Source of the DNA: Streptantibioticus rubrisoli
GTDB taxonomy: Bacteria; Actinomycetota; Actinomycetes; Streptomycetales; Streptomycetaceae
Direction: 5' to 3'
NCBI RefSeq assembly: GCF_024436055.1
Contig: NZ_JANFNH010000003.1
Coordinates: forward strand, 124,001 to 188,000
Length of the DNA stretch: 64,000 bases
Below are positions 1-64,000 of this stretch, piece after piece. Made by a program: the position numbers and the translations under genes. Each line of letters opens with the position of its first letter. Position 1 is the stretch's first letter. Below the pieces are notes generated by a model. That model did no database searches and had not been told where the DNA came from. It worked only from the letters and a program-made list of their open reading frames with translations.

Positions 1-2
1 AC

Positions 3-236
3 GACGCGGTCGAACTGCTCGCCCGGTGCGAGCGGGTGGTCCGTACCCCACAGGTGCACGCCACGCTTCCGGACCGGACGCTGGTGCTCGGCAGCCCCGT
101 CGCCGACCGGCCGCCGGCCCGGCTGACCGCCGATGTCGCCGCGCTGGTGCGGCTGTACACCGGTCGGCCGGTGGCTGCCGACAGCTACCGCCTGATCGGT
201 GCCCGGCCAGCCGAACTGGTCAGCGCGGAATGGTAG
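3..236 (+). CDS. C-terminal part of an unrecognised protein (5' end outside window)
   Basis: An open frame runs in from the left edge and stops with TAG at 234-236; about 77 residues are visible. The segment contains the stretches TLVLGSPVADRPPARLTADV and LYTGRPVAADSYRLIG and ends in LVSAEW. I do not recognise the family. It lies 27 bases upstream of the MaoC gene on the same strand, so it is probably the preceding member of the same operon. No function is proposed. Confidence 0.55.
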   Translation, partial: DAVELLARCERVVRTPQVHATLPDRTLVLGSPVADRPPARLTADVAALVRLYTGRPVAADSYRLIGARPAELVSAEW

Positions 237-263
237 GGCAACCGACTCGTAACGGGGGAAAAC

Positions 264-707
264 ATGCTGTACCTGGAGGACTTTCACGTCGGCGATGTCT
301 TCGAACTGGGTGAGGTCAAGGTCACCGAGGACGAGATCATCAGCTTTGGACGCGCCTACGACCCGCAGGTGTTCCACACCGACCTGGAACGGGCCAAGGA
401 GTCGTCGTTCGGCGGCCTGGTGGCCAGCGGATGGCACACCGCCTCGCTGTTCATGCGGCGCTACGTCGAGGAGATCCTCAACCGCTCGGCCGGAGAGGGC
501 TCGCCTGGCGTGGACGAGATGAGGTTCCACCGGCCTGTTCGGCCCGGGGACGTCCTACAAGCCCGGCTGACCGTACTGGGCGTGGCCCCGATGCTGGGCC
601 GCCCGGGATCCGGGCTGGTCCGGCCCAGGTGCGAGCTCGTGGACGGCTCAGGAGCCGTCGTCTTCAGCATGGTCCTGCACAGCGTGTTCCGGCGCCGCGC
701 CAGTTGA
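264..707 (+). CDS. MaoC family (hotdog) dehydratase
   Basis: A 147-residue single hotdog-fold protein. The segment AYDPQVFHTDLERA followed by FGGLVASGWHT matches the hydratase-2 active-site region, with candidate catalytic Asp and His in YDPQVFH. Such enzymes hydrate or dehydrate enoyl-CoA or enoyl-ACP type substrates in the cytoplasm. The length is normal for a stand-alone MaoC protein. The start ATG follows a GGGGGA site. It is followed 56 bases later by a methyltransferase gene, and the block continues to 5283 on one strand, so a step in a small biosynthetic pathway is more likely than bulk fatty-acid oxidation. The substrate is not visible from sequence. Confidence 0.88.
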   Translation: MLYLEDFHVGDVFELGEVKVTEDEIISFGRAYDPQVFHTDLERAKESSFGGLVASGWHTASLFMRRYVEEILNRSAGEGSPGVDEMRFHRPVRPGDVLQARLTVLGVAPMLGRPGSGLVRPRCELVDGSGAVVFSMVLHSVFRRRAS

Positions 708-763
708 GCGCTGAGTCAAGGCAGTTCGGCGAATCCACAGACCAGAGGAAGGAGCGGCCGCGC

Positions 764-1621
764 ATGGAATCAGTGCGGCAGACAATGGAACCGGTCTCCA
801 GGACCGCGCAGTGGACGGCGGCTGCCCGCGCACTGGAGTCCGAGCGGGCGGACCGGATATTCGACGACCCGTACGCGCGGACGGTCGCCGGGGACACCGG
901 GTTCGATCTCCTGGAACGCTACCGCGGCTCCGCGGTGGTGCCGTTCGTCCTCGTGCGCACCCGGTACATGGACGACGCCGTGACCGCCACCGTGCGGGAG
1001 CGCGGCATCCGGCAAGTGGTACTGGTGGCGGCCGGAATGGACATGCGCGCCGTGCGGCTTTCCTGGCCGCCGGGTGTCACGCTTTACGAGATGGACCGCC
1101 CCGCGCTGCTGGACGCCAAAGCCGCACTGCTCGCCGACCACCCGTCGGCACCAACCGCCGTCGGCCACTGCGACCGCCGTACCGTGCCGGTGGACCTGGC
1201 CGCCGGGTGGCAGGACCAGCTACTGGCGGAAGGGTTCGTGCCCGGTCAGCCGACCCTGTGGGTGGCCGAGGGGCTCTTCTTCTTCCTGCCCGAGGACGTG
1301 GTGCGCCGCCTGCTGACCGGCCTGCGGGAGTTGTCCGCTCCCGGCTCCGTGCTGATCGGCGACATGACGAGCCGGGCCACCTTGACCAACCCGCTGGCCC
1401 GCGGCTTCCTGCGGGTGCTGGAGGACGACGGGAACCCCTGGCTCTTCGGCACCGACGGACCCGAGGAGTTCCTGTCCTCCTGCGGGTGGGCGGTCAACGA
1501 TCTGAAGCAACCGGGCGAGGACGGTGCCGACTTCGGGCGCTGGCCGCATCCGGTGCAGCCGCGTTCCGTGCCCAACGTGCCGCGCTCCTTCCTGTTCACC
1601 GCCGAGGTGGTGCCGGGGTGA
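764..1621 (+). CDS. class I SAM-dependent methyltransferase (leucine carboxyl methyltransferase-like, TIGR00027 type)
   Basis: A 285-residue protein with the layout of the putative O-methyltransferases common in actinomycetes: a helical N-terminus (IFDDPYARTVAG), a motif I-like VVLVAAGMDMRAVRL, the acidic strand end TLYEMDRP, and LWVAEGLFFFLPED. Members transfer methyl from S-adenosylmethionine to carboxyl or hydroxyl groups of small molecules. The ATG is chosen because a good AGGAAGGAG site lies 10 bases upstream. Its stop codon overlaps the GTG of the next gene (GTGA), so translation is likely coupled. The acceptor is unknown. Confidence 0.88.
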   Translation: MESVRQTMEPVSRTAQWTAAARALESERADRIFDDPYARTVAGDTGFDLLERYRGSAVVPFVLVRTRYMDDAVTATVRERGIRQVVLVAAGMDMRAVRLSWPPGVTLYEMDRPALLDAKAALLADHPSAPTAVGHCDRRTVPVDLAAGWQDQLLAEGFVPGQPTLWVAEGLFFFLPEDVVRRLLTGLRELSAPGSVLIGDMTSRATLTNPLARGFLRVLEDDGNPWLFGTDGPEEFLSSCGWAVNDLKQPGEDGADFGRWPHPVQPRSVPNVPRSFLFTAEVVPG

Positions 1622-2334
1622 GCGACGAGGCGACCGGTCCGGGAACACGCGTCCTGGCCATCGTCGCTCACCCCGACGACGCGGACTTCAAGGCGGGCGG
1701 CACCATCGCGTTGTGGACCGGCGCGGGCGCCCAGGTCAGCTACCTGGTGCTGACCGACGGCTCGGCGGGCGGGGAGGATCCGGCGGCGCCGCGCGAGCGG
1801 CTCGCCGCCGTACGGCAGCGGGAACAGCGGGCCGCCGCGGCGGCCCTCGGCGTGCGGGACGTGCACTTCCTCGGGCGCCTGGACGGGCAGTTGAGCGTCG
1901 ACGAAGCGTTGCGGCGGGACATCACGCGGGTGATCAGACAGGTCCGCCCGCACCGCGCGGTCATCCAGAGCCCGGAAATCAACTGGGGGTTCCTGCCGGA
2001 CCTGCATCCCGATCACCGCGCCGCCGGTGAGGCGGCGCTGGCCGCTCTCTATCCTGATGCCCGCAACCCACGGGCCTTCCCCGAGCTGATGCTCGACGAA
2101 GGCCTGCGGCCGTGGACCGTCTCGGAGATATGGGTGGTGGCTGGGCCCCGACCCAACACGTACATCGACGTGACCGGCACCTTCGACCGCAAACTGGCCG
2201 CTCTGCGCGCGCACGTCTCCCAGACGGCCCACCGGAGCCGCCTGGCTGACGAGGTCCGCTCCCAACTCGCCCAGCAGGCAGCCACGGGCGGACTGGGGGA
2301 GGGCAGGCTGGCCGAGGCGTTCCAGGTGATCTGA
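1618..2334 (+). CDS. PIG-L (LmbE-like) family deacetylase
   Basis: A 238-residue zinc-dependent N-deacetylase-like protein. The metal-binding motif VAHPDDADF near residue 15 and the later LHPDHRAAG carry the His/Asp ligands typical of GlcNAc-PI, mycothiol and antibiotic-sugar deacetylases. The GTG start overlaps the methyltransferase stop. The pairing with a methyltransferase and exporter is more like natural-product tailoring than mycothiol synthesis, since MshB normally stands with other mycothiol genes. The substrate is inferred only as an N-acyl amino compound. Confidence 0.9.
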   Translation: MSDEATGPGTRVLAIVAHPDDADFKAGGTIALWTGAGAQVSYLVLTDGSAGGEDPAAPRERLAAVRQREQRAAAAALGVRDVHFLGRLDGQLSVDEALRRDITRVIRQVRPHRAVIQSPEINWGFLPDLHPDHRAAGEAALAALYPDARNPRAFPELMLDEGLRPWTVSEIWVVAGPRPNTYIDVTGTFDRKLAALRAHVSQTAHRSRLADEVRSQLAQQAATGGLGEGRLAEAFQVI

Positions 2335-2395
2335 CCCGCTCCCAAGCGGTGGCCGTCCACGGCCCCGTTTCGCACCGTCCGCTGAGGAGGACCCA

Positions 2396-3346
2396 TTGCC
2401 ACCGTTAAAACTGCTCGGCGGCGTCCTGGTGATGGCGATCTGGGGAGTCAACTTCGCCACCACTGACATCGGGTTGAAATCGTTCGATCCGTATCTGCTG
2501 GCCTCGCTGCGGTTCGTGCTCGCCGCTCTGCCCTGGGCCTTCGTCTTCAAACGCCCGCAGGTGCCGTGGCGGTACATCGTGCTGTATGGCCTCTTCTTCG
2601 GCGTCGGCCAGTTCGGTCTGCTCTTCGCCGGTATGCACTTGGGCTTCTCCGCCGGTCTGGCCTCGACGGTGATGCAGCTTCAGGCGTTCTGGACGATCGG
2701 CTTCGCGGCGGCGATGCTGGGCGAGCGGATCATTCCGCGTCAGCTACTCGGTGTCGCGGTGGCCGCGGTCGGCGTCGCGCTGGTCGCGGGGGTCAAGGAC
2801 GGCTCGGTCACGGCGATCGGCACGGTGCTGGTGGTCGGCGCGTCCATCTCGTGGGCGCTGGCCAACATCGTCATCAAGAAGGCACAGCCCGGTGACGCCC
2901 TCGCCTTCACGGTGTGGGCCAGCCTCATCCCGCCGGTACCGCTTTTCCTCATCTCCCTCGGCATGGGTGGCTGGCACACCGTGGTGCAGTCGTTCACCGG
3001 CATGACATGGGGGGCTGTCGGATCCCTGGCGTTCATGGTCTACCCGAGCATGCTCTTCGGCTTCTCGCTCTGGGGCTACCTGCTGCGCAACTACCGCACC
3101 TCGCGGGTGGCTCCGCTCACCCTGCTGGTACCGATCTTCGGCATGGCCAGCTCCGTGCTGCTGCTCGGCGAGCGGCTGGGGGCGCTGAAGGTGGCGGCGA
3201 TCGTGCTGGTGCTCCTGGGGCTTGGGGTCAACCAGTTCGACCCCCTGGGCAGACTCCAGGCCAGGTGGGCGCGGCGCAAGGCCATACCCATCCCAGACGA
3301 GGTGTCAGATACCGGACCGGCCCCGAGCCCAGTGAAAGGGAGCTGA
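2396..3346 (+). CDS. EamA/DMT family transporter
   Basis: A 316-residue membrane protein with about ten hydrophobic segments arranged as two EamA repeats; MAIWGVNFATTDIGLKS at the N-terminus and LLGERLGALKVAAIVLVLLG near the end are typical. EamA proteins export amino acids and other small metabolites across the cytoplasmic membrane. The start is TTG behind a strong GAGGAGGA site. Codon 4 is TTA (2405-2407), a rare leucine codon in streptomycetes that makes translation depend on the bldA tRNA. It lies 61 bases after the deacetylase gene and 6 bases before the PPC gene, so it may export or give resistance to the product of this operon. Confidence 0.9.
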   Translation: MPPLKLLGGVLVMAIWGVNFATTDIGLKSFDPYLLASLRFVLAALPWAFVFKRPQVPWRYIVLYGLFFGVGQFGLLFAGMHLGFSAGLASTVMQLQAFWTIGFAAAMLGERIIPRQLLGVAVAAVGVALVAGVKDGSVTAIGTVLVVGASISWALANIVIKKAQPGDALAFTVWASLIPPVPLFLISLGMGGWHTVVQSFTGMTWGAVGSLAFMVYPSMLFGFSLWGYLLRNYRTSRVAPLTLLVPIFGMASSVLLLGERLGALKVAAIVLVLLGLGVNQFDPLGRLQARWARRKAIPIPDEVSDTGPAPSPVKGS

Positions 3347-3352
3347 CCTGCC

Positions 3353-3805
3353 ATGCGTTACCAGGCCCTGCATGACGAGAACAGTACGGCGCCGCGGCGG
3401 TTCGCCGTCGTGCTGGAGGTGGGCGAGGAGGTGCTCCCCGCGCTGGAGAGGTTCGCCGAGGAGCACAAGGTGACCGCCGCGTCGTTCACCGGGATCGGCG
3501 CGTTCGCTTCGGCCTCGTTGTCGCTGTTCGACCCGGACGGCAAGAGCCATGTGCCGATCCCGGTCACCGAGCACACCGAGGTACTGGCCCTGACCGGGAA
3601 CATCGCGCTGCGGGACGGGCGCCCCTCGGTCCATATGCACGCCGTGCTGGGCCGCCGGGACGGTACGACGATCGGCGGACACGTCCAGGGGGCGGTTGTC
3701 CGCCCCACTCTGGAGGTGATGGTCACCGCCTTTCCCGCCACGTTGACCAGGCGGCTCGACGCCACCCTCGGCCTTCCGGTCATCGTGCCGGAGACGGAGG
3801 CGTAG
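3353..3805 (+). CDS. PPC/DUF296 domain protein
   Basis: A 150-residue single-domain protein of the PPC (DUF296) fold. The conserved stretch VHMHAVLGRRDG followed by GGHVQGAVV contains the His residues that line the presumed metal or ligand pocket. Bacterial PPC proteins are trimeric and are often labelled DNA-binding by analogy with plant AT-hook proteins, but no AT-hook is visible here and a role in small-molecule chemistry is equally possible. It sits between an exporter and an FAD enzyme with gaps of 6 and 5 bases, so it is cotranscribed with them. Confidence 0.85.
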   Translation: MRYQALHDENSTAPRRFAVVLEVGEEVLPALERFAEEHKVTAASFTGIGAFASASLSLFDPDGKSHVPIPVTEHTEVLALTGNIALRDGRPSVHMHAVLGRRDGTTIGGHVQGAVVRPTLEVMVTAFPATLTRRLDATLGLPVIVPETEA

Positions 3806-3810
3806 CCGGT

Positions 3811-5283
3811 ATGCGCGTGGCGGTGATCGGTGGCGGGGCCGCGGCCGTCAGCCTGCTGGACAGCATGCTGCGCACCGTGGATGACGGGCGGACGCGGTGG
3901 GACATCACCTTGTACGAGGGGGCGCCCGACCTCGCGACCGGCCGCGCCTACCGACCGGACCTCGACTGCGCCCTGGTGAACCGCGAGGCCGGGTACATGT
4001 CCATACGCTGCCACGAACGCGACCACTTCCTTCGCTGGCTGCGTGCCGAGCCGCGCTACCGGCACACCCAGCACGCCGCACTGCCGGTCGACGCCTTCGT
4101 GCCGCGGCGGATCTACGGCGAGTACCTGGTCAGTCAGCTCGCCAGGTGCCGTGGCGAGGCGGAGCGGCGCGGCTGGACGGTGTCGGTGGTCCGTGAGTTC
4201 GCCTTGGAGGCGAAGGCGTCCGACTCGGAGATCCTGATCCGCACCGCCGATGGCGTCCGCTACGCCGACCGCCTCGTCCTCTGCCTGGGCGCGGGCTCCC
4301 CCGCCGACCCGTACCGCCTGGTGGGCGCGCCGGGCTTCCACCCCGACCCGTACCCGCTGCGCACGGTGCTGCCCCGGATCGGACAGGACGCCCGGGTACT
4401 GGTGCTCGGCACCGGCCTTTCGGGGGTCGACGTCGCCCTCGGCCTGCTACGCACCGGTCACCGCGGACCGGTCACCATGGCCTCCCGGCACGGCGTGCTG
4501 CCCGGCGTGCGGGCCGTGCAACGCGCCTACCAGTTACGGCGGTTGACCCCGCGGACCGTGGGTCGACGGGTGGCGGAGCACGGCTCGCTGCGGTTACGGG
4601 ACTTCCTCGACCTGCTGCGCGCGGAACTCACCGAGGCCGGGGCGGACATCGCCGAGGCGACCGCACGCCGCGCGGCGCACGAGTGGCTACGCGCGGACCT
4701 CGCGCGGCTGGACGACAACCCGTACCAGACGATCGCCACCAGCGCGCTGCACCAGGTGCGCGAAAGCGTGTGGTCCGGCTTCGGTGACGCCGACCGTCGG
4801 CGCTTTCTGCGGCGCGTCCACCCGTATGCCAAACCGCTGTTCAACCCGATGCCGCCGTCGACGGCGCGCGCCCTGCTCGCCGCCATGGACAGCGGACAGT
4901 TGGAGGTCCGCTCGGACCTGACGGCAGTGGTCCCAGCGACCGGCGGCGGGTTCTGGCTGGACAGCGGGCGTGGGCGCCGAAGGGTGGACGGGGTGGTGGA
5001 CGCGACCCGGTCCGGGCTGGCCACCACGGGCACCAAGGCCGAGCCGCTGCTGGAATCCCTGGTCAACTCGGGCCTGGCGATGCGCAATCCGTACGGCGGC
5101 CTGCGCGTCGACACGGCCACCAACGCGCTCCACTCGCCGGTTCCGGGCGAAGTCACCCGCTGCTACGCCCTCGGCGACATCACCTCCGGCGACCTGTTCT
5201 ACGCCGGAAGCATGTACATGATCAACGTCCGGGCAGATGTGATCAGCCGAGCACTGGCCGACTCCGCCTCGCACGACGAGTGA
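3811..5283 (+). CDS. FAD/NAD(P)-binding protein (NAD_binding_9-like oxidoreductase)
   Basis: A 490-residue protein beginning with the dinucleotide-binding MRVAVIGGGAAAVSLLDSML. A second nucleotide-binding motif, VLVLGTGLSGVDVALGLL, lies near residue 200, and YALGDITSGDLFYAG near the end matches the FAD-contacting C-terminal region. The layout resembles the flavoproteins annotated only as FAD/NAD(P)-binding, some of which are amine or amino-acid N-oxidising enzymes. Two TTA codons (4534-4536 and 4594-4596) are present, so translation should depend on bldA tRNA. It is the last gene of the block. The reaction is unassigned. Confidence 0.85.
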   Translation: MRVAVIGGGAAAVSLLDSMLRTVDDGRTRWDITLYEGAPDLATGRAYRPDLDCALVNREAGYMSIRCHERDHFLRWLRAEPRYRHTQHAALPVDAFVPRRIYGEYLVSQLARCRGEAERRGWTVSVVREFALEAKASDSEILIRTADGVRYADRLVLCLGAGSPADPYRLVGAPGFHPDPYPLRTVLPRIGQDARVLVLGTGLSGVDVALGLLRTGHRGPVTMASRHGVLPGVRAVQRAYQLRRLTPRTVGRRVAEHGSLRLRDFLDLLRAELTEAGADIAEATARRAAHEWLRADLARLDDNPYQTIATSALHQVRESVWSGFGDADRRRFLRRVHPYAKPLFNPMPPSTARALLAAMDSGQLEVRSDLTAVVPATGGGFWLDSGRGRRRVDGVVDATRSGLATTGTKAEPLLESLVNSGLAMRNPYGGLRVDTATNALHSPVPGEVTRCYALGDITSGDLFYAGSMYMINVRADVISRALADSASHDE

Positions 5284-5368
5284 ACCAGGTCGGGCCCCGC
5301 GCCCAATGCGACTTCGCGGCAAGGTCGTTCACTTCGTACCGGCCCACCCGCCACTGCGCTGCGAAACA

Positions 5369-5923
5369 ATGGCGGCCGTGAACGACACGGTCGCGGTCGC
5401 CCTGATCACCTCTTTGTCCACGCTGTCCGCCGCGGGCTTGGCAGGTTCGGTCGCGGCCTGGACCACCAGACGGCAACTGTCGCACCAGGCCCGACTGGCT
5501 CGCGAGGAGCGCGCCGAGCAGCGTGCGACAGCGTTCAGGCAGCTGCGCCGTGAGGCCTATGAGCGCTTTCTGAGTCAGGCTGACGCGGCCTACCGGGTGC
5601 TGGACGAGGGGTGGTTCGCGCGACCGTTCGCCGAGTCGCCACGCTGGGAGGCGGGGTTTGCCGCACGTCGGGCGCTCGATGAGGCCTACGTTCGGGTGCG
5701 GCTGGTGGGTCCGGAGGATGTCGCGGAACAGGGGGCCCGGGTGGTGCGGGGGATAGGGGAAGAGTTCCGCTCGCACGCGCGGATCGTGGCTGCTCACCCG
5801 CAGGCTGCGGACTGCGCCGCCGAACTCGACCCCTCGGCCAGACCGCAGGCGCTCCGCGTTCGCTTCACCACCAGTGGCGACTTCGTCGCCGCCGCGCGCC
5901 ACGCACTCGAAGGCGAGCCGTGA
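5369..5923 (+). CDS. hypothetical protein with one N-terminal membrane segment
   Basis: A 184-residue protein. Residues about 5-28 form a hydrophobic segment (VAVALITSLSTLSAAGLAGS) followed by charged TTRRQLSHQARLAREERAEQR, which suggests one membrane anchor and a cytoplasmic helical or coiled-coil domain. The ATG at 5369 is preferred over an upstream in-frame start at 5306 because it places the hydrophobic stretch at the N-terminus. I do not recognise a functional family. It is probably not part of the preceding operon. Confidence 0.6.
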   Translation: MAAVNDTVAVALITSLSTLSAAGLAGSVAAWTTRRQLSHQARLAREERAEQRATAFRQLRREAYERFLSQADAAYRVLDEGWFARPFAESPRWEAGFAARRALDEAYVRVRLVGPEDVAEQGARVVRGIGEEFRSHARIVAAHPQAADCAAELDPSARPQALRVRFTTSGDFVAAARHALEGEP

Positions 5924-6046
5924 CAAGTCACCGGCGCGGCTGGGCCAGGACGATCTCCCAGGCGCTGATCGCGTTGCCGTACTACCGCGAGTCGAACCCG
6001 GCGGTGCTGGCAGGGTTGCGGTGCCCGAACCGTTGCGGTCAGAACG

Positions 6047-7249
6047 CTACGGGTTGATGCCGTCGTACTGGAGCACCCGGTACGGCGACTGGCCCTGCTG
6101 GCCGTTCCACTGGGAGACGATCAGGGTCAGCGATGTGGCGCTGGCGCTGCCCGGGTGGATGTAACCGCCGTAGAGGTAGGGGAGTTGGGGCTTGCCCCAG
6201 TGGGTCGCGGGCCAGGTGTTGTTGCCGGTGATCTGCACCTTGGGCGCGGTCCACACGGCGTCGGGGCGCGGTGCGGTGCGGGTGCGGATCGAGTAGTCGG
6301 TCACGTCGAAGTAGCTCATGCAGTAGGTGTCACCGATGCGCTTGACGGAGAACTCGCCGATGGTGTTCCCCGTCAGGATCGGCGATGGCGCGGCCGAGGT
6401 GGTCCACTGCCAGGAGCCGTTCACATAGGCCCAGTTCTGCTGGGCGCCGAAGTTGCCGTCGCGGAACTCGTCCGGCTGGATGCGGAACAGTTGGATCGCC
6501 CCGCCGTCGGCCGTGTTCCGGTGACTTCCGTTCCACCGCTTGGAGAAGACGTACAGCCAGCCGTCGGGGTCGATGCCCGCGAACGACCACATGCCGTACA
6601 TGGACTGGTTCACCCCCTGAGTGTCACCGGCCCAGTGGTAGGGGTAGTCGTTCCAGGTCACGCCGTAGTCGTCGGAGTAGGCCACACCGGACATCAGCGA
6701 ACCGTCGTAGCCGGCGGGCGGCCCCCAGACGGCCACGGACGTGTACTGGATGTAGGTGCGGCCGCCGAACTCGATGCAGTCGTTCGGAATCCGGCTGACC
6801 TCGAAGCCGTACCCGTTGTCCGCGTTGTGCCGGTAGTCGAACAACTGACGCGCACCGCCGCCGGTGGGCATGGCCCAGGTGAACGAGATCGGTGCCCCGC
6901 CGGAGGAGTCGAAGCGGTCCTGGCACAGCATCACCGGTGACCCGAGGTACTCACCGCTCTGCCCGGATCCCGTCCAGGAGTCACCGAAGACATAGCCCCA
7001 ACTGCCATCGTGCTCGCGGTAGTACGGAATGGCCAGGTCACCCGAGCCGAGCCCCTGGCCGCTCGCCGAGTCACCTGGCCGGTCGCACAGCGGTGTACCG
7101 CCTTGCGCCAGCGGCGCCACGCGCGCGCGAGAGGCCGCGGCGGCGGGCGCGGTGCCGAGCACGCTCGCGCCCAGCGCAACGCCCGCCCCGGCTTTGAGCA
7201 GCGATCGGCGGCTGGCCGATGGGCGGTCCGGCCGCGAGGTGTTGGTCAT
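6047..7249 (-). CDS. Tat-exported DUF4185 domain protein
   Basis: A 400-residue protein with a clear twin-arginine signal (SASRRSLLKAGAGVALGASV, cleavage likely after PAAAA). The mature part has the feel of a five-bladed propeller glycosidase-like or sugar-binding protein of the DUF4185 family, with YVFGDSWTGSG, YSDDYGVTWNDYP and YVFSKRWNG. The ATG has a GGAGGA site 7 bases upstream. It is the last of three minus-strand genes for exported proteins separated by about 40 bases, so the three are probably one secretion operon. Members of the family are suspected to act on extracellular glycans; the exact activity is unknown. Confidence 0.82.
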   Translation of the reverse strand: MTNTSRPDRPSASRRSLLKAGAGVALGASVLGTAPAAAASRARVAPLAQGGTPLCDRPGDSASGQGLGSGDLAIPYYREHDGSWGYVFGDSWTGSGQSGEYLGSPVMLCQDRFDSSGGAPISFTWAMPTGGGARQLFDYRHNADNGYGFEVSRIPNDCIEFGGRTYIQYTSVAVWGPPAGYDGSLMSGVAYSDDYGVTWNDYPYHWAGDTQGVNQSMYGMWSFAGIDPDGWLYVFSKRWNGSHRNTADGGAIQLFRIQPDEFRDGNFGAQQNWAYVNGSWQWTTSAAPSPILTGNTIGEFSVKRIGDTYCMSYFDVTDYSIRTRTAPRPDAVWTAPKVQITGNNTWPATHWGKPQLPYLYGGYIHPGSASATSLTLIVSQWNGQQGQSPYRVLQYDGINP

Positions 7250-7292
7250 CGATCGATCCTCCAGATGTGCGGGCTGCCTGCCGTTGCCGGGG

Positions 7293-8402
7293 TCAGCTGC
7301 TGGTGGTGCCGAACGCGGTGCGCAGATGGGTCATGTAGTCGGCGACGGCCGGAGCCCAGCACCCGTAGTTGTGGCCGCCGTCGCAGGAGGAGGCGAGCGT
7401 CGAGCCGTCGCCGTAGTCGACCAGGCGGCTGGGGTAACCGAGCTTGTCCAGGCCGGACTTGACGTTCTTGCTGGCGATCTCGGTGAAGTGGTCGATGGGA
7501 CCCCGGTTGCCGGTGTAGAGCGTCACATCGACTCCGGCGAGCCTGGCCAGGTTGCCCGCCGCGGCCGGGTTGACTTCGTTCCAGACGCGATCCGCGTTGA
7601 ACACCGGGTACGGGGAGCCGAAGATGGCATCGCTGTCGACGTATGGGCCGTAACCGGTGCACCGGCCGGAGCCGGAGGCGCTGGAGGTGCTGACGGCACA
7701 CCACGCGCCGGTGGCGTTGAGTTCGGTGGCCAGAACCGCGCCGCGCACCGCGGCCATGCCGAAGTCGACACCGCCGGACAGCGAGGCGACGTGCCCGAAC
7801 AGGTCGGAGTGGAACTCGGCGTAGTGCAGTGCGCCGTAGCCACCCATCGACACACCGACCACGGCCCGGTGGGCCCGGTCGGGAATCGTGCGCAGGTTGG
7901 CGTCGATGAACGGGACGACCTGGTCGATGTGGAACGTCTCCCAGTTCGCCGCGCCCTCAGCGGTGTTCTGCATCAGCCAGTCGGCATACCAGCCCTTCAG
8001 CCCGCCGTCCGGCACCACGGTGATGGCCGAGTCGGAGTGCAGGGCGGGGGCCGCCGCGGCGTCGTCCACCGTGCCGCCACCGCCGTGCAGGAAGTACACC
8101 ACCGGCCACCGCCTGCCGGGGTCGGCCGCGTAGTCACGGGGCAGGAAGACGCGGATCTTGTGCTGGCCGGAGAGTTGTTTGGTGGTCACGGTGATGGTGA
8201 AGTCGGTGTCGGAGTGCACCTCGGTGGCGCCGTCGACCCGGGTAAGGCCGTAGCCGTCGGTGAACCCGGGGATCGCGGGGGTGGCGGCGGGTGCGGCGGG
8301 ACCGGCGAACACGGTCAGCGCGGCAGTCGCCGCGGTGGCGGCCGCGGCCACCTTGGCGCGTACCGTGGCGCGGCTTCGCGCGGCGGACGACGGTGGTCTC
8401 AT
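7293..8402 (-). CDS. secreted esterase of the antigen 85 / esterase D-like alpha/beta hydrolase family
   Basis: A 369-residue protein with an N-terminal signal peptide (hydrophobic Ala-rich stretch ending near residue 42). The catalytic domain shows VVYFLHGGGG as the oxyanion strand and VVGVSMGGYGALH with the nucleophile Ser185. A His near the end, in CDGGHNYGCW, is the likely base. I chose the ATG at 8402 because a GGCAGGAG site precedes it; the in-frame TTG at 8420 has none. Likely an extracellular carboxylesterase or acyltransferase. It stands between a protease and a DUF4185 gene in one operon. Confidence 0.85.
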   Translation of the reverse strand: MRPPSSAARSRATVRAKVAAAATAATAALTVFAGPAAPAATPAIPGFTDGYGLTRVDGATEVHSDTDFTITVTTKQLSGQHKIRVFLPRDYAADPGRRWPVVYFLHGGGGTVDDAAAAPALHSDSAITVVPDGGLKGWYADWLMQNTAEGAANWETFHIDQVVPFIDANLRTIPDRAHRAVVGVSMGGYGALHYAEFHSDLFGHVASLSGGVDFGMAAVRGAVLATELNATGAWCAVSTSSASGSGRCTGYGPYVDSDAIFGSPYPVFNADRVWNEVNPAAAGNLARLAGVDVTLYTGNRGPIDHFTEIASKNVKSGLDKLGYPSRLVDYGDGSTLASSCDGGHNYGCWAPAVADYMTHLRTAFGTTSS

Positions 8403-8441
8403 GAGACGGTCTCCTGCCAAGTCGGGTGTGGTGTCTGGTGG

Positions 8442-9305
8442 TTACGGGTTGTCGGTGACGTGGAAGCCCGCGCCGTACACGCCGGGTTGGGCGGTGTCCC
8501 GGGCGCGCAGGTCGGCGAGGATGTTCGCCGAGCTGGTGTAGACGAAGGGCGGCACTCCGGCGACGACGGCCTTGGTGATACCGGCCCACGGTCCGGCAGC
8601 CTGGAAGCCGTTCTGGGCCGAGGGGTAGGCGCTGCCGGGCACGTGCCAGATCGCCGGACCTCCCGAGTCGCCAGCCTTGTGTGCGGCCCAGGACTGGTAG
8701 ACCCCGCCCGAGTTGTTGGTGATGCGCCCGTAGAAGACGCCGAGCTGACCGGAGACCACCAGCTCGTTGTCGTCCAACAAGCCCGCGCCGAGCAGGCGTT
8801 CGTCGTTCAGCGGCGGAGTGAGGGCGTTGGGGCTGGGCTTCCCGTCGGCGACCTCCACCTCACCCGTCTCCTTAAGGTACGGGCCCTGCGAGGAGAGCGT
8901 CACCGTCGGCACCAGCTCGATGATCATGTAGTCCTTGGTGGGGTGCCCGACCGTGGAGCCCTCGGGGTCCTTGAAATACCGCACGTACCCGATGGGTCCG
9001 AACGCGGTGTCGCTTCGATCGTAGACGGGCTGGATGTCCTCGGGGATGTCACGGTCGGAGTACCTCTTGTGGGGGAGCAGGCAGTGTCCCGCCGATATGG
9101 CGATCCTGCGTCCGTATCTGTCGTCGCCGACCGCACCGATCGTGCAGAAGGCGTTCGGCGTGTTCGGGCTGAACACGATCTGCATGGCGTTGAAGACCCG
9201 CTTCCCGGACCCGGCCTGGGCGGCGGACGCGCCCGTGACGCCGATCATGGCCAGCAGAACGCCCAGGACTCCGGCGAGGACGCCGACAACTCGTCGTTTG
9301 CGCAC
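8442..9305 (-). CDS. secreted trypsin-like (S1-type) serine protease
   Basis: A 287-residue exported protein with signal peptide VLAGVLGVLLAMIGVTGASA. The chymotrypsin-fold triad is visible: His74 in ISAGHCLLP, Asp124 in TKDYMIIEL and Ser213 in AGDSGGPAIW. The GTG start is chosen because GGAAGGA lies 7 bases upstream; an ATG at 9347 would add 14 residues before the basic signal region. First gene of the three-gene operon of secreted proteins. Likely a streptogrisin-distant endopeptidase; specificity is not readable. Confidence 0.83.
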   Translation of the reverse strand: MRKRRVVGVLAGVLGVLLAMIGVTGASAAQAGSGKRVFNAMQIVFSPNTPNAFCTIGAVGDDRYGRRIAISAGHCLLPHKRYSDRDIPEDIQPVYDRSDTAFGPIGYVRYFKDPEGSTVGHPTKDYMIIELVPTVTLSSQGPYLKETGEVEVADGKPSPNALTPPLNDERLLGAGLLDDNELVVSGQLGVFYGRITNNSGGVYQSWAAHKAGDSGGPAIWHVPGSAYPSAQNGFQAAGPWAGITKAVVAGVPPFVYTSSANILADLRARDTAQPGVYGAGFHVTDNP

Positions 9306-9688
9306 GCGCGTTTCCTTCCAACGGCTTGGAGGGTTGGGGGCAGACATGGCCAGACCGTCGCAGGGAGGAATGAAAGAGAAATGAAATCCGCGACGCCGGG
9401 TACGGCCACCTCACCCCGGGGGGAGGGACCCGCGCGCGTCCTCCAACACACCAGGGGCCAAAACCGCGGTCAGCTCCAGCGCACCGGGCGGCGGCCAGCC
9501 TCCGTCGAGCCCGCGGTGATCTCGGCTGGCCCCGCGGGCGGTGCCTTTGACACACTCTCGGTAGCAGCGTCACCACAGTTCGATCAGACCGCCAGGGAGG
9601 TCCTGCCAGTGGACGCGTTCGGCGAACGTCCGAACAGGCGAGCAGGGTCGCCATCCGGCCCGACCGGTGTGAGCCGAGGCAATCCGTC
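9306..9688. other. intergenic region between divergent genes
   Basis: No convincing gene. The stretch separates the protease operon (left, minus) from the ImmA/IrrE gene (right, plus) and must carry both promoters. A TTGACA hexamer at 9547-9552 lies on the plus strand, but no good -10 follows at 16-18 bases, so I do not call a promoter. Confidence 0.4.
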
Positions 9689-10201
9689 GTGAGGCGCTGG
9701 GACACCACGCGGCGTGACAGTCGCCGCTTCGTGCGGGAGCTGGGCCTGCCGCCGGTCGGCAACATCCGGGAGCTGCTGCCCGCGGTGGAGCAACGGACGG
9801 GGCATGCGATCCACATCGCGCCCGCCCCCGCGCTGGGCGGCAAGTTGGGCCTGTGCGGAATGTGGATACGGACGACGGACGGCGTTGACTACATATTCGT
9901 CCACGAGAAGACCAGCCGCGCCCACCAGGACCACATCATCGCGCACGAGTTGGCGCACATCCTGCGCAACCACCAAGGCGGTTCGGCCCTTTCACCCGCG
10001 AAGCCGGTGGGCAGTCGGCTGATCTCCACCCTCGAACCAGCGGCCGTCAAGATGATGCTGGGCCGCAGCGACTACGAGTACCAGGACGAGCGGGAGGCCG
10101 AGCTGATCGGCTCCTACCTCCAGCGTCACGTTCACCGGCCCCGCCGTCATGCCGGTGACGGTGATCGTGTGGCCGAGACGTTGCTGCGGATCGGAAGGTA
10201 G
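9689..10201 (+). CDS. ImmA/IrrE family metallo-endopeptidase
   Basis: A 170-residue protein with the zinc-binding HELAH motif (His86, Glu87, His90) and a downstream DEREAELIGSYL segment that supplies the third acidic ligand around residue 130. Family members cleave repressors (ImmA) or DdrO-type regulators (IrrE). GTG start. It lies 6 bases upstream of a multi-pass membrane protein of the MAB_1171c type, a pairing widespread in streptomycetes, which suggests a joint sensing role. No XRE regulator that could be the substrate is adjacent, although one commonly occurs in such loci. Confidence 0.85.
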   Translation: MRRWDTTRRDSRRFVRELGLPPVGNIRELLPAVEQRTGHAIHIAPAPALGGKLGLCGMWIRTTDGVDYIFVHEKTSRAHQDHIIAHELAHILRNHQGGSALSPAKPVGSRLISTLEPAAVKMMLGRSDYEYQDEREAELIGSYLQRHVHRPRRHAGDGDRVAETLLRIGR

Positions 10202-10207
10202 GAAGCC

Positions 10208-11443
10208 GTGCAGCAGCTCCTTCACCCGCTCTGCCTGACCCTGGCCGTCGCAGGATTCCTCCTGCTGCTGTGGCCCCCGGGACACCTGCGCCAGGACCGC
10301 GCGCTGGCCGCGCTCGCCGGGATCTACGGGTGCTCGGCGCTGTCGTTCCTGGTGTCCCTGGAACCGGTCTGGAGACTGCTGGACGACGTCACCGGTCGTC
10401 CGTCCACCGGCATCCTGGTGGCGTTCTGCTCCGTGGTGACCCTGCTGGCCCTGCAACCGGTCGTCCTCGCCCACTGGGCGCTTCCGCCGGACGAGGCCCG
10501 CAAGCGGGCCCGCCTGTGCACCACTGCCGGAGTGCTGGTCGTCCTGGCCCTGACGCTGCTGTTCTTCCAACTCACCCCTGCCGGCCGGACCACCCCACAG
10601 GGCTTCACCGCCAACTACATCCACACCGCCGCGTACCAGACGTATCTGACCGTCTATGTCGTCGTCTACGCCGTCGGTGAAGCCGTTCTGGCGCTGGGTT
10701 GTTGGCAGGCCGCCAGGCGCACGGACCAGGTGTGGATCGCCCGTGGACTGCGCGTAGTCGGGATTGGGGCGCTGCTGACCCTGGGCTACAGCGCCGTCCG
10801 GCTCGCCGATGTCGGCGCCGCGCTGGCCGACGTGAGCCCGCCGTCCGCGGCGGTCGAGAACCTCGCCTGGCTGTGTGCGGATGGCGGCACCACCCTGACC
10901 CTGGCCGGTTTCTTCGTACCGACCATGGCCGTGCACGCCATCCCCCGCATCCGCACCTGGGTGCGGGCGAACAACGACTACCGGAACCTGGCGCCACTGT
11001 GGGAGGCACTGCACCGCGCCGTGCCCACCGTCGCGCTCCAGCCCGCCCGTACCACCGTCACCAACCGCATACGCCTGTGGAACCCCGGTTGGCATCTGTA
11101 CCGTCGCGCCGTGGAGATCCGCGACGGGCAGTGCGCCCTGGGACCCCACCTTGAGGAGTCGGTACGAACCGCGGCCGAGCGGCGCCACCGTGCCGCCGGT
11201 CTCACCGGAACCGAACTGGCCGCGGCCGTAACCGCTGAACAGCTGCGGGCCGCGCTCATCGCCCATCGTCGCGGGGAGACCCCCGAGACCCCGGCCGAAT
11301 ACGCGGACGCCGGTACCCGCGAGGACGTGCGTACGCCACAGGACGACATCCGCGCGCTGCTCCTTGTCGCGGCGCACTTCCAAACCCCGGCCACAGAACA
11401 GGAGTCCGCGACGCATGGATCTGACGCGTCTGTCCGCCCGTGA
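10208..11443 (+). CDS. MAB_1171c-like multi-pass membrane protein
   Basis: A 411-residue protein. The first about 250 residues contain seven hydrophobic segments, starting with LCLTLAVAGFLLLLWPPGH; the rest is a soluble tail rich in charged residues (NNDYRNLAPLWEALHRAVP). This matches the family annotated as putative transporters that accompany ImmA/IrrE peptidases. Transport has not been shown for the family to my knowledge, and the architecture would equally suit a membrane sensor. GTG start with a nearby GGAAGGTAGGAAG-type site. Its 3' end overlaps the amidase start by 29 bases. Confidence 0.75.
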   Translation: MQQLLHPLCLTLAVAGFLLLLWPPGHLRQDRALAALAGIYGCSALSFLVSLEPVWRLLDDVTGRPSTGILVAFCSVVTLLALQPVVLAHWALPPDEARKRARLCTTAGVLVVLALTLLFFQLTPAGRTTPQGFTANYIHTAAYQTYLTVYVVVYAVGEAVLALGCWQAARRTDQVWIARGLRVVGIGALLTLGYSAVRLADVGAALADVSPPSAAVENLAWLCADGGTTLTLAGFFVPTMAVHAIPRIRTWVRANNDYRNLAPLWEALHRAVPTVALQPARTTVTNRIRLWNPGWHLYRRAVEIRDGQCALGPHLEESVRTAAERRHRAAGLTGTELAAAVTAEQLRAALIAHRRGETPETPAEYADAGTREDVRTPQDDIRALLLVAAHFQTPATEQESATHGSDASVRP

Positions 11444-12836
11444 GCAACTGCGCGCCCTGGAGCGAGGAGAAGTCTCCAGCCGCGAACTGACCACCGCGCA
11501 TCTGGAGCGCATCGCCCGGCACCCGGAACACAACGCGGTCGTCACCGTCGACGGTGACCGCGCGCTGGCGGCGGCGGACGCCTCGGACCAGCGGCGCGCC
11601 AGTGGCCAGGCCGGTGGAGCACTGCTCGGGCTGCCGGTCACCATCAAGGACTCGCTGGAGACCGAAGGACTGCGTACCACCTGCGGCGCGCAGGAGTTGG
11701 CCGGGCACGTACCGGAGCGGGACGCCGACGCGGTTGCGCGGTTGCGCGCCGCGGGCGCGGTCGTCCTCGGCAAGACCAACACCCCGCCGCTGTGCCAGGA
11801 CATCCAAACCAGCAACCCGCTGTTCGGCGGCACACCCAACCCACACGATCCGCAGCGCACGGCCGGAGGTTCATCCGGCGGCCCGGCCGTCGCGGTGGCA
11901 AGCCGTCTGAGCCCCTTGGACATCGGCAGCGACCTCGCGGGATCGCTGCGGCTGCCCGCACACTACTGCGGGGTTCACGGCCTGCGCCCCAGCTACGGCA
12001 TCGTTCCGACCCGAGGCCACCTTCCCCGCCCGCCCGGCTGGCTTTCGACATCGGACATGCTCACCATCGGCCCCCTCGCACGCAGTGCGGCCGACCTCGA
12101 ACTCGCCCTGAGCGTGCTGGCCGGCCCCGCACCTGACGACAGCCCGGCATGGCGGCTGGAGTTGCCCGCCCCGCGGCACGAACGGCTACCCGAACACCGC
12201 ATCGGCATCTGGGCCGACGACCCGTACTGCGCTGTGGACGCGGAGACCGGAGCCCTCCTTGAGCGGCTCGCCAAGGAACTGCTCGACGCGGGCACCTACA
12301 CGGACGACACCACACGGCCCGTCAGCATGGCCGACTCCGACCGCCTCTTCCAGTCCCTGATGTTCGCGGGCTCCTCCGCCAGTGCCACTCCGGAGGCGTT
12401 CGCGGCCGAAGTCCAACTCGCCGACACACTGGCTCCCGAAGACCGGTCCGCGCGGACGCTCTACCCACGAGCCCGCACCATGCGGCACCGGGACTGGCTC
12501 CTGGCGAACGAGGAACGCCAACGGCTGCGCAAGCGGTGGGCGGCCTACTTCGACGACATCGACATCCTCATCACCCCCGCCGCCCCGACGGCCGCGGTGC
12601 CCGACCAGACCGGCGTACCGGTCCCCGAGCGCCACATCACCGTGGACGGCGAGCGCCGTCCGTACTGGCAGCAGACCACCTGGCTCAACCTGGCCAGCCT
12701 CGTCCATCTCCCGGCCGCGACCGTCCCGTTGGGACACACGGCCGAAGGCCTGCCGCTGAGTGTCCAACTCATCGGTCCCCACCTGGCAGACCGCACCGTC
12801 CTTCACATGGCGAGTCTGCTGACCGAGGGACGTTGA
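11415..12836 (+). CDS. amidase signature (AS) family amidase
   Basis: A 473-residue amidase. The Ser-cisSer-Lys triad can be placed: Lys78 in VTIKDSLE, the Ser pair at 153-154 in TAGGSSGGPAVAVAS, and nucleophile Ser177 in GSDLAGSLRLPA. GKTNTPPLCQD is the usual strand before the signature. The ATG lies inside the end of the preceding gene, so the two are likely cotranslated. Family members hydrolyse carboxamides, including tRNA-linked Gln, small amides and nylon oligomers; here the substrate is unknown. The canonical GG before the nucleophile is AG, a mild deviation. Confidence 0.9.
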   Translation: MDLTRLSAREQLRALERGEVSSRELTTAHLERIARHPEHNAVVTVDGDRALAAADASDQRRASGQAGGALLGLPVTIKDSLETEGLRTTCGAQELAGHVPERDADAVARLRAAGAVVLGKTNTPPLCQDIQTSNPLFGGTPNPHDPQRTAGGSSGGPAVAVASRLSPLDIGSDLAGSLRLPAHYCGVHGLRPSYGIVPTRGHLPRPPGWLSTSDMLTIGPLARSAADLELALSVLAGPAPDDSPAWRLELPAPRHERLPEHRIGIWADDPYCAVDAETGALLERLAKELLDAGTYTDDTTRPVSMADSDRLFQSLMFAGSSASATPEAFAAEVQLADTLAPEDRSARTLYPRARTMRHRDWLLANEERQRLRKRWAAYFDDIDILITPAAPTAAVPDQTGVPVPERHITVDGERRPYWQQTTWLNLASLVHLPAATVPLGHTAEGLPLSVQLIGPHLADRTVLHMASLLTEGR

Positions 12837-12895
12837 TGGCATGACGCCCGCCCGCCTGTGACCTTGATCACCGGCAGTCAGTGAGATGTGGGCAA

Positions 12896-12928
12896 CCGCC
12901 CGGGTTTGCCGTCTTTCCGCCCGGGCGG
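12896..12928 (+). terminator. hairpin after the amidase gene
   Basis: A 9-base perfect stem (CCGCCCGGG at 12896-12904 with CCCGGGCGG at 12920-12928) around a 15-base loop. There is no T tract, as is common in actinomycetes. Confidence 0.45.
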
Positions 12929-12955
12929 CCCGGATCGGGCGCGACGGAAAAACCC

Positions 12956-12985
12956 GTCACACCGTCTTCACTTTGCCTTTACGAT
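12956..12985 (+). promoter_or_regulatory. possible promoter of the small secreted protein gene
   Basis: GTCACA at 12956-12961 and TACGAT at 12980-12985 with an 18-base spacer, about 80 bases before the start codon. Sequence resemblance only. Confidence 0.3.
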
Positions 12986-13066
12986 CTTGGCTTGCCGCAC
13001 CGCGAGCCTCCCCCCACCACCGCGACGGCCTCTCATTCTGCTTTTCCGACCCAGAAAGAGGTCTCC

Positions 13067-13669
13067 ATGAAGTTCCGCCGCGCCCTGGTCACGGTCGCCA
13101 CGACCGCGGCCATCGCCCCCGCCGCGCTGATGGCCGCCCCCTCGGCCTTCGCCGCCAGCGCCGCGCCCTCGGCCCCGTCCGCCGCGTCCGGTCTGTGCAT
13201 GACCGGCAAACCGTCGTACCGGCCTGTTCTGCACACCGCTCTCAAGGGCCTGCCCAACAAGATCGCCGCAGGCAGTGGTTGGCACAACTTCACGCTGACC
13301 ATCGACAACCCCTCGCAGTCCCGGTTCTCCAACATCCGTCTGTTCGCGGGCGTCAGCTCGACCTACGTCGGCTTCAAGGCGTTCCCGACCAGCCAGGTCT
13401 CGCTGCAGGCGTACTTCCCCAAGACCAAGCGGTGGGAGGACGTCACCGACACCGCGGGACACACTGACGGCTACTTCGGCCAGGGTTGGCTCGGCCCGCA
13501 CACCCACATCAACGTGCCGATGCGCATCAACGTCAAGAAGAGCGCCCCGGTGGGCAAGGCGATGACCCTCGGCGCCGGTTTCTACCAGGACGCGCAGCAC
13601 AAGTGCACGGCGATCACCGCCGCCACCTACAAGCTGCAGATCACCGCCCCGGCGCGGCACACCCGCTGA
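13067..13669 (+). CDS. small secreted protein of unknown function
   Basis: A 200-residue protein with a strong signal peptide (FRRALVTVATTAAIAPAALM, cleavage after SAFAA). The mature part has two Cys residues (in GLCMTG and HKCTAI) that could form one disulphide, and a beta-rich character (HNFTLTIDNPSQSRFSNIRL). The start is an ATG with AGAAAGAGG upstream. It is flanked by its own hairpins on both sides, so it is monocistronic. I do not recognise a named family. Confidence 0.8.
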   Translation: MKFRRALVTVATTAAIAPAALMAAPSAFAASAAPSAPSAASGLCMTGKPSYRPVLHTALKGLPNKIAAGSGWHNFTLTIDNPSQSRFSNIRLFAGVSSTYVGFKAFPTSQVSLQAYFPKTKRWEDVTDTAGHTDGYFGQGWLGPHTHINVPMRINVKKSAPVGKAMTLGAGFYQDAQHKCTAITAATYKLQITAPARHTR

Positions 13670-13682
13670 CGCGACGGCCATG

Positions 13683-13721
13683 GGTAGGGCCCGCACCCCC
13701 GCGAGGCGTGCGGGCCCTACC
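13683..13721 (+). terminator. strong hairpin terminator
   Basis: A 14-base perfect stem (GGTAGGGCCCGCAC at 13683-13696 and its complement at 13708-13721) around an 11-base loop, starting 13 bases after the stop codon of the secreted protein gene. Confidence 0.8.
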
Positions 13722-13856
13722 GCTTGTGCCGTCCTCCGCCCAGGCGTTCCGGATCGTCTCCTGGTCATCCGCTACCAGCGCGCCGAAGCCACCAGATGTG
13801 ATCGCCCGCCGGTCGCGGACCGTATGCGCTTCGGGGCGTCACGTCACGAGTGGGGC

Positions 13857-14045
13857 TCAGTCCTCCGCCGCGTCCTCGGTGATCCCCTCGGTGAACTCCC
13901 ACCAGGCGAGCGGCAGCCAGTCGCCGTGGACGAAAGCGTCGACCGTCGCTCCACGGCCGCGGATGGCGACCTTGGTGCCGGGCGGATAGGTGGTGCCGGA
14001 CAGGCCGGGGACCGGGACGATCAGGGTCCCGAAGCGTGGTGCCAC
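13857..14045 (-). CDS. small hypothetical protein, 62 residues
   Basis: A short minus-strand gene with a GTG start and a convincing AAGGAGG site 8 bases upstream. The sequence is rich in beta-like turns (SGTTYPPGTKVAIRGRG, then WLPLAWWEF) and ends in an acidic tail. It resembles small SH3-like domains, but this is only an impression. It follows the LysR-like gene on the same strand after 38 bases and may be cotranscribed with it. Confidence 0.65.
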   Translation of the reverse strand: MAPRFGTLIVPVPGLSGTTYPPGTKVAIRGRGATVDAFVHGDWLPLAWWEFTEGITEDAAED

Positions 14046-14083
14046 TGTCCCGTCCTCCTTCGCGGCGCGGAGCGTGGCCGCGG

Positions 14084-14842
14084 CTACGACCGGCGGCGGG
14101 GTTTTCCGCGCTTGGCGCCGCTCGAACCCCGGCGCGGGTTCCGGCCGGTTGACTTGCCGGGCGCGGGCTTGTGCCGCGCGCCGCCGCCGGTTTCGGTGCG
14201 CTTGTTCTGCTGCGGCTGCCCGGGCGCCGGGCGGCGCCCCCGGGTGCTGTTGACCGTCCGGCCGCGGACGATCCCGATGAAGTCGTCCACCATGTCGGTG
14301 GTGGCGTCCTCGCGCCAGGACAGCGCCACCCGGGACCGCGGGGCGTCCGTCACCGGCCGGTAGGTGAGGTCCCTACGGTGGTGCAGCCGGGCGAGGGACT
14401 GCGGGACGACGAGCAGTCCCACCCCCGCCGCCACCAGTTCGACGGCGTCCGCCGTGGTGGCCGGGCGCTCGATCGCGGGCTGGCCCGGCCGACGTTCCCA
14501 CTCCAGCGTCTCGTCCAGCGGATGGAACACCACCTCGTCGGCCAGCTCCTCGGCGGACACCTCGTCCACCGCGGCCACGATGTGGTCCTTCGGGACCACG
14601 ACCACCGTCGTCTCGGTGTAGAGCGGGATGGCGCTCAGGTCCGTCCGGTCGAACGGCAACCGCACGAAGCCCGCGTCGGCGTCACGGCGACGTAGCACGT
14701 CGGGCGCCTCGGCGGCGGGCACCTGGATGAGCTCAAGTGGGATGTCGGGCAGCCGCTCGTGCCAGATCCGAACCCACTTGGCGGGGATCACGCCCGGTAC
14801 GTACGCCAGCCGGAACGAGGGGGGTACTTCCGAGCCTGTCAC
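14084..14842 (-). CDS. LysR-type substrate-binding domain protein without HTH
   Basis: A 252-residue protein. Residues about 9-190 match a LysR periplasmic-binding-like effector domain (RLAYVPGVIPAKWVRIWHER, DADAGFVRLPF, VAAGVGLLVVPQSLARL). The N-terminal winged helix of LysR regulators is absent. In its place the C-terminus carries about 55 residues that are extremely rich in Arg, Lys, Gly and Pro (RGRTVNSTRGRRPAPGQPQQ, then RGSSGAKRGKPRRRS), which could bind nucleic acid. It is divergent from the DUF5997 gene with 58 bases between, an arrangement seen in other streptomycetes. It may regulate its neighbour by a non-LysR mechanism. Confidence 0.8.
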   Translation of the reverse strand: MTGSEVPPSFRLAYVPGVIPAKWVRIWHERLPDIPLELIQVPAAEAPDVLRRRDADAGFVRLPFDRTDLSAIPLYTETTVVVVPKDHIVAAVDEVSAEELADEVVFHPLDETLEWERRPGQPAIERPATTADAVELVAAGVGLLVVPQSLARLHHRRDLTYRPVTDAPRSRVALSWREDATTDMVDDFIGIVRGRTVNSTRGRRPAPGQPQQNKRTETGGGARHKPAPGKSTGRNPRRGSSGAKRGKPRRRS

Positions 14843-14900
14843 ATGGCCAGGTTACCGGGCGTGGTCAAAGCGGGTGCACGCGCTCGATATCCTTGACGGC

Positions 14901-15305
14901 ATGACGTCGCGCAACAGCACCCAGACCATGAAGCCCGCCACGGCGGCGAAGAAGCTGGGTGTGTACCTCGAAGCCACCCCCGCGCAGTTCCGGGAGGGTG
15001 TCGTCACGCGCGACGAGCTCAACGCCCTGCAGGCTGACCCGCCGGAGTGGCTGCGCGAGCTGCGGCGCAACGGCCCGCACCCCCGGCCGGTCGTCGCGGC
15101 GAAGCTGGGCGTCTCCATCTCGGGCCTCGCCCGCGGCGGCGTCACCGAGCCGCTCACCACCGAGCAGATCGACGCACTGAAGCGGGACCTGCCCGAGTGG
15201 CTGCAAAAGGAGCGCGCCACCCAGGCCGAGGTCCGCAAGGAGACGGCGCGCCTCAAGGAGCAGCAGGCGGCGAAGAGCGCCGAGCCCCGGCGTCCGCGTT
15301 CCTGA
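14901..15305 (+). CDS. DUF5997 family protein
   Basis: A 134-residue protein with KPATAAKKLGVYLEATPAQF at the start and PPEWLRELRRNGPHPRPVVA in the middle, matching the DUF5997 family of actinomycetes. VVAAKLGVSISGLARGG reads like a helix-turn-helix, so a DNA-related role is possible. The C-terminus is a charged helix (RKETARLKEQQAAK). It faces the LysR-like gene across a short divergent promoter region. Function unknown. Confidence 0.8.
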   Translation: MTSRNSTQTMKPATAAKKLGVYLEATPAQFREGVVTRDELNALQADPPEWLRELRRNGPHPRPVVAAKLGVSISGLARGGVTEPLTTEQIDALKRDLPEWLQKERATQAEVRKETARLKEQQAAKSAEPRRPRS

Positions 15306-15379
15306 CGCTCACGCAGGCGGCGGCCGGGCCGCCACGGGCGGCTGTGACCTGCGCCCCGCGCGCCGTCGCCGCGTGATGC

Positions 15380-15415
15380 GGTGCCCGGTGTCCGTATACG
15401 GACGGTGTGGGCACC
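15380..15415. promoter_or_regulatory. nested palindrome, candidate operator upstream of MFS gene
   Basis: A perfect 14-base palindrome GTCCGTATACGGAC at 15390-15403 lies inside an outer pair of complementary 7-mers, GGTGCCC at 15380-15386 and GGGCACC at 15409-15415. It sits about 165 bases before the start of the MFS exporter gene. The core looks like a TetR- or MarR-type binding site. The outer arms could also form a terminator for the DUF5997 gene. Confidence 0.5.
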
Positions 15416-15580
15416 GATACGCCTGGATCCGGCGATTTGACACCAGAAGGTACCTTTGTCGACGGACTACTGGCGTGCCGGGAACGGCATTCGCCTCGCC
15501 GGAGACTCACCCGCGCGCACCCTGAAGGCACCGCGCTGTGCCGCGCTCCCGGGGATCACCGCACCACCGATCAGCTGAGC

Positions 15581-17056
15581 ATGGGACCCTCCTTGGCCGA
15601 AAACATCACCCTCGACCGTGCCGACGGCCTCGACACAGCCCGGGGCGCCGACGCGTCCGGCAACCGGACCGTTCGCATCGGCGTCCTCGTCACCGCGCTG
15701 CTCACGGCGTGTATCGCCTTCCAGCTCAACGCGAGCATGCTCAGCCCAGCGCTGAAGAACATCCAGGACAGCCTGCACGCCACAGCCGCCGAGGTGGGGC
15801 TCACCCAGACCGCCTTCTTCACCTCGGCGGCGCTGTTCTCGCTGTTCCTGCCGCGGCTCGGTGATGTGATCGGCCGCCGCAAGGTGCTGGTGGGGATGCT
15901 GGCCCTGATGGCCGTCGGGTGTGTGGTGGCCGCGCTGGCGACGAGCGTCCCGATGCTGTTCGTGGGCCGGATCCTGCAGGGCGCGTCCGGGCCCGCCGTA
16001 CCGCTCTGCCTGATCATGCTGCGGGTCGAGGTCACCGAGCCGAAGCGGTACGGGACCCTGCTCGGCGTGATCACCGCGGTCAACGGTGGCGTCGCCGGTG
16101 TCGACTCCGTCGGTGGTGGGTTCCTGGCGGACAAGCACGGCTTCCAGGCGGTCTTCTGGGCGATGGCCGCGGTGGCGGCGATCGCCACGGTCATGGCGGC
16201 CACCATGACGCCGGAGAGCAAGGTCGCCGACGCGAAGCGGATGGACTGGCCGGGTGTCGGACTGCTCGTGGTGTCGGTCGGTTCACTGCTCATCGCGTTG
16301 AACGAGGCAGGGAAACTGGCCGCGGCCAACTGGCCCCTTGTGGCCGGGCTCACGGTCGTCGCCGCCATCGCCTTCGGGCTGTTCTGGCGCACCGAGGGCC
16401 GCAGTTCGCATCCGCTGGTGGCGACCCGGCACCTAAAGGTGCGGTCCACCTGGGCGATCCTGCTGACCACCGTGCTCACCATGACCGGTGTGTTCGCCGT
16501 CATGAACGGGCTGATTCCCGCCTTCGCGCAGGACGCGAAGGCGGGCCTGGGGATGTCCGCCGAGCAGTCGGCGTGGTGGACGCTCACTCCGTACGCGCTG
16601 GCCGGTCTGGCCATGGGGCCGCTCGCCGGTCGGCTCGCCGCGACCTTCGGGTACGGGCGCGTACTGCGGCTGGGGCTGGTCGGGGCCGTGGCGTCGATCG
16701 CCTTGATGATCGTCACGCTCCCCGCGCACTCGCAACTCATGCTGCTGGCCGGGTCGATCCTGGTGGGCATCACCTACGCCGGTGTGGCGAACATCGTGCT
16801 CAACGGACTGGGCATCGTGCTCTCCCCGAGCGAGAACCCCGGCTTCCTGCCCGGCCTCAACGCGGGCGCGTTCAACCTCGGCGCGGGGCTCAGCTTCGCG
16901 GTGCTGTACGCGGTGAACACGGCGGCGCTGCCCACTGACGCGACGTCATCCGCCGGTTACACGGCCAGCATGATCGCCGGTGTCACCATCCTGGCCGCGG
17001 CCATCGCGACATCGTTCCTGATCCCCAAGCCGGTCTCCGCGGAGGCGGGCGCCTGA
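15581..17056 (+). CDS. MFS transporter (DHA2-like, 14 segments)
   Basis: A 491-residue membrane protein with about 14 hydrophobic segments. The motif GDVIGRRKVLVG after the second segment is the MFS motif A. GRILQGASGPAVPLCLIML matches the drug/proton antiporter signature region. Such proteins export drugs or metabolites by proton exchange. The ATG at 15581 is picked because it places a short soluble segment before the first membrane helix; there is no strong ribosome-binding site, so an upstream start is possible. A palindromic candidate operator lies upstream. Confidence 0.87.
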   Translation: MGPSLAENITLDRADGLDTARGADASGNRTVRIGVLVTALLTACIAFQLNASMLSPALKNIQDSLHATAAEVGLTQTAFFTSAALFSLFLPRLGDVIGRRKVLVGMLALMAVGCVVAALATSVPMLFVGRILQGASGPAVPLCLIMLRVEVTEPKRYGTLLGVITAVNGGVAGVDSVGGGFLADKHGFQAVFWAMAAVAAIATVMAATMTPESKVADAKRMDWPGVGLLVVSVGSLLIALNEAGKLAAANWPLVAGLTVVAAIAFGLFWRTEGRSSHPLVATRHLKVRSTWAILLTTVLTMTGVFAVMNGLIPAFAQDAKAGLGMSAEQSAWWTLTPYALAGLAMGPLAGRLAATFGYGRVLRLGLVGAVASIALMIVTLPAHSQLMLLAGSILVGITYAGVANIVLNGLGIVLSPSENPGFLPGLNAGAFNLGAGLSFAVLYAVNTAALPTDATSSAGYTASMIAGVTILAAAIATSFLIPKPVSAEAGA

Positions 17057-17073
17057 GCGGTGCGGCACCCACC

Positions 17074-17109
17074 CGGCAGGGCCCCGGTCAGCGGACCGGG
17101 GCCCTGCCG
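17074..17109 (+). terminator. strong hairpin terminator after MFS gene
   Basis: A 16-base perfect stem (17074-17089 with 17094-17109, core GGCAGGGCCCCGGTC) around the loop AGCG, 17 bases after the stop codon. Confidence 0.85.
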
Positions 17110-17221
17110 TGTGTCGCTGTCCGGGAGTTGGCGCCCACCGTGGTGGTCCGCGCGCCCGGCCGCGGTCGGTAAGGTCGAGCCTTCGTGACCGGATCGCGGG
17201 AAACCGGCGGGGGAGTGTCGA

Positions 17222-18472
17222 GTGGGCGTGGGACATGCGCTGATCGACACCACCCCGCTGCGTTCCTCACCGCGGTTCCGTCGGTTGTGGATCGGGCAGA
17301 CGCTCTCCGCGTTCGGCGGTCGGATGACGGCGGTCGCCGTGATGTTCCAGGTCTGGCGGATGACCGGAAGTACCGCCTGGAGCGGGGCGGTTGGCCTGGC
17401 CCAGGCGGTACCGCTGCTGGCGTTCGGACTGTTCGCGGGCTCGGTCGTCGATCGTGTCGATCGACGCGGGTTCTACCTGGTGACCACCACCGGTCAGGCC
17501 GTCTGCTCGCTCCTGCTGGCCGCCCAGGGCTTCCTCGGGAACCTGCCGGTGATGGGGGTGTTGGCGCTGGTCGCGGGGCAGTCCTGCTTCGTCGCTGGTG
17601 GTGGCCCGGCGTCCCGCACCTTCCTCCCCTCCCTGCTGCCGAAGGACCAACTCGCCCCTGGACTGGCGCTCAACCGGATCGCAGGGCAGGCGGCGATGCT
17701 GCTGGGACCCGCGTTGGGCGGGGTGGTGCTGGGCTGGTGGGGCGTCGCAGGCTGTTATGCCGTCGACGCGATCACGTTCACGATGGCGTTCTACGGTGCG
17801 TTCGGGCTGCCGCCGATGCGACCGTGCGGGGAACCCTCCCGGCCGGGACTGCGCGGTGTGCTGGACGGCCTGGCGTTCCTGATGCGTGCGCCCCTGGTGC
17901 GCGGGGCGTTGCTCACGGATCTGGCGGCCACCGTACTGTCGATGCCGATGAGCCTGTTTCCGCTGGTCAACGCCGAGCGGTTCGGCGACGACCCGCGCAC
18001 CCTCGGACTGTTCCTGTCCGCCGTCGCCGTTGGCGGGGTCATGGCGTCCGTCTTTTCCGGGACCTTCACCCGGCTGCCGCGTCCCGGTGTGGTGATGCTC
18101 GGCGGATCGGCGGCGTGGGGAGCGGCCCTCGCGCTGTTCGGCCTGGCGCCCGACCCGTGGGCCGGGTTGGCGTTGCTGGTGGTTGCCGGTGCCGCTGACA
18201 CCGTGGCCGTGGTGTCCCGCAGCACGATCGTGCAGACGTACACGCCCGGTGATCTGCTCGGGCGGGTCAGCGCGGCCGAGCAGATGGTCGGGCAGGCGGG
18301 CCCCGACCTCGGCAACCTGCGCGGCGGTTTGGTCGCCAGTGCGACCTCGGGGGTGACCGCCCTGGTCAGCGGGGGTCTGATGTGCGTCGTGGCGGTCCTA
18401 CTGATCGGGGTCAACACACCGGGGCTGCGCCGGTTCCCCAACGCGGAGCCTCAACCGGCCAGCCCCGACTGA
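17222..18472 (+). CDS. MFS transporter (MFS_3 / enterobactin-exporter-like)
   Basis: A 416-residue, 12-segment MFS protein. The N-terminus (LRSSPRFRRLWIGQTLSAFG) and SVVDRVDRRGFYL, a motif A variant, match the MFS_3 subgroup whose members export siderophores and macrolides. GTG start. It is transcribed independently of the preceding MFS gene, from which a strong terminator separates it. The substrate is unknown, and no siderophore genes are nearby. Confidence 0.87.
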   Translation: MGVGHALIDTTPLRSSPRFRRLWIGQTLSAFGGRMTAVAVMFQVWRMTGSTAWSGAVGLAQAVPLLAFGLFAGSVVDRVDRRGFYLVTTTGQAVCSLLLAAQGFLGNLPVMGVLALVAGQSCFVAGGGPASRTFLPSLLPKDQLAPGLALNRIAGQAAMLLGPALGGVVLGWWGVAGCYAVDAITFTMAFYGAFGLPPMRPCGEPSRPGLRGVLDGLAFLMRAPLVRGALLTDLAATVLSMPMSLFPLVNAERFGDDPRTLGLFLSAVAVGGVMASVFSGTFTRLPRPGVVMLGGSAAWGAALALFGLAPDPWAGLALLVVAGAADTVAVVSRSTIVQTYTPGDLLGRVSAAEQMVGQAGPDLGNLRGGLVASATSGVTALVSGGLMCVVAVLLIGVNTPGLRRFPNAEPQPASPD

Positions 18473-18598
18473 TCGTTGCACCCCGCGCGGGGTTCGCAGT
18501 TGGCGCTTCGGTGCGGGCTGTGCCCGTCCCCGCGGGCTCCCGCTACCGTTGGCCTTGAGGTTGGAGCCGGTGGGCGTGGAGCCAGGGGGAGTGGCGGC

Positions 18599-20728
18599 AT
18601 GGTGGAACCCGTATCGCTGGGGGCCGTTTCGGCGATGCTCGGCGCCGCGTACGCCGGGATGGGCAACGAGGCGGGCAAGCGGGCGACGCAGTTGATCGGC
18701 GGTCTCGCTCGGCGGATCGTAGGGCGGGAAGTCACCGCGCCGCAGACGGTGTCGGAACGTGAGGGGCTCGCACGGCAGTTGTTCGAGGGGGCGCGGGGCG
18801 ACGACCAGCACGCCCGCGCACTGGCCGAGTTGGCGGCCCTGGTGCACGGCACGCTGAGCCATCCCGCGGTTCGCCGTCAGCCGCAACTCCCCGGTGCCGT
18901 CACCTTGTTCAGCGACCGCCAGGAGCCGATGCGGCAGCTCGACCGTGAGGCCTCCCGGAAGTTCGACGGCCGACCGCGAAGAGTGCTGTTGCACGGTCCC
19001 GAGGGCATCGGCAGCAGTGCGCTGGCCGTGCAGTGGGGCTGGCGTGAGCTGCGGCGCTTTCCGGACGGGCAGTTGTACGTCGACCTCGGCGGCCGTGCGC
19101 TGGACGCGGCCGTGGCCGTGCACCGGGCGCTGAGTGAACTGGGCTTGTCCGACGAGGAGGTTCCGCCCGGACTGGAGGACCGCACCAACCTCTTCCGCGA
19201 CCTCGTGACGGACCTACGGCTGCTCGTCGTGCTGGACCACGCGCATTCCGCCGCGCAGGTCGGACCGCTGCTCGCCTCCGAGCCCGGCGTCTTCACCATC
19301 GTCGTCGCCCACCGCCGCCTGCCTGGTCTGGACGCCGTACCGATCGAAGTGGAGCCGCTGTCCAGGAAGTACGCCGTGCAACTGCTCACGGACATCGCGG
19401 GCCGCAAGGCGGTCGACCGCGCCCGCGGCACGTTGCCGTCCGTGCTGGCCCGCTGCGCTGGTTCACCGTACGCCCTGTGGGCGGTCGCACCGCGACTGAC
19501 CGCGCCGCCCCACGAGGAAGCAGGCTCCACCATGGCCGTGCACGACCCCGTCCGTACCCACGCCGAGGACGTCTACTCACGGCTTTCACCGGACGCGGCC
19601 CTGGTGTACCGGCGGGCGGCGCTGTGGCCGTGGCCCGCCCTGAGCCCCGCGGCAGCCGCGGCGGCGGCCGAAGTCACGGAGTCGGCGGCCGCCGGGCTGC
19701 TCGAAGAACTGGAGGCCCTACGGCTGTTGGAGCCAGTCGGCTCCGGCCGCTTCCGCTACCGCCCGGCCGTGCGCCGCCACGCCGAAGAGACGGCCGCGCG
19801 CGAGGACGGCATCGCGGACTGCCGGAAGGCCGTGCGGCGCACCGTGGAGTGGTATCTCGACTTCGCGGTACGGGCTGGCCGCGCCGCGCTGCGGCAGAGC
19901 TGGCGCGTCGGCCGGGCCGCCAACGAACTGGCGCCGGGCGACTACCCGTCGCCGGGCGAGGCGCTCGCCGCCCTCGTGGGCGAGCTGGACAACCTCGTTC
20001 AGGCGGTCCTCGCCGCCAAGGAGTTCGAACTGGGCGACACCGCGTGTCAGCTGTGCGAGGCGCTGTGGGCGGCGCAGCTCAAGGACGGACGGCACGAAGA
20101 GGTGCTGCCCGCCCTGCGGGCGGCGGTGGACGTGGCCGGGCAGCTGCCTCCCGGCGGCCTGATGGCGGGGCGCATGCACACGCTGCTCGCCATGGCGTTG
20201 ATCCCGTCCCGCCGGTTCGCCGAGGCCGAAACCGCGGCGCGGGCCGCCGCCGAGGCCGAACGGCAGGCCGACCACCTACGCGGTGCGGCGACCGCGACCG
20301 AAACCCTGGGGCTGGTACGGCTGGCGCAGTGGCGTTTCCACGACGCCTACGAGCTGTTCACCGAGGCGGACCGCATCCTGGACGGCATCGGCGAGGACGA
20401 CCTCGGCTTCGCCGACGTTCCCCGCGCCCGTGCGCTGCTGCGGCGGCACCGGGGCCGTGCGCTGCGCGGACTGGACAACTGGGCGGAGTCCGAGGAGGAG
20501 TTGACGGCGGCCCTGGGCTTCTTCCGGGAGACCCAGGAGCCATACAACACCGCCCGTACGCTCACCGACCTCGCCGAGACGTACGTGCTCGCCGGACGCC
20601 GACCGGACGCGTTGCCGCTGATCGACGAGGCGATCGACGCGCTGGTGAACGAGAACGCCCACTACCACGTGGCCCATCTGCGCGCGCTGCGCGAAAGCTG
20701 CGTCAGCGAGCCGAACCGGTCGCCATGA
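18599..20728 (+). CDS. STAND-type (NB-ARC-like) protein with TPR repeats and a degenerate P-loop
   Basis: A 709-residue protein. Residues 1-45 form a hydrophobic or amphipathic N-terminal segment (LGAVSAMLGAAYAGMGNEAG). An NB-ARC-like NTPase follows: GPEGIGSSALAVQWGW at 133-148 corresponds to Walker A, but the expected Lys is Ser139, and RLLVVLDHAHS is Walker B. The C-terminal third has TPR-like helices (FAEAETAARAAAEAERQADH). Such proteins act as ligand-gated switches in signalling or immunity. No enzymatic effector domain is visible. The ATG follows AGGGGGAG. Its last 26 bases overlap the convergent gene downstream. Confidence 0.78.
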   Translation: MVEPVSLGAVSAMLGAAYAGMGNEAGKRATQLIGGLARRIVGREVTAPQTVSEREGLARQLFEGARGDDQHARALAELAALVHGTLSHPAVRRQPQLPGAVTLFSDRQEPMRQLDREASRKFDGRPRRVLLHGPEGIGSSALAVQWGWRELRRFPDGQLYVDLGGRALDAAVAVHRALSELGLSDEEVPPGLEDRTNLFRDLVTDLRLLVVLDHAHSAAQVGPLLASEPGVFTIVVAHRRLPGLDAVPIEVEPLSRKYAVQLLTDIAGRKAVDRARGTLPSVLARCAGSPYALWAVAPRLTAPPHEEAGSTMAVHDPVRTHAEDVYSRLSPDAALVYRRAALWPWPALSPAAAAAAAEVTESAAAGLLEELEALRLLEPVGSGRFRYRPAVRRHAEETAAREDGIADCRKAVRRTVEWYLDFAVRAGRAALRQSWRVGRAANELAPGDYPSPGEALAALVGELDNLVQAVLAAKEFELGDTACQLCEALWAAQLKDGRHEEVLPALRAAVDVAGQLPPGGLMAGRMHTLLAMALIPSRRFAEAETAARAAAEAERQADHLRGAATATETLGLVRLAQWRFHDAYELFTEADRILDGIGEDDLGFADVPRARALLRRHRGRALRGLDNWAESEEELTAALGFFRETQEPYNTARTLTDLAETYVLAGRRPDALPLIDEAIDALVNENAHYHVAHLRALRESCVSEPNRSP

Positions 20729-22475
20729 CCGAGACCTGGTGGGCGGTCCCGCCGGTCCACACCGTCAACCCGCCTGCCAGGTCGGCCGGTTCCTTGCCAG
20801 CGGCCAGCCATGCGTGCAGGGCCGAGGCGTAGGCCGCCGGGTCCGCGGAGCGCGGGTCGGCGACAAGACGGAACGTCTCGCCTGCCCGGGTGCGCACCGT
20901 GCAGCTCCCGGCGTCCGTGACATACGCCGCCACGGCACAGAACCGATGGCGCTCCAGTACGTCCATGGCCCAGTGCTCCGGCGGGCCGAGCCGTGGATCG
21001 TCCGCGGCGCCGTACCGGAAGATCACGTCCGCGCACGACAACAGGCCCGGATCCAGGGTGTCCTCGTGCACCGCGGTGTGTGCCTCCCCTTCGCCGTCCG
21101 GCTCGTACCGGGGGTCGGCGAAGCGGGTGACGGCCACCTCCGCGGTACCCAGCAGGCGCGTCAGCACTCGCAACGGGGCGGTGCGCGACGGTGGTTCGTA
21201 GGGCGGCAGCGGCAGCGGATCGAGCAGTGCGGGTGTCGCGGGCTCCGGGACCGACATCAGTTGGTAGAAGGTACGGCGCAGCAAAGCCGCCGCCGCACCG
21301 GGAACGGAGGTCGTCAGCTCCCCGGGGCCGGGCAGCGGATGGTGTTCGGCCATCAGCCCCGCCAACTGCGGCCCAAGCGGAGAGTACGGGCACAGCCGCG
21401 GTGCCTTCCGTACGAAGTCGGCGACCGGGGTGTCCGCGCCGAGCGACGCCAGCGATGCCGCGCCGAGCAGGACGGGCGTGCCCAGGGCGGCGGCGTAGTA
21501 GGAAACGGAACCGAAGTCACCCAGCACCGCGTCGGCCGCGATCAACGCCTGGCGCCAACCCTCCACCGGATCAACGAGGGTGAGCCCCGAACGACGTGCC
21601 CTGTCGAGCCAGCTCCGTAGCTGCCCGGGGCCGTGGCCGTACCAGATGTTGGGATGCAGCACCGCGGCGATACGGTATTCGTCGGCGGGCAGCTCCGCGG
21701 TCAACCTCGGCAGCAGGAACGGCAGTAGGTCATCGTCGCCGCCGTCGCCGAACAGGGAGTCGGGATTCCACGTCGAGTTCAGCAGTACGAGGCGCTGTCC
21801 GCGCCGCACACCCAGCGCCCTGCGGAAGCGTTCCCGGTAGGGCCGGGCGGCCAGCATCCGGTCGAAGCAGGGGTCTCCGGCGAGTACGGCGGTCGGCGCC
21901 GCTTCCGGGCAGGCGGCGCGTAGCCGGTCCGCCTGTTCGTGGTGGGACAGGACGAGTGCGTCCGCGACGGGAACGCCGTCGGCCAACAGCCACTCGGGGG
22001 AAAGCCCGAAGACAGGCGCAGGCAGTTCGGCGTTCGGCGTTCGGCGTTCGGCGTTCGGCGTTCGGCGTTCGGCGTTCGGCGTGGCGAGTTTCTTATTGTA
22101 TCCAACGCCATGCGACAGGACCGCCAACTTCCCTTGCAGAGACCGCAGTTCACCTCCGAAGCTCGCCGAGACCGCCAGGTCCACCGGTGTCGCCAGTGCC
22201 TGCTCCCAGGGCAGTACCGGTATGCCGAGCGTTGACAACAACTCGGCCACCCCAGCCTGGAACGGCGACGATCCCGTACACGTCGCCAGCAGTTGCACCC
22301 GCAAGTCATCGCGGAACAAGGGCAGCACATCGAGCAGCCGGGTCGCCGACGTCACGTTGTGGATGACGAGGAGGACCTTGTGGCACCGCCCCCGGGTGGC
22401 CCAGCGCGCCGAGTCGGGACCGACCGGTACGCGTATCCATCCCGCCCCGACCTCGGTCAACCCGATCTCCTTCAT
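20703..22475 (-). CDS. CDP-glycerol glycerophosphotransferase-like (GT-B) protein with internal heptanucleotide repeat
   Basis: A 590-residue protein. NVTSATRLLDVLPLFRDDLR at the start and VLGDFGSVSYYAAALGTPVL in the second half resemble the GT-B fold of teichoic-acid glycerol/ribitol phosphate polymerases (the latter segment matches the donor-binding region). AVLHPNIWYGHGPGQLRSWL and VLLNSTWNPDSLFG fit the same fold. It lacks membrane segments, so it is probably cytoplasmic and active on cell-surface polymer precursors. Residues about 132-150 (NAERRTPNAERRTPNAE) are encoded by eight copies of a 7-base repeat. The ATG at 22475 is followed by AAGGAG, so the real start may be the TTG at 22460. 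Confidence 0.72.
   Translation of the reverse strand: MKEIGLTEVGAGWIRVPVGPDSARWATRGRCHKVLLVIHNVTSATRLLDVLPLFRDDLRVQLLATCTGSSPFQAGVAELLSTLGIPVLPWEQALATPVDLAVSASFGGELRSLQGKLAVLSHGVGYNKKLATPNAERRTPNAERRTPNAELPAPVFGLSPEWLLADGVPVADALVLSHHEQADRLRAACPEAAPTAVLAGDPCFDRMLAARPYRERFRRALGVRRGQRLVLLNSTWNPDSLFGDGGDDDLLPFLLPRLTAELPADEYRIAAVLHPNIWYGHGPGQLRSWLDRARRSGLTLVDPVEGWRQALIAADAVLGDFGSVSYYAAALGTPVLLGAASLASLGADTPVADFVRKAPRLCPYSPLGPQLAGLMAEHHPLPGPGELTTSVPGAAAALLRRTFYQLMSVPEPATPALLDPLPLPPYEPPSRTAPLRVLTRLLGTAEVAVTRFADPRYEPDGEGEAHTAVHEDTLDPGLLSCADVIFRYGAADDPRLGPPEHWAMDVLERHRFCAVAAYVTDAGSCTVRTRAGETFRLVADPRSADPAAYASALHAWLAAGKEPADLAGGLTVWTGGTAHQVSVMATGSAR
22026..22081. repeat. heptanucleotide tandem repeat (TTCGGCG)x8 inside a coding frame
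   Basis: Eight perfect contiguous copies of TTCGGCG (56 bases) within the glycerophosphotransferase-like gene. Seven is not a multiple of three, so gain or loss of one copy changes the downstream frame. Flanking sequence on the right is unusually A/T-rich for this genome (TTTCTTATTGTATCC). Confidence 0.95.
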
Positions 22476-22557
22476 CTGCCCGTGGCGCGTCCGTCACCCG
22501 TGGGGGCCTCCCTCGTGGCACTCGCGCCACTTCCGTGTCGTCACCCCGGACAGTACC

Positions 22558-22589
22558 CCGGGCGCCGGTCCTGTTGGACCGGCGCCCGG
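22558..22589 (-). terminator. strong hairpin terminator
   Basis: A 14-base perfect stem (CCGGGCGCCGGTCC at 22558-22571 with its complement at 22576-22589) around TGTT, 22 bases beyond the stop codon of the minus-strand ABC binding-protein gene. Confidence 0.8.
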
Positions 22590-22610
22590 AGAGGTCGTGT
22601 CGATCGCCTG

Positions 22611-23759
22611 CTATGAGATGGTCTGCGCCCACTTCTGGGCGACAGTCTGCTTGGCGGTCGTCAGCTGGTCCTCGGTGGGGAAGGCAGGCGAGCCGGAGAC
22701 CGCGGGGAGCTTGCCCGCGGCGACGGGGTCGAGGCTGCCGTTGACCTCCATGGCGTCCATCATCGCCGGGCGGGCGTACCCCTTGAGGAACAGGTTCTGG
22801 CCGTCGTTGCTGTACAGGTACTCCTCCCACAGCCGGGCGGCGGCCGGGTGCGGGGCGTTGGCGTTGATCGCCTGCGAGTAGTACTGGGCGTAGACGCCGT
22901 CGGTGGGGACGTTCACCTGCCAGTTGACGCCCTTGTTCTTGAAGGTGTCCGCGTAGGCGACGTTCAGGTAGTCCCAGTCGATGGTGATCGGCGTCTGGCC
23001 CTTCACGATCGAGGCCGGGGTGGCGAACGCCGGGTTGTAGTTGCCGAGGCGCTTGAGCTTGGCGAAGAAGTCAAGGCCGGGCTGGATCTGCACGAACGAC
23101 CCGCCGTTCGCCATGGACGCCGCGTACACCGCGCCGAACGCCGCGCCGGACTTGGTGGGGTCGCCGTTGAGCGAGACCTGGCCCCGGTACTCGGGCTTGA
23201 CCAGGTCGGCGAAGGTCTTCGGGCACTCCTTGACGCGCTTGGCGTCGCAGCCGATCGAGATGTAGCCGCCGTAGTCGTTGTACCAGTCGGCGTTGCTGTC
23301 CTTCTGGGCGGCGGGTATCTGGTCGAAGTTGGCCACCTTGTAGGGGGCGAACAGGCCCTGCTGGGTGCCGCTGAGCGCGAACTGCGAACCCAGGTCCAGC
23401 ACGTCGGGCGCGTTCGACTGGCCCTTGCGGGACGTGACGGCGGTTATCTCGTCCTGGCTGGAACCCGTCGGGTTGTCGTCCTGCACCTTGATGCCGTACT
23501 TCTTGCTGAAGCCGTCGATGATCGCGCCGTAGTTGGCCCAGTCGCGGGGCAGGGCGATGACGTTGAGTGTGCCCTCCTTCTTGGCGGCGGCCACCAGGGC
23601 GTCCATACCGCCGAGGTCGGCCGCCGAGGTGGCGGTTGAAGCGTTCTTGTCGTTCGCCGTGGTGCTCGCGGCGGGCGTGGAACCACAGGCGCTCAGGGTG
23701 AGCGCCGCCGCGGCCAGGACGCCGGTGGCGCCGATCGCCCGATTACGGGGCACGTTCAC
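22611..23759 (-). CDS. ABC transporter substrate-binding lipoprotein
   Basis: A 382-residue lipoprotein precursor: signal peptide AIGATGVLAAAALTLSACGS with the lipobox Cys in LSAC. The mature part has the type 2 periplasmic-binding fold of the spermidine/putrescine, iron and phosphonate group (LNVIALPRDWANYGAIIDGF, then VLDLGSQFALSG). GTG start with AAGGAG 6 bases upstream. No permease or ATPase gene lies on either side, so it is an orphan that must work with components encoded elsewhere. The ligand cannot be read; spermidine-like is the nearest resemblance. A strong terminator follows. Confidence 0.87.
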   Translation of the reverse strand: MNVPRNRAIGATGVLAAAALTLSACGSTPAASTTANDKNASTATSAADLGGMDALVAAAKKEGTLNVIALPRDWANYGAIIDGFSKKYGIKVQDDNPTGSSQDEITAVTSRKGQSNAPDVLDLGSQFALSGTQQGLFAPYKVANFDQIPAAQKDSNADWYNDYGGYISIGCDAKRVKECPKTFADLVKPEYRGQVSLNGDPTKSGAAFGAVYAASMANGGSFVQIQPGLDFFAKLKRLGNYNPAFATPASIVKGQTPITIDWDYLNVAYADTFKNKGVNWQVNVPTDGVYAQYYSQAINANAPHPAAARLWEEYLYSNDGQNLFLKGYARPAMMDAMEVNGSLDPVAAGKLPAVSGSPAFPTEDQLTTAKQTVAQKWAQTIS

Positions 23760-24155
23760 GGGTACTCCTTGCGGGGGTCTGAGGGGGCCAGCCTGTGGTG
23801 CAACATGACCGGCTCAGTACGTAGCAGTTTCGTGGCTGAAAAGTGAACAAGTGGCTGAGAAGCGCTGACGGTAATCGGAAAGAAGCAGAACGTCGAGAGG
23901 GGGTAGGCACTGTGTGACGGATCTTTGCCAGATTGCGGCGCGTTTGATACCCGATCGCGCGTTCGGAGCGTCGCCGCATCGGTGAAGGCGGTGTGGTACT
24001 CGTGAGTAGTGGTGTGGAAGCGATGCGAAAGGGATGTGTGACCGCGAGTTGGTGGAGAGTGGGGGATCCGGAGCGGATCGCTGGTGATGGGTACGGATCG
24101 GTCGCACAGCCCCAAATGGGCGCGCGGACGATCCGTGGTGCGGGGTGGCGGCCGG
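23760..24155. other. long intergenic region upstream of the orphan binding-protein gene
   Basis: No gene supported. The stretch is lower in G+C than its surroundings (for example around 23815-23890) and should hold the promoter of the binding-protein gene on the minus strand. It contains a short inverted repeat TACTC-GT-GAGTA at 23997-24008. I see no RNA gene or riboswitch fold that I can support. Confidence 0.45.
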
Positions 24156-24821
24156 TTACTCGGTCGACGCCTCGTGGACGGCGGCGAACAGTCCGCGCGC
24201 CTGGCTGCCGTCTGCTAGCCGCCAGTTCGCGGTGACATGCCCCAATAGCGACTGGGGTTCGCCCTGTTCGGGACGGAGTACCCGATTCACCCTGACTCGC
24301 AGCTGCCGATCACCGGTGCGTACCAGGAGGTCGGTGCCGTGCGGCCCGTCGGCCACGGTCCAGGACGCGTCCGGCGCCAGCCGGCCGCTCTCGGCGAAGT
24401 GGCTGGTGACGGTCGGGTCGGGGGTGTCGTGCACGCTCTGCGCCTGCGGCTCGGCCCGGCCCGCGATCAGGGCGAGCAGTTGGGTGACGAGCACCGGGTC
24501 GTGGACGCCGTCGTAGACCCACCGGCGCCCCAGCACCCCGTGCTCCGTGGTGCCGAGGAGCGCGTGCTCGGCCTTGTCGAGCGGAGCCCCGCGGTAGGTG
24601 AGCGGCGCGTGGTACGTGACCGGCGAGTCACCGGACCCGTCGGTGGCCGCCATGAACTCGATCCCGACCTCGCCCCGCGGATCGTCGAGTCGGAAACCGC
24701 CCACCTTGCTCAGCTCCGGCGTGCGCCCGGCGGCGCCGAGGTGCCAGGGCTGCGCGGGCAGCCATGCCGAGAGCAGCTCCAGCTTGCTCGGCGTCAACGT
24801 GGTGCGGTGGATGATGGACAT
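24156..24821 (-). CDS. maltokinase N-terminal cap-like domain protein
   Basis: A 221-residue protein starting MSIIHRTTLTPSKLELLSAW, which matches the cap-like domain seen at the N-terminus of maltokinases and in stand-alone actinobacterial proteins of the CG0192 type. VGIEFMAATD and YHAPLTYRGAPLDKAEHALL are typical. No kinase domain follows. In other actinobacteria such proteins occur with treS/mak glycan genes, but none are here. The ATG at 24821 is chosen as the conserved family start. It is on the same strand as the SulP gene, 150 bases after it. Confidence 0.78.
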   Translation of the reverse strand: MSIIHRTTLTPSKLELLSAWLPAQPWHLGAAGRTPELSKVGGFRLDDPRGEVGIEFMAATDGSGDSPVTYHAPLTYRGAPLDKAEHALLGTTEHGVLGRRWVYDGVHDPVLVTQLLALIAGRAEPQAQSVHDTPDPTVTSHFAESGRLAPDASWTVADGPHGTDLLVRTGDRQLRVRVNRVLRPEQGEPQSLLGHVTANWRLADGSQARGLFAAVHEASTE

Positions 24822-24971
24822 GCCTCGAAAACCCCTCCCGTTGGTAGCGGCCATCCTGCCATTCCCGTTACCCGGAAGGGGAGTTGCGGGGTTGGCCGAC
24901 CACGCGCCGTGTCCCGTGCTGCTCGCCTTGCCGGAACCGGCACCGGGCCTCGACACCATCCCGCCGTCGCA

Positions 24972-26624
24972 TCACCGGTAGCGGGGTTCGGCCTGGCTGG
25001 GCATGACGCCGCGCGGCAGGCCCAGCTTCGCCCGTGCGTAGGCGTCGGCTTCCGCGTCGGTGGCGAACAGCCGCCCGGTGGCGCGCAGTCCGGCCAGGGC
25101 GCCGAGCGCCTCCATGGGCCGCAGATGCTCGTCGCGGACGCCGCACACCAGCACCAGGGTTCCGCGTCCGGCCAACGCGGCGACCGCGTCCCGAAGTGCC
25201 AGGATCCCGGTCGTGTCGACCGCGGTGACCCGCGACAGGCGCAGCACGACGACGGACGCCCGGCACCGCAGCACCGGCCGCAGCAGTCGCGCGGCCGAGG
25301 CGAACAGCAGCGGCCCCTCGATCCGGTAGACGGCGAGCGGCTGGCCATCGGCCTCCCGTCGCACACAGGCGGAACGCGCCACCGCGCGCAGCGCCAGGCC
25401 CGCGGCCAGCACAACCCCGGCGCCCACTGCGGCGACCAGACCGCACCCCAACGTGACCGTCGCCGTCACCGCGACCACCACCAGTTGCCCCCGGTCCGCC
25501 CTCACCAGCGCCCGCAGCGAGCGGACGTCCACCATCCGTACCGCGGTGGCGATCAGCACCCCGGCCAGCGCGCACAGCGGCACCGTCGCCACCAGCGGCG
25601 CGGCGGCGAACGACAGCGCCGCCAACGCCACCGCGTGCACCAGGGCGGCCAGCCGTGAACACGCCCCCTGCCGCACGTTGTTGGCGGTACGGACCACGGT
25701 CCCGGTCGCCGCCAGTCCGCCGAACAGCGACGCGGCCAGGTTGGCCACGCCCTGCCCGAACAACTCCCGGTCCCCGTCGTGTGGTTCACCGCCGCTCATC
25801 GCGTCCGCCGCCGCGGCCGTGATCAGCGCCTCCAGTGCCACCACCGCCGCGACGGTCACCGCCGACGGCAGTAGCATCGGCACACAGCGCGGTTCCACGA
25901 AGCCCAGCGACGGACGCGGAAGACTGGACGGCACATGCCCGATGGACGGCAACGGCAGCCGCGACACCCGTACCACGGCGGTGGCGCCGACCACGGCTAC
26001 CAGGGCCGACGGCAGGTTCGGCAGCAGTCGGCCACCGGCCAGCTGGGCGAACACCACCGCTGAACACAGCGCCAGCGCGACCCAGTTGGGGTGGGCGGCG
26101 GACCTGATCGCGGCCTCGATGACGGTGCCGCGCGGACGTACGGCGGTTCCCACGCCGGGCGGGATCTGCTGAAGGGCGATCACGGCGGCGCTGCCGATGG
26201 TGAATCCCCTGACCACGGGCGCCGGAAGGTAGCGAAGGCATCCGCTCACCCGCAGCAGCGCCAAAGCCATGGTCAGCAACCCGGCCATCAGCCCGACGGT
26301 CAGCGCACCACGGACACCGAAGCGGTGAGCGACGGGTGCGATCACCACCGTCAACACCCCTGTGGGACCGGACACCTGAAGGTCGGAACCGCCCAACAGC
26401 GCGGCCAGACCACCGGCCACCACCGCACTGGCCAACCCCGCCTGCGGGCCGAGGCCCGACGCGGCACCCAGTCCGAGGGCGAGCGGAAGCGCGGTGACGG
26501 CGACCATGAGCCCGGCCAGCACGTCCTTGCGCGGGCAGCGTCGCATGGCAACGAGGTCGTCCCGGCTGGGCAGTAGACCGCGCAACCGAGTCCGGGCGCT
26601 TCCCCTGTCGCTGCCGGTGATCAC
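24972..26624 (-). CDS. SulP family anion transporter with STAS domain
   Basis: A 550-residue membrane protein. The N-terminal 400 residues have many hydrophobic segments including the SulP hallmarks DVLAGLMVAVTALPLALGLG and VRGFTIGSAAVIALQQIPPG. The C-terminal STAS domain (VVVLRLSRVTAVDTTGILAL) lies around residues 420-540. SulP proteins move sulfate, bicarbonate or other anions. There is no carbonic anhydrase fusion or neighbour. GTG start with GGAGGGAA upstream. Confidence 0.88.
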   Translation of the reverse strand: MITGSDRGSARTRLRGLLPSRDDLVAMRRCPRKDVLAGLMVAVTALPLALGLGAASGLGPQAGLASAVVAGGLAALLGGSDLQVSGPTGVLTVVIAPVAHRFGVRGALTVGLMAGLLTMALALLRVSGCLRYLPAPVVRGFTIGSAAVIALQQIPPGVGTAVRPRGTVIEAAIRSAAHPNWVALALCSAVVFAQLAGGRLLPNLPSALVAVVGATAVVRVSRLPLPSIGHVPSSLPRPSLGFVEPRCVPMLLPSAVTVAAVVALEALITAAAADAMSGGEPHDGDRELFGQGVANLAASLFGGLAATGTVVRTANNVRQGACSRLAALVHAVALAALSFAAAPLVATVPLCALAGVLIATAVRMVDVRSLRALVRADRGQLVVVAVTATVTLGCGLVAAVGAGVVLAAGLALRAVARSACVRREADGQPLAVYRIEGPLLFASAARLLRPVLRCRASVVVLRLSRVTAVDTTGILALRDAVAALAGRGTLVLVCGVRDEHLRPMEALGALAGLRATGRLFATDAEADAYARAKLGLPRGVMPSQAEPRYR

Positions 26625-26917
26625 TGGAACACATTCCCTCCTAACTGGTGGTGCGTCGCGTCAGGAAGACAACCGGCAAGGGGAAAAGGGGATTTCGGGC
26701 GGCGGAATAGGAGCCAGCCCACTTTGACAACATCGTGCGAATCCAACGGCGTGGTGTATTCGACGATGGCACGGGCTACATGGCCGCTGCAATAAAGTCC
26801 GGAATACTCGGATTTTCCGGTGAATCGGAGGGCTGGGGAACGACGGGACGGTGGCGGACCTGCTCACCGGCGAAACTGCTCGAAGCGCCCCGGCGTTCAC
26901 GGTGGTCGGCGGCGAGA

Positions 26918-27766
26918 TCACGCACCCAGTCCGGCGGTGACCGCCCGTCCCGTCTCCACCGCCGTGAGGTACGGCCGCACATCGTGCGCCTTGGCACCGT
27001 TGTGGACGAGGAGATCGGTGACCCGCTCGCCGAACGCGGGCGCGAGGGCCTTCACCAGGGCGACCGCGTCGCCCTGGTCGGCCACGTTGGTCCAGCGCTT
27101 GACCGGCACCGGCCAGCGGGCGCGTCCGTTGGCCGGTGCCGGTGTCAGACGGTCGAAGACGACGTTGGACACGCCGAGTGGTGAGCCCAACGTGACCAAC
27201 GTGAGGTCAGGCCACTCGGGATGGGCGCACAGCGCCTCGTACGCGACCACGCTGCCCAGTGAGTGGGCGACGATCACCCGGGTCTCGTAGGTCACCTCCC
27301 GCACCAGGCGTTCCTTTACCCGTGCCCGTGTTTCCGGCTCGGTGAAGTAGCGGCGGACCTGCCGTGCGCTGGAGATCATCAGGCGTTCGCTCAACCCGGC
27401 GAAGAACGACGAGTGGCTGAGCGCGTCCAGCGCCCGCTGCACGACGTTGGGGGCGCGCAGCCGTACGGCGGCCTCCGGACCGGTGACCGCCGTTTCCTGG
27501 CGGGCGGCCGACTCCCACCAGAGCAGGAGCAGTTCGCGTTCGATACCGTCCTCGACATCGGAGGCGTCCAACTCCGGTACCGCCAGGCCACGATGGCCCG
27601 CGGGGCGGAACAGGTCCCCGTAGAACGCCATGGCGACATCGTCGCGGTCCACCTGCCCACCGGCGAGGGCAAGGCCGTCCGACAGTGCTGGAAACCAGTC
27701 GGTCAGCAGTGATTCCGCTCCCTTGACCTGCTGCGCGATGCCGTGGACGAGGACGATCCGGCTCAT
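26918..27766 (-). CDS. alpha/beta hydrolase (lipase-like), partner of caspase-NACHT-WD40 protein
   Basis: A 282-residue protein without a signal peptide. IVLVHGIAQQ at residues 4-13 forms the oxyanion strand. VIVAHSLGSVVAYEAL carries nucleophile Ser169 in a G/A-H-S-L-G elbow. Candidate acid and base are Asp230 or Asp233 in NVADQGDAV and His261 in AKAHDVRPY. The fold is close to PGAP1/lipase-type hydrolases. Its ATG overlaps the stop of the caspase-NACHT-WD40 gene (ATGA), so the two proteins are made in a linked ratio. I infer a role as regulated effector, for example a membrane-lipid hydrolase; the sequence alone does not show the substrate. Confidence 0.85.
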   Translation of the reverse strand: MSRIVLVHGIAQQVKGAESLLTDWFPALSDGLALAGGQVDRDDVAMAFYGDLFRPAGHRGLAVPELDASDVEDGIERELLLLWWESAARQETAVTGPEAAVRLRAPNVVQRALDALSHSSFFAGLSERLMISSARQVRRYFTEPETRARVKERLVREVTYETRVIVAHSLGSVVAYEALCAHPEWPDLTLVTLGSPLGVSNVVFDRLTPAPANGRARWPVPVKRWTNVADQGDAVALVKALAPAFGERVTDLLVHNGAKAHDVRPYLTAVETGRAVTAGLGA

Positions 27767-30700
27767 GCAAATCCCTTCGCGGGAGGCGGCGTGAGGTTGA
27801 GGCGCAGGGCGACCGCGCCCATGTCGGTGGCGACACAGATGCGGCCGGTGTCGTCGGAAGCGATGTCGTTGATGCCGCTGCCGATGTCGAGTTCGGCGGT
27901 CCAGGTGGGGGACTTCATGTCCCAGACCCGCAGTTGGCCGTATTGGTCGGCTGCGATCACCGTTGGGGTGCCCTGCAGTCGTGCCACGCGGACGGCCCGT
28001 ATCGCGGAGGCGAACGGCTTCAGGTCCGGGCTGACGTCGGTCCCGTCGGCCACGTCCCAGACGCGCACCCGCCCGTCACCCGCACCGGAGACGACCAGCT
28101 CCCGGTCGAGATGGGCGAAGTCAACGCAGTAGGCGCCCCTGTCGTGGTGGCCGAGTGGAGGCCGGAACGGCTGGCCGGTGCTCAGGTCCCACAGCCGTAC
28201 CGTCCCGTCGAAGGCGGCGCTGGCGACCACGGGCGTACCGTTGACTGTCGCGGCACGCACGGCCAGGACGTCCGAGGTGTGTCCGGCCATGGGACGACAC
28301 ACCGGTGCCTGGGTGTGGACGTCCCAGGCGTGCAGGGTGTAGTCCCGTGCCACCGACACGGCGACGGGACGGTTGTCGAGGGAGCACAGGCAGCCTGCGA
28401 AGGTCACGCCTGAGCGCCTGCCCAGCCGCTTTCGGCTACCGAGGTCCCAGACTTCGGCCCCCAACACCGTGGTGCGCAGCAGCAGAACGGCCCCGTTCAT
28501 TTCGGTGGCCGACACTTCGTAGGCGGCCTGATTGGCTGAGATGATGTGAGCCGCGATCTGCCGCCCGTCGTCCAGATCGTGGGTCCGTACCGTTCCGTTC
28601 AGGCCGCCGGTGACGACGGCCGTACTGCCGTCAGTGGTACGGATGATGCTCGCCGAGATCAGGCGTTGTTCCGCACCGCACAACGGCTCGCCGACGGGAC
28701 GCATGGAGTCAAGGTCGCAGACCCGCACCTCGTACGAGTACCGGACCACCACCACTGGCACCCCGTCCACCTCCCCCAGTACCGGCGCGGGGTGGTACTC
28801 CAGCAATCCGACGGCGGTGTCGCCCTCCAGTGGAGGACCCATGGCTCTGCCCGTCTCCAAGTCCCAGAGGCGCACGGTGCTGTCGAAGGACACGGATGCG
28901 ACCACGGTCCTCCCGCCGAGGCGGCCGAGGCTGCCGACCACAACGCGCGAGGTGTGACCAAGCATGGGCTGGCCCACGGCGGAGCGCGTCACGATGTCGT
29001 ACACATAGACGCCGTTGCCCTCACGGGTGACCAGCACCACCGGCCGGTCCGCTTCGAACGCGACCGCCAGCGAACTGGCGGTGAGCGCGAGGTCCTCGAC
29101 ATTGAAGTGCGCGTACGGATGGGTGGGGGGCAGCAGCCCACGCCCGCTCAACCGCCATGCGTATGTGTGGGCCAGCGATGTGGCGATGACGATTTCCAGC
29201 GCCTGGCCGGTCGCCCGGACGGCCAGGTGCCGGATCCCACCGATGTGTCCCGTCAGCGGCGGGACGACGAGCTCCCCGGTGAACATGTCCCAGACACGGA
29301 CGGTTCCGTCCTCGCTGCCGCTGATGACGACCGGCGCGCCCTCCAACGTCCCGAGCGCCACGCACCGCACGGCGTTGGTGTGCCCCTCCAGGGACCGGCT
29401 CACCGGAGTGCCGTGGAGTACGCCCCACGTCCGCACCATGGTGTCGGAGCCGCCCGTCACGGCCACCATCCGCCCACCGAACTGCGCGACGGCCACGGCC
29501 AGTACCTGTCCCGAGTGGCCTTCCAAAGGAGGACCGGCCTGCTTGCGGGTGCGCAGGTCCCACACCCGGGCGGTGCCGTCCTCGCCACCGGTGACGGCCA
29601 AGGGGTGCCCCTGGGCATCGCAGTACGCGACGGACGTCACCGCACCGGCATGGCCTTCGGCGGGTTGGTCTGTCGCCAGGTCCCAGATCCGCGCGGTGCG
29701 GTCGTCGCTGACGGTGACCGCGAGGGAGACGCCGTCGGCGAAGGCGGCGGCGTTGATGTCGTCCACGTGCCCGCGCAGTGGTTGCCCTATCTGCCGCAGC
29801 GAACGCAGGTCCCACAGCCGGGCTTCGAGTCTTCCGCTGGTGAGGGCGACGGGACGGCCGTCGAACTCTCCGATCTCCACAGAGGCGACCCCGCTGCGCG
29901 TGAAGTAGACGTGCGCCCTTACCGGTTCGCCGATCTGGCGGCCTTGGGCCAGGTCCCACAGGCTCAGCATGCCCGCCTTGTCGCCGACCAGTGCCACGGT
30001 TCGCGCGTCCATCGATCCCACCGACACCGCGGTGACCGCCTCCGCCGCTCCGATGAGGGGAGCGCCGTGGAGGAGCGGGTCAGCTCCGGTGGACAGCGGG
30101 CCGAAGTTCCAGACGTGGACGGCCTTGTCGTCCCCTCCGGTGGCCGCGAGGGGCAACCCGTCCAGCTCACCGAGTGCGGCGCTGCGCACCGTGCGTCGGT
30201 GCGCGGCCAGATCACAGCCGAGCTGTCTTCTGCTCGTGAGGTCCCAGATCCGGGCCGTGCCGTCGCTGCTCGTGGTGAGCGCCACGGGCTGATCGGCGAG
30301 CGAGCCGATGACGATGGACTCGATACTGTTGGTGTGTCCGGTCAGCGGCGAGCCGTACTCCTGCCCCGCCGACAGGTCCCAGACCCGGACCGTGCCGTCC
30401 ACCCCACCGGTCAACGCCACGGTGTAGTGGCCCAGTTCACCGATGGCCACGGCCCGCACCGAGACGCCGACCCGCAGCGGTTCACCGATCTGCCGCTGTG
30501 TGGTCAGGTCCCAGATCCTTGCGGTGGTGTCCATGGAGCCGGTCACGGCGATGGGCCGTCCGTCCAGCTTCCCAACGGCCACACATCTGATCGGCTTGGT
30601 GTGCCCGCTCAACAACCGGTGCACCCCGCTCGCCGACCACCAGGCCCAACGCGCGCTCCACGGAAGGCAGATGCCGAGGTCATCCACGCGGTCGGCGAGC

Positions 30701-33000
30701 TCGTTCGCCTCGCAGCGACGTGCGGACAGTTGCAGATCGGCGGCCCGGCCGCCCAGCGGCCGGTCCGGGGTGAGCCGGTGGGCGATCTGCTCGTAGGAGC
30801 TGCGGATCCGCCGCGCGGCGTCGCCGTCCACGGAGGCGAACGCCGTCAGCAGGGCGAGCGGTTCGCAGGCGAGCAGGAATCCGGGGTCCGTTATGAGCTC
30901 GCTGAGCCTGCCGCCCGCGCTCGCGTGGGTGGCCAGGTGCTGACGTACGTAGGGAGCGGCCGCGAACCAGTCCCGCCTGCCGTCGGCCGTCGCCGGAACG
31001 AGGGAGAGCAGCGCCTGGACGACGAGGTGCTGGACCTCCTCCGGCGGCCGGTCGGTGGTCGCCCGCAGGTGCTCGGCCAGGGCCTTGTGGTAGAGCCGGT
31101 AGACGGAGCGGTGGTCGTCGTCGATGACCTCGGCGATGTACGCCTCCGCCACGTCCAGCGCCCAGGAGACGTCCTCTTCTGTGCACGGCACCCCGGAGAT
31201 GACCGTGCTCAGCGTCGTCCACACCCGGCCGCGCGGCAGCCCCTTGCCCTCGGAGAAGGCGAGGGCGAGCAGCATCCTGCGCACCCGGGGCTCATCGGGA
31301 CCGAAGCGGGCGAGGTAGTCGTCGAACGCCTCCCCGACCTCGCTCGGCAACTCCTCGTGCCAACCGGGGCGGGAGACGTCGACCACGGCCCGGTCCGAGC
31401 GCAGGGTCCGGGCGGTGGTCCTGGCGTAGAGGTAGACGCCCGCGGCCTTCGCGGCCACGCTCTGGGCGACCGTTGTGGCCAGCTCCGGTCGGCCGCGGTA
31501 CGGAGTGGGGACCTCGGGCTCGTCCGGGGCGAGCAGCACCCTGGTGACGTAACCGGTGACATCGCTGGTGTTGGCGCGGTAGCCCGGCTGGTCCAGGTCG
31601 AGGCAGACGAACGTCGGTCCCAGCGGGGTCACCAGCTCGTGCCGGGTGCCTACCAGCAGCCGTACGCCCCGGATCTCCGACATCGGGCGCAGCAACTCCC
31701 GGGTGATGCGCCGTGGTTCGCCGTGGCCTCCGGCGTCGGCCGCGGTGTCGGACCCGGCCTCGTCCACCGCGTCCACGACGATGACCAATGGTGGTGACTG
31801 GCGTCCGCGCCGGGTGAGTTCCTGTAGCAGGGAGGCCGTGCCCTCCGCCGCGACGCCCAGTGCGCAGGCGATCCGGTCGACCACGTCCTCCAGGCGCTTG
31901 TGCCGGGCGTGGACGGCGGCCGTCACACATCCCTCGGGCACGACGGTCGCCGGATCGACGTCCGTCAGATCGATCCTGGTCCGGTACTGGCTGGCGGAGA
32001 GCGCGACGATCCTGCCCAGTACCGCCGACTTGCCGCAGCCGGGACTGCCGGTGACCACCCTGCCCTTGCCGTCACCGTTGTCGGCGGTCAGCCAGCTCAC
32101 CAGCTCGGACAGCACGCGGACGCGTCCGCTGAAGTACAGCCCCTGCTCGGACTCGAACTCCACCCCGCGCGACCGCGGGCCGAAGTGCTCGGCCAGGTCC
32201 TGCTCGGCGACCCGGCGCTGCACTTCGAGGTCGGTCCCGATGGGCGGGAGTTCCTCCCGGTAGCCGGAGTTGGGCAGGAACGGTGCCAGCCCCGTGACCA
32301 GGCCGCTGGCCAACTCGGCGCGCTGACCGCGCCGTTCCGCCTCCCAGCGTTCGTTGACCGCCTTCACCAGTTCGGTGAGGTCCAGGTACCGCTGGCGCTG
32401 CCCGGTACGGCTGGTGGTGGTCCGCACCGCGTCGGCGAGGGCGGAGACGAAGACACCGTCCTCGGCGACGTCCTTGCGACGGGCGGAGGCCAGGAACCAC
32501 AGGCCGGTGGAGTCCCCGGAGCCGTACCGGTAGGCGATCGTGTGCAGTGCGAGCGAGGCGGCCTCCGCACCGCCCGCGCCGCCTGAACACGTGTCGAGTA
32601 TGAGCAGGAGGTTGCGCAGTCGGCCACGGCACAGGATGCGCACCAGGTCCTCGGTGGCCAGCGCGGTGGTCGCCGGGTCCTCGTCGTGCGAGTCCCAGCA
32701 CATCAGGTAGTGCCGGTCGCGGTCCGCCACGACGCCGTGCCCGGCGAAGTACGTCACCACCACGTCGTCCGGCGTGAGGTCGGCGTCGTCGGACCAGTGG
32801 CGCAGCTTCTGCCGGACCTGTTCCGCACTGTCGTACTCACCGAGTCCGGGGAGCACCGGCTGGTATCCGAAGCCGGTGAACAACTCGGCCATCGCGCGGA
32901 TGTCGGCGGGAACGTGGCGCAGTTGTTCTTCCTCCGGCAGGTGGCAGTAGCGACCGCTGCCCAACGCGACAAAGAACCGACGCCCCACCTGTTGCCCCAC
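27763..33000 (-). CDS. caspase-like protease fused to NACHT/STAND NTPase and about 21 WD40 repeats
   Basis: A 1745-residue, three-part protein. Residues 1-190 are a caspase (C14) domain with catalytic His88 in TYFAGHGV and Cys138 in LILDTCSGG. Residues about 295-560 are a STAND NTPase with Walker A GSPGCGKS (318-325) and Walker B LVIVVDAVDEA (about 405-414), most like NACHT. A helical linker follows, and from about residue 794 to 1735 there are WD40 repeats whose blade ends read RIWDL, RVWDL, RLWDM and variants; I count about 21. The protein has no membrane segment. Likely an oligomerising sensor whose protease is switched on by ligand binding. GTG start with GGGGA about 8 bases upstream. It is translationally coupled to an alpha/beta hydrolase gene. 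Confidence 0.88.
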   Translation of the reverse strand: MGQQVGRRFFVALGSGRYCHLPEEEQLRHVPADIRAMAELFTGFGYQPVLPGLGEYDSAEQVRQKLRHWSDDADLTPDDVVVTYFAGHGVVADRDRHYLMCWDSHDEDPATTALATEDLVRILCRGRLRNLLLILDTCSGGAGGAEAASLALHTIAYRYGSGDSTGLWFLASARRKDVAEDGVFVSALADAVRTTTSRTGQRQRYLDLTELVKAVNERWEAERRGQRAELASGLVTGLAPFLPNSGYREELPPIGTDLEVQRRVAEQDLAEHFGPRSRGVEFESEQGLYFSGRVRVLSELVSWLTADNGDGKGRVVTGSPGCGKSAVLGRIVALSASQYRTRIDLTDVDPATVVPEGCVTAAVHARHKRLEDVVDRIACALGVAAEGTASLLQELTRRGRQSPPLVIVVDAVDEAGSDTAADAGGHGEPRRITRELLRPMSEIRGVRLLVGTRHELVTPLGPTFVCLDLDQPGYRANTSDVTGYVTRVLLAPDEPEVPTPYRGRPELATTVAQSVAAKAAGVYLYARTTARTLRSDRAVVDVSRPGWHEELPSEVGEAFDDYLARFGPDEPRVRRMLLALAFSEGKGLPRGRVWTTLSTVISGVPCTEEDVSWALDVAEAYIAEVIDDDHRSVYRLYHKALAEHLRATTDRPPEEVQHLVVQALLSLVPATADGRRDWFAAAPYVRQHLATHASAGGRLSELITDPGFLLACEPLALLTAFASVDGDAARRIRSSYEQIAHRLTPDRPLGGRAADLQLSARRCEANELADRVDDLGICLPWSARWAWWSASGVHRLLSGHTKPIRCVAVGKLDGRPIAVTGSMDTTARIWDLTTQRQIGEPLRVGVSVRAVAIGELGHYTVALTGGVDGTVRVWDLSAGQEYGSPLTGHTNSIESIVIGSLADQPVALTTSSDGTARIWDLTSRRQLGCDLAAHRRTVRSAALGELDGLPLAATGGDDKAVHVWNFGPLSTGADPLLHGAPLIGAAEAVTAVSVGSMDARTVALVGDKAGMLSLWDLAQGRQIGEPVRAHVYFTRSGVASVEIGEFDGRPVALTSGRLEARLWDLRSLRQIGQPLRGHVDDINAAAFADGVSLAVTVSDDRTARIWDLATDQPAEGHAGAVTSVAYCDAQGHPLAVTGGEDGTARVWDLRTRKQAGPPLEGHSGQVLAVAVAQFGGRMVAVTGGSDTMVRTWGVLHGTPVSRSLEGHTNAVRCVALGTLEGAPVVISGSEDGTVRVWDMFTGELVVPPLTGHIGGIRHLAVRATGQALEIVIATSLAHTYAWRLSGRGLLPPTHPYAHFNVEDLALTASSLAVAFEADRPVVLVTREGNGVYVYDIVTRSAVGQPMLGHTSRVVVGSLGRLGGRTVVASVSFDSTVRLWDLETGRAMGPPLEGDTAVGLLEYHPAPVLGEVDGVPVVVVRYSYEVRVCDLDSMRPVGEPLCGAEQRLISASIIRTTDGSTAVVTGGLNGTVRTHDLDDGRQIAAHIISANQAAYEVSATEMNGAVLLLRTTVLGAEVWDLGSRKRLGRRSGVTFAGCLCSLDNRPVAVSVARDYTLHAWDVHTQAPVCRPMAGHTSDVLAVRAATVNGTPVVASAAFDGTVRLWDLSTGQPFRPPLGHHDRGAYCVDFAHLDRELVVSGAGDGRVRVWDVADGTDVSPDLKPFASAIRAVRVARLQGTPTVIAADQYGQLRVWDMKSPTWTAELDIGSGINDIASDDTGRICVATDMGAVALRLNLTPPPAKGFA

Positions 33001-33084
33001 CGCCGTCTCCCCACAGCCTCACCGGAAACTGTAGCGGGACGGCGGCGGGCGGTACCGGTCAGCCGGTCAACTGCCCTGTGGGCC

Positions 33085-34290
33085 TTACCGGTTGGTCAGC
33101 CGGTCGTAGGCGACCAAAAGGTGTTCCGGGCCGCGCAGGGCGGCGTTTCGCCGGTAGGGGGGTGGGTCGGCGACCAGGCGGGGGGCGGTCAGGCGGTTGG
33201 CCAGGGCGGTGAGTGCCAACTGGGCTTCGGCGCGGGCCAGTGCGGCGCCCACGCAGTAGTGGATGCCGCCGCCGAAGCCGAGGTGGGCGTTGTCCGCGCG
33301 GTCGGGGACGAAGCGGTCCGGGTCGGGGAAGCGGCGCGGGTCGCGGTTGCCCGCGGCGAGCATGATGCGCAGCCTTGAGCCCTTGGGGATGGTGGTGCCC
33401 GCGATGTCGATGTCGGCGAGCGTGCTGCGGCCGGACATCTGCACCGGAGGGTCGTAGCGCAGCACCTCCTCCACCAGCGGGGTGGCCAGGTCGGGGTCGC
33501 TGCGCAGCCGGGCGAGCACGTTCGGGTCGCGCAGCAGCGCGAGGGTGCCGTTGGCGATCAGGTTGACGGTGGTCTCGTGACCGGCGATGAGCAGCAGCAC
33601 GAGGGTGACGCGCAGGTCCACCGGGCCCATCGGGCCCTCGTCGTCGCCGCTGGCCATCAGGGCGGACAGCAGGTCGTCACCGGGCTCGGCCCGGCGCTGC
33701 TGGATGAGACCCTCCAGGTACTGGAGCAGTTGGTCGCGGGCCTGCTGGGCGTCGCGGATCTGCTCCTCGGTCGGCGAGTCGACGGGGTCCAGGGCGAGGG
33801 TGAGCCGACGTGAGAGGGCGCCGAAGACCGGCTCGTCCTCGCGCGGTACGCCGAGCAGTTCGCAGATCACGGTGACCGGCAGCGGATAGGCGAGGTCGGT
33901 CACCACGTCGAGCTGGCCCGGCCCCGAACCGGTGTGGGCGTCGAGGAGTTGGTCCACCAGTTCGGCTATGTGGTCGCGCATGCCCATGATCCGGGGGATG
34001 AACTCCCCGGTGACCAGGCGGCGCAGCCGGTCGTGCCGCGGCGGGTCCTGGACCAGCAGACTGCGGAGGGCGGGCTCGGGGGCCTGCGGGTTGAGCCGGT
34101 CGGCGCTGATCCGCGGATCGTGCAGTAGCTGGGCGATCTCGTGGTAGCCGCTGACCAGCCAGGTCCCGTTCTCCATGCGCGCCACCGGCCGCTCGCGCAT
34201 CAGCGCGTAGCACGGGTACGGGTCGGCGCGGTTGTCGTACCGCATGACCTGGGCGAACAGGTCGGTGGGCGAAAGTTGTGTGGTGGTCAT
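33085..34290 (-). CDS. cytochrome P450
   Basis: A 401-residue soluble P450. The I-helix AGHETTVNLI, the K-helix EEVLRYDPPVQ and the haem loop FGGGIHYCVGAALARAE (haem ligand Cys near residue 345) are intact. The ATG at 34290 is preferred to the adjacent TTG at 34293 because AAGGGA lies at proper spacing. It is the third gene of a ferredoxin, reductase, P450 operon that is divergent from a TetR gene, so it has its full electron-transfer chain. The substrate is unknown. The oxidation is probably inducible through the TetR protein. Confidence 0.93.
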   Translation of the reverse strand: MTTTQLSPTDLFAQVMRYDNRADPYPCYALMRERPVARMENGTWLVSGYHEIAQLLHDPRISADRLNPQAPEPALRSLLVQDPPRHDRLRRLVTGEFIPRIMGMRDHIAELVDQLLDAHTGSGPGQLDVVTDLAYPLPVTVICELLGVPREDEPVFGALSRRLTLALDPVDSPTEEQIRDAQQARDQLLQYLEGLIQQRRAEPGDDLLSALMASGDDEGPMGPVDLRVTLVLLLIAGHETTVNLIANGTLALLRDPNVLARLRSDPDLATPLVEEVLRYDPPVQMSGRSTLADIDIAGTTIPKGSRLRIMLAAGNRDPRRFPDPDRFVPDRADNAHLGFGGGIHYCVGAALARAEAQLALTALANRLTAPRLVADPPPYRRNAALRGPEHLLVAYDRLTNR

Positions 34291-34302
34291 CAACGTGCTC
34301 CC

Positions 34303-35667
34303 TTACGGGTGTGCGGTCATGACGGGTCGGCGTTGGGCTGTCGCGGTTGCTGCGGTTGCTGCGGTTGCTGCGGTTGCTGCGGCTGTCGCGGCTGTTGATC
34401 GGCGCGGGAACTCGGCGTCCACGGCGGTGGGTTGGGGTGGGCCGTCGGGGGCGTTGAGCACGGGTGGGAAGGGTGCCCCGGCCTCGATGAGGGCGGCGTA
34501 ACCGCCCAGTACCCGGGGGGAGTTGACGGCCACGGCGGCCACCAGCCGCCCGTCGCGCCCGTATGCGGCGACGAAGCGGCGCTGGGCCAGGGTGCCCTGG
34601 GTGATGACCACCTGGTCGGCGATGGCGGGCAGGCCCACGGACTTGCAGTTGACCCCGAACTGGTTGGACCAGAAGGCCGGTAGCGGCTGGTGGACCCGGT
34701 GGCCGCCGTGGGCCATGTTGTGCGCCGCGGTGCGGGCCTGGCGGACGGCGTTGTCCCAGTGGTCGAGCCGCAGCAACTGCCCGGGGTAGCGGGGGTGCGG
34801 CCAGCGGGCGATGTCGCCCGCGGCGAAGACCTCCGGTACGACGGCGCCGTCGGGAGTCAGCACCCGGCAGGTGGCGTCGCAGGTCACGCCGTGGTCGTCG
34901 ACGGCCAGGCCGGATCCGGCCAGCCAGCCGGTGTTGGCGACCGCGCCGGTCGCCACGACGGCCACCTCGGCCTCCACCGTGCTGCCGTCGGACAGCACCG
35001 CGCGCCGCAACCGGCCGTGCGAGTCGCCCTCCAGGGTGCGGACCGTGGTGTTCAGCCGCAGGTCGACTCCGGCGTCGCGGTACCAGTCGGCGGCGGCCCG
35101 GCCGACCACCCCGCCCAGCGCGCTCGCCAGCGGGGCCGCGCCGCGCTGGGTCACCGTCACCGCGAGGCCGAGGTCCCGGCAGGACGAGGCGACCTCGCCG
35201 CCGGTGAAGCCCGCGCCGATCACCAGCACCCGGTGCGGACCGGCGAGCAGCGCCGCGCGCAGCCGCTCGGCGTCCTCCCGGCCGCGCAGTACGTGGACGC
35301 CCCGCAGGCCGCCTCCGGCCTGCTCGGGCCATGGGCGGGCGCGGGTTCCGGTGGCGATCAGCAGCCGGTCGTACCGGATCCGGCGCCCGTCGGCCAGCAC
35401 CACCTGGCGGCCGGGCACGTCAAGGCCGGTCGCGGCGGTGCCCAGCAGCCAGTGGGCGTCGATGTCGCGCAGCCGGGGCAGCGTGGTGTGGTCGGCGGGC
35501 AGCCAGCCGGACAGCACCGCCTTCGACAGCGGGGGACGGTCGTACGGCTCATGCGGCTCGTCGCCGATCAGGGTCAGCTCGCCGGTGAACCCCTCGTCCC
35601 GCAGCGCCTCCGCGGCGCGCAGCCCGGCCAGCGAGGCACCGACCACCACGGTGCGGTCGGCCCTCAT
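34303..35667 (-). CDS. FAD-dependent NAD(P)H-ferredoxin reductase
   Basis: A 454-residue flavoprotein of the putidaredoxin-reductase type. The N-terminal FAD motif is TVVVGASLAGLRAAEAL, the NAD(P) motif is VLVIGAGFTGGEVAS near residue 150, and EVFAAGDIARWPHP contacts FAD. It transfers electrons from NAD(P)H to the ferredoxin encoded just upstream. ATGA overlap with the ferredoxin gene shows coupling. The C-terminal 45 residues are an Ala/Thr-rich tail encoded partly by a 9-base repeat, unlike the rest of the protein and probably disordered. Confidence 0.9.
   Translation of the reverse strand: MRADRTVVVGASLAGLRAAEALRDEGFTGELTLIGDEPHEPYDRPPLSKAVLSGWLPADHTTLPRLRDIDAHWLLGTAATGLDVPGRQVVLADGRRIRYDRLLIATGTRARPWPEQAGGGLRGVHVLRGREDAERLRAALLAGPHRVLVIGAGFTGGEVASSCRDLGLAVTVTQRGAAPLASALGGVVGRAAADWYRDAGVDLRLNTTVRTLEGDSHGRLRRAVLSDGSTVEAEVAVVATGAVANTGWLAGSGLAVDDHGVTCDATCRVLTPDGAVVPEVFAAGDIARWPHPRYPGQLLRLDHWDNAVRQARTAAHNMAHGGHRVHQPLPAFWSNQFGVNCKSVGLPAIADQVVITQGTLAQRRFVAAYGRDGRLVAAVAVNSPRVLGGYAALIEAGAPFPPVLNAPDGPPQPTAVDAEFPRRSTAATAAATAATAATAATATAQRRPVMTAHP
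34345..34380. repeat. four copies of a 9-base repeat in the reductase tail
   Basis: GGTTGCTGC is repeated four times exactly (34345-34380), followed by two degenerate copies. The unit is a multiple of three, so copy changes alter only the length of the Ala/Thr tail of the ferredoxin reductase. Confidence 0.9.
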
Positions 35668-35918
35668 CGGTCACTCCCCGCGCTCAGCGGCGACGGCTCG
35701 TTGGCCGCGCCCAGCGCTATGGCCTGTACCGGGCACGCGGCGGCGGCCCGCTCGACCTCGCGACGTGCGGCCTCGCCGGGCGCGTAGTCGTACTCCAGCG
35801 ACTCCTCGCCGTGGAACCGGAAGACCGTCGGTGCGGCGTAGACGCACTGGCCGTAGTTCTGGCAACGGTTCAGGTCCACCACAAGCCGGAGCGTGTCCGG
35901 TGGGGACTGCTTGGTCAT
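35664..35918 (-). CDS. ferredoxin (probable 3Fe-4S, P450 partner)
   Basis: An 84-residue ferredoxin with Cys residues in NRCQNYGQCVYAAP and a last one in AACPVQAI. The C-x5-C spacing with a missing fourth Cys is typical of the 3Fe-4S ferredoxins that feed actinobacterial P450s. ATG start with AAAGGGAGAG upstream. First gene of the operon, with an ATGA overlap to the reductase. It carries electrons from the reductase to the P450 two genes downstream. Confidence 0.9.
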   Translation of the reverse strand: MTKQSPPDTLRLVVDLNRCQNYGQCVYAAPTVFRFHGEESLEYDYAPGEAARREVERAAAACPVQAIALGAANEPSPLSAGSDR

Positions 35919-36008
35919 CTCTCTCCCTTTCCGCGGGGCGGCGTCCGCCCGCTGACCAGGGCCTGCGGCCCGGTCGTGCCCGGGCTCGGCATCGCGGGCG
36001 CAACTCAA

Positions 36009-36022
36009 ATAGTGGTCGCTAT
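36009..36022. promoter_or_regulatory. TetR-type operator copy 1
   Basis: ATAGTGGTCGCTAT, a 14-base near-palindrome (outer arms ATAG/CTAT). It differs at only two positions from the copy at 36053-36066. The two share the consensus ATAGYGGTCRCTAT, and their centres are 44 bases apart, about four helical turns. It lies on the side nearer the ferredoxin-P450 operon. Confidence 0.7.
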
Positions 36023-36047
36023 TCGGACTGTACACGCTATCGAGGCT

Positions 36048-36076
36048 TTGACATAGCGGTCACTATCTGAATAGCC
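36048..36076 (+). promoter_or_regulatory. candidate promoter of the TetR gene
   Basis: A perfect -35 TTGACA at 36048-36053 with a weak -10 (ATAGCC at 36071-36076) after 17 bases. Initiation would fall near 36083, two bases before the start codon, which would give a leaderless transcript. The second operator overlaps the -35 end and spacer. Confidence 0.45.
36053..36066. promoter_or_regulatory. TetR-type operator copy 2
   Basis: ATAGCGGTCACTAT, the second copy of the near-palindrome. It sits in the spacer of the candidate TetR promoter, a position fit for autorepression. Confidence 0.7.
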
Positions 36077-36084
36077 TCCATGAC

Positions 36085-36732
36085 ATGGATGCACAGCCTG
36101 AGGAACCGGTGCGGCGGCGGCTGACCAGGGCCGAGACCAAGGCACGGACTCGCGCACTACTGCTGGACGCGGCGGCGCGCACCTTCGCCCGCAAGGGCTT
36201 CACCGGTGCCTCGGTGGAGGAGATCGCCGAGGCCGCGGGCTTCTCCACGGGCGCGCTGTACTCGAACTTCAGCAGCAAGGAAGCGCTGTTCCTGGAGCTG
36301 CTCTCGGACCGCAGGCGGGACCGTCTGGCGGCGGCCGCCCAGGCCCTGGACGCCCATGGAGCGGGCACCGGGGAGGCGGTCGCGGAACTGGGGCGGCTGC
36401 TGGTCGACGTCGCCGACAAGGACATCGAATTCGCCGCGCTCCAGGCCGAGTTCTGGCTCTACGCGATCCGCAACCCGCGGGTGATGGACGCCTTGGCGGC
36501 CTCGGTGCGCGAGTCGCACCAGGCGCTGGAGGGCCTGGTCGGCGCGGCCATGGCCCGGCGCGGCGCGCCCGACGGGGTCTGCGTCGAGGAGGTGTCCACG
36601 GTGGTGGCTGCGCTGTTCATCGGGCTGGTCCGCCAGCGGCGCATCGACCCCGACTGTGTGTCGGAGGAACTCTTCGGCCAGGCCCTCAACTGGCTGTTCA
36701 CGGGCATCAACGCGGCCTCGGACGAAGGCTGA
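36085..36732 (+). CDS. TetR family transcriptional regulator
   Basis: A 215-residue regulator. The DNA-binding domain at about residues 22-68 contains AARTFARKGFTGASVEEIAE and GFSTGALYSNFSSKEALFLE, the usual TetR helix-turn-helix. The C-terminal ligand domain is of ordinary length. It is divergent from the ferredoxin/reductase/P450 operon, and two matching operators lie between, so it most likely represses both that operon and itself until an inducer binds. The start may be leaderless. Confidence 0.92.
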   Translation: MDAQPEEPVRRRLTRAETKARTRALLLDAAARTFARKGFTGASVEEIAEAAGFSTGALYSNFSSKEALFLELLSDRRRDRLAAAAQALDAHGAGTGEAVAELGRLLVDVADKDIEFAALQAEFWLYAIRNPRVMDALAASVRESHQALEGLVGAAMARRGAPDGVCVEEVSTVVAALFIGLVRQRRIDPDCVSEELFGQALNWLFTGINAASDEG

Positions 36733-36737
36733 GCGCC

Positions 36738-37361
36738 GTGGCACTGGACCGAACGCGGGCCCGCTACGCCGCCATGGGCATGTGCATGGCCGTCGTCTGG
36801 CTGAGCGAGGGCAGTGAGCCAGCGTGGGAACACGCCCTGCGCACGGGCGTCATGCTGCTGATGGTCCCGCCGTTGCTGCTGCGCGCCCAGCGCCGCCTCG
36901 CCTCGAAGATCTACGAGTGCGAGCACCCCGGCCGGTTCGTGGCCCAACTGATCGCCGCCAGGCTCCTGGTGCTGGTCGCCGCCTTCGGGGTGAGCCACCT
37001 TCTGGGGGCCGTGCTGGATCCTCGGGCCAGCCACTCGCTCGTCATTCCGGGGGTGGCGGTTTCGCTCGCCGTCGCGGCGATCCCGTTGCAGGTCCGAAAC
37101 GCCTACCGGGGACGAGCGGGCGCGGCGCACCCGGCGACCCGGCCCGCCTTCTCGGCCGCACGCCTGATCGCCGCGAAACTGACCCTGGTCATCGCCGCCC
37201 TCCTCGCCCAGTTGCTGCTCAGCCCGTACGTCCCGTCTCCCGACGCCGTCGTCGCGGTGGCGATAGCCGTCGTGGTGACCGCGCTCGGCCCACGGGTCCA
37301 CGCCCACCTGCTGGTCGACCGGACCGCCAGGGACCGGCGACCGGCGCAGTCCGCCGCCTGA
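36738..37361 (+). CDS. hypothetical multi-pass membrane protein
   Basis: A 207-residue protein with about five hydrophobic segments (GVMLLMVPPLLL, ARLLVLVAAFGVSHLLGAVL, LVIPGVAVSLAVAAIPL, LVIAALLAQLLL, VVAVAIAVVVTALG). No known motif. GTG start 6 bases after the TetR gene, so it is probably cotranscribed with the regulator and may relate to uptake or efflux of the P450 substrate, but this is guesswork. Confidence 0.7.
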   Translation: MALDRTRARYAAMGMCMAVVWLSEGSEPAWEHALRTGVMLLMVPPLLLRAQRRLASKIYECEHPGRFVAQLIAARLLVLVAAFGVSHLLGAVLDPRASHSLVIPGVAVSLAVAAIPLQVRNAYRGRAGAAHPATRPAFSAARLIAAKLTLVIAALLAQLLLSPYVPSPDAVVAVAIAVVVTALGPRVHAHLLVDRTARDRRPAQSAA

Positions 37362-37655
37362 CCGCGAACCACGTGCGCCGCAACGCTCCTGCCGGGTGAG
37401 GACGTTGGCGGTGGGACGGCCAGTCGGCCGCCAGCCACTCATCGCAAGTCCCGTCGGCCGACGCCGAGTTGGACCTGAGCCGCGTGGTGGAACTGGTCGG
37501 GCACATCTGCGCGATTACCCCTTGTCGGGAAGGCGCCGATGCGCTGGAATGCGTGAGCTTGTCGGGACGGGTGTTCCAGCAGCACGCACGCGTCCGACAA
37601 CCGAACGCGTGGGCCTGGCACACCCCCTGACGTCTTTCCAGACGAAAGGATGTCG

Positions 37656-40600
37656 ATGTTCGGCTGGCGGAAACCGCAGCTGGCAGGCGTCACCTTGGCC
37701 GCCGCGTCCATGGTCCTCACCTTCGGGACCACCGCGAACGGCGCTCCGTTGACTTCTGCACCGAACGCACAGGCGCTCTCGGACAACAGAGCGCCCACAC
37801 CTGTGATCGTTATCCTCAAGGACCAGATCCCCAACGCCCCCGCCGACTCAGGGCACTTGAAGACCCGGGCCAAGGAGGCGGCCGCCGCCCAGGCCCCGCT
37901 GCTGGCGAAGGTCAAGGCGAACGGCGGCACGCACATCAAGACCTTCGTGGTCGGCAACGCCTTCTCGGCGGCCGTCAGCCCGGCGCTGCGCGCCGCCCTG
38001 GCGGCCGACCCCGCCGTCGCCTCGGTCGTCCCGGACGAGACGGTGAAGGTGACCCCGCCGAGCGCCGCCGCACCGGGACCCCAGGGCGGCGCGAAGGGGC
38101 CGACGGCCGTCACCCCCAACGCCAGGGCGAACGGCAACGGGAAGAACCCGTACGCCATCTGCCCCAGCGACCCGTCCAAGCCGCTGCTGGAGCCCGAGGC
38201 GCTGTACTCGACGCATGTCGAGGGCACCCCCGGCTCGCCCGGCGCCCACCAGATCGCCACCGGCAAGGGCGTCAAGGTCGCCTACATCGCGGACGGCCTC
38301 GACCCCGACGCCCCGGACTTCATACGCCCCGACGGCACGCACGCGGTCGTCGACCACCAGGACTTCTCGGGCGACGGCTGGGACGCGCCGAGCGGCGCCG
38401 CGGAGGCGTTCGGCGACGCCTCCGCGATGATCGCGCAGGGCCGGGAGAGCTACGACCTGTCGAAGTTCGTCAACCCCACCCACCCGCTGCCCGCCGGATG
38501 CAACATCCGTATCGAAGGTTTCGCGCCCGACGCGTCACTGGTGGCCCTCAAGGCCGGTGGCTCCACGTTCCCCAACTCGGCGATCCTGCAGTCCATCGAC
38601 TACGCCGTCTCGGTCGCCCACGTCGACGTGCTCAACGAGTCGTTCGGCAGCAACGTCACCCCGGACAGCGGTGCGCACGACACCATCTCGCTGTTCAACG
38701 ACGCGGCGGTGGCCGCCGGTGTGACGGTGACCGTCTCCAGCGGCGACGCCGGAATCAACAGCACCATCGGCACCCCGTCCACCGACCCGCACGTGATCTC
38801 CACGGGTGCCTCGACGGACAACCAGACGTATCTGCAAACCGGTTACGCCGCCGCCCAGTTCTCCAACGGCACCTGGGCCGACAACCGCATCTCCGCGCTG
38901 TCCTCCGGTGGCTTCACCCAGGCCGGACGCACCGTGGACCTGGTCGCGCCGGGTGAGGCGGACTGGGCGCTGTGCTCGCCGAAGATCAGCGAGTACACCG
39001 AGTGCACCAACTTCAACGGCACCGGCAGCGCGATCCAGCCGTTCGGCGGCACCAGCCAGTCCGCCCCGCTGACCGCGGGTGCGGCCGCCCTGGTGATCCA
39101 GGCCTACCGGGACAGCCACCACGGCCAGTCGCCGACTCCCGCGCTGGTCAAGCAGCTCCTCACCGGCACCGCCAGCGACCTCGGCCTGCCCGCCCAGGAG
39201 CAGGGCGCCGGTCTGCTGAACGTACGCGGCGCGGTGGAGGCCGCCCGCGGCTACCACAGCCCCTCGGGCGCCAAGCAGAGCGACACCCTCGCCGTCACCA
39301 CCGGCCAGCAGGACATCACCGGCACTCCGGGCTCCAGCCACACCGCCAACGTCACCGTCGTCAACACCGGCCACACCACCCAGACGGTGACCGGCGCCAC
39401 CCGTACCTTCGCGCCGCTGGCGAACTCCCGGCAGACCGTGCGGCTGAACTCCTCCACCGACCCGAAGTTCGCCTACGCCACCAACGGCGCGAGCTGGGTG
39501 CACCACGAGGTGAAGTTCACCGTGCCGCCGGGTGCCGACCGGCTCGCCGCGTCGATCGCCTGGCAGGGCAAGCCGCAGAAGTCGGGCGCCAACACCGTGA
39601 CCCCGGTGGTCCGGATGACGCTGCTGGACCCCTCGGGCAGGTTGGAGACCAACACCCGTCCGCAGGGCGGCCCGGTATCGGCCAACTTCGGCATCGTTGA
39701 CGTACCGCAGCCGGTCGCGGGCCAGTGGACGGCGATCTTCTACACCCCCGCGGGCAGTAACGGCTTCACCGGTCCGGTGCTGCTGGACACCGCAACCCAG
39801 CGCGCGGTGCCGGACGGTTCGGTCAGCCCGGAGGTGACCAGGCTCGCGCCGGGGCAGAGCACCACCTTGCGCGTCCACCTCACCACCCCGACGACCAGCG
39901 GTGACAGCGCCGAGTCGATCACCGTCGCCGGGTCGGACGGCCACACCACCAGCGTCCCGGTGATCCTGCGCAGCCTGATCCCGATCTCCGGCAAGGGCGG
40001 CGACTTCACCGGCACGATCACCGGCGGCAACGCCCGTGACTACTCGCCCGCGCAGTCCTTCAGCTACGCCTTCGACGTCCCCTCCGGCCACCGCGACATC
40101 CGCGCCGGTGTGACGCTGAGCGACCCCGACGTGCTGGTGCAGGGCTCGCTGATCAGCCCGAACGGCACGCCCGTTGACATCGAGAGCAACGCGCTGCTCA
40201 ACGCCTCCGGCGCGCTGACCGGTACCGCGCGCGGCGTGTCGGCCACCGCGGTCAACCCGGCGGCCGGTCGCTGGCGGTTCGTGCTGACCGTCGTCAACCC
40301 GGTCAGCGGCGCCGAGCTGAACGAGCCGTTCCATGGCACCGTCGGCCTTGACCAGGACCAGGCGACCGCCACCGGCCTGCCGGACAACGTCAGCGCCAAG
40401 CTGGCGGCGAACAAGTCCACCACGGTGCACGTGACGTACACCAACAACACCGCGGCCACCCAGATGATCCAGGCCGACGGTCGGCTGACCACGATGGTGG
40501 ACGTCCCGCTGGTGCCGCAGGGCACCTCGGCCACCGTCGCGCTGCCGCTGCACCCGACCTCGACGACCCCGGGCTTCCTGGTGCCCCCGGGCACCGACCG

Positions 40601-41123
40601 GTTGACCTCCGTCGCGGCCTCCTCGACGCCCGCGCAACTGGAGTTGAGCGCCACCGCCGGTTCGCCGGACTCCTTCGGTGACCTCAAGCAGGCGCAGGAC
40701 GGTTCGACCGTCTCGGTCGTCAAGGACTTCGGCAGCGCCAAGCAGCCGGTGGTTCCGGGCTTCTGGAGCAGCTACGTCCAGCAGATCGGCCCGTTCCCGG
40801 CCGCCGGTGCGCCGACCGGTACGTCGACCATCACCGCCAGCGCCCACACCCAGGCGTTCGACCCGGCGGTGACCTCCAGCACCAACGACCCGTTCGCGCT
40901 CGCGGTGAACGCCTCGGCCCCGGCCGTCAACCCGGTCGCCGTCAAGCCCGGCGCCACCGGCTCGCTGGACGTCACCATCACCCCGCGCGGCACGCAGGGC
41001 AGCACCGTGCACGGCGTGCTGTACCTGGTGACCGCTCCGGGCGGTGTGGCCACCGCCAACAACCAGATCGGCACCACCGGTTCGGTTCTGGCGGCGATCC
41101 CGTACAGCTACACCGTCGACTGA
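37656..41123 (+). CDS. large secreted S8/S53-like serine peptidase with beta-sandwich tail
   Basis: An 1155-residue exported protease. A signal peptide is followed by an inhibitor-like propeptide (VIVILKDQIPNAP to DPAVASVVPDETVKV). The catalytic domain at about residues 200-510 has VAYIADGLDPD, GFAPDASLVALKAG, NESFG (Asn327) and GGTSQSAPLTAG (Ser469). The HGTH box of subtilisins is missing; at its place stands AEAFGDASAMIA with Glu250 and Asp254, the Glu-x3-Asp spacing of sedolisins. The rest, about 600 residues, looks like several beta-sandwich domains. I prefer the ATG at 37656 since GAAAGGA lies 5 bases upstream; the ATG at 37650 is too close. A terminator follows. Confidence 0.85.
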   Translation: MFGWRKPQLAGVTLAAASMVLTFGTTANGAPLTSAPNAQALSDNRAPTPVIVILKDQIPNAPADSGHLKTRAKEAAAAQAPLLAKVKANGGTHIKTFVVGNAFSAAVSPALRAALAADPAVASVVPDETVKVTPPSAAAPGPQGGAKGPTAVTPNARANGNGKNPYAICPSDPSKPLLEPEALYSTHVEGTPGSPGAHQIATGKGVKVAYIADGLDPDAPDFIRPDGTHAVVDHQDFSGDGWDAPSGAAEAFGDASAMIAQGRESYDLSKFVNPTHPLPAGCNIRIEGFAPDASLVALKAGGSTFPNSAILQSIDYAVSVAHVDVLNESFGSNVTPDSGAHDTISLFNDAAVAAGVTVTVSSGDAGINSTIGTPSTDPHVISTGASTDNQTYLQTGYAAAQFSNGTWADNRISALSSGGFTQAGRTVDLVAPGEADWALCSPKISEYTECTNFNGTGSAIQPFGGTSQSAPLTAGAAALVIQAYRDSHHGQSPTPALVKQLLTGTASDLGLPAQEQGAGLLNVRGAVEAARGYHSPSGAKQSDTLAVTTGQQDITGTPGSSHTANVTVVNTGHTTQTVTGATRTFAPLANSRQTVRLNSSTDPKFAYATNGASWVHHEVKFTVPPGADRLAASIAWQGKPQKSGANTVTPVVRMTLLDPSGRLETNTRPQGGPVSANFGIVDVPQPVAGQWTAIFYTPAGSNGFTGPVLLDTATQRAVPDGSVSPEVTRLAPGQSTTLRVHLTTPTTSGDSAESITVAGSDGHTTSVPVILRSLIPISGKGGDFTGTITGGNARDYSPAQSFSYAFDVPSGHRDIRAGVTLSDPDVLVQGSLISPNGTPVDIESNALLNASGALTGTARGVSATAVNPAAGRWRFVLTVVNPVSGAELNEPFHGTVGLDQDQATATGLPDNVSAKLAANKSTTVHVTYTNNTAATQMIQADGRLTTMVDVPLVPQGTSATVALPLHPTSTTPGFLVPPGTDRLTSVAASSTPAQLELSATAGSPDSFGDLKQAQDGSTVSVVKDFGSAKQPVVPGFWSSYVQQIGPFPAAGAPTGTSTITASAHTQAFDPAVTSSTNDPFALAVNASAPAVNPVAVKPGATGSLDVTITPRGTQGSTVHGVLYLVTAPGGVATANNQIGTTGSVLAAIPYSYTVD

Positions 41124-41143
41124 CACCCGTCGGTCAGACCCAG

Positions 41144-41176
41144 GCCGAGGCCGCTCCATCGTGGGGCGGCCTCGGC
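41144..41176 (+). terminator. hairpin terminator after the large peptidase gene
   Basis: An 11-base perfect stem GCCGAGGCCGC (41144-41154) with GCGGCCTCGGC (41166-41176), extendable by three pairs (one T-G) around ATCGT. Confidence 0.78.
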
Positions 41177-41280
41177 TGCTGTTCAGGGTCGCACGGTCAG
41201 CGCGGTGAATCAGCCCGGCGGGGTGCCGCCGGTAGCGGTACGGGGGTGAGCCGTGTCTCACCGGGGGCGGGCGCCCTTGC

Positions 41281-41300
41281 CTATGCAACGAGTTGCATAG
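41281..41300. promoter_or_regulatory. PadR-type operator
   Basis: A perfect inverted repeat CTATGCAAC-GA-GTTGCATAG directly in front of the PadR gene (start 14 bases downstream). Position and shape fit autorepression of the PadR and acyl-CoA dehydrogenase genes. Confidence 0.8.
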
Positions 41301-41313
41301 CAGGATGCGGCGC

Positions 41314-41874
41314 ATGGCACTTGAGCACGCCATCCTCGTCTCCCTGCTGGAACAGCCCGGGTCGGGCTATGAGCTGGCCCGGCGCTTCGACCGTTCCATC
41401 GGGTACTTCTGGACCGCCACCCACCAGCAGATCTACCGCGTGCTGCGGCGCATGGAGCGGGACGGATGGGTCGAGGTCCGCGACGTGGCCCAGGACGGCC
41501 GACCGGACAAGAAGGTGTACTCCGTGGCCCCGCCCGGCCGCGGCGCGCTGTCCGACTGGCTGGCCGAGCCGGTGGAACCGGAGAGCGTCCGGCACAGCCT
41601 GGCGGTCAAGGTCCGCGGCGCCGCCTTCGGTGACCCCGCCGGGCTGATCGCCGAGACCGAACGCCACCGCGCGGTGCACGCCGAGCGGCTGGCCCGCTAT
41701 CTCGCCGGAGAGCAACGGGACTTCCCGGAATCCGCGGAACTGGACGCCGGAGCGCAGCTCCAGCACGTGGTACTGCGCGGCGGCATCGCCTACGAGCGGA
41801 TGACCCTCGACTGGCTGGACGACGTGCTCGCCACCCTGCGCCGCCTCGGCGGCGCGCACCCCGACCCGCACTGA
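41314..41874 (+). CDS. PadR family transcriptional regulator
   Basis: A 186-residue PadR protein. The winged helix covers residues 1-80 (MALEHAILVSLLEQPGSGYE, then QIYRVLRRMERDGWVEVRDV). The C-terminal helical dimerisation domain (Vir-type) follows. The ATG at 41314 is the conserved start with AGGA 8 bases upstream; further in-frame starts at 41293 and 41305 lie in or next to the operator. The acyl-CoA dehydrogenase gene begins 32 bases downstream and is its likely regulated partner. Confidence 0.92.
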   Translation: MALEHAILVSLLEQPGSGYELARRFDRSIGYFWTATHQQIYRVLRRMERDGWVEVRDVAQDGRPDKKVYSVAPPGRGALSDWLAEPVEPESVRHSLAVKVRGAAFGDPAGLIAETERHRAVHAERLARYLAGEQRDFPESAELDAGAQLQHVVLRGGIAYERMTLDWLDDVLATLRRLGGAHPDPH

Positions 41875-41906
41875 GGACGCCCTCGGCACAGAAAGGTGCC
41901 CAGCCC

Positions 41907-43628
41907 ATGGCCGACGCCCCGCTGTTCAACCCGCACACCTACGACCCGGTCCACTTCGACCCCGAGACGCGCCGACTGCTGCGCGCCACGGTCGACTGGT
42001 TCGAGGAGCGCGGCAAGCGCAGGCTCATCGAGGACTACCGCAGCCGTGCCTGGCTGGACGACTTCCTGGCCTTCTCCGCCAAGGAAGGGCTGTTCGCCAC
42101 CTTCCTCACCCCGGCCGCGGAGGCCGCGGGCAGTCAGGACAAGCGCTGGGACACCGCGCGCATCGCCGCCCTCAACGAGATCTTCGGCTTCTACGGCCTC
42201 GACTACTGGTACGCCTGGCAGGTCACCATCCTGGGCCTCGGCCCGGTCTGGCAGAGCGACAACGCCACCGTCCGCGCCCGCGCCGCCCAACTGCTCGACC
42301 AGGGCGAGGTGTTCGCGTTCGGCCTGTCGGAGAAGGCGCACGGCGCGGACATCTACTCCACCGACATGGTGCTCACCCCGAACGCCGACGGCGGTTTCCA
42401 CGCCACCGGCTCCAAGTACTACATCGGCAACGGCAACGCCGCCGGACTGGTCTCCGTCTTCGGCCGCCGCAGCGACATAGAGGGCCCGGACGGCTACGTC
42501 TTCTTCGCCGCCGACCCGGGCCACCCGGCGTACCACCTGGTCAAGAACGTCGTGGACTCCTCGAAGTACGTCAGCGAGTTCCGCCTGGAGCGCTACCCGG
42601 TGCGCCCCGAGGACGTGCTGCACACCGGCAGCGCCGCCTTCGACGCGGCGCTGAACACCGTCAACGTCGGCAAGTTCAACCTGTGCACCGCCTCGATAGG
42701 CATCTGCGAGCACGCGATGTACGAGGCCGTCACCCACGCTCACAACCGGATCCTCTACGGCCGCCGGGTCACCGAATTCCCGCACGTGCGGCGGGAGTTG
42801 ACCGACGCGTACGTACGGCTCGTCGGCATGAAGCTGTTCAGCGACCGCGCCGTCGACTACTTCCGCACCGCGGCGCCGGACGACCGCAGGTACCTGTTGT
42901 TCAACCCCATGACCAAGATGAAGGTCACCACCGAGGGCGAGAAGGTCATCGACCTGATGTGGGACGTGATCGCCGCCAAGGGCTTCGAGAAGGACACCTA
43001 CTTCGCGCAGGCCGCCACCGAGATCCGCGGCCTGCCGAAGCTGGAGGGCACGGTCCACGTCAACCTGGCCCTGATCCTGAAGTTCATGGGCAACTACCTG
43101 CTGGCGCCCGCCGAGTACCCGCCGGTGCCCAGTCGGCTGGACCCGGCCGACGACGACTTCCTGTTCCGCCAGGGACCGGCCCGGGGCCTGGGCGCCATCC
43201 GCTTCCACGACTGGCGCACCGCCTACGACGCGTACGCGGAGCTGCCCAACGTGGCGCGGCTGCGCGAACAGGCCGACGCGCTGTGCGAGTTCGTCACCAC
43301 CGCCGCGCCCGACGAGGCACAGCGCAAGGACCTCGACCTGCTGCTCGCCGTCGGCCAGTTGTTCGCCCTGGTGGTGCACGGCCAGTTGATCCTGGAGCAG
43401 GCCGAGTTGACCGGCCTGGACCGGGACGTGCTGGACGAGCTGTTCGGCGTGCTGGTGCGTGACTTCTCCGGGCACGCGGTCGAGCTGCACGGCAAGGAGT
43501 CCGCCACCGAGGCCCAGCAGCGGTGGGCGCTGGACGCGGTCCGCCGCCCGGTCGCCGACGCCGAGCGCACCGCCCGTGTCTGGTCCCGGGTCGAGGCGCT
43601 GGCCGGCGCCTACGAGATGCGGCCGTAA
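41907..43628 (+). CDS. acyl-CoA dehydrogenase family protein
   Basis: A 573-residue flavoenzyme. FAFGLSEKAHGADIYSTDMV and ATGSKYYIGNGNAAGLVSVF match the FAD/substrate-binding middle domain, and NLCTASIGICEHAMYEAVTH with GRRVTEFPHVRREL matches the C-terminal helical domain. The length exceeds the usual 380-400 residues, as in a subgroup of actinobacterial acyl-CoA dehydrogenases with an extra C-terminal helical part. It probably oxidises an acyl-CoA in fatty-acid or branched-chain catabolism. Cotranscribed with PadR and closed by a strong hairpin. Confidence 0.9.
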   Translation: MADAPLFNPHTYDPVHFDPETRRLLRATVDWFEERGKRRLIEDYRSRAWLDDFLAFSAKEGLFATFLTPAAEAAGSQDKRWDTARIAALNEIFGFYGLDYWYAWQVTILGLGPVWQSDNATVRARAAQLLDQGEVFAFGLSEKAHGADIYSTDMVLTPNADGGFHATGSKYYIGNGNAAGLVSVFGRRSDIEGPDGYVFFAADPGHPAYHLVKNVVDSSKYVSEFRLERYPVRPEDVLHTGSAAFDAALNTVNVGKFNLCTASIGICEHAMYEAVTHAHNRILYGRRVTEFPHVRRELTDAYVRLVGMKLFSDRAVDYFRTAAPDDRRYLLFNPMTKMKVTTEGEKVIDLMWDVIAAKGFEKDTYFAQAATEIRGLPKLEGTVHVNLALILKFMGNYLLAPAEYPPVPSRLDPADDDFLFRQGPARGLGAIRFHDWRTAYDAYAELPNVARLREQADALCEFVTTAAPDEAQRKDLDLLLAVGQLFALVVHGQLILEQAELTGLDRDVLDELFGVLVRDFSGHAVELHGKESATEAQQRWALDAVRRPVADAERTARVWSRVEALAGAYEMRP

Positions 43629-43635
43629 CGCCGCG

Positions 43636-43669
43636 GCCGGTGCCACCCGGTGAACCGGGTGGCACCGGC
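43636..43669 (+). terminator. strong hairpin terminator after acyl-CoA dehydrogenase
   Basis: A 15-base perfect stem (43636-43650 with 43655-43669, core GGTGCCACCCGG) around TGAA, 8 bases after the stop codon. Confidence 0.88.
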
Positions 43670-43746
43670 ACCCGTACCACTGTTCGCAAGGTCGCACCTT
43701 CCACGCAGCACGCCCCGCACCGGCCGGACACCGCGGAGGACCACCG

Positions 43747-44151
43747 ATGAGCGAGCAGCACAGCCTTCCGATCGCCACCCACCCCGATGGCGGCGCCGAA
43801 CTCCCCGTCGTACTCCATCTGCGCTGGGAGGACGTGGCCGCACTCGGCCGTGAGGCGGCCCGGCTGGCCGCCCAGCTCCAGCGCCCGGTCAGCCTGGACG
43901 AGGCGGCCAGCCAGAAGCTGAGCGCCCGGCGCACCACCACCTCCACGACATCGTCGAAGGACCGTACCGAGACCACGTCGACGTCCTCCCGGATGGCCCT
44001 GGCCTCCAGCGCGCCCACCGAACCGGCAGCTCAGTGGTCCTCCGGTTCCGCCAGTTCGGCGACCACCACCACGCGTGGCCCCTTCGACCCGCCGACCAAG
44101 ATTTCCCCGCTCCCCAGTTCGAATGTTGAGCCGGGGCGCGCCACCGGTTGA
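43747..44151 (+). CDS. small protein with Ser/Thr-rich tail
   Basis: A 134-residue protein with a good GGAGG site 7 bases before the ATG. Residues 1-55 look folded (LPVVLHLRWEDVAALGREAA), and this first part resembles short conserved streptomycete hypotheticals. Residues 60-134 are very rich in Ser, Thr and Ala (ARRTTTSTTSSKDRTETTST) and are probably disordered. Function unknown. The tail could also be out-of-frame extension after a frameshift, since its composition changes so sharply. Confidence 0.55.
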   Translation: MSEQHSLPIATHPDGGAELPVVLHLRWEDVAALGREAARLAAQLQRPVSLDEAASQKLSARRTTTSTTSSKDRTETTSTSSRMALASSAPTEPAAQWSSGSASSATTTTRGPFDPPTKISPLPSSNVEPGRATG

Positions 44152-44465
44152 GTACCGCGGGTGAACACCGTCGGTTGTCGAGGGCGGTTCGAACTGACAA
44201 CATGATGCCCGGCCGCCACCTGGGAAACCGGTGGCGCCAGGCAGCGACCCCGATGCGTAACGCTAGGTAATGACATGCGCTTGTCGGCCCCCGTAAGGCC
44301 ACGCGCCATGCCGAGCTGTGCCTGGAACCCTTACGCGCGGTATTGGCGTTACCCCACGTCGTTCTCTGGTGGTCGCGGTCGCGAACTCCCCCCACGCAGA
44401 AGATCGATTGGTTTCGCCATGTTTCTCGCTCGCTCGGATCGGCAGGTACGGCTTTGATCGCGGTG
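44152..44465. other. intergenic region before the acyltransferase gene
   Basis: No gene supported. It holds a weak hairpin (44214-44236) and a G/T-rich leader in front of the acyltransferase start. A promoter is expected but no good hexamer pair is visible. Confidence 0.4.
44214..44236 (+). terminator. possible weak terminator
   Basis: CGCCACC (44214-44220) pairs with GGTGGCG (44230-44236) around a 9-base loop, 60 bases after the preceding stop codon. Confidence 0.35.
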
Positions 44466-45587
44466 ATGACGCGGCCGAGCCCCGCCGACCACTCCCCACA
44501 GCTCGACTCGCGCCCCCCGAGGACCACCCTGCCGTCCCTCACCGGCATGCGGTGGATGGCCGCGTTGCTCGTCTTCGGGCTGCACGTCCACAACTTCGGC
44601 TACTTCGGGGGTGAGGGACAGGGCTTCGTCTCCTGGGGGTTCGACGCGGGCGACACCGGGGTCTCCTTCTTCTTCGTGCTCTCCGGCTTCGTGCTGATGT
44701 GGTCGGCCCGGCCCCGGGACCGGGCCGTCGGCTTCTGGCGGCGGCGCTTCGCCCGCATCTACCCGGTGCACCTGGTGACCGTGCTGGTCGCGCTGGTGAT
44801 GGCGTACACGGTGGCGCCGACGATGCGGCCGACCGGCGAGGAGGCCGCCGCGAACCTGCTGCTGGTGCACTCCTGGACGTACGCGTGGTGGCAGACACTC
44901 GACCCGGTCAGCTGGTCGCTGGCCTGCGAGGCCTTCTTCTACCTGCTGTTCCCCGCCCTGGCGTGGGCGTTGCGCCGACTGTCGGTGCGCGGCCTCACCC
45001 TGCTGGTGGTCGCCAGCGTCATCACCGTGATGGCACTGCCCTGGGCGAACACCCAGTTCCAGCTGGGCTGGCACATCTACTCGTTCCCGCTCGCCCGGGT
45101 GCCGGAGTTCATCCTCGGCGCGGCCAGCGCCCGCCTGCTGCTGCTCGGCCGGTGGCGCGGCCCCGGGCTGGAGGCGTCGCTGGCGGTCACCCTGATCGGC
45201 TACTTCCTGGCGCCCCGGCTCGGCGGTGCCACCGAGCACGCGGCCGGGACCATCATCGGCTTCGCGCTGCTGATGCCCGCCGCGGCCCGCGCCGACATGA
45301 ACGGCGAGCCGTCGATGTGGCGGCACCGCGTGCTGGTACGACTGGGTGAACTGTCGTTCGCCTTCTACATGATCCATCTGCTGGTGCTCTACGCCGGTGC
45401 CCGGCTGTTCGCCGCTTCGCCGCACCTCCCGGCGGTGGAGGCGGTGCCCGCCGCGGGCCTGGCGTTCGCGGTGTCGCTCGCGCTGGCCTGGGTACTGTAC
45501 GAAGGCGTGGAGCGCCCGTGTCGGCGGCTGCTGCTCAGGCCGCTGACCTCGCCGTCCGGTGCCCGCGCTGGAGCCGCGGAGGTCTGA
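44466..45587 (+). CDS. membrane acyltransferase family 3 (OafA/YrhL-like)
   Basis: A 373-residue integral membrane acyltransferase with about ten hydrophobic segments. LTGMRWMAALLVFGLHVHNF at the N-terminus carries the conserved Arg and His of the AT3 family, and FFFVLSGFVLMWSARPRDRA with FWRRRFARIYPVHL are hallmark segments. Such proteins acetylate polysaccharides or small molecules across the membrane. It lacks the SGNH domain that many AT3 proteins carry at the C-terminus; a separate SGNH gene starts one base after its stop. The start could be GTG 44463 or ATG 44466, both with weak ribosome-binding sites. Confidence 0.9.
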   Translation: MTRPSPADHSPQLDSRPPRTTLPSLTGMRWMAALLVFGLHVHNFGYFGGEGQGFVSWGFDAGDTGVSFFFVLSGFVLMWSARPRDRAVGFWRRRFARIYPVHLVTVLVALVMAYTVAPTMRPTGEEAAANLLLVHSWTYAWWQTLDPVSWSLACEAFFYLLFPALAWALRRLSVRGLTLLVVASVITVMALPWANTQFQLGWHIYSFPLARVPEFILGAASARLLLLGRWRGPGLEASLAVTLIGYFLAPRLGGATEHAAGTIIGFALLMPAAARADMNGEPSMWRHRVLVRLGELSFAFYMIHLLVLYAGARLFAASPHLPAVEAVPAAGLAFAVSLALAWVLYEGVERPCRRLLLRPLTSPSGARAGAAEV

Positions 45588-45588
45588 G

Positions 45589-46383
45589 GTGGGTAGAGCG
45601 GGTGTACGGGCCGGTGCGGTGTCGGCGGCGATCGTCGCCCTGCTGCTGCCGCTGGCCAGCGGCGGCGCGGCGCAGCCCACCGCGCAGCCCACCGCCGCGC
45701 GCGCCGCCGCCTTCGCCCACTGCCCGGCCGTGCCACCGCCACCGAGGGTTCCGGCCGGGGGCAGCACGGTGGTGGTCGGCGCCTCGATCGCGGCCGGGTA
45801 CCACACCTCGGGAGGGGAGCGCACCGCGTGGCCGCGCCTGCTCGCCGCCCGGCTGCGACACGACCATGTGCCGGTGGCGATCGTCAACGACAGCGTCAGT
45901 GCCGCCCGCCTGCTGACCGACAGCCCCGGCCACCCCTGTACCAGCGCCCTGCACCGCGAGGGACCGGCGCTGGCCGTGCCCGGCGTGCGCACCCTGGTGC
46001 TGGTCGACCTGATCAACGACATCCAGCAGACCCCGCACGTGTACGACCCGCGGAAGATCGAGGCCGGTCTGAGCCGGTTCGTGGCCAGCGCGCACGCCCA
46101 CCATGTCCGTGTCGTCGCGGGCACCATCGCGCCGTACGGCGGATTCCCCGCCTACCAGCCGGCGGGGGAGCGGACCCGGCGCGCGGTCAACGCGTTCATC
46201 CTGCGCAGTCGGCTGTTCGACGGCGTGCTGGACTTCGACGCCGTCGTCAGGGACCCGAGCCAGCCCGACCGGATGCGGCCCGACTACGACTCCGGCGACC
46301 ATCTGCACCCCGACGACGCGGGCCAACGGGCGATGGCCCGTGCGGTGCCGGTGGGCGTGATCTGGTCCCGCGCCGGTCGGTAA
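45589..46383 (+). CDS. secreted SGNH/GDSL hydrolase
   Basis: A 264-residue exported protein with signal peptide AGAVSAAIVALLLPLASGGA. Block I is VVVGASIAAGYHT (nucleophile Ser in GAS), block III is likely VDLINDIQQTP (Asn), and block V is SGDHLHPDDAGQR with the catalytic Asp and His. GTG start with GGAGG about 6 bases upstream. It follows the AT3 acyltransferase with a one-base gap. Together they mimic a split AT3-SGNH enzyme that would acylate an extracellular glycan or lipid. Confidence 0.88.
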   Translation: MGRAGVRAGAVSAAIVALLLPLASGGAAQPTAQPTAARAAAFAHCPAVPPPPRVPAGGSTVVVGASIAAGYHTSGGERTAWPRLLAARLRHDHVPVAIVNDSVSAARLLTDSPGHPCTSALHREGPALAVPGVRTLVLVDLINDIQQTPHVYDPRKIEAGLSRFVASAHAHHVRVVAGTIAPYGGFPAYQPAGERTRRAVNAFILRSRLFDGVLDFDAVVRDPSQPDRMRPDYDSGDHLHPDDAGQRAMARAVPVGVIWSRAGR

Positions 46384-46554
46384 CTGCCGGGTGCCGCCGC
46401 CGAGTTACCCGTCCGACGGGGAAGGCGATGGGCGGGGGAGCAGGCGCCGACCGTGACGGGTGCGCCGAATGAAGTGCGGGAACGGCCGGACTTGGGACTT
46501 CGGGCATTGGGTTAGGGTGATGCGGTGCCAGTTCGCGGGAGTCGGGAGACGGAA

Positions 46555-47238
46555 ATGGCGCAGCAGGCGCGGGCGGTCCGGACCAAGCGGATGATTCTCC
46601 AGGCCGCGGCCGAGGTCTTCGACGAGTTCGGTTACGAGGGCGCCAGTACGACGGAGATCATCGCCCGTGGCGGCTTCACCAGGGGCGCGCTGTATTTCCA
46701 CTTCCCCTCCAAGGAAGCGCTCGCCGAAGCGGTGATGGCGGCCCAGTCCGAGGCGCTCGTACCGCCGGTGCGGAAAGTCAGGCTGCAGGCCGTCATCGAC
46801 CTCACGCTGCTTTTCGCCGAACGGCTGCGCACCGATGTGGTGCTACGGGCGGCGGTTCGGCTCGGCGTCGACCAGGCGTCCAGGAAGAACCCGAACCGGG
46901 CGCCGTACCAGGAGCCCATCAACCTCGTCGAGGATCTGCTGGCGGAAGCCAGGGACCGCGGCGAACTGCTGCCCGGAGTGAACGTGGAGGAGGTCGCCGG
47001 AATACTGGTGGGTGCTTTCACCGGAATCCAGATCATGTCCCAGGTGTACGAGCGGCGGCAGGCGCTGCCGGGCCGGATCTCGATGCTGTGGAAGTATCTG
47101 CTCCCCTCCCTCGCGGTCCCCGAGTTGCTCCCCTACCTCAGCGCCGACCCGGTACGCGGCAAGGGCGGCGCCTCGGATCCGGCACCCCATGAGGACTTGG
47201 TCGGCAGCGCTTACGGCAGCCTTCCGACCCGGGCCTAG
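46555..47238 (+). CDS. TetR regulator of the gamma-butyrolactone receptor (ScbR/ArpA) type
   Basis: A 227-residue protein. The N-terminal helix-turn-helix (RTKRMILQAAAEVFDEFGYE, then GGFTRGALYFHFPSKEALAE) and the ligand domain start (RLQAVIDLTLLFAERLRTDV) fit the autoregulator-receptor family of streptomycetes. Receptors bind gamma-butyrolactones and release promoters of antibiotic or regulatory genes. No butyrolactone synthase (AfsA-type) gene is adjacent, so it may be a pseudo-receptor or an orphan. ATG with GGGAG upstream. The next gene is unrelated. Confidence 0.85.
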   Translation: MAQQARAVRTKRMILQAAAEVFDEFGYEGASTTEIIARGGFTRGALYFHFPSKEALAEAVMAAQSEALVPPVRKVRLQAVIDLTLLFAERLRTDVVLRAAVRLGVDQASRKNPNRAPYQEPINLVEDLLAEARDRGELLPGVNVEEVAGILVGAFTGIQIMSQVYERRQALPGRISMLWKYLLPSLAVPELLPYLSADPVRGKGGASDPAPHEDLVGSAYGSLPTRA

Positions 47239-47413
47239 CCGGATTTGACGCGGCTGCCCCGCGGCGAACCCGGGGGCTGACCGGTGGGATTCGAACTCGC
47301 CTCTTCTGTGTGGGCTGTGAGCATGCCATCATGCCCATGGTTCTGACGTGTACGCGGCAACAATGCAAGGCCGTCGTGCACGCGCAGCCATCCCCCCACG
47401 GAAGGCCAATCGC

Positions 47414-48817
47414 ATGTCCCTGTCCCGGAAACGCCTGGCGGGCATAGCCGCCGGAGCGGTGGTCGCGGTCGCCGCGGCCACGCTCCCGCAGGCATCGTTA
47501 GCCATCGCCCGCACCAACTCCCCGCAAGCCCCGCACGCGGCCACCCAGGACACGGCCGTCGTCTACCGCGTCCGCACCCACCGTCCGCAGGACGCCCAGA
47601 CGTTGATGCGTGCCGGATACGACCTCATGGAACGCCGCCAGGGCAACGACCTGTTCGTGCTCGGCGACCGCACGACCGGCGAGCAGCTCAGACACCTCGG
47701 CTTCGCCCCCACCGTCGTCAAGGCGGCGAAGCGCCCGACCCCCCGTGCCGTACCCGCGGACACCAGTGGCACGTACGACGGCGGATACCACACCGTGGAC
47801 GCCCACTACGCGCACATGGACCAGGTCGCCTCGCAGCACCCGGACCTGGCCACGGTCGTCACCTACGGCCAGTCCTGGCTCAAGCAGAACGGCATGGGCG
47901 GCCATGACCTGAAGGCGATCTGCGTCACCAAGCGGCAGCAGGGCGACTGCCAGCTCAACCCCGGCTCGCCCAAGCCGCGGTTCTTCCTGATGAGCCAGAT
48001 CCACGCCCGGGAGATCACCACCGGAGAGGTCTCCTGGCGCTGGATCGACGAGCTGACCAACGACTACGGCAAGGACCCGGACATCACCAAGCTGATGGAC
48101 ACCACCGAGATGTGGGTGGTGCCGATCGCCAACCCGGACGGCGTCGACATGGTCGCACAAGGCGGCGACAACCCCGTCCTGCAGCGCAAGAACGCCGATG
48201 ACTCAGACGGTTCCTCGTGCGGCCAGGGCGGCCAGATCGGCGTCGACCTCAACCGCAACGCGGGCACCCACTGGGGCACCACCGGCACCTCGGACCAGCC
48301 GTGCGACGAGGTCTACCTCGGCCCGGCCGCCGACTCGGAGGTGGAGAACACCGCGCTGGAAGGGCTGTTCCGCCAGCTCTACCCGGCGGTGCGCACCGGC
48401 ACCGGCGACTCGGACCCGTCGCCCGCCGACACCCGGGGCATGATGATCACCCTGCACAGCGACGCCAGCATGGTGCTCTTCCCCTGGGAGTACGACAGCA
48501 GCGTCCACACCGGCAACGACGCCGCGCTGCGCGCCCTGGCCGGACAGATGGGGTCGATCACCGGCTACCAGTCGGGCCAGGCCGGTGAGATCCTCTACAA
48601 CGCCTCCGGCGGCACCGACGACTGGACGTACGACAAGCTCGGTCTGGCCAGCTTCACCATCGAGATCGGCGATGTCGACAACCGCGGCTGCGACGGGTTC
48701 ACCCCGCCGTTCTCCTGCCAGGACAGCTACTTCTGGCCCAAGATGAAGCCCGCGTTGATGTACGCCGCGCAGCACGCCGCGGCGCCGTACCAGACGGCGC
48801 CGCGGGCCCGGCGGTAG
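47414..48817 (+). CDS. secreted M14 zinc carboxypeptidase
   Basis: A 467-residue exported metallopeptidase. The signal peptide ends near LAIARTN. Zinc ligands are His197 and Glu200 in IHAREITTG and His348 in TLHSDASM; DLNRN (about 279-282) binds the terminal carboxylate, and FTIEIGD near residue 420 holds the catalytic Glu. Residue 29, inside the signal peptide, is encoded by TTA (47498-47500), so export of this enzyme should depend on bldA and be late in development. ATG with GGAAGG upstream. A strong bidirectional hairpin follows. Confidence 0.92.
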   Translation: MSLSRKRLAGIAAGAVVAVAAATLPQASLAIARTNSPQAPHAATQDTAVVYRVRTHRPQDAQTLMRAGYDLMERRQGNDLFVLGDRTTGEQLRHLGFAPTVVKAAKRPTPRAVPADTSGTYDGGYHTVDAHYAHMDQVASQHPDLATVVTYGQSWLKQNGMGGHDLKAICVTKRQQGDCQLNPGSPKPRFFLMSQIHAREITTGEVSWRWIDELTNDYGKDPDITKLMDTTEMWVVPIANPDGVDMVAQGGDNPVLQRKNADDSDGSSCGQGGQIGVDLNRNAGTHWGTTGTSDQPCDEVYLGPAADSEVENTALEGLFRQLYPAVRTGTGDSDPSPADTRGMMITLHSDASMVLFPWEYDSSVHTGNDAALRALAGQMGSITGYQSGQAGEILYNASGGTDDWTYDKLGLASFTIEIGDVDNRGCDGFTPPFSCQDSYFWPKMKPALMYAAQHAAAPYQTAPRARR

Positions 48818-48824
48818 CGCCGTT

Positions 48825-48854
48825 GGGGTTCCCGGGGCGAACCCCGGGAACCCC
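48825..48854. terminator. bidirectional hairpin terminator
   Basis: A 13-base perfect stem GGGGTTCCCGGGG (48825-48837) with its complement (48842-48854) around CGAA, lying in the 38-base gap between two convergent stop codons. It can serve both strands. Confidence 0.85.
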
Positions 48855-48855
48855 G

Positions 48856-50187
48856 CTACGGCTTGCCCTCGCCGCACAGCTTCCGTTCGTCGTGCAGGGC
48901 GAACGGCGTGGTGTGCAGATCGACCAGTTCGACGCCGAAGATCCGCAGCCGTAGCGTGAGTTGGGTGCTCAGGTCGTAACCCGCGTACAGCGCCCAACCG
49001 GGCCTGCCGTCGTTGGCCGCGGACGCCTGGCCCTTGAGGTAGACGGACAGATCGCCGCCCACGCCCGCCGCGCCGTACAGGAACACGGAAGCCTGCGCCC
49101 CGATCCGGGCTGTCGCGGTGGCGGCACCGGCGATCCGCGGCTGACCGCCCTCGGTGCGCTGGTCCACCTCGTGCAGCGGCTGCCAGCCGCGCGTACGGTC
49201 GTAGCGCGCCCCCACGGTGAACGATCCCGTGGTGTGCTGCTCGGCGTCGAGGACGATGCGGCCGTCCGCCGAGAACCGGTAGGAGAAGGTCACCTCGGCG
49301 CTGACCACCACCGGCACCGGTCCCACCCAGAAGGTGTACTGACCGCTCACCGCGGCCAGCGGCACCGAGACGGTACCGGTGTCAACGTGGCCCGGCACCT
49401 TGCCGTGCAGGCTCCAGCCGTACCCGTAGGTACCGCCGAGGCCGACCGCGGCGCGCTCGGGCAGTGCGCTGTGGGCGCCGCGCTCGTACTGGAAGACCAG
49501 CTCGGGGCTGAAGTCCACCTCGCCGCCCAGCCGGGCCGGGGAACGGTCGGTCGCCTCGACGCCGCTGGGCAGCGGCACGTCCAACGCCAGGCGGAGCGTG
49601 GGGTGTTGCGGGGACGCCGACGGGGTCTGCCGCGAGTCGTCCTTCGTCGTGACGCCCGCGGACAGCGGCCTGACCTTCAGCTGACGCGGCGCCAGCGCGG
49701 CTCGCTTGTCGACCCGCTGGTCGCCGAGCAGTTCCGAGACGGTCGCCGGGGCGGTGGCCACCTCCGTGTGGCCCTTGGCCGCCCTGACGACCTTCGCCAC
49801 CTTGAACAGCGCCCCGGACGGCGCGGTACGGCTCGGCGCGGAGGCGATCACATCACCGGTGCGCACCGATGCGGCCTTCGGCGCGCTGAGCACCGCGCGA
49901 TGGCTTCGGGCGTCGTACGAGGACAGCCGCACCGGCGCGGAACTCCCGTTGCCGGACGGCGTGTTGCCGGGTGTCTCGGCGACCGCCGCCCCCGCGTCGG
50001 CGCTGTCCACCGGGGCGTCCAGCGGGACGTCCGGTGCGGTGCTCGCCGAGGGGCTGGCGTCGGCCGCCACCGCGGTCCGGCCGGGGTCGTCCAGGGATGG
50101 CAGCAGCGCGTGGGCGCCGAGTGCGGCGGGCACGAGCACGCCGAGCGCTGCGGCGGGCACCGCTATGCGGCGCCAGGGAACGGCCAT
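48856..50187 (-). CDS. secreted protein of unknown function, 443 residues
   Basis: An exported protein with signal peptide WRRIAVPAAALGVLVPAALG. After a low-complexity linker (TAVAADASPSASTAPDVPLD) the rest is beta-rich, with repeated strands such as GYGWSLHGKVPGHVDTGTVS and GAAGVGGDLSVYLKGQAS. It contains a single Cys close to the C-terminus (LCGEGKP). No enzymatic motif is seen. The start ATG has GGAGGG 8 bases upstream. It is divergent from a PucR-type regulator across 64 bases, which may control it. Confidence 0.75.
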   Translation of the reverse strand: MAVPWRRIAVPAAALGVLVPAALGAHALLPSLDDPGRTAVAADASPSASTAPDVPLDAPVDSADAGAAVAETPGNTPSGNGSSAPVRLSSYDARSHRAVLSAPKAASVRTGDVIASAPSRTAPSGALFKVAKVVRAAKGHTEVATAPATVSELLGDQRVDKRAALAPRQLKVRPLSAGVTTKDDSRQTPSASPQHPTLRLALDVPLPSGVEATDRSPARLGGEVDFSPELVFQYERGAHSALPERAAVGLGGTYGYGWSLHGKVPGHVDTGTVSVPLAAVSGQYTFWVGPVPVVVSAEVTFSYRFSADGRIVLDAEQHTTGSFTVGARYDRTRGWQPLHEVDQRTEGGQPRIAGAATATARIGAQASVFLYGAAGVGGDLSVYLKGQASAANDGRPGWALYAGYDLSTQLTLRLRIFGVELVDLHTTPFALHDERKLCGEGKP

Positions 50188-50251
50188 GAAGAGGTCCCTC
50201 CGGAGGGTGAACGGACTCCCATAGCATGACGGTCGGTGATCTTGGGGAGCC

Positions 50252-51406
50252 ATGGAGAAGGACAGCGAGTTGAGCCAGGACGGCGTGGAGGTTTCCACAA
50301 CGGTGCAGGAGGCCGTCGCCGCGCTGCACACCGACCTCGACCAGCTGGTCGAGGTGGTCGCGGGACGCCTCAGGACACGGCTGCCCTCGTACGCGGCGGT
50401 CCCGCCCGGGCTGCTGAAGCTGCGGGTGCGCCGGGCGCTGGCGGGCGGGATATCGGCGGTGCGGCGGCTGGCCCAACTACCCGGCACCGACCCGGACTTC
50501 GGGCAGCGCGGCGGTTGGCCGCCGGAGTACGCGCCCAGGGTCGAGGACGTCATCGCGGCGTACCGGATCGGTGTGGACACCGTGTGGTCCCGCTTCCAGG
50601 CGGAGATGGCCAAGCGCCAGGCGCCCGCCGAGGAACTGCTGGCGGTCGGGGAGAGCGTATGGGCCTGGGCCGGTGCGATCACCGTGCACCTGGTCCGCCG
50701 GGCCAACGGTGACGGGCAGCGGGCGGACCGGCGGCGCGAGGCGTATGTGCGCACCCTGCTGCTGGACCCGGCCGCCGCCTCGGCCGACGGTGACGGTCTC
50801 GACCAGGCGGCCGTCCGGCTGCCGTTCCGGGCCCGTTCGGCCTCCGGCGGCACGGTACCGGCCGAGGTGGTGGAGCTGCTGCGGCCCTGGCTCGCGGTGG
50901 ACACGACGGGCGGGGCGCTGGTCACCGTGGTGGACGGGGACGTGGCCGGATTGCTGGTCGCCCGGCCGTGCGGGCTGCGGCGCCATCTGGTCGTCGGACT
51001 GGGCGCCGGGGTGGAGCCGTACCGGCTCGCCGCGGAGTTCACCCAGGCCACCCAGGCGCTGACAACCGCCGTGGGTTTCGGCCTCGTTGGCGTGTTCACC
51101 CGCGAGGAGCTGGGCCTGCGGGCGGCGGTGGTCAGCGCGCCCGCGCTCGGTCGACAGCTGGTGGAGCAGCGGCTGGCCCCGCTGCGTGAGCGCGGCGAGG
51201 AGGGCGCCCAGCTGGAGGAGGCGGTCGCGGCGTACCTGCGGTACGGGATGCGGGTGGAGGCGGCGGCGCGGACCTTGTTCGTGCACCCGAACACGCTGCG
51301 CAACCGGCTGCGCCGGTTCGAGGAGGCGACGGGCACCAGCCTGCGCGATCCGGCCGATCTGGCCGAGATCTGGTGGGCGTTGGCCCACCGCCGCATACAC
51401 GGTTAG
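50252..51406 (+). CDS. PucR/CdaR-type transcriptional regulator
   Basis: A 384-residue regulator. The C-terminal helix-turn-helix RYGMRVEAAARTLFVHPNTL with RNRLRRFEEATG is the PucR (HTH_30) signature. The middle resembles a GGDEF-like ligand domain of the CdaR group. The N-terminus is helical and variable. The ATG has little spacing to its GGGGAG site, so TTG at 50270 behind AAGGACAG is an alternative start. It probably controls itself or the divergent secreted-protein gene. The inducer is unknown. Confidence 0.85.
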   Translation: MEKDSELSQDGVEVSTTVQEAVAALHTDLDQLVEVVAGRLRTRLPSYAAVPPGLLKLRVRRALAGGISAVRRLAQLPGTDPDFGQRGGWPPEYAPRVEDVIAAYRIGVDTVWSRFQAEMAKRQAPAEELLAVGESVWAWAGAITVHLVRRANGDGQRADRRREAYVRTLLLDPAAASADGDGLDQAAVRLPFRARSASGGTVPAEVVELLRPWLAVDTTGGALVTVVDGDVAGLLVARPCGLRRHLVVGLGAGVEPYRLAAEFTQATQALTTAVGFGLVGVFTREELGLRAAVVSAPALGRQLVEQRLAPLRERGEEGAQLEEAVAAYLRYGMRVEAAARTLFVHPNTLRNRLRRFEEATGTSLRDPADLAEIWWALAHRRIHG

Positions 51407-51513
51407 GCGCTCCGCTGACAGTGCGGGCGATGTGCCGTCGATCGTCCGCGGCACCCTTGTGGCTGGTCGCGCCCACGCGGCGGAGCCGCATGTGAACACA
51501 GCCCCGCGCCCCC

Positions 51514-52116
51514 TCAGGGCGCTACCGAACCGCCTGATGGGCTCTGCGCGGCCGCCAGGGTGGTGACCTGCATCGTCTCCCCGCAGGCGCGGAACTTGGC
51601 CTTCCGGTGGCGGGGGTCGGTGATCGGCACGTCCGCGCGCACCATGTCGTGCGGTGCGCGTACCACCGCCTCGCTCTCGCTGACGCACAGGTCGCTGGCG
51701 CCCTTCGCACCCCTGGGGGTGTACCGCAGGTCGAACGTCACACCCGCGCCCCTGGACAGGGTGACGGCCGCGGGCCGACCGCGGCCGACGCCGTTGACCG
51801 CGTTGGCCTTGCCGTTGTGCACGGCCACCACCGGGAAGCCGCCGAACACACAGCGGCCCTTGCCCCGGTTGACCGCCGACAGCTGGGCGTCGGGGAGTTG
51901 GAGCAGGGTGAAGCTCCAACGCAGCGCGCGGGTACGGCAGCTGGGCGCGGAGCCGTTCGCCGCCGCCGGGCTGGCCGGAAGGCTGGCATGGCTGGCGCGG
52001 GGCGGGTCCGGGGGCCCCGCAGGACTGCCGTGCGCGGCCGTGGGGCCGCAGGCGGCCACCCCGAGCGCGGTGGAAAACGCCGCTACGACCCCGAGAAGGC
52101 GATGCTTGGCTCCCAT
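51514..52116 (-). CDS. DUF4232 lipoprotein
   Basis: A 200-residue lipoprotein: signal HRLLGVVAAFSTALGVAACG with lipobox Cys. The mature domain (PSCRTRALRWSFTLLQLPDA, and CVFGGFPVVAVHNGKANAVN) matches DUF4232, a widespread actinobacterial extracytoplasmic domain with a disulphide. It ends shortly after a second Cys segment (FRACGETMQV). Function unknown, presumably cell-envelope related. The start ATG follows GGGGGC. Confidence 0.82.
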   Translation of the reverse strand: MGAKHRLLGVVAAFSTALGVAACGPTAAHGSPAGPPDPPRASHASLPASPAAANGSAPSCRTRALRWSFTLLQLPDAQLSAVNRGKGRCVFGGFPVVAVHNGKANAVNGVGRGRPAAVTLSRGAGVTFDLRYTPRGAKGASDLCVSESEAVVRAPHDMVRADVPITDPRHRKAKFRACGETMQVTTLAAAQSPSGGSVAP

Positions 52117-52222
52117 GGACTGCCCCCAGTTATCCGGCTGTTGCGTTGCGCATGGTGGTCCAACCATCCGCCCTTGGAGGATCATCCCAGAACGCGCTCC
52201 GGCCGACGAGGTGCCCATCGCG

Positions 52223-53077
52223 CTACCCGGTGCGCTGTGAGGCGGCGGCCTCGGGGCGTAGGTCGTCCAGGGTCAGCCGGTGCGCTGGCGGTTGCGGCAG
52301 CACCTGCCGGTACGTGGCCCGCGGACCGGGGCCGACGTGCAGGAGTTCACCGGAACCCAGGTCTCGCCAGGCTGGGTTGTCGTCCAGCCGTTCACTGGCG
52401 ACCACCACGGCCGGGGTGTCGGCGAGGTCGTAGGAGCGTACCCGCAGTCGGCCGCCGCTGCCGGTGTGTTCCAGGTGGCGGCCGGTGCCGCGCTCCAGCA
52501 CGTACAGCTCGTGGGTGTCCGGATAGCGCAGCGCCCACAACTCCCCGGGGGTGATCAGCACCAGGTTGAGCGCGAACACCGGCAGGTTCTCGGCGATCCA
52601 GCGCGCCGCGTGCTCGATGCCCGCGCCCACGTCGCCGCCGTGCGCCGCGGCCTCCCGGGTGATCAGCGCGAAGAACCGCTCCGAGTCGGTGTCACCGCGC
52701 ACCAGGCCGAGGTCGTCGCCCAGGTGCCGGTCCAACGCGTCCAGCCCCTCGATGACACCGTTGTGCGCGAACAGCCGCCCCTGCTGCAGGAACGGATGCG
52801 TGTTGCGCTCCAACAGCGCACCGGTGGAGGCGTAGCGCACATGCGCGACGAAGGTGGCCGACTCCACCCGTCTGGCGTCCTCGGCGAACGCCCGGTCCCG
52901 GTAGGCGGCGATCGGCGCCTTGTGCACATGGGCGGTGCCTGACGCGTCGTAGAACCCCAACCCCGTGCCGTCCGGGTCCCGGCGGCTCTGCGCGCTGAGG
53001 CTGTCCGGGGCCTGGAGCAGCCAGAAGACCGCGCCCACCCGTTGCGGCGCGCTGCTCATGCCGAAGAGTCGGCACAT
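52223..53077 (-). CDS. class II glutamine amidotransferase
   Basis: A 284-residue stand-alone Ntn-type amidotransferase. Cys2 in MCRLFGMSS becomes the N-terminal nucleophile after Met removal. AHNGVIEG and GDTDSERFFALI are the glutamine-binding and structural motifs of the GATase 2/EgtC group. EgtC removes glutamate in ergothioneine synthesis, but the egtABD genes are not here, so another gamma-glutamyl hydrolase role is possible. ATG with GGAAG upstream. Confidence 0.88.
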   Translation of the reverse strand: MCRLFGMSSAPQRVGAVFWLLQAPDSLSAQSRRDPDGTGLGFYDASGTAHVHKAPIAAYRDRAFAEDARRVESATFVAHVRYASTGALLERNTHPFLQQGRLFAHNGVIEGLDALDRHLGDDLGLVRGDTDSERFFALITREAAAHGGDVGAGIEHAARWIAENLPVFALNLVLITPGELWALRYPDTHELYVLERGTGRHLEHTGSGGRLRVRSYDLADTPAVVVASERLDDNPAWRDLGSGELLHVGPGPRATYRQVLPQPPAHRLTLDDLRPEAAASQRTG

Positions 53078-53249
53078 GTCGTTCTTCCTCCGTCTCTGTG
53101 CGCCGGGGGCCTCGGTTACGAGGATGACAGCACTCACAGCCGACGGCGGTAACGTCTTGTGTTCCGGGCGAGTTGACCGCAACCGAAAGGCGCGGTCCGA
53201 GTGTCCTGGGTGTTGTCGGGGTTGTGCAGGGCGTATCGAGGGGCAAGGC

Positions 53250-54485
53250 GTGAAGCGACGCACAGTTGGGGGATGGGACAAGGCCATGGGGTACCGCGGC
53301 CGTGCCGCGGCGGCCGCGGTGGGGCTGACGGCGCTGGCGCTCGGGGTGAGCGCCTGCTCGACCCCGGCCCACGGCCAGGGATCGGGGAAGGCGGCCCTGG
53401 CCGTGGACCCGGCCAAGATCACGGTGACCCTGCAGAAGGACTCCTCCGGGGACGTGGTTCCGGACAAGCCGGTGAAGATCTCCGTGCAGGACGGCAAGCT
53501 CGCCTCGGTAACGGTGGCCGACTCCAAGGGCGACGCGATACCCGGCACCCTGGACGCGGCCAGCGGCACCTGGACACCCAACTCGCCGTTCGGCGTCGGC
53601 CTGAACTACACGCTGCGGGCCAGCGCCACCACCCCCGGCCACAACGGCAGGCCCGCCACCCAGCAGGTCAACTTCACGGTGGAGACACCGGGCAGGGCGC
53701 TGGAGCTGGACTCGATCACTCCGGCCAAGGGCGCGGTGGTCGGGGTGGCCATGCCCATCTCGATCGTCTTCTCGCACCCGGTGGCCGACTCCGCGAAGGC
53801 CGCGGTGGAAAAGCAGTTGAAGGTCACCACCAGCCCGTCGGTGACCGGCGCCTGGCACTGGTTCGGCGACGAGCGGGTGGACTGGCGGCCCCAGCAGTTC
53901 TGGAAGTCCGGCACGCATGTGACGGTTGACGCCGACCTCAACGGCGTCAACGACGGCAACGGCCGCTACGGGACGCACAACTACGAGCACAGCTTCACCA
54001 TCGGCGACGACGTCGAGGCGGTCTCCGACACCGCCAACCACAAGCTGAACGTCTACCAGAACGGCAAACTGGTGCGCTCGCTGCCCGCGGACAGCGGCAA
54101 GGCGGGCTTCTCCACCTGGGGCGGCACCATGGCGGTGATCGACAAGCAGCCGATGGTGGAGATGACCTCGTGCAGCGTCGGCATCCAGTGCGACAAGAAC
54201 GGGCCGAACTACTACGACCTGAAGCTGCCCTGGGACGTGCACCTGACGGACTCCGGCACCTACGTCCACTACTCCACCGGAGACACCGACCCCGGTGTGG
54301 ACAACAACTCGCACGGCTGCATCCACCTGTCGCTGGACGACGCGAAGTGGTTCTACAACTTGGTCAAGCAGGGCGACCCGGTCACCGTCAAGGGCGAGCC
54401 GAAGAACGCCGCTCCGGACAACGGCTACGCCGACTACAACCTCGACTGGTCGCAGTGGGTCGAGGGAAGCGCGCTGCACTCCTGA
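53250..54485 (+). CDS. L,D-transpeptidase (lipoprotein, Ig-like plus YkuD domain)
   Basis: A 411-residue cell-wall enzyme. The lipobox is GVSACS. One or two Ig-like domains (VDPAKITVTLQKDSSGDVVP and ITPAKGAVVGVAMPISIVF) precede the YkuD catalytic domain with SHGCIHLS (Cys357). The usual Arg after the Cys motif is His (HGC-I-H). It makes 3-3 peptidoglycan cross-links outside the membrane. GTG at 53250 is preferred (GAGGGGCA, 6 bases); the ATG at 53286 would shorten the signal. Confidence 0.92.
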   Translation: MKRRTVGGWDKAMGYRGRAAAAAVGLTALALGVSACSTPAHGQGSGKAALAVDPAKITVTLQKDSSGDVVPDKPVKISVQDGKLASVTVADSKGDAIPGTLDAASGTWTPNSPFGVGLNYTLRASATTPGHNGRPATQQVNFTVETPGRALELDSITPAKGAVVGVAMPISIVFSHPVADSAKAAVEKQLKVTTSPSVTGAWHWFGDERVDWRPQQFWKSGTHVTVDADLNGVNDGNGRYGTHNYEHSFTIGDDVEAVSDTANHKLNVYQNGKLVRSLPADSGKAGFSTWGGTMAVIDKQPMVEMTSCSVGIQCDKNGPNYYDLKLPWDVHLTDSGTYVHYSTGDTDPGVDNNSHGCIHLSLDDAKWFYNLVKQGDPVTVKGEPKNAAPDNGYADYNLDWSQWVEGSALHS

Positions 54486-54488
54486 CGG

Positions 54489-54698
54489 TCAGCCGTCGTC
54501 CTCCGCTTCGAGGACCCGGATGACGCTGTTCGGGCAGAGTTGTTCGGCCAGCCGGGCCTTGTGCCGCAGCGCGGGCGGCGGCCGGTCGTCGAGTACGACG
54601 ACCAGGCCGTCGTCGTCGGACTGGTCGAACAACTCCGGGGCGTTCAGGGCACATTGACCCGCCCCCTGGCAGCGGCCGCGGTCGATCCGGATGCGCAT
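54489..54698 (-). CDS. ferredoxin (3Fe-4S type), P450 partner
   Basis: A 69-residue ferredoxin with Cys in RCQGAGQCALNAP and a last Cys in QLCPNSVI, again the C-x5-C pattern without a fourth Cys. It starts 5 bases after the stop of the P450 gene and is cotranscribed with it. Unlike the operon at 33085-35918, no reductase gene is adjacent here, so a reductase from elsewhere must supply electrons, perhaps the one at 34303. Confidence 0.9.
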   Translation of the reverse strand: MRIRIDRGRCQGAGQCALNAPELFDQSDDDGLVVVLDDRPPPALRHKARLAEQLCPNSVIRVLEAEDDG

Positions 54699-54703
54699 GG
54701 TGA

Positions 54704-55924
54704 TCACCCCTGCCAGGTGACGGGGAGCCGGTGGACCCCGTAGATGAACATGTCGTCGCGCAACGGCACCTGGTCCGCGGGCACCGCCAACCGCAGGGAG
54801 GGGAAGCGCTGGAACAGCGCCGGGTACCCGGCGCGCATCTCCATCCGCGCCAGTTGCTGGCCCAGGCACTGGTGGACGCCGTGCCCGAAGGCGATGTGGT
54901 GCGCGGCGCTACGGGTGATGTCCAGCTCATCGGGGTCGGCGAAGCGCTCGGGGTCCCGGTTGGCCGCGGCGATCGACGCGACCACCGTCTCGCCCTGGAG
55001 TATCCGCACTCCGGCGAACTCGATGTCCTCCCTGGCCACCCGCACCACGCCGAACTGCACGATGGTCAGGTACCGCAGCAGCTCCTCGACCGCGTTGTCC
55101 ACCAGGTCGGGCCGGGTGCGCAGGGTGTGGGCCTGCTCGGGATGGCACAGCAGGGCGAAGGTGCCCAGCGCCAGCATGTTGGCCGTGGTCTCGTGCCCGG
55201 CGATCAGCAACAGCTGGCCGAGACCGGTCAGTTCCTGGTTGGTCAGCCCCGCCGAGGGGTCCTCGCTGTGGATCAGCTGGGACAGCAACGCGTCGTCCGG
55301 AAGCTGGCGCTTGACGGTCACCAGGGAGCGCATGTAGTCCCACAGCGCGTCCCGTGCCGCGTACACCGACTCCTTCGGCTCGTCCAGCCGGAACAGGGTC
55401 GCCGTCCACCGCTGGAAGTCGGCCCGCTCGGCGTACGGCACCCCGAGCAGCTCGCAGATCACCAGTGACGGGATCGGCCGGGCGAACGCCTCCACCAGGT
55501 CGACCGGCGGGCCGGTGCGCTCCATCGCGTCCAGGTGGTCGGCGACGATCCGCTCGATGCGCGGCGCCAACCCGCGCATCCGGCGCACCGTGAACCAGCG
55601 CGTCACCAGGCGGCGGTAGCGGGTGTGCTCGGGCGGATCCATGCCGATCAGCGAGCCCGGTATGCGCGGATCGCCGTCGCGGACGGGGAACGCCCGCACC
55701 GGCGACGAGGCGTGGCGGCGGTCGGAACTGAACCGTACGTCCTCCAGCACGGCGCGCACGTCCTCGTACCGGGTGAGCAGCCAGCCGATCTTTCCGTCCG
55801 GGAACGCGAGCCTGCTGATCGGACGGTCGCGCCGCAGCTCGCCGTACCCGTCGGGCGGATCGAACGGGCAGCCGCGACGGGTGGGCAACGGGGCCGGGAA
55901 CGGCGTGGGCGATGCGACAGACAC
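54704..55924 (-). CDS. cytochrome P450 (CYP105-like)
   Basis: A 406-residue P450 with I-helix LIAGHETTANMLALG, EELLRYLTIVQFG and haem loop FGHGVHQCLGQQLARME (haem ligand Cys near residue 350), most like the CYP105 group of streptomycetes that hydroxylate xenobiotics and polyketides. GTG start with GAAGGGA 9 bases upstream. It stands next to a PKS remnant, so it may once have tailored that product. Confidence 0.92.
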   Translation of the reverse strand: MSVASPTPFPAPLPTRRGCPFDPPDGYGELRRDRPISRLAFPDGKIGWLLTRYEDVRAVLEDVRFSSDRRHASSPVRAFPVRDGDPRIPGSLIGMDPPEHTRYRRLVTRWFTVRRMRGLAPRIERIVADHLDAMERTGPPVDLVEAFARPIPSLVICELLGVPYAERADFQRWTATLFRLDEPKESVYAARDALWDYMRSLVTVKRQLPDDALLSQLIHSEDPSAGLTNQELTGLGQLLLIAGHETTANMLALGTFALLCHPEQAHTLRTRPDLVDNAVEELLRYLTIVQFGVVRVAREDIEFAGVRILQGETVVASIAAANRDPERFADPDELDITRSAAHHIAFGHGVHQCLGQQLARMEMRAGYPALFQRFPSLRLAVPADQVPLRDDMFIYGVHRLPVTWQG

Positions 55925-55996
55925 GGGCGGTGCTCCCTTCCACCGGCGTGGTCGGCGCACTCACCTCCCGAGCGGCCGGCCCATGAGCAAGCCCTC

Positions 55997-57624
55997 TCAC
56001 CCCCGAGGGTAGTCCGTTGCCGAGGGCAACGTATCGCCCGCGTGTTCCACCTCCGTCTGTCGTTGCGCGACATACGGGGACTGCGCCACGTTTCCCACGG
56101 CGGCGGCCGAGGAGTACACCAGGAACAGGTCCAGCGGCCCTGCTCCGGCCACCTCGTCCAGTACCGCCCCACCGGCCAGCTTCGGCGCCAGCACGGCACG
56201 GAACCGCTCGTCTGTGAGGTCCGTCAGCCCCGCGTCGTCCAGGTGCATGGCGGAGTGCACGACGCCGCGCAACGGGTGCCCCGCCGCGTCCGCCTCCGCG
56301 ACGATCCGCCGCATCGCCCCCGCGTCCGTCACGTCGGCCGCGTGCACGACCGCACCCACCCCGCGCTCGGCCAGTTCCGCCAGCAGGGCGGGCGCCTCCG
56401 GGCTGTCCCCGCCGCGGCGGCCGACAAGGGCCAGCCGCCGGGCACCCCGGTCGGCCAGCCAGCGCGCGCTGGCCGCGCCGAAGCCGCTGAGGCCACCCGC
56501 CACCAGATAGGTGCCCTGCGGATCGAGTCGCGGCGCAGCCGCGCGCCGCTCGACGGTCAGCGGCTCGTCCAGCGGATCGAAGGCCACCACGACCTTCCCG
56601 ATGTGCCGGGAGTGCTGCATCGGCCGGAAGGCCTCGTCGATGCGCGAGGCCGGGTAGACGCTGTGCGGCAGCGGCCGGTAGCGGCCGGACCTGATGAGCC
56701 CGGCGACCTCCGCGAACTGCCGTGCGGCCAGGTCCGGTTGGTGCAGCAGCGCGGTCAGGTCCACGCCGTAGAAGGGTGTGCGGCCGTCGCTGTTGGCGGC
56801 GCTGCCCACGATCACGGCGCGCACCCGGTCCCCGTCGGCGAGCGCGTCCGCCAGTCGCTTCAGCAGCACCACACCGCCGCCCTCGGCGCGTACGTACCCG
56901 TCCGCACCGGCGGAGAACGACCGGCACCGGCCGGTCGGCGAGAGCATGGACGCCTGGCAGAAGCCCACGAAGTGGTACGGGCTGAGCAGTACGTTGACGC
57001 CGCCGACCAGCGCGGTGCGGCTGGTTCCGGCCAGCAGCGTCTGGCAGGCGTGCACCAGTGCCACCAGCGAGGACGAGCAGGCGGTGTCCACGATGAGGCT
57101 GGGGCCGCGCAGGTCGAGGAAGTGCGACAGCCGGTTGGCGGCGATGGAGGAGGCCGCCCCGGCCATCGTGTAGGCGTTGATGCCCTCCGGCGCGAGCATC
57201 TGCAGCGCGCCGTAGGAGTTGTCGGAGATGCCCACGAACACCGCGGTGTCGGAACCGGCGAGGGAGGCCGGGGCCACCCCGGCGCCGTCGCACGCCTCGA
57301 CCGCCATCTCCAGCAGCATCCGGTGCTGCGGATCCATCTGGGCGGCTTCCTTGGGCGAGATGCCGAAGTAGGCGGCGTCGAATCCGGCGATGTCCGTCAG
57401 GAAGCCGCCCGCGTCGGTGTAGCTCTTGCCGGGGCGCGGCATGCCGGGGTCCACGAACTGCGTCGTGTCGAAGCGTTCCCCGGGGACCTCGGTGATCAGA
57501 TCGCGTTTACCAGCGCGTCCCACAGACCGGCCAGATCCACGATGCCGCCGGGCAATCGGCAGGCCGCCCCGATCACCGCGATCGCCCGCTCTGGCGGACC
57601 GGCCTGGTATTCGCTTGCCCTCAT
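55997..57624 (-). pseudogene. remnant of a highly reducing type I polyketide synthase (frameshift plus large internal deletion)
   Basis: The start (ATG 57624, GGAGAA upstream) reads into a ketosynthase (AIAVIGAACRLPGG). Near 57506-57511 the frame breaks: the first frame ends in a TGA just after ALVNAI, and KRDLITEVPGERFDT continues one frame over. The KS goes on with its active-site Cys (VDTACSSSLVAL) up to SAANSDGRT. There it joins directly (about 56770) to the end of an enoyl reductase (FYGVDLTALLHQPD, SRHIGKVVVAF) and then the start of a ketoreductase (YLVAGGLSGFGAASARWLAD), which stops soon after QSPYVA. The second half of KS, AT, DH, most of ER, the KR end and ACP are missing. Non-functional as a PKS. 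Confidence 0.88.
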
Positions 57625-57785
57625 CGATTTCTCCGACCCGAAATTCAGCTGGCCGCCCGCCTGAAAAAGCGGACGGGGCACGGCGGTTGACCGCCGCACG
57701 GCACCTACGATTTCCCGGAAACGCGGTGATCCTGGCACCCGGCCGGAATCGATGGCAAATACCGCCTACTCCCTTCGGCGGAACC

Positions 57786-58405
57786 TCAGCTAAACGACAG
57801 CAATCCGCGTCCCGCCACCGATCGCACCCCTCGGCTGGCGCACCCCAGCACGTCGCTGGTCGGCACCGCCGTACCGGTGGACCGCCGCCCGGCGAGCCGC
57901 CCCGAGGTGACGGAACCGGTCAGCAGCGAGTCCACCGGGGTGTAGCCCTGCCCGCCGCGCGCATCCGGGACCAGCACCGAACCGCCCACCACTCGCCCGC
58001 GCTGGCCGGAAGCGGCGTACCAGGTGATCCTCCCCGAGCCGCGCAGCCGCGCAGCCGCGTCGCCTGGGAGCAACTCGCCACCGCGTCCCCCCTGATGACC
58101 AGCCGTCCAGACGCGATGTCGCGGAACTCACCGGTGCCGGAGGAGCACTGGTCGAGCAGCGCGGAACCGCTGGCGGTGACCCGGCGGGGGAAGGCGTTCA
58201 CCTCCGGCGTGAAGGAGATCGGTCTGCCTGGCTCGGTGCGCAGGAAGCACCGCAACCCGGGCGTGGCGGCGACCGCCCGCACCGGCGTCACCGTCCGGTA
58301 GCCGGTCGCGGTGAGGGCCGCGGTGAGGCCCAAGGTGACCAGGAACGTGACGGCGCGGCGGATCGTGAGAAGGAAAACGGTCGGCTTGAAACGGCCGGTC
58401 GGCAT
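57786..58405 (-). pseudogene. secreted protein gene split by an 8-bp tandem duplication
   Basis: ATG 58405 opens a frame with a signal peptide (RAVTFLVTLGLTAALTATGY) and RCFLRTEPGRPISFTPEVNA. At 58039-58054 an 8-base unit occurs twice, and the frame runs off into unrelated sequence ending at 57920. If one copy is removed, the frame reads through as TRLRGSGRITWYAASGQRGR to a stop at 57786, giving a 203-residue protein. I read it as a recently inactivated gene or a switchable gene. The family is unknown. Confidence 0.75.
58039..58054. repeat. 8-bp direct duplication causing a frameshift
   Basis: CCGCGCAG occurs twice in tandem (58039-58046 and 58047-58054), followed by a partial third copy CCGCG. 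Deleting one copy restores the reading frame of the surrounding minus-strand gene. Confidence 0.9.
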
Positions 58406-58612
58406 AACTGCCCCTATTCGTACGGTATTTCCTGTGCGTGGCGCCCGGCAGCATAGACCCGGCCGCGCCGCAGGACACTTCACGGCGCAGCGGTACAACC
58501 TCCTGATGGCGTAACCGCTTTTGACTGGCGGACGCCGAACCGGAAAGGATCGGCGGCGTTTTCGGGGAAGAATCGACGGAAAAAGAAGTGGGGATGTCTG
58601 CCGCTCGGGACC

Positions 58613-60844
58613 GTGCTGACCGGGTGGGTCCTCCGGTGCCCGCGGCGGGTTCTGGCGGCCGCGCTGCTGCTGGGCGCCGCGCTCGCGCTGTGCGCCAGCG
58701 GTGCCCAGAGCCGGTTGAGCAACGGCGGATACATCGCGGACGGCACCGAGGCGGTACGCGCCGAGAAGCTGCTGCGCACCCGGTTCGGCGCCGGAATCCC
58801 GGGCCTGGTGCTGTACGCCAGGTCGGCAACCGGGGCCACCGACCCGCCCGTCGAGTCCGCCGGGCGCACGCTGGCCGACCGGCTCGCCCGCGAACCGGGC
58901 GTGCGGCGCGTCTACACGTACTGGACCAGCGGACGGCAACCCCAACTGCTCAGCAGGGACGGGCATGCCGCACTGCTGCTGGCCGATCTGGACGGCGACG
59001 ACTCCGCCTGGGCGCACACCGCGGAACGCCTGGTTCCGCGATACACCGGTGCGCACGGGCCGTTGCGGGTCTCGGCCACCGGCCCCGCGTGGGTGATCGC
59101 GCAGGCCACCCGGCTCAGCCACGAGGAGCTGCTGCGGGCCGAGTTGCTCGGCGCGCCGCTGACCGTCCTGGTGCTGCTGTTCGCCTTCCGGTCGCTCACC
59201 GCCGCGCTGCTGCCCGCGACGGTCGGCACGCTGTCGGTGGCCGGGACGTTCGCGGTGCTGCGGCTGCTGACGGCGGTGCTGCCGGTGTCCGCGTTCGCCG
59301 CCAACATCACCACGGCGCTGGGGTTCGGACTCGCCGTGGACTACGGGCTGTTCGTGGTCACCCGGTACCGGGAGGAGCTCGGCGCGGGCCACGGAGTCGA
59401 GGCGGCCGTGCTGCGCACCATGCACGCCGTGGGCCGCGTCATCGCCTTCTCCGCCGCCACGGTCGCGGTCTGCCTTTCCGGGCTGTTCGTCTTCCCCCTG
59501 GGCTTCCTGCGCGCACTGGCCCTGGCGGGCATCACGGTGGTGCTGCTGGCCGCGCTGACCAGTGTGACGGTGCTGCCCGCCCTGCTGGCCGTGGTCGGGC
59601 ACCGCATCGACCGGTTCGATCCGCTGGCCCGGCTGCGCCGTACGGCCGGGCGCGGCGGCGAGCGCTGGCAGCGGATCGCCCGTGCGGTCACCGCCCGCCC
59701 GCTGCTCGCCGCCGTGGGCGCGACGGTGCTGCTGCTGGCGCTCGCGGCGCCGTTCGCGCACGTACGGTTCGGCGTCGCCGACGAACGCGTGCTGCCCGCC
59801 GACGTGGAGTCCCACGCGGTCGCCGCCCGCATCGAGCGGGAGTTCGACCTGCCGTGGACCAGGGCACTGGCGGTCGTGCTGCCGAACACCGACGTGGTGG
59901 AGCAGCAGGACGCCGTGGAGGAGTACGCCAGCCGCGTGTCCGCACTGCCCGGCGTCTCCCGCGTGCTGACCGGAACCGGAACCTACCGCGCCGGACACCG
60001 GGTGCTCGGCCCCACCACCGCCTCACTGCTGTACATCGCCGACGGCGCCACCTGGCTCGCGGTGGACGCCGACGGCTCACCGGCCGATGGCGAGCAACTC
60101 GTCCAGGAACTGCGGGCGTTGAGCGCACCAGGACCGCATCTGGTCTCCGGCCGCCCGGCCCGCGTACTGGACAACCGGAACGCGGTGCTGGACGTCCTGC
60201 CGACGGCCGCCACGATCATCGTCGGCTGTGTGCTGCTCCTGCTCATGCTGTTCACCGGCTCGGTGCTCATTCCGCTGAAGGCGGTGCTGGTGGGCGCGTT
60301 GAGCCTCGGCGCGAGCTTCGGCGCCATGGTGTACGTCTTCCAGGACGGCCGACTGCGCTGGCTGGTGGGCGACTTCACGGTCACCGGTGAACTGGACACC
60401 TCGCTACCGGTGTTGATGTTCGGCGCCGCGTTCGCGCTCTCCGTGGACTACGAGCTGTTCCTCATCTCCCGCATCCGCGAGGAGTACCGGGCCACCGGCG
60501 ACCACCGGGCGGCCATCGTCGGCGGTGTCGCCCGCACCGGCCGGCTGATCACCATCGCCGCCACACTGGTGGCCGTCGCGCTCGCGCCGCTCGCCACCTC
60601 CGGCATCACCCTGTTGAAGATCACCGGCTGCGGTCTGGCCCTCGCCGTGCTGGTGGACGCCACCGTGGTGCGCGGTGTGCTGGTCCCGGCCGTGATGCGG
60701 CTGGCCGGAGCCGCCAACTGGTGGGCGCCGGCCCCGCTGGCCCGACTGCACCGCCGCGTCGACCCGCACCGGGACCGCGCACCCGTGCCGCCACCCAGGT
60801 CAACGCGGCCCGTAAGGAGGCACGTTGAGCGCGACGCCACCTGA
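58613..60844 (+). CDS. MMPL family (RND-type) membrane transporter
   Basis: A 743-residue protein with twelve membrane segments in two halves. The conserved segments FGLAVDYGLFVVTRYREEL and FALSVDYELFLISRIREEYR are the paired MMPL motifs, each carrying the Asp-Tyr pair of the proton path. MMPL proteins export lipids, lipopeptides and polyketides in actinobacteria. The start GTG has only a weak site; no better in-frame start lies upstream. The gene overlaps the TTG start of the AlkB-like gene, so they are cotranscribed. Its position beside a PKS remnant suggests it once exported that product. Confidence 0.87.
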   Translation: MLTGWVLRCPRRVLAAALLLGAALALCASGAQSRLSNGGYIADGTEAVRAEKLLRTRFGAGIPGLVLYARSATGATDPPVESAGRTLADRLAREPGVRRVYTYWTSGRQPQLLSRDGHAALLLADLDGDDSAWAHTAERLVPRYTGAHGPLRVSATGPAWVIAQATRLSHEELLRAELLGAPLTVLVLLFAFRSLTAALLPATVGTLSVAGTFAVLRLLTAVLPVSAFAANITTALGFGLAVDYGLFVVTRYREELGAGHGVEAAVLRTMHAVGRVIAFSAATVAVCLSGLFVFPLGFLRALALAGITVVLLAALTSVTVLPALLAVVGHRIDRFDPLARLRRTAGRGGERWQRIARAVTARPLLAAVGATVLLLALAAPFAHVRFGVADERVLPADVESHAVAARIEREFDLPWTRALAVVLPNTDVVEQQDAVEEYASRVSALPGVSRVLTGTGTYRAGHRVLGPTTASLLYIADGATWLAVDADGSPADGEQLVQELRALSAPGPHLVSGRPARVLDNRNAVLDVLPTAATIIVGCVLLLLMLFTGSVLIPLKAVLVGALSLGASFGAMVYVFQDGRLRWLVGDFTVTGELDTSLPVLMFGAAFALSVDYELFLISRIREEYRATGDHRAAIVGGVARTGRLITIAATLVAVALAPLATSGITLLKITGCGLALAVLVDATVVRGVLVPAVMRLAGAANWWAPAPLARLHRRVDPHRDRAPVPPPRSTRPVRRHVERDAT

Positions 60845-62036
60845 GACCGCACCGCCGGTGCCATGGCGGGACACCAAGCGCCGCCTATGGCCACTGGGAC
60901 TTCTCACCACGTTCCTGCCCTTCCTCGGCGGCCTGGGCGCGGCCACCGGCCTCGGCGGTTACGGCTGGTGGGCGCCGCAGGCCGGTCTGCTGCTGGTACC
61001 GGTGCTCGACTGGCGGGTGGGCGCGGACCGCTGCGTCGGCCCACCGCGGGACCGGGCGGCGGAACTACAGCGCGACCCCTACTACCGCCGGTGCCTGTAG
61101 GCCTTCGTACCGCTGCAGTACCTGGCGCTGCTGTGGGCCTGCCAGCAGTGGTCCCGGCCCGGCCTGGGCCCGCTCGGCGGCCTGGGGCTGGCGCTGGACG
61201 TGGGCTGGGTCGGCGGGGTGGCGGCCAGCGTCGGCCATGAACTGGGGCACCGAGGTGGGGCGTTGGACCGCTGGACCGGCAAGGTGGCACTGGCGCAGAG
61301 CCTCTACGGGCACCACCACGTCCAGCACAACCGCGGTCACCACGCGATGGTCGCCACCCCGCAGGACCCGTCGAGCTCCCGGCTCGGCGAGGGCTTCTGG
61401 CGGTACCTGCCGCGGGTCGTCGTCGGCCGGGTGCGCGACGCGTGGGTGCTGGAGTCCCGGCGCCTCGCCCGGCACGGCCGACGCGCCTGGAGCGTGCGCA
61501 ACGAGGTGCTGGGCTGCTGGGCGCTGTCCGCGCTGTGTTACGGCTTGGCGGTGGCCGCCTTCGGGCCGCGGATCTGGTCGTACCTGCTGGTGCAGGCCGC
61601 GGTGGGGATCGTCGTCACGGAGACGGTCAGCTATCTGGAGCACTACGGACTGCCGCGGCGCGCGCGGCCCGACGGGCGCTTTGAGCCGCCCGCCCACCGG
61701 CACTGCTGGAACAGCAACACCCTGGTCAGCAACATCGTGCTGTTCAACATGCAACTGCACTCCGACCACCATGTGAGCCCGGCCCGTCACTACCAGACGC
61801 TGCGCCACCTGGACACCGCGCCGCAACTGCCCGCCGGGTACGCCGCGTTGATCCCGGTGGCCTGGTGTCCGCCGCTGTGGCGGCGGCTGATGGATCCCAG
61901 GGTGCTCGCCCACTACGGCGGCGACATCACCCTGGCCAACCGGGGGTTCACCGCGCCCTTGTCCCGTCCAGATAGCGCTGGGTGCCGCACTGCCTCAAGT
62001 GGCGCTCCGCGCCGCCGAGTCCACCGAAGTAGCTGA
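60825..62036 (+). pseudogene. AlkB-like alkane/fatty-acid monooxygenase gene with an in-frame amber codon
   Basis: TTG start 5 bases after a perfect AAGGAGG. Codon 92 is TAG (61098-61100), after which the same frame continues for 311 codons without interruption. The diiron His boxes all lie after the stop: HELGHRGG, HHHVQHNRGHH and LHSDHHVSPARHY, with hydrophobic segments before and between. The product would be a membrane hydroxylase. The amber probably replaced a sense codon (TAC, CAG or TGG are one change away). Either a fresh pseudogene or read-through. The 3' end overlaps the convergent permease gene by 89 bases, so the real C-terminus may be shorter. Confidence 0.85.
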
Positions 62037-63564
62037 TCAGCGCGACCGCCGCGACGGTGATCGAGTCGTACGGCGCCGCGATGACCCCGAGGCCGTGGAA
62101 GCTGCCCAGCTTCGACATCGCGGTCAGCGCCGCCAGATAGCCCACCAGCCACAGGCCGTGCAGCAGGTCCGGCCAGTCGAAGCCGTCCCGCCGGTGCTCC
62201 CAGGCGTGCCACGCGTACCCGATCGCGGTGGCCAGCGCCAGCGCCAGCAGCACGTAGTGCAGCCGGTCCCAGCCCGACCAGTAGAAGATCAACGCGGTGA
62301 CGGTGAAACTGGCCGGAGCGAGCACCGCCACCCCCGGCACCAGCCGCGCCATCCGCCGCCCGGAGCGGCGGAACGCCTGCGCCGAGACCAGGCTCATCGA
62401 GTAGCCGAGCAGGGTGAGGATGCTGGTGACCGCGATGATGTGCGGCCAGTCCCGCAGGAAGACCAGGAAGCACGCGCCCAGCACGAAGTTCACCGCCAGG
62501 GCGTTGCGCGGAATGCCCGACCTGGCGTGCACCGCGCCGATGCGCTGCGGCAGCAGCCCGTAGTACGGCAGCCCCATCGCGTACGCCGCGCGGCTGCCCT
62601 CGGCGGTGTAGACCAGCGCGGAACCGGCCGGGGAGGCCACGGCGTCCACGGACAGCAGCACCCACAGCCAGAACAGGTTGAGCGCCTGCGCCAGATACAG
62701 GTACGTCGACTGCGGGTTGATGCCCGCCGACCAGCCGTGCGCCAAAGTGGCATGCGGCACCGCGCCGAGGAAGGCCAGTTGCAGCCCCATGTACAGCACC
62801 AGCGACCCCAGCAGCGCGGTCGCCACCGCGCGCGGGATGTCGCGGCGCTCCCCGGTCGCCTCACCCGCGAAGTCCAGCGGCGCCTGGAAGCCGGTGAACG
62901 CGAACAGCGCCCCCGCCGTGGTGACCGCGGTCAGCGCCACCGGATAGCCGTTGGGGGCGATCCCGCCGTGCCCGGTGAGGTTGTGCCGGTCGAAGTGCGC
63001 GGCGATCAGCGCCAGCGCCGTCACCGTGGGCACCACGATCTTCCCGACGGTGATCAGCAGGTTGAACCGGGCGAACAGCCGTACCCCGAACCAGTTCAGC
63101 AGCACGAAGCCGCCCATCAGCCCGAGGCCGAGCAGATATCCCCAGACGGAAAGGTGCGATCCGGAGTACAGCCACGGCCAGTGCGGCCGAAGGTAGAGGA
63201 TCGCCGCGGACGCCTCACCCGGCGGATTGGTCGCGTACGCCAGCCAGATGCACCAGCTGGCGAACGTGCCCACCAGCCGGCCCGAACTGTGGAACGGCCA
63301 GCGCACCAGGCCGCCCGACATCGGGTACGACGCCCCCAACTCGACCAGCACCAACGCCATCGGCAACAGTGCCACACCCGCGATCACCCAGGTCAGCAGC
63401 GCGGCCGGACCGGCCTCCTGGGCCGCGTACATCGGCGTCAGCAGCCAACCGGACCCCAGGATGCCGCCGAGCGCGATACCGGTGAGATGCCAGAAGCCCA
63501 AGGCCCTGCGCAGACCGGGGTCACTCGCCGTGTTGCTGACGTCTCTGCTGGTCGTCGTCGCCAT
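61948..63564 (-). CDS. APC family amino acid permease
   Basis: A 538-residue membrane protein with about 13-14 hydrophobic segments. TGIALGGILGSGWLLTPMYA is the unwound first helix of the APC fold, and GFQAPLDFAGEATGERRDIP matches helix 6 and the following loop (usually G-F-E; here Gln). It imports amino acids with protons. ATG with GGGGGAG upstream. Its stop lies within the 3' end of the AlkB-like gene. Confidence 0.9.
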   Translation of the reverse strand: MATTTSRDVSNTASDPGLRRALGFWHLTGIALGGILGSGWLLTPMYAAQEAGPAALLTWVIAGVALLPMALVLVELGASYPMSGGLVRWPFHSSGRLVGTFASWCIWLAYATNPPGEASAAILYLRPHWPWLYSGSHLSVWGYLLGLGLMGGFVLLNWFGVRLFARFNLLITVGKIVVPTVTALALIAAHFDRHNLTGHGGIAPNGYPVALTAVTTAGALFAFTGFQAPLDFAGEATGERRDIPRAVATALLGSLVLYMGLQLAFLGAVPHATLAHGWSAGINPQSTYLYLAQALNLFWLWVLLSVDAVASPAGSALVYTAEGSRAAYAMGLPYYGLLPQRIGAVHARSGIPRNALAVNFVLGACFLVFLRDWPHIIAVTSILTLLGYSMSLVSAQAFRRSGRRMARLVPGVAVLAPASFTVTALIFYWSGWDRLHYVLLALALATAIGYAWHAWEHRRDGFDWPDLLHGLWLVGYLAALTAMSKLGSFHGLGVIAAPYDSITVAAVALISYFGGLGGAERHLRQCGTQRYLDGTRAR

Positions 63565-63741
63565 CGATCTCCCCCGTGAGCCAGTGGGCGGTGCTTGAGC
63601 CTTCGGCAAGGGTGACCACCGCTGTCCGCCCCGCTTACCGACGGAGCGTCAACCCCCTCCTTTCAGGTTCCCACTTCTTAGCACGGGCACCGTAAGTACG
63701 CTGGTTGTGTTCCGAACTTCACCGGACCTGCGGAGCCACCG

Positions 63742-64000
63742 TTGGACATCGCCATCACATGCGACGGCACGAACCCCGCGCAGGAACTGCGCCTGTTGCG
63801 CCAGTGGTTGCCCAAGGCCGACCCCGAACTCGCCCTCGACTTCGACAAACCGGAGACCTCCGCCGACCACCTCGGCGGCGAACTGGTGACCGAGGTGCTC
63901 ACCGGAATCAGCGCCACCGCCGACCTGATGGCACTGTGCGCGGCCGTGGCCGGATGGGTGCACAACCGCTTCGGGCGCAACGTCGACACCACCCCCCAGG
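63742..64000 (+). CDS. EACC1-like effector-associated protein (3' end outside window)
   Basis: A TTG start with CGGAG at proper spacing opens a frame that runs to the window edge (86 residues seen). DIAITCDGTNPAQELRLLRQ, then DHLGGELVTEVLTGISAT and LMALCAAVAGWVHNRFG match the layout of the short effector-associated constant component EACC1 described in actinobacterial conflict systems. In such loci the next gene usually encodes a caspase, trypsin-like or other effector with a variable sensor. That gene would start just to the right of this window. Confidence 0.7.
   Translation, partial: MDIAITCDGTNPAQELRLLRQWLPKADPELALDFDKPETSADHLGGELVTEVLTGISATADLMALCAAVAGWVHNRFGRNVDTTPQ

Follow-up and report, generated by a model that had tools for sequence, protein, structure and literature searches.

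Subtilisins (family S8) and sedolisins (family S53) share a common fold and use a different base. A D-E-S subset of prokaryotic subtilases, with a Glu on the helix and an Asp on the strand, is said to have been described by Siezen et al. 2007. In papers citing Siezen 2007, the term ED-S is used for S53. According to an excerpt of PMC11593635, serine-carboxyl proteinases are marked by a Glu as base, by Glu-X3-Asp on one helix and by the replacement of the oxyanion Asn by Asp. In sedolisins, the Glu and the oxyanion Asp occupy positions homologous to those of the subtilisin residues, unlike the acid Asp (excerpt of PMC6278154), and in simulations of kumamolisin, Glu78 and Asp164 are proton carriers during catalysis (excerpt of PMC8004986). 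S53 enzymes are enriched in archaeal acidophiles (excerpt of PMC6411800). In addition, the enzyme E40 of Actinoallomurus A8, a protein of 398 aa placed in S53 by its authors, has an Asp, Glu, Ser triad with a further Asp and is active at pH 3-6 (excerpt of PMC6739405).

The peptidase described here is encoded in the window, the whole stretch of 64,000 nucleotides of Streptantibioticus rubrisoli DNA that was analysed. Its family shares with S53 (sedolisin, kumamolisin; ED-S) a Glu on the helix as putative base, an Asp at +4, an oxyanion Asp and a Ser in GGTS. S53 enzymes, however, have a Pro-kuma prodomain and a C-terminal GYDxxTGxG, neither of which was found in the family. The distance between the Glu and the Pro of the AP(G/D)A strand is 41 residues in the window peptidase compared with about 13 in the S53 rows (counted by eye); the family also holds Ala where S53 rows hold Asp or Asn, and its sequence is nearer to S8. 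The predicted fold, the I9-like prodomain, the C-terminal part of the domain and the PF00082 match are shared with S8A (subtilisin BPN', Vpr, Tk-SP), but the S8A residues Asp32, His64 and Asn155 have no equivalents. The D-E-S subset, compared by its general description only, has the replacement of His by Glu and an acidic residue on the strand in common with the family, which differs in having an extra, invariant Asp four residues after the Glu on the same helix. E40, likened by description only, shares an actinomycete origin and an Asp/Glu/Ser triad with an extra Asp. With a probability of roughly 70%, the window gene encodes a secreted, self-processing peptidase that combines a subtilisin fold and an I9-like prodomain with a sedolisin-type (serine-carboxyl) active site. 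A preliminary description of the locus had proposed an S8-type peptidase with a sedolisin-like Glu/Asp pair in place of the catalytic His; what it observed is partly confirmed, and its interpretation is partly supported.

Gene structure and predicted fold

The gene product is a probably secreted clan-SB serine peptidase (Table 1). GAAAGG abuts the first ATG of the gene, and because it ends right at this ATG, the second ATG (37656) is regarded as an alternative start. The S8-type peptidase lacking an HGTH box that had been described earlier was recovered, with a PF00082 match and with HGTH absent at the expected place; 36 of the 37 family members match this profile. The E-A-F-G-D pair was also found, but its earlier numbering as 250/254 does not hold when counted from the first ATG, from which the numbering of Ser469, in GGTS469QSAP, is correct. 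Counted from the second ATG, the pair is indeed 250/254, but the Ser becomes Ser467. The prodomain profile PF05922 matches the window peptidase with E 0.0041 (whole protein) and E 0.0015 (19.6 bits, residues 40-545), both below the Pfam cut-off of 21.2 bits.

Table 1. Features of the peptidase gene and its product, in window positions.
Feature	Position	Strand	Basis
Peptidase coding sequence, 1157 aa	37650..41123	+	open frame of 1157 codons
Probable signal peptide, residues 1-32	37650..37745	+	basic start, hydrophobic stretch, ANGA, by eye
Inhibitor_I9-type prodomain, residues about 49-134	37794..38051	+	PF05922 matches in relatives; 3whi alignment
Catalytic domain, residues 205-521	38262..39212	+	PF00082 (Peptidase_S8) match, E 2.5e-23
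Ala214-Asp215: Ala at subtilisin Asp32 position, acidic neighbour	38289..38294	+	alignment
Glu252-Ala-Phe-Gly-Asp256, putative base and acid, sharing a helix	38403..38417	+	alignment, model
Asp366, oxyanion residue replacing subtilisin Asn155	38745..38747	+	profile and three-group alignments
Ser469, nucleophile in GGTSQSAP, start of helix 468-489	39054..39056	+	alignment, model
His490, sole invariant His of domain, probably structural	39117..39119	+	alignment, model
C-terminal region, residues 546-1157	39285..41120	+	weak Ig/Fn3-like matches

An AlphaFold2 model of residues 40-545 was obtained using 37 sequences (pLDDT 76.3, pTM 0.83), in which Glu252 and Asp256 lie on helix 251-261. Compared with the PDB, the best 50 entries listed have Z values from 34.5 to 32.4 and are all taken to be subtilases. 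The model matches Vpr with an rmsd of 2.8 over 294 residues and BPN' with an rmsd of about 2.0 over about 262 residues (Z about 32.6). Pro-subtilisin E (3whi) aligns over 332 residues, prodomain included, with an rmsd of 2.6 and 28% identity, and this alignment starts at model residue 9, which is protein residue 48. An S53 entry is absent among the best 50 matches listed, for the full model and for the fragment described below alike, with S53 matches possible further down.

The register of the helix was taken from the fold of a fragment because sequence alignments failed to place it. MAFFT paired Asp256 with the catalytic His in 32/32 S8 rows and broke up the S53 helix, hhalign left the family helix unaligned with the S53 helix, and both alignments were rejected for this purpose. 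A fragment model starting at A250 has a middling pLDDT of 70.9 (67-70 in its first blocks) and a pTM of 0.78. Its alignments start at fragment residue 1 in all 50 rows listed, and this residue (A250) pairs with chain residue 62 in 27 of them. Two rows start at 61 and two at 60, which look like the same place in gaplessly numbered entries, and the remaining 19 of the 50 are numbered otherwise, with starts at, for example, residue 66 (KP-43), 151 (Tk-subtilisin) or 247 (site-1 protease). The catalytic His of these three enzymes is His68, His153 and His249, respectively, each lying two residues after the start of the alignment. With A250 on subtilisin residue 62, Glu252 is therefore predicted to fall on the catalytic His64 and Asp256 on residue 68, in a register that is set only by the first aligned pair and assumes no gap within the first residues. 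The predicted structure thereby supports the earlier proposal of a Glu in place of the catalytic His.

Conserved residues and candidate mechanism

The final family alignment comprises 44 rows (43 distinct, window included), of which one is missing at each column discussed. The rows are unevenly related, with many close streptomycete copies; two of them (L064 and L067) are fragments of one genome, and two others (L060 and L066) are two genes of another. Glu252, Ser469 and Asp256, the Asp at +4 pointed out before, are each present in 43/43 covering rows, a constancy beyond chance. Asp366 is present in 42/43, and the sole exception (L024) falls in a garbled stretch that reads as frame-shifted. 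In this gene, from Streptacidiphilus sp. 4-A2 (L024:5001-5993), the frame seems to shift near the oxyanion motif and then to return.

When the family profile is aligned to subtilisins, SSGD366AG falls on the GN(E/S) segment that holds the oxyanion Asn155. The same column of a three-group alignment holds Asp in 25/25 family rows and 19/19 S53 rows, and Asn in 32/32 S8 rows. The NESFG motif (N329), which had been put forward as subtilisin-like, is thus not the oxyanion motif, since the oxyanion column (Asn155, GNEG) is occupied by Asp366. This residue was overlooked in the preliminary description, and it strengthens the case for a sedolisin-type active site. A separate catalytic class, suggested there as one option, finds no support in the tetrad, which is the known one of sedolisin.

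By analogy, the simplest mechanism for the window peptidase would be that of sedolisin. We infer activity, secretion and autoprocessing, as well as the residue roles and the pH optimum, along the following lines. Ser469 would attack the peptide bond, with Glu252, in place of His64, as the general base/acid. Asp256, a turn further along the helix, would support Glu252 and take over the work of Asp32, and a protonated Asp366, in place of Asn155, would help to hold the oxyanion. Such a carboxylate set should favour acid pH. The domain has a median pI of 4.4 in the family (25 rows), 4.5 in S53 (19 rows) and 5.0 in S8 (32 rows); the low value of the family fits acid conditions and proves nothing.

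The acid partner of Glu252 could also be sought on the strand. At position 214, which corresponds to subtilisin Asp32, the family has Ala (40), Pro (2) or Gly (1) in 43 rows and never Asp. The Asp32 column of the three-group alignment holds Asp in 29 of 32 S8 rows (with 3 gaps), and Asp (12) or Asn (7) in 19 S53 rows, so the Ala of the family differs from S8 and S53 alike. The adjoining position 215 is Asp in 35, Glu in 7 and Val in 1 of 43 rows, and is thus acidic in 42/43, as if it were important too. In a D-E-S arrangement, like that of the subset reportedly described by Siezen et al. 2007, in which the Glu lies on the helix and the Asp on a strand, Asp215 would be the partner of Glu252 and Asp256 would be structural. 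This arrangement is unlikely: Asp256 is found in 43/43 rows, whereas position 215 tolerates Glu, and Val in a member (L065) that keeps Glu and Asp on the helix. The +4 spacing of Glu252 and Asp256 is, in addition, the sedolisin spacing (excerpt of PMC11593635). The same member is the most divergent one seen, with E-W-Y-G-D on the helix, and only the helix Asp remains in it of the two candidate acids.

Some Csp germination proteins are known to be pseudoproteases. The window peptidase could likewise have lost the Asp-His-Ser triad and bind instead of cutting, since His64, Asp32 and Asn155 are all replaced, and the NCBIfam models CspBA (E 0.0066) and CspC (E 0.042) match weakly, far below their cut-offs. 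The constancy of Ser469, however, is shared by the residues that replace the triad, these match one known working active site, and the I9-like prodomain is retained, which makes a pseudoprotease improbable. Even further from the evidence would be an ordinary D-H-S subtilase with a His supplied from elsewhere. Such an enzyme would agree with the overall likeness to S8 only. The sole invariant His of the domain, His490 (43/43 covering rows), stands just beyond the C-terminal end of the Ser469 helix in the model, and because it is located just after this long helix, it is unlikely to substitute for the catalytic His. H324 is present in 36/39 rows, and the remaining His positions vary more. A His placed next to Ser469 from elsewhere, by which the preliminary description could have been overturned, is thus unlikely as far as conservation and the model show, and an ordinary triad is barely credible.

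Comparison with S8 and S53

A sedolisin-type active site raises the possibility that the peptidase is a plain, divergent S53 sedolisin. All four S53 catalytic residues are present in the family, and GGTS is found in 38/38 covering family rows, as in the S53 rows. In the host genome, PF00082 gives three S8 genes 168-192 bits and the window peptidase 88; four genes that carry S53 motifs reach 31-60 and also exceed the cut-off, so PF00082 cannot separate S8 from S53. A profile comparison gave 261 for S8 and 67 for S53, with S8 rows that had been chosen by their likeness to the family. Since most of these rows came from matching the family profile, the comparison was checked against three S8 genes that the host genome itself carries, and here the score was 151 (E 1.7e-21) for S8 versus 91 (3 rows) and 93 (19 rows) for S53, with E about 4e-12. 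In addition, the 60 sequences listed, out of 120 PDB matches to the family profile, bear names of S8 enzymes.

The Pro-kuma prodomain PF09286 was found in 0/37 family members at E <=0.01, as against 21/37 for PF05922 at the same threshold (best 3.6e-8). The motif G[YFW]DxxTGxG, which we take as a stand-in for the C-terminal calcium site of S53, is present in 17/19 S53 rows, compared with 0/38 family frames (L067 ends before that part) and 0/32 S8 rows. The profile scores, the PDB names, the prodomain and the C-terminal motif all argue against a plain S53 sedolisin, which is therefore very improbable.

With respect to S53, the window peptidase has the Glu at the His64 position on the helix (in the predicted register), the Asp at +4 and the oxyanion Asp, and it lacks the PF09286 prodomain and the C-terminal motif. 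With respect to S8, it has the predicted subtilisin fold with an I9 prodomain and the PF00082 match, and it lacks Asp32, His64 and the oxyanion Asn155. It fails both families alike on defining points. Its mode of action is probably that of a sedolisin although it is no typical member of S53, with the S53 catalytic tetrad on an S8-like scaffold, as far as the model indicates; it is likely to be active and may prefer acid conditions.

Besides its three ordinary S8 genes, the host genome encodes four proteins with S53 motifs (G000:C13, C18 and C16; L070/L092, L093, L094 and L095). Two of these have a Pro-kuma prodomain match, and two are shorter and without one.

Distribution, possible origin and significance

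One scan of genome contigs yielded 28 loci, 27 of which belong to the family; the other (L029) is an ordinary HGTH subtilase. Further relatives came from a plasmid collection (one) and from genome samples (more). Members have been found in Streptomyces, Kitasatospora, Streptantibioticus, Solihabitans and others, and in one Terriglobia MAG. Genomes with a match at E <=1e-40 number 8/345 in the class, 5/198 in the class of G166, 3/13 in the order of G440 and 1/24 in the class of G092, in samples that overlap partly. In a phylum sample, 27/396 genomes pass 1e-15. Three of these 27 are at E 1e-100 or better, all with S(S/T)GDAG, and the other 24 match more weakly, at 6.9e-23 at best, and almost all of them have an HG[TS] stretch. 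A family copy lies on plasmid pSCAT of Streptantibioticus cattleyicolor; the record in the plasmid collection, with one feature in its whole table, has no annotated feature for this copy. In Solihabitans fulvus, a partial frame like an S53 sedolisin (L028:1-786, +) lies upstream of the family member. Among the papers listed in literature searches (some lists giving 10-20 of up to 35), none was recognisable as a description of the peptidase family, and an earlier one in Siezen 2007 is possible.

A tree was built from 76 rows (25 family, 32 S8, 19 S53), with the helix region and two trait columns omitted and with L002 (97% identical) as a stand-in for the window row. The family is on one side of a branch with a support of 100/100, and S53 likewise. 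Without a constraint, the tree places the family within S8 next to L054/L055, with a support of no more than 83/85 and where long branches meet. Only 6% of 200 bootstrap trees set S8 apart on one side of a branch, a result that tells against an intermediate position of the family. A tree that keeps S8 together scored 2.57 higher and was not rejected (p-AU 0.576). Both an intermediate and a convergent origin are compatible with the trees. Of the S8/S53 intermediate proposed in the preliminary description, the mixed features are real; an evolutionary intermediate is neither shown nor excluded by the trees.

Tentatively, and at somewhat less than even odds, the family may be a third line of clan SB, a subtilisin-type protein with its prodomain that either diverged at a point between S8 and S53 or gained the complete sedolisin tetrad independently. 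Along such a line, Glu would have come in for His64, a new Asp at +4 and an Asp for Asn155, with Ser kept and Asp32 given up, perhaps with a two-acid stage (215 and 256) on the way.

Neighbouring genes with Pfam matches encode a ferredoxin reductase, a ferredoxin, TetR, PadR and an acyl-CoA dehydrogenase, and they suggest no functional link with the peptidase. The ferredoxin reductase and ferredoxin genes are located near the peptidase on the opposite strand (window 34303-36035, -).

On the question of how subtilisin turned into sedolisin, or the reverse, a family with the scaffold and prodomain type of S8 and all four S53 residues offers either a naturally occurring midpoint or an instance of convergence, and its second acid (215) varies across members. 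The family also illustrates that a PF00082 label leaves the catalytic residues undecided, and it is a possible source of acid-active proteases. If the reading as a third line is true, the way in which a serine protease with a His base became one with a Glu base could be put to experimental test.
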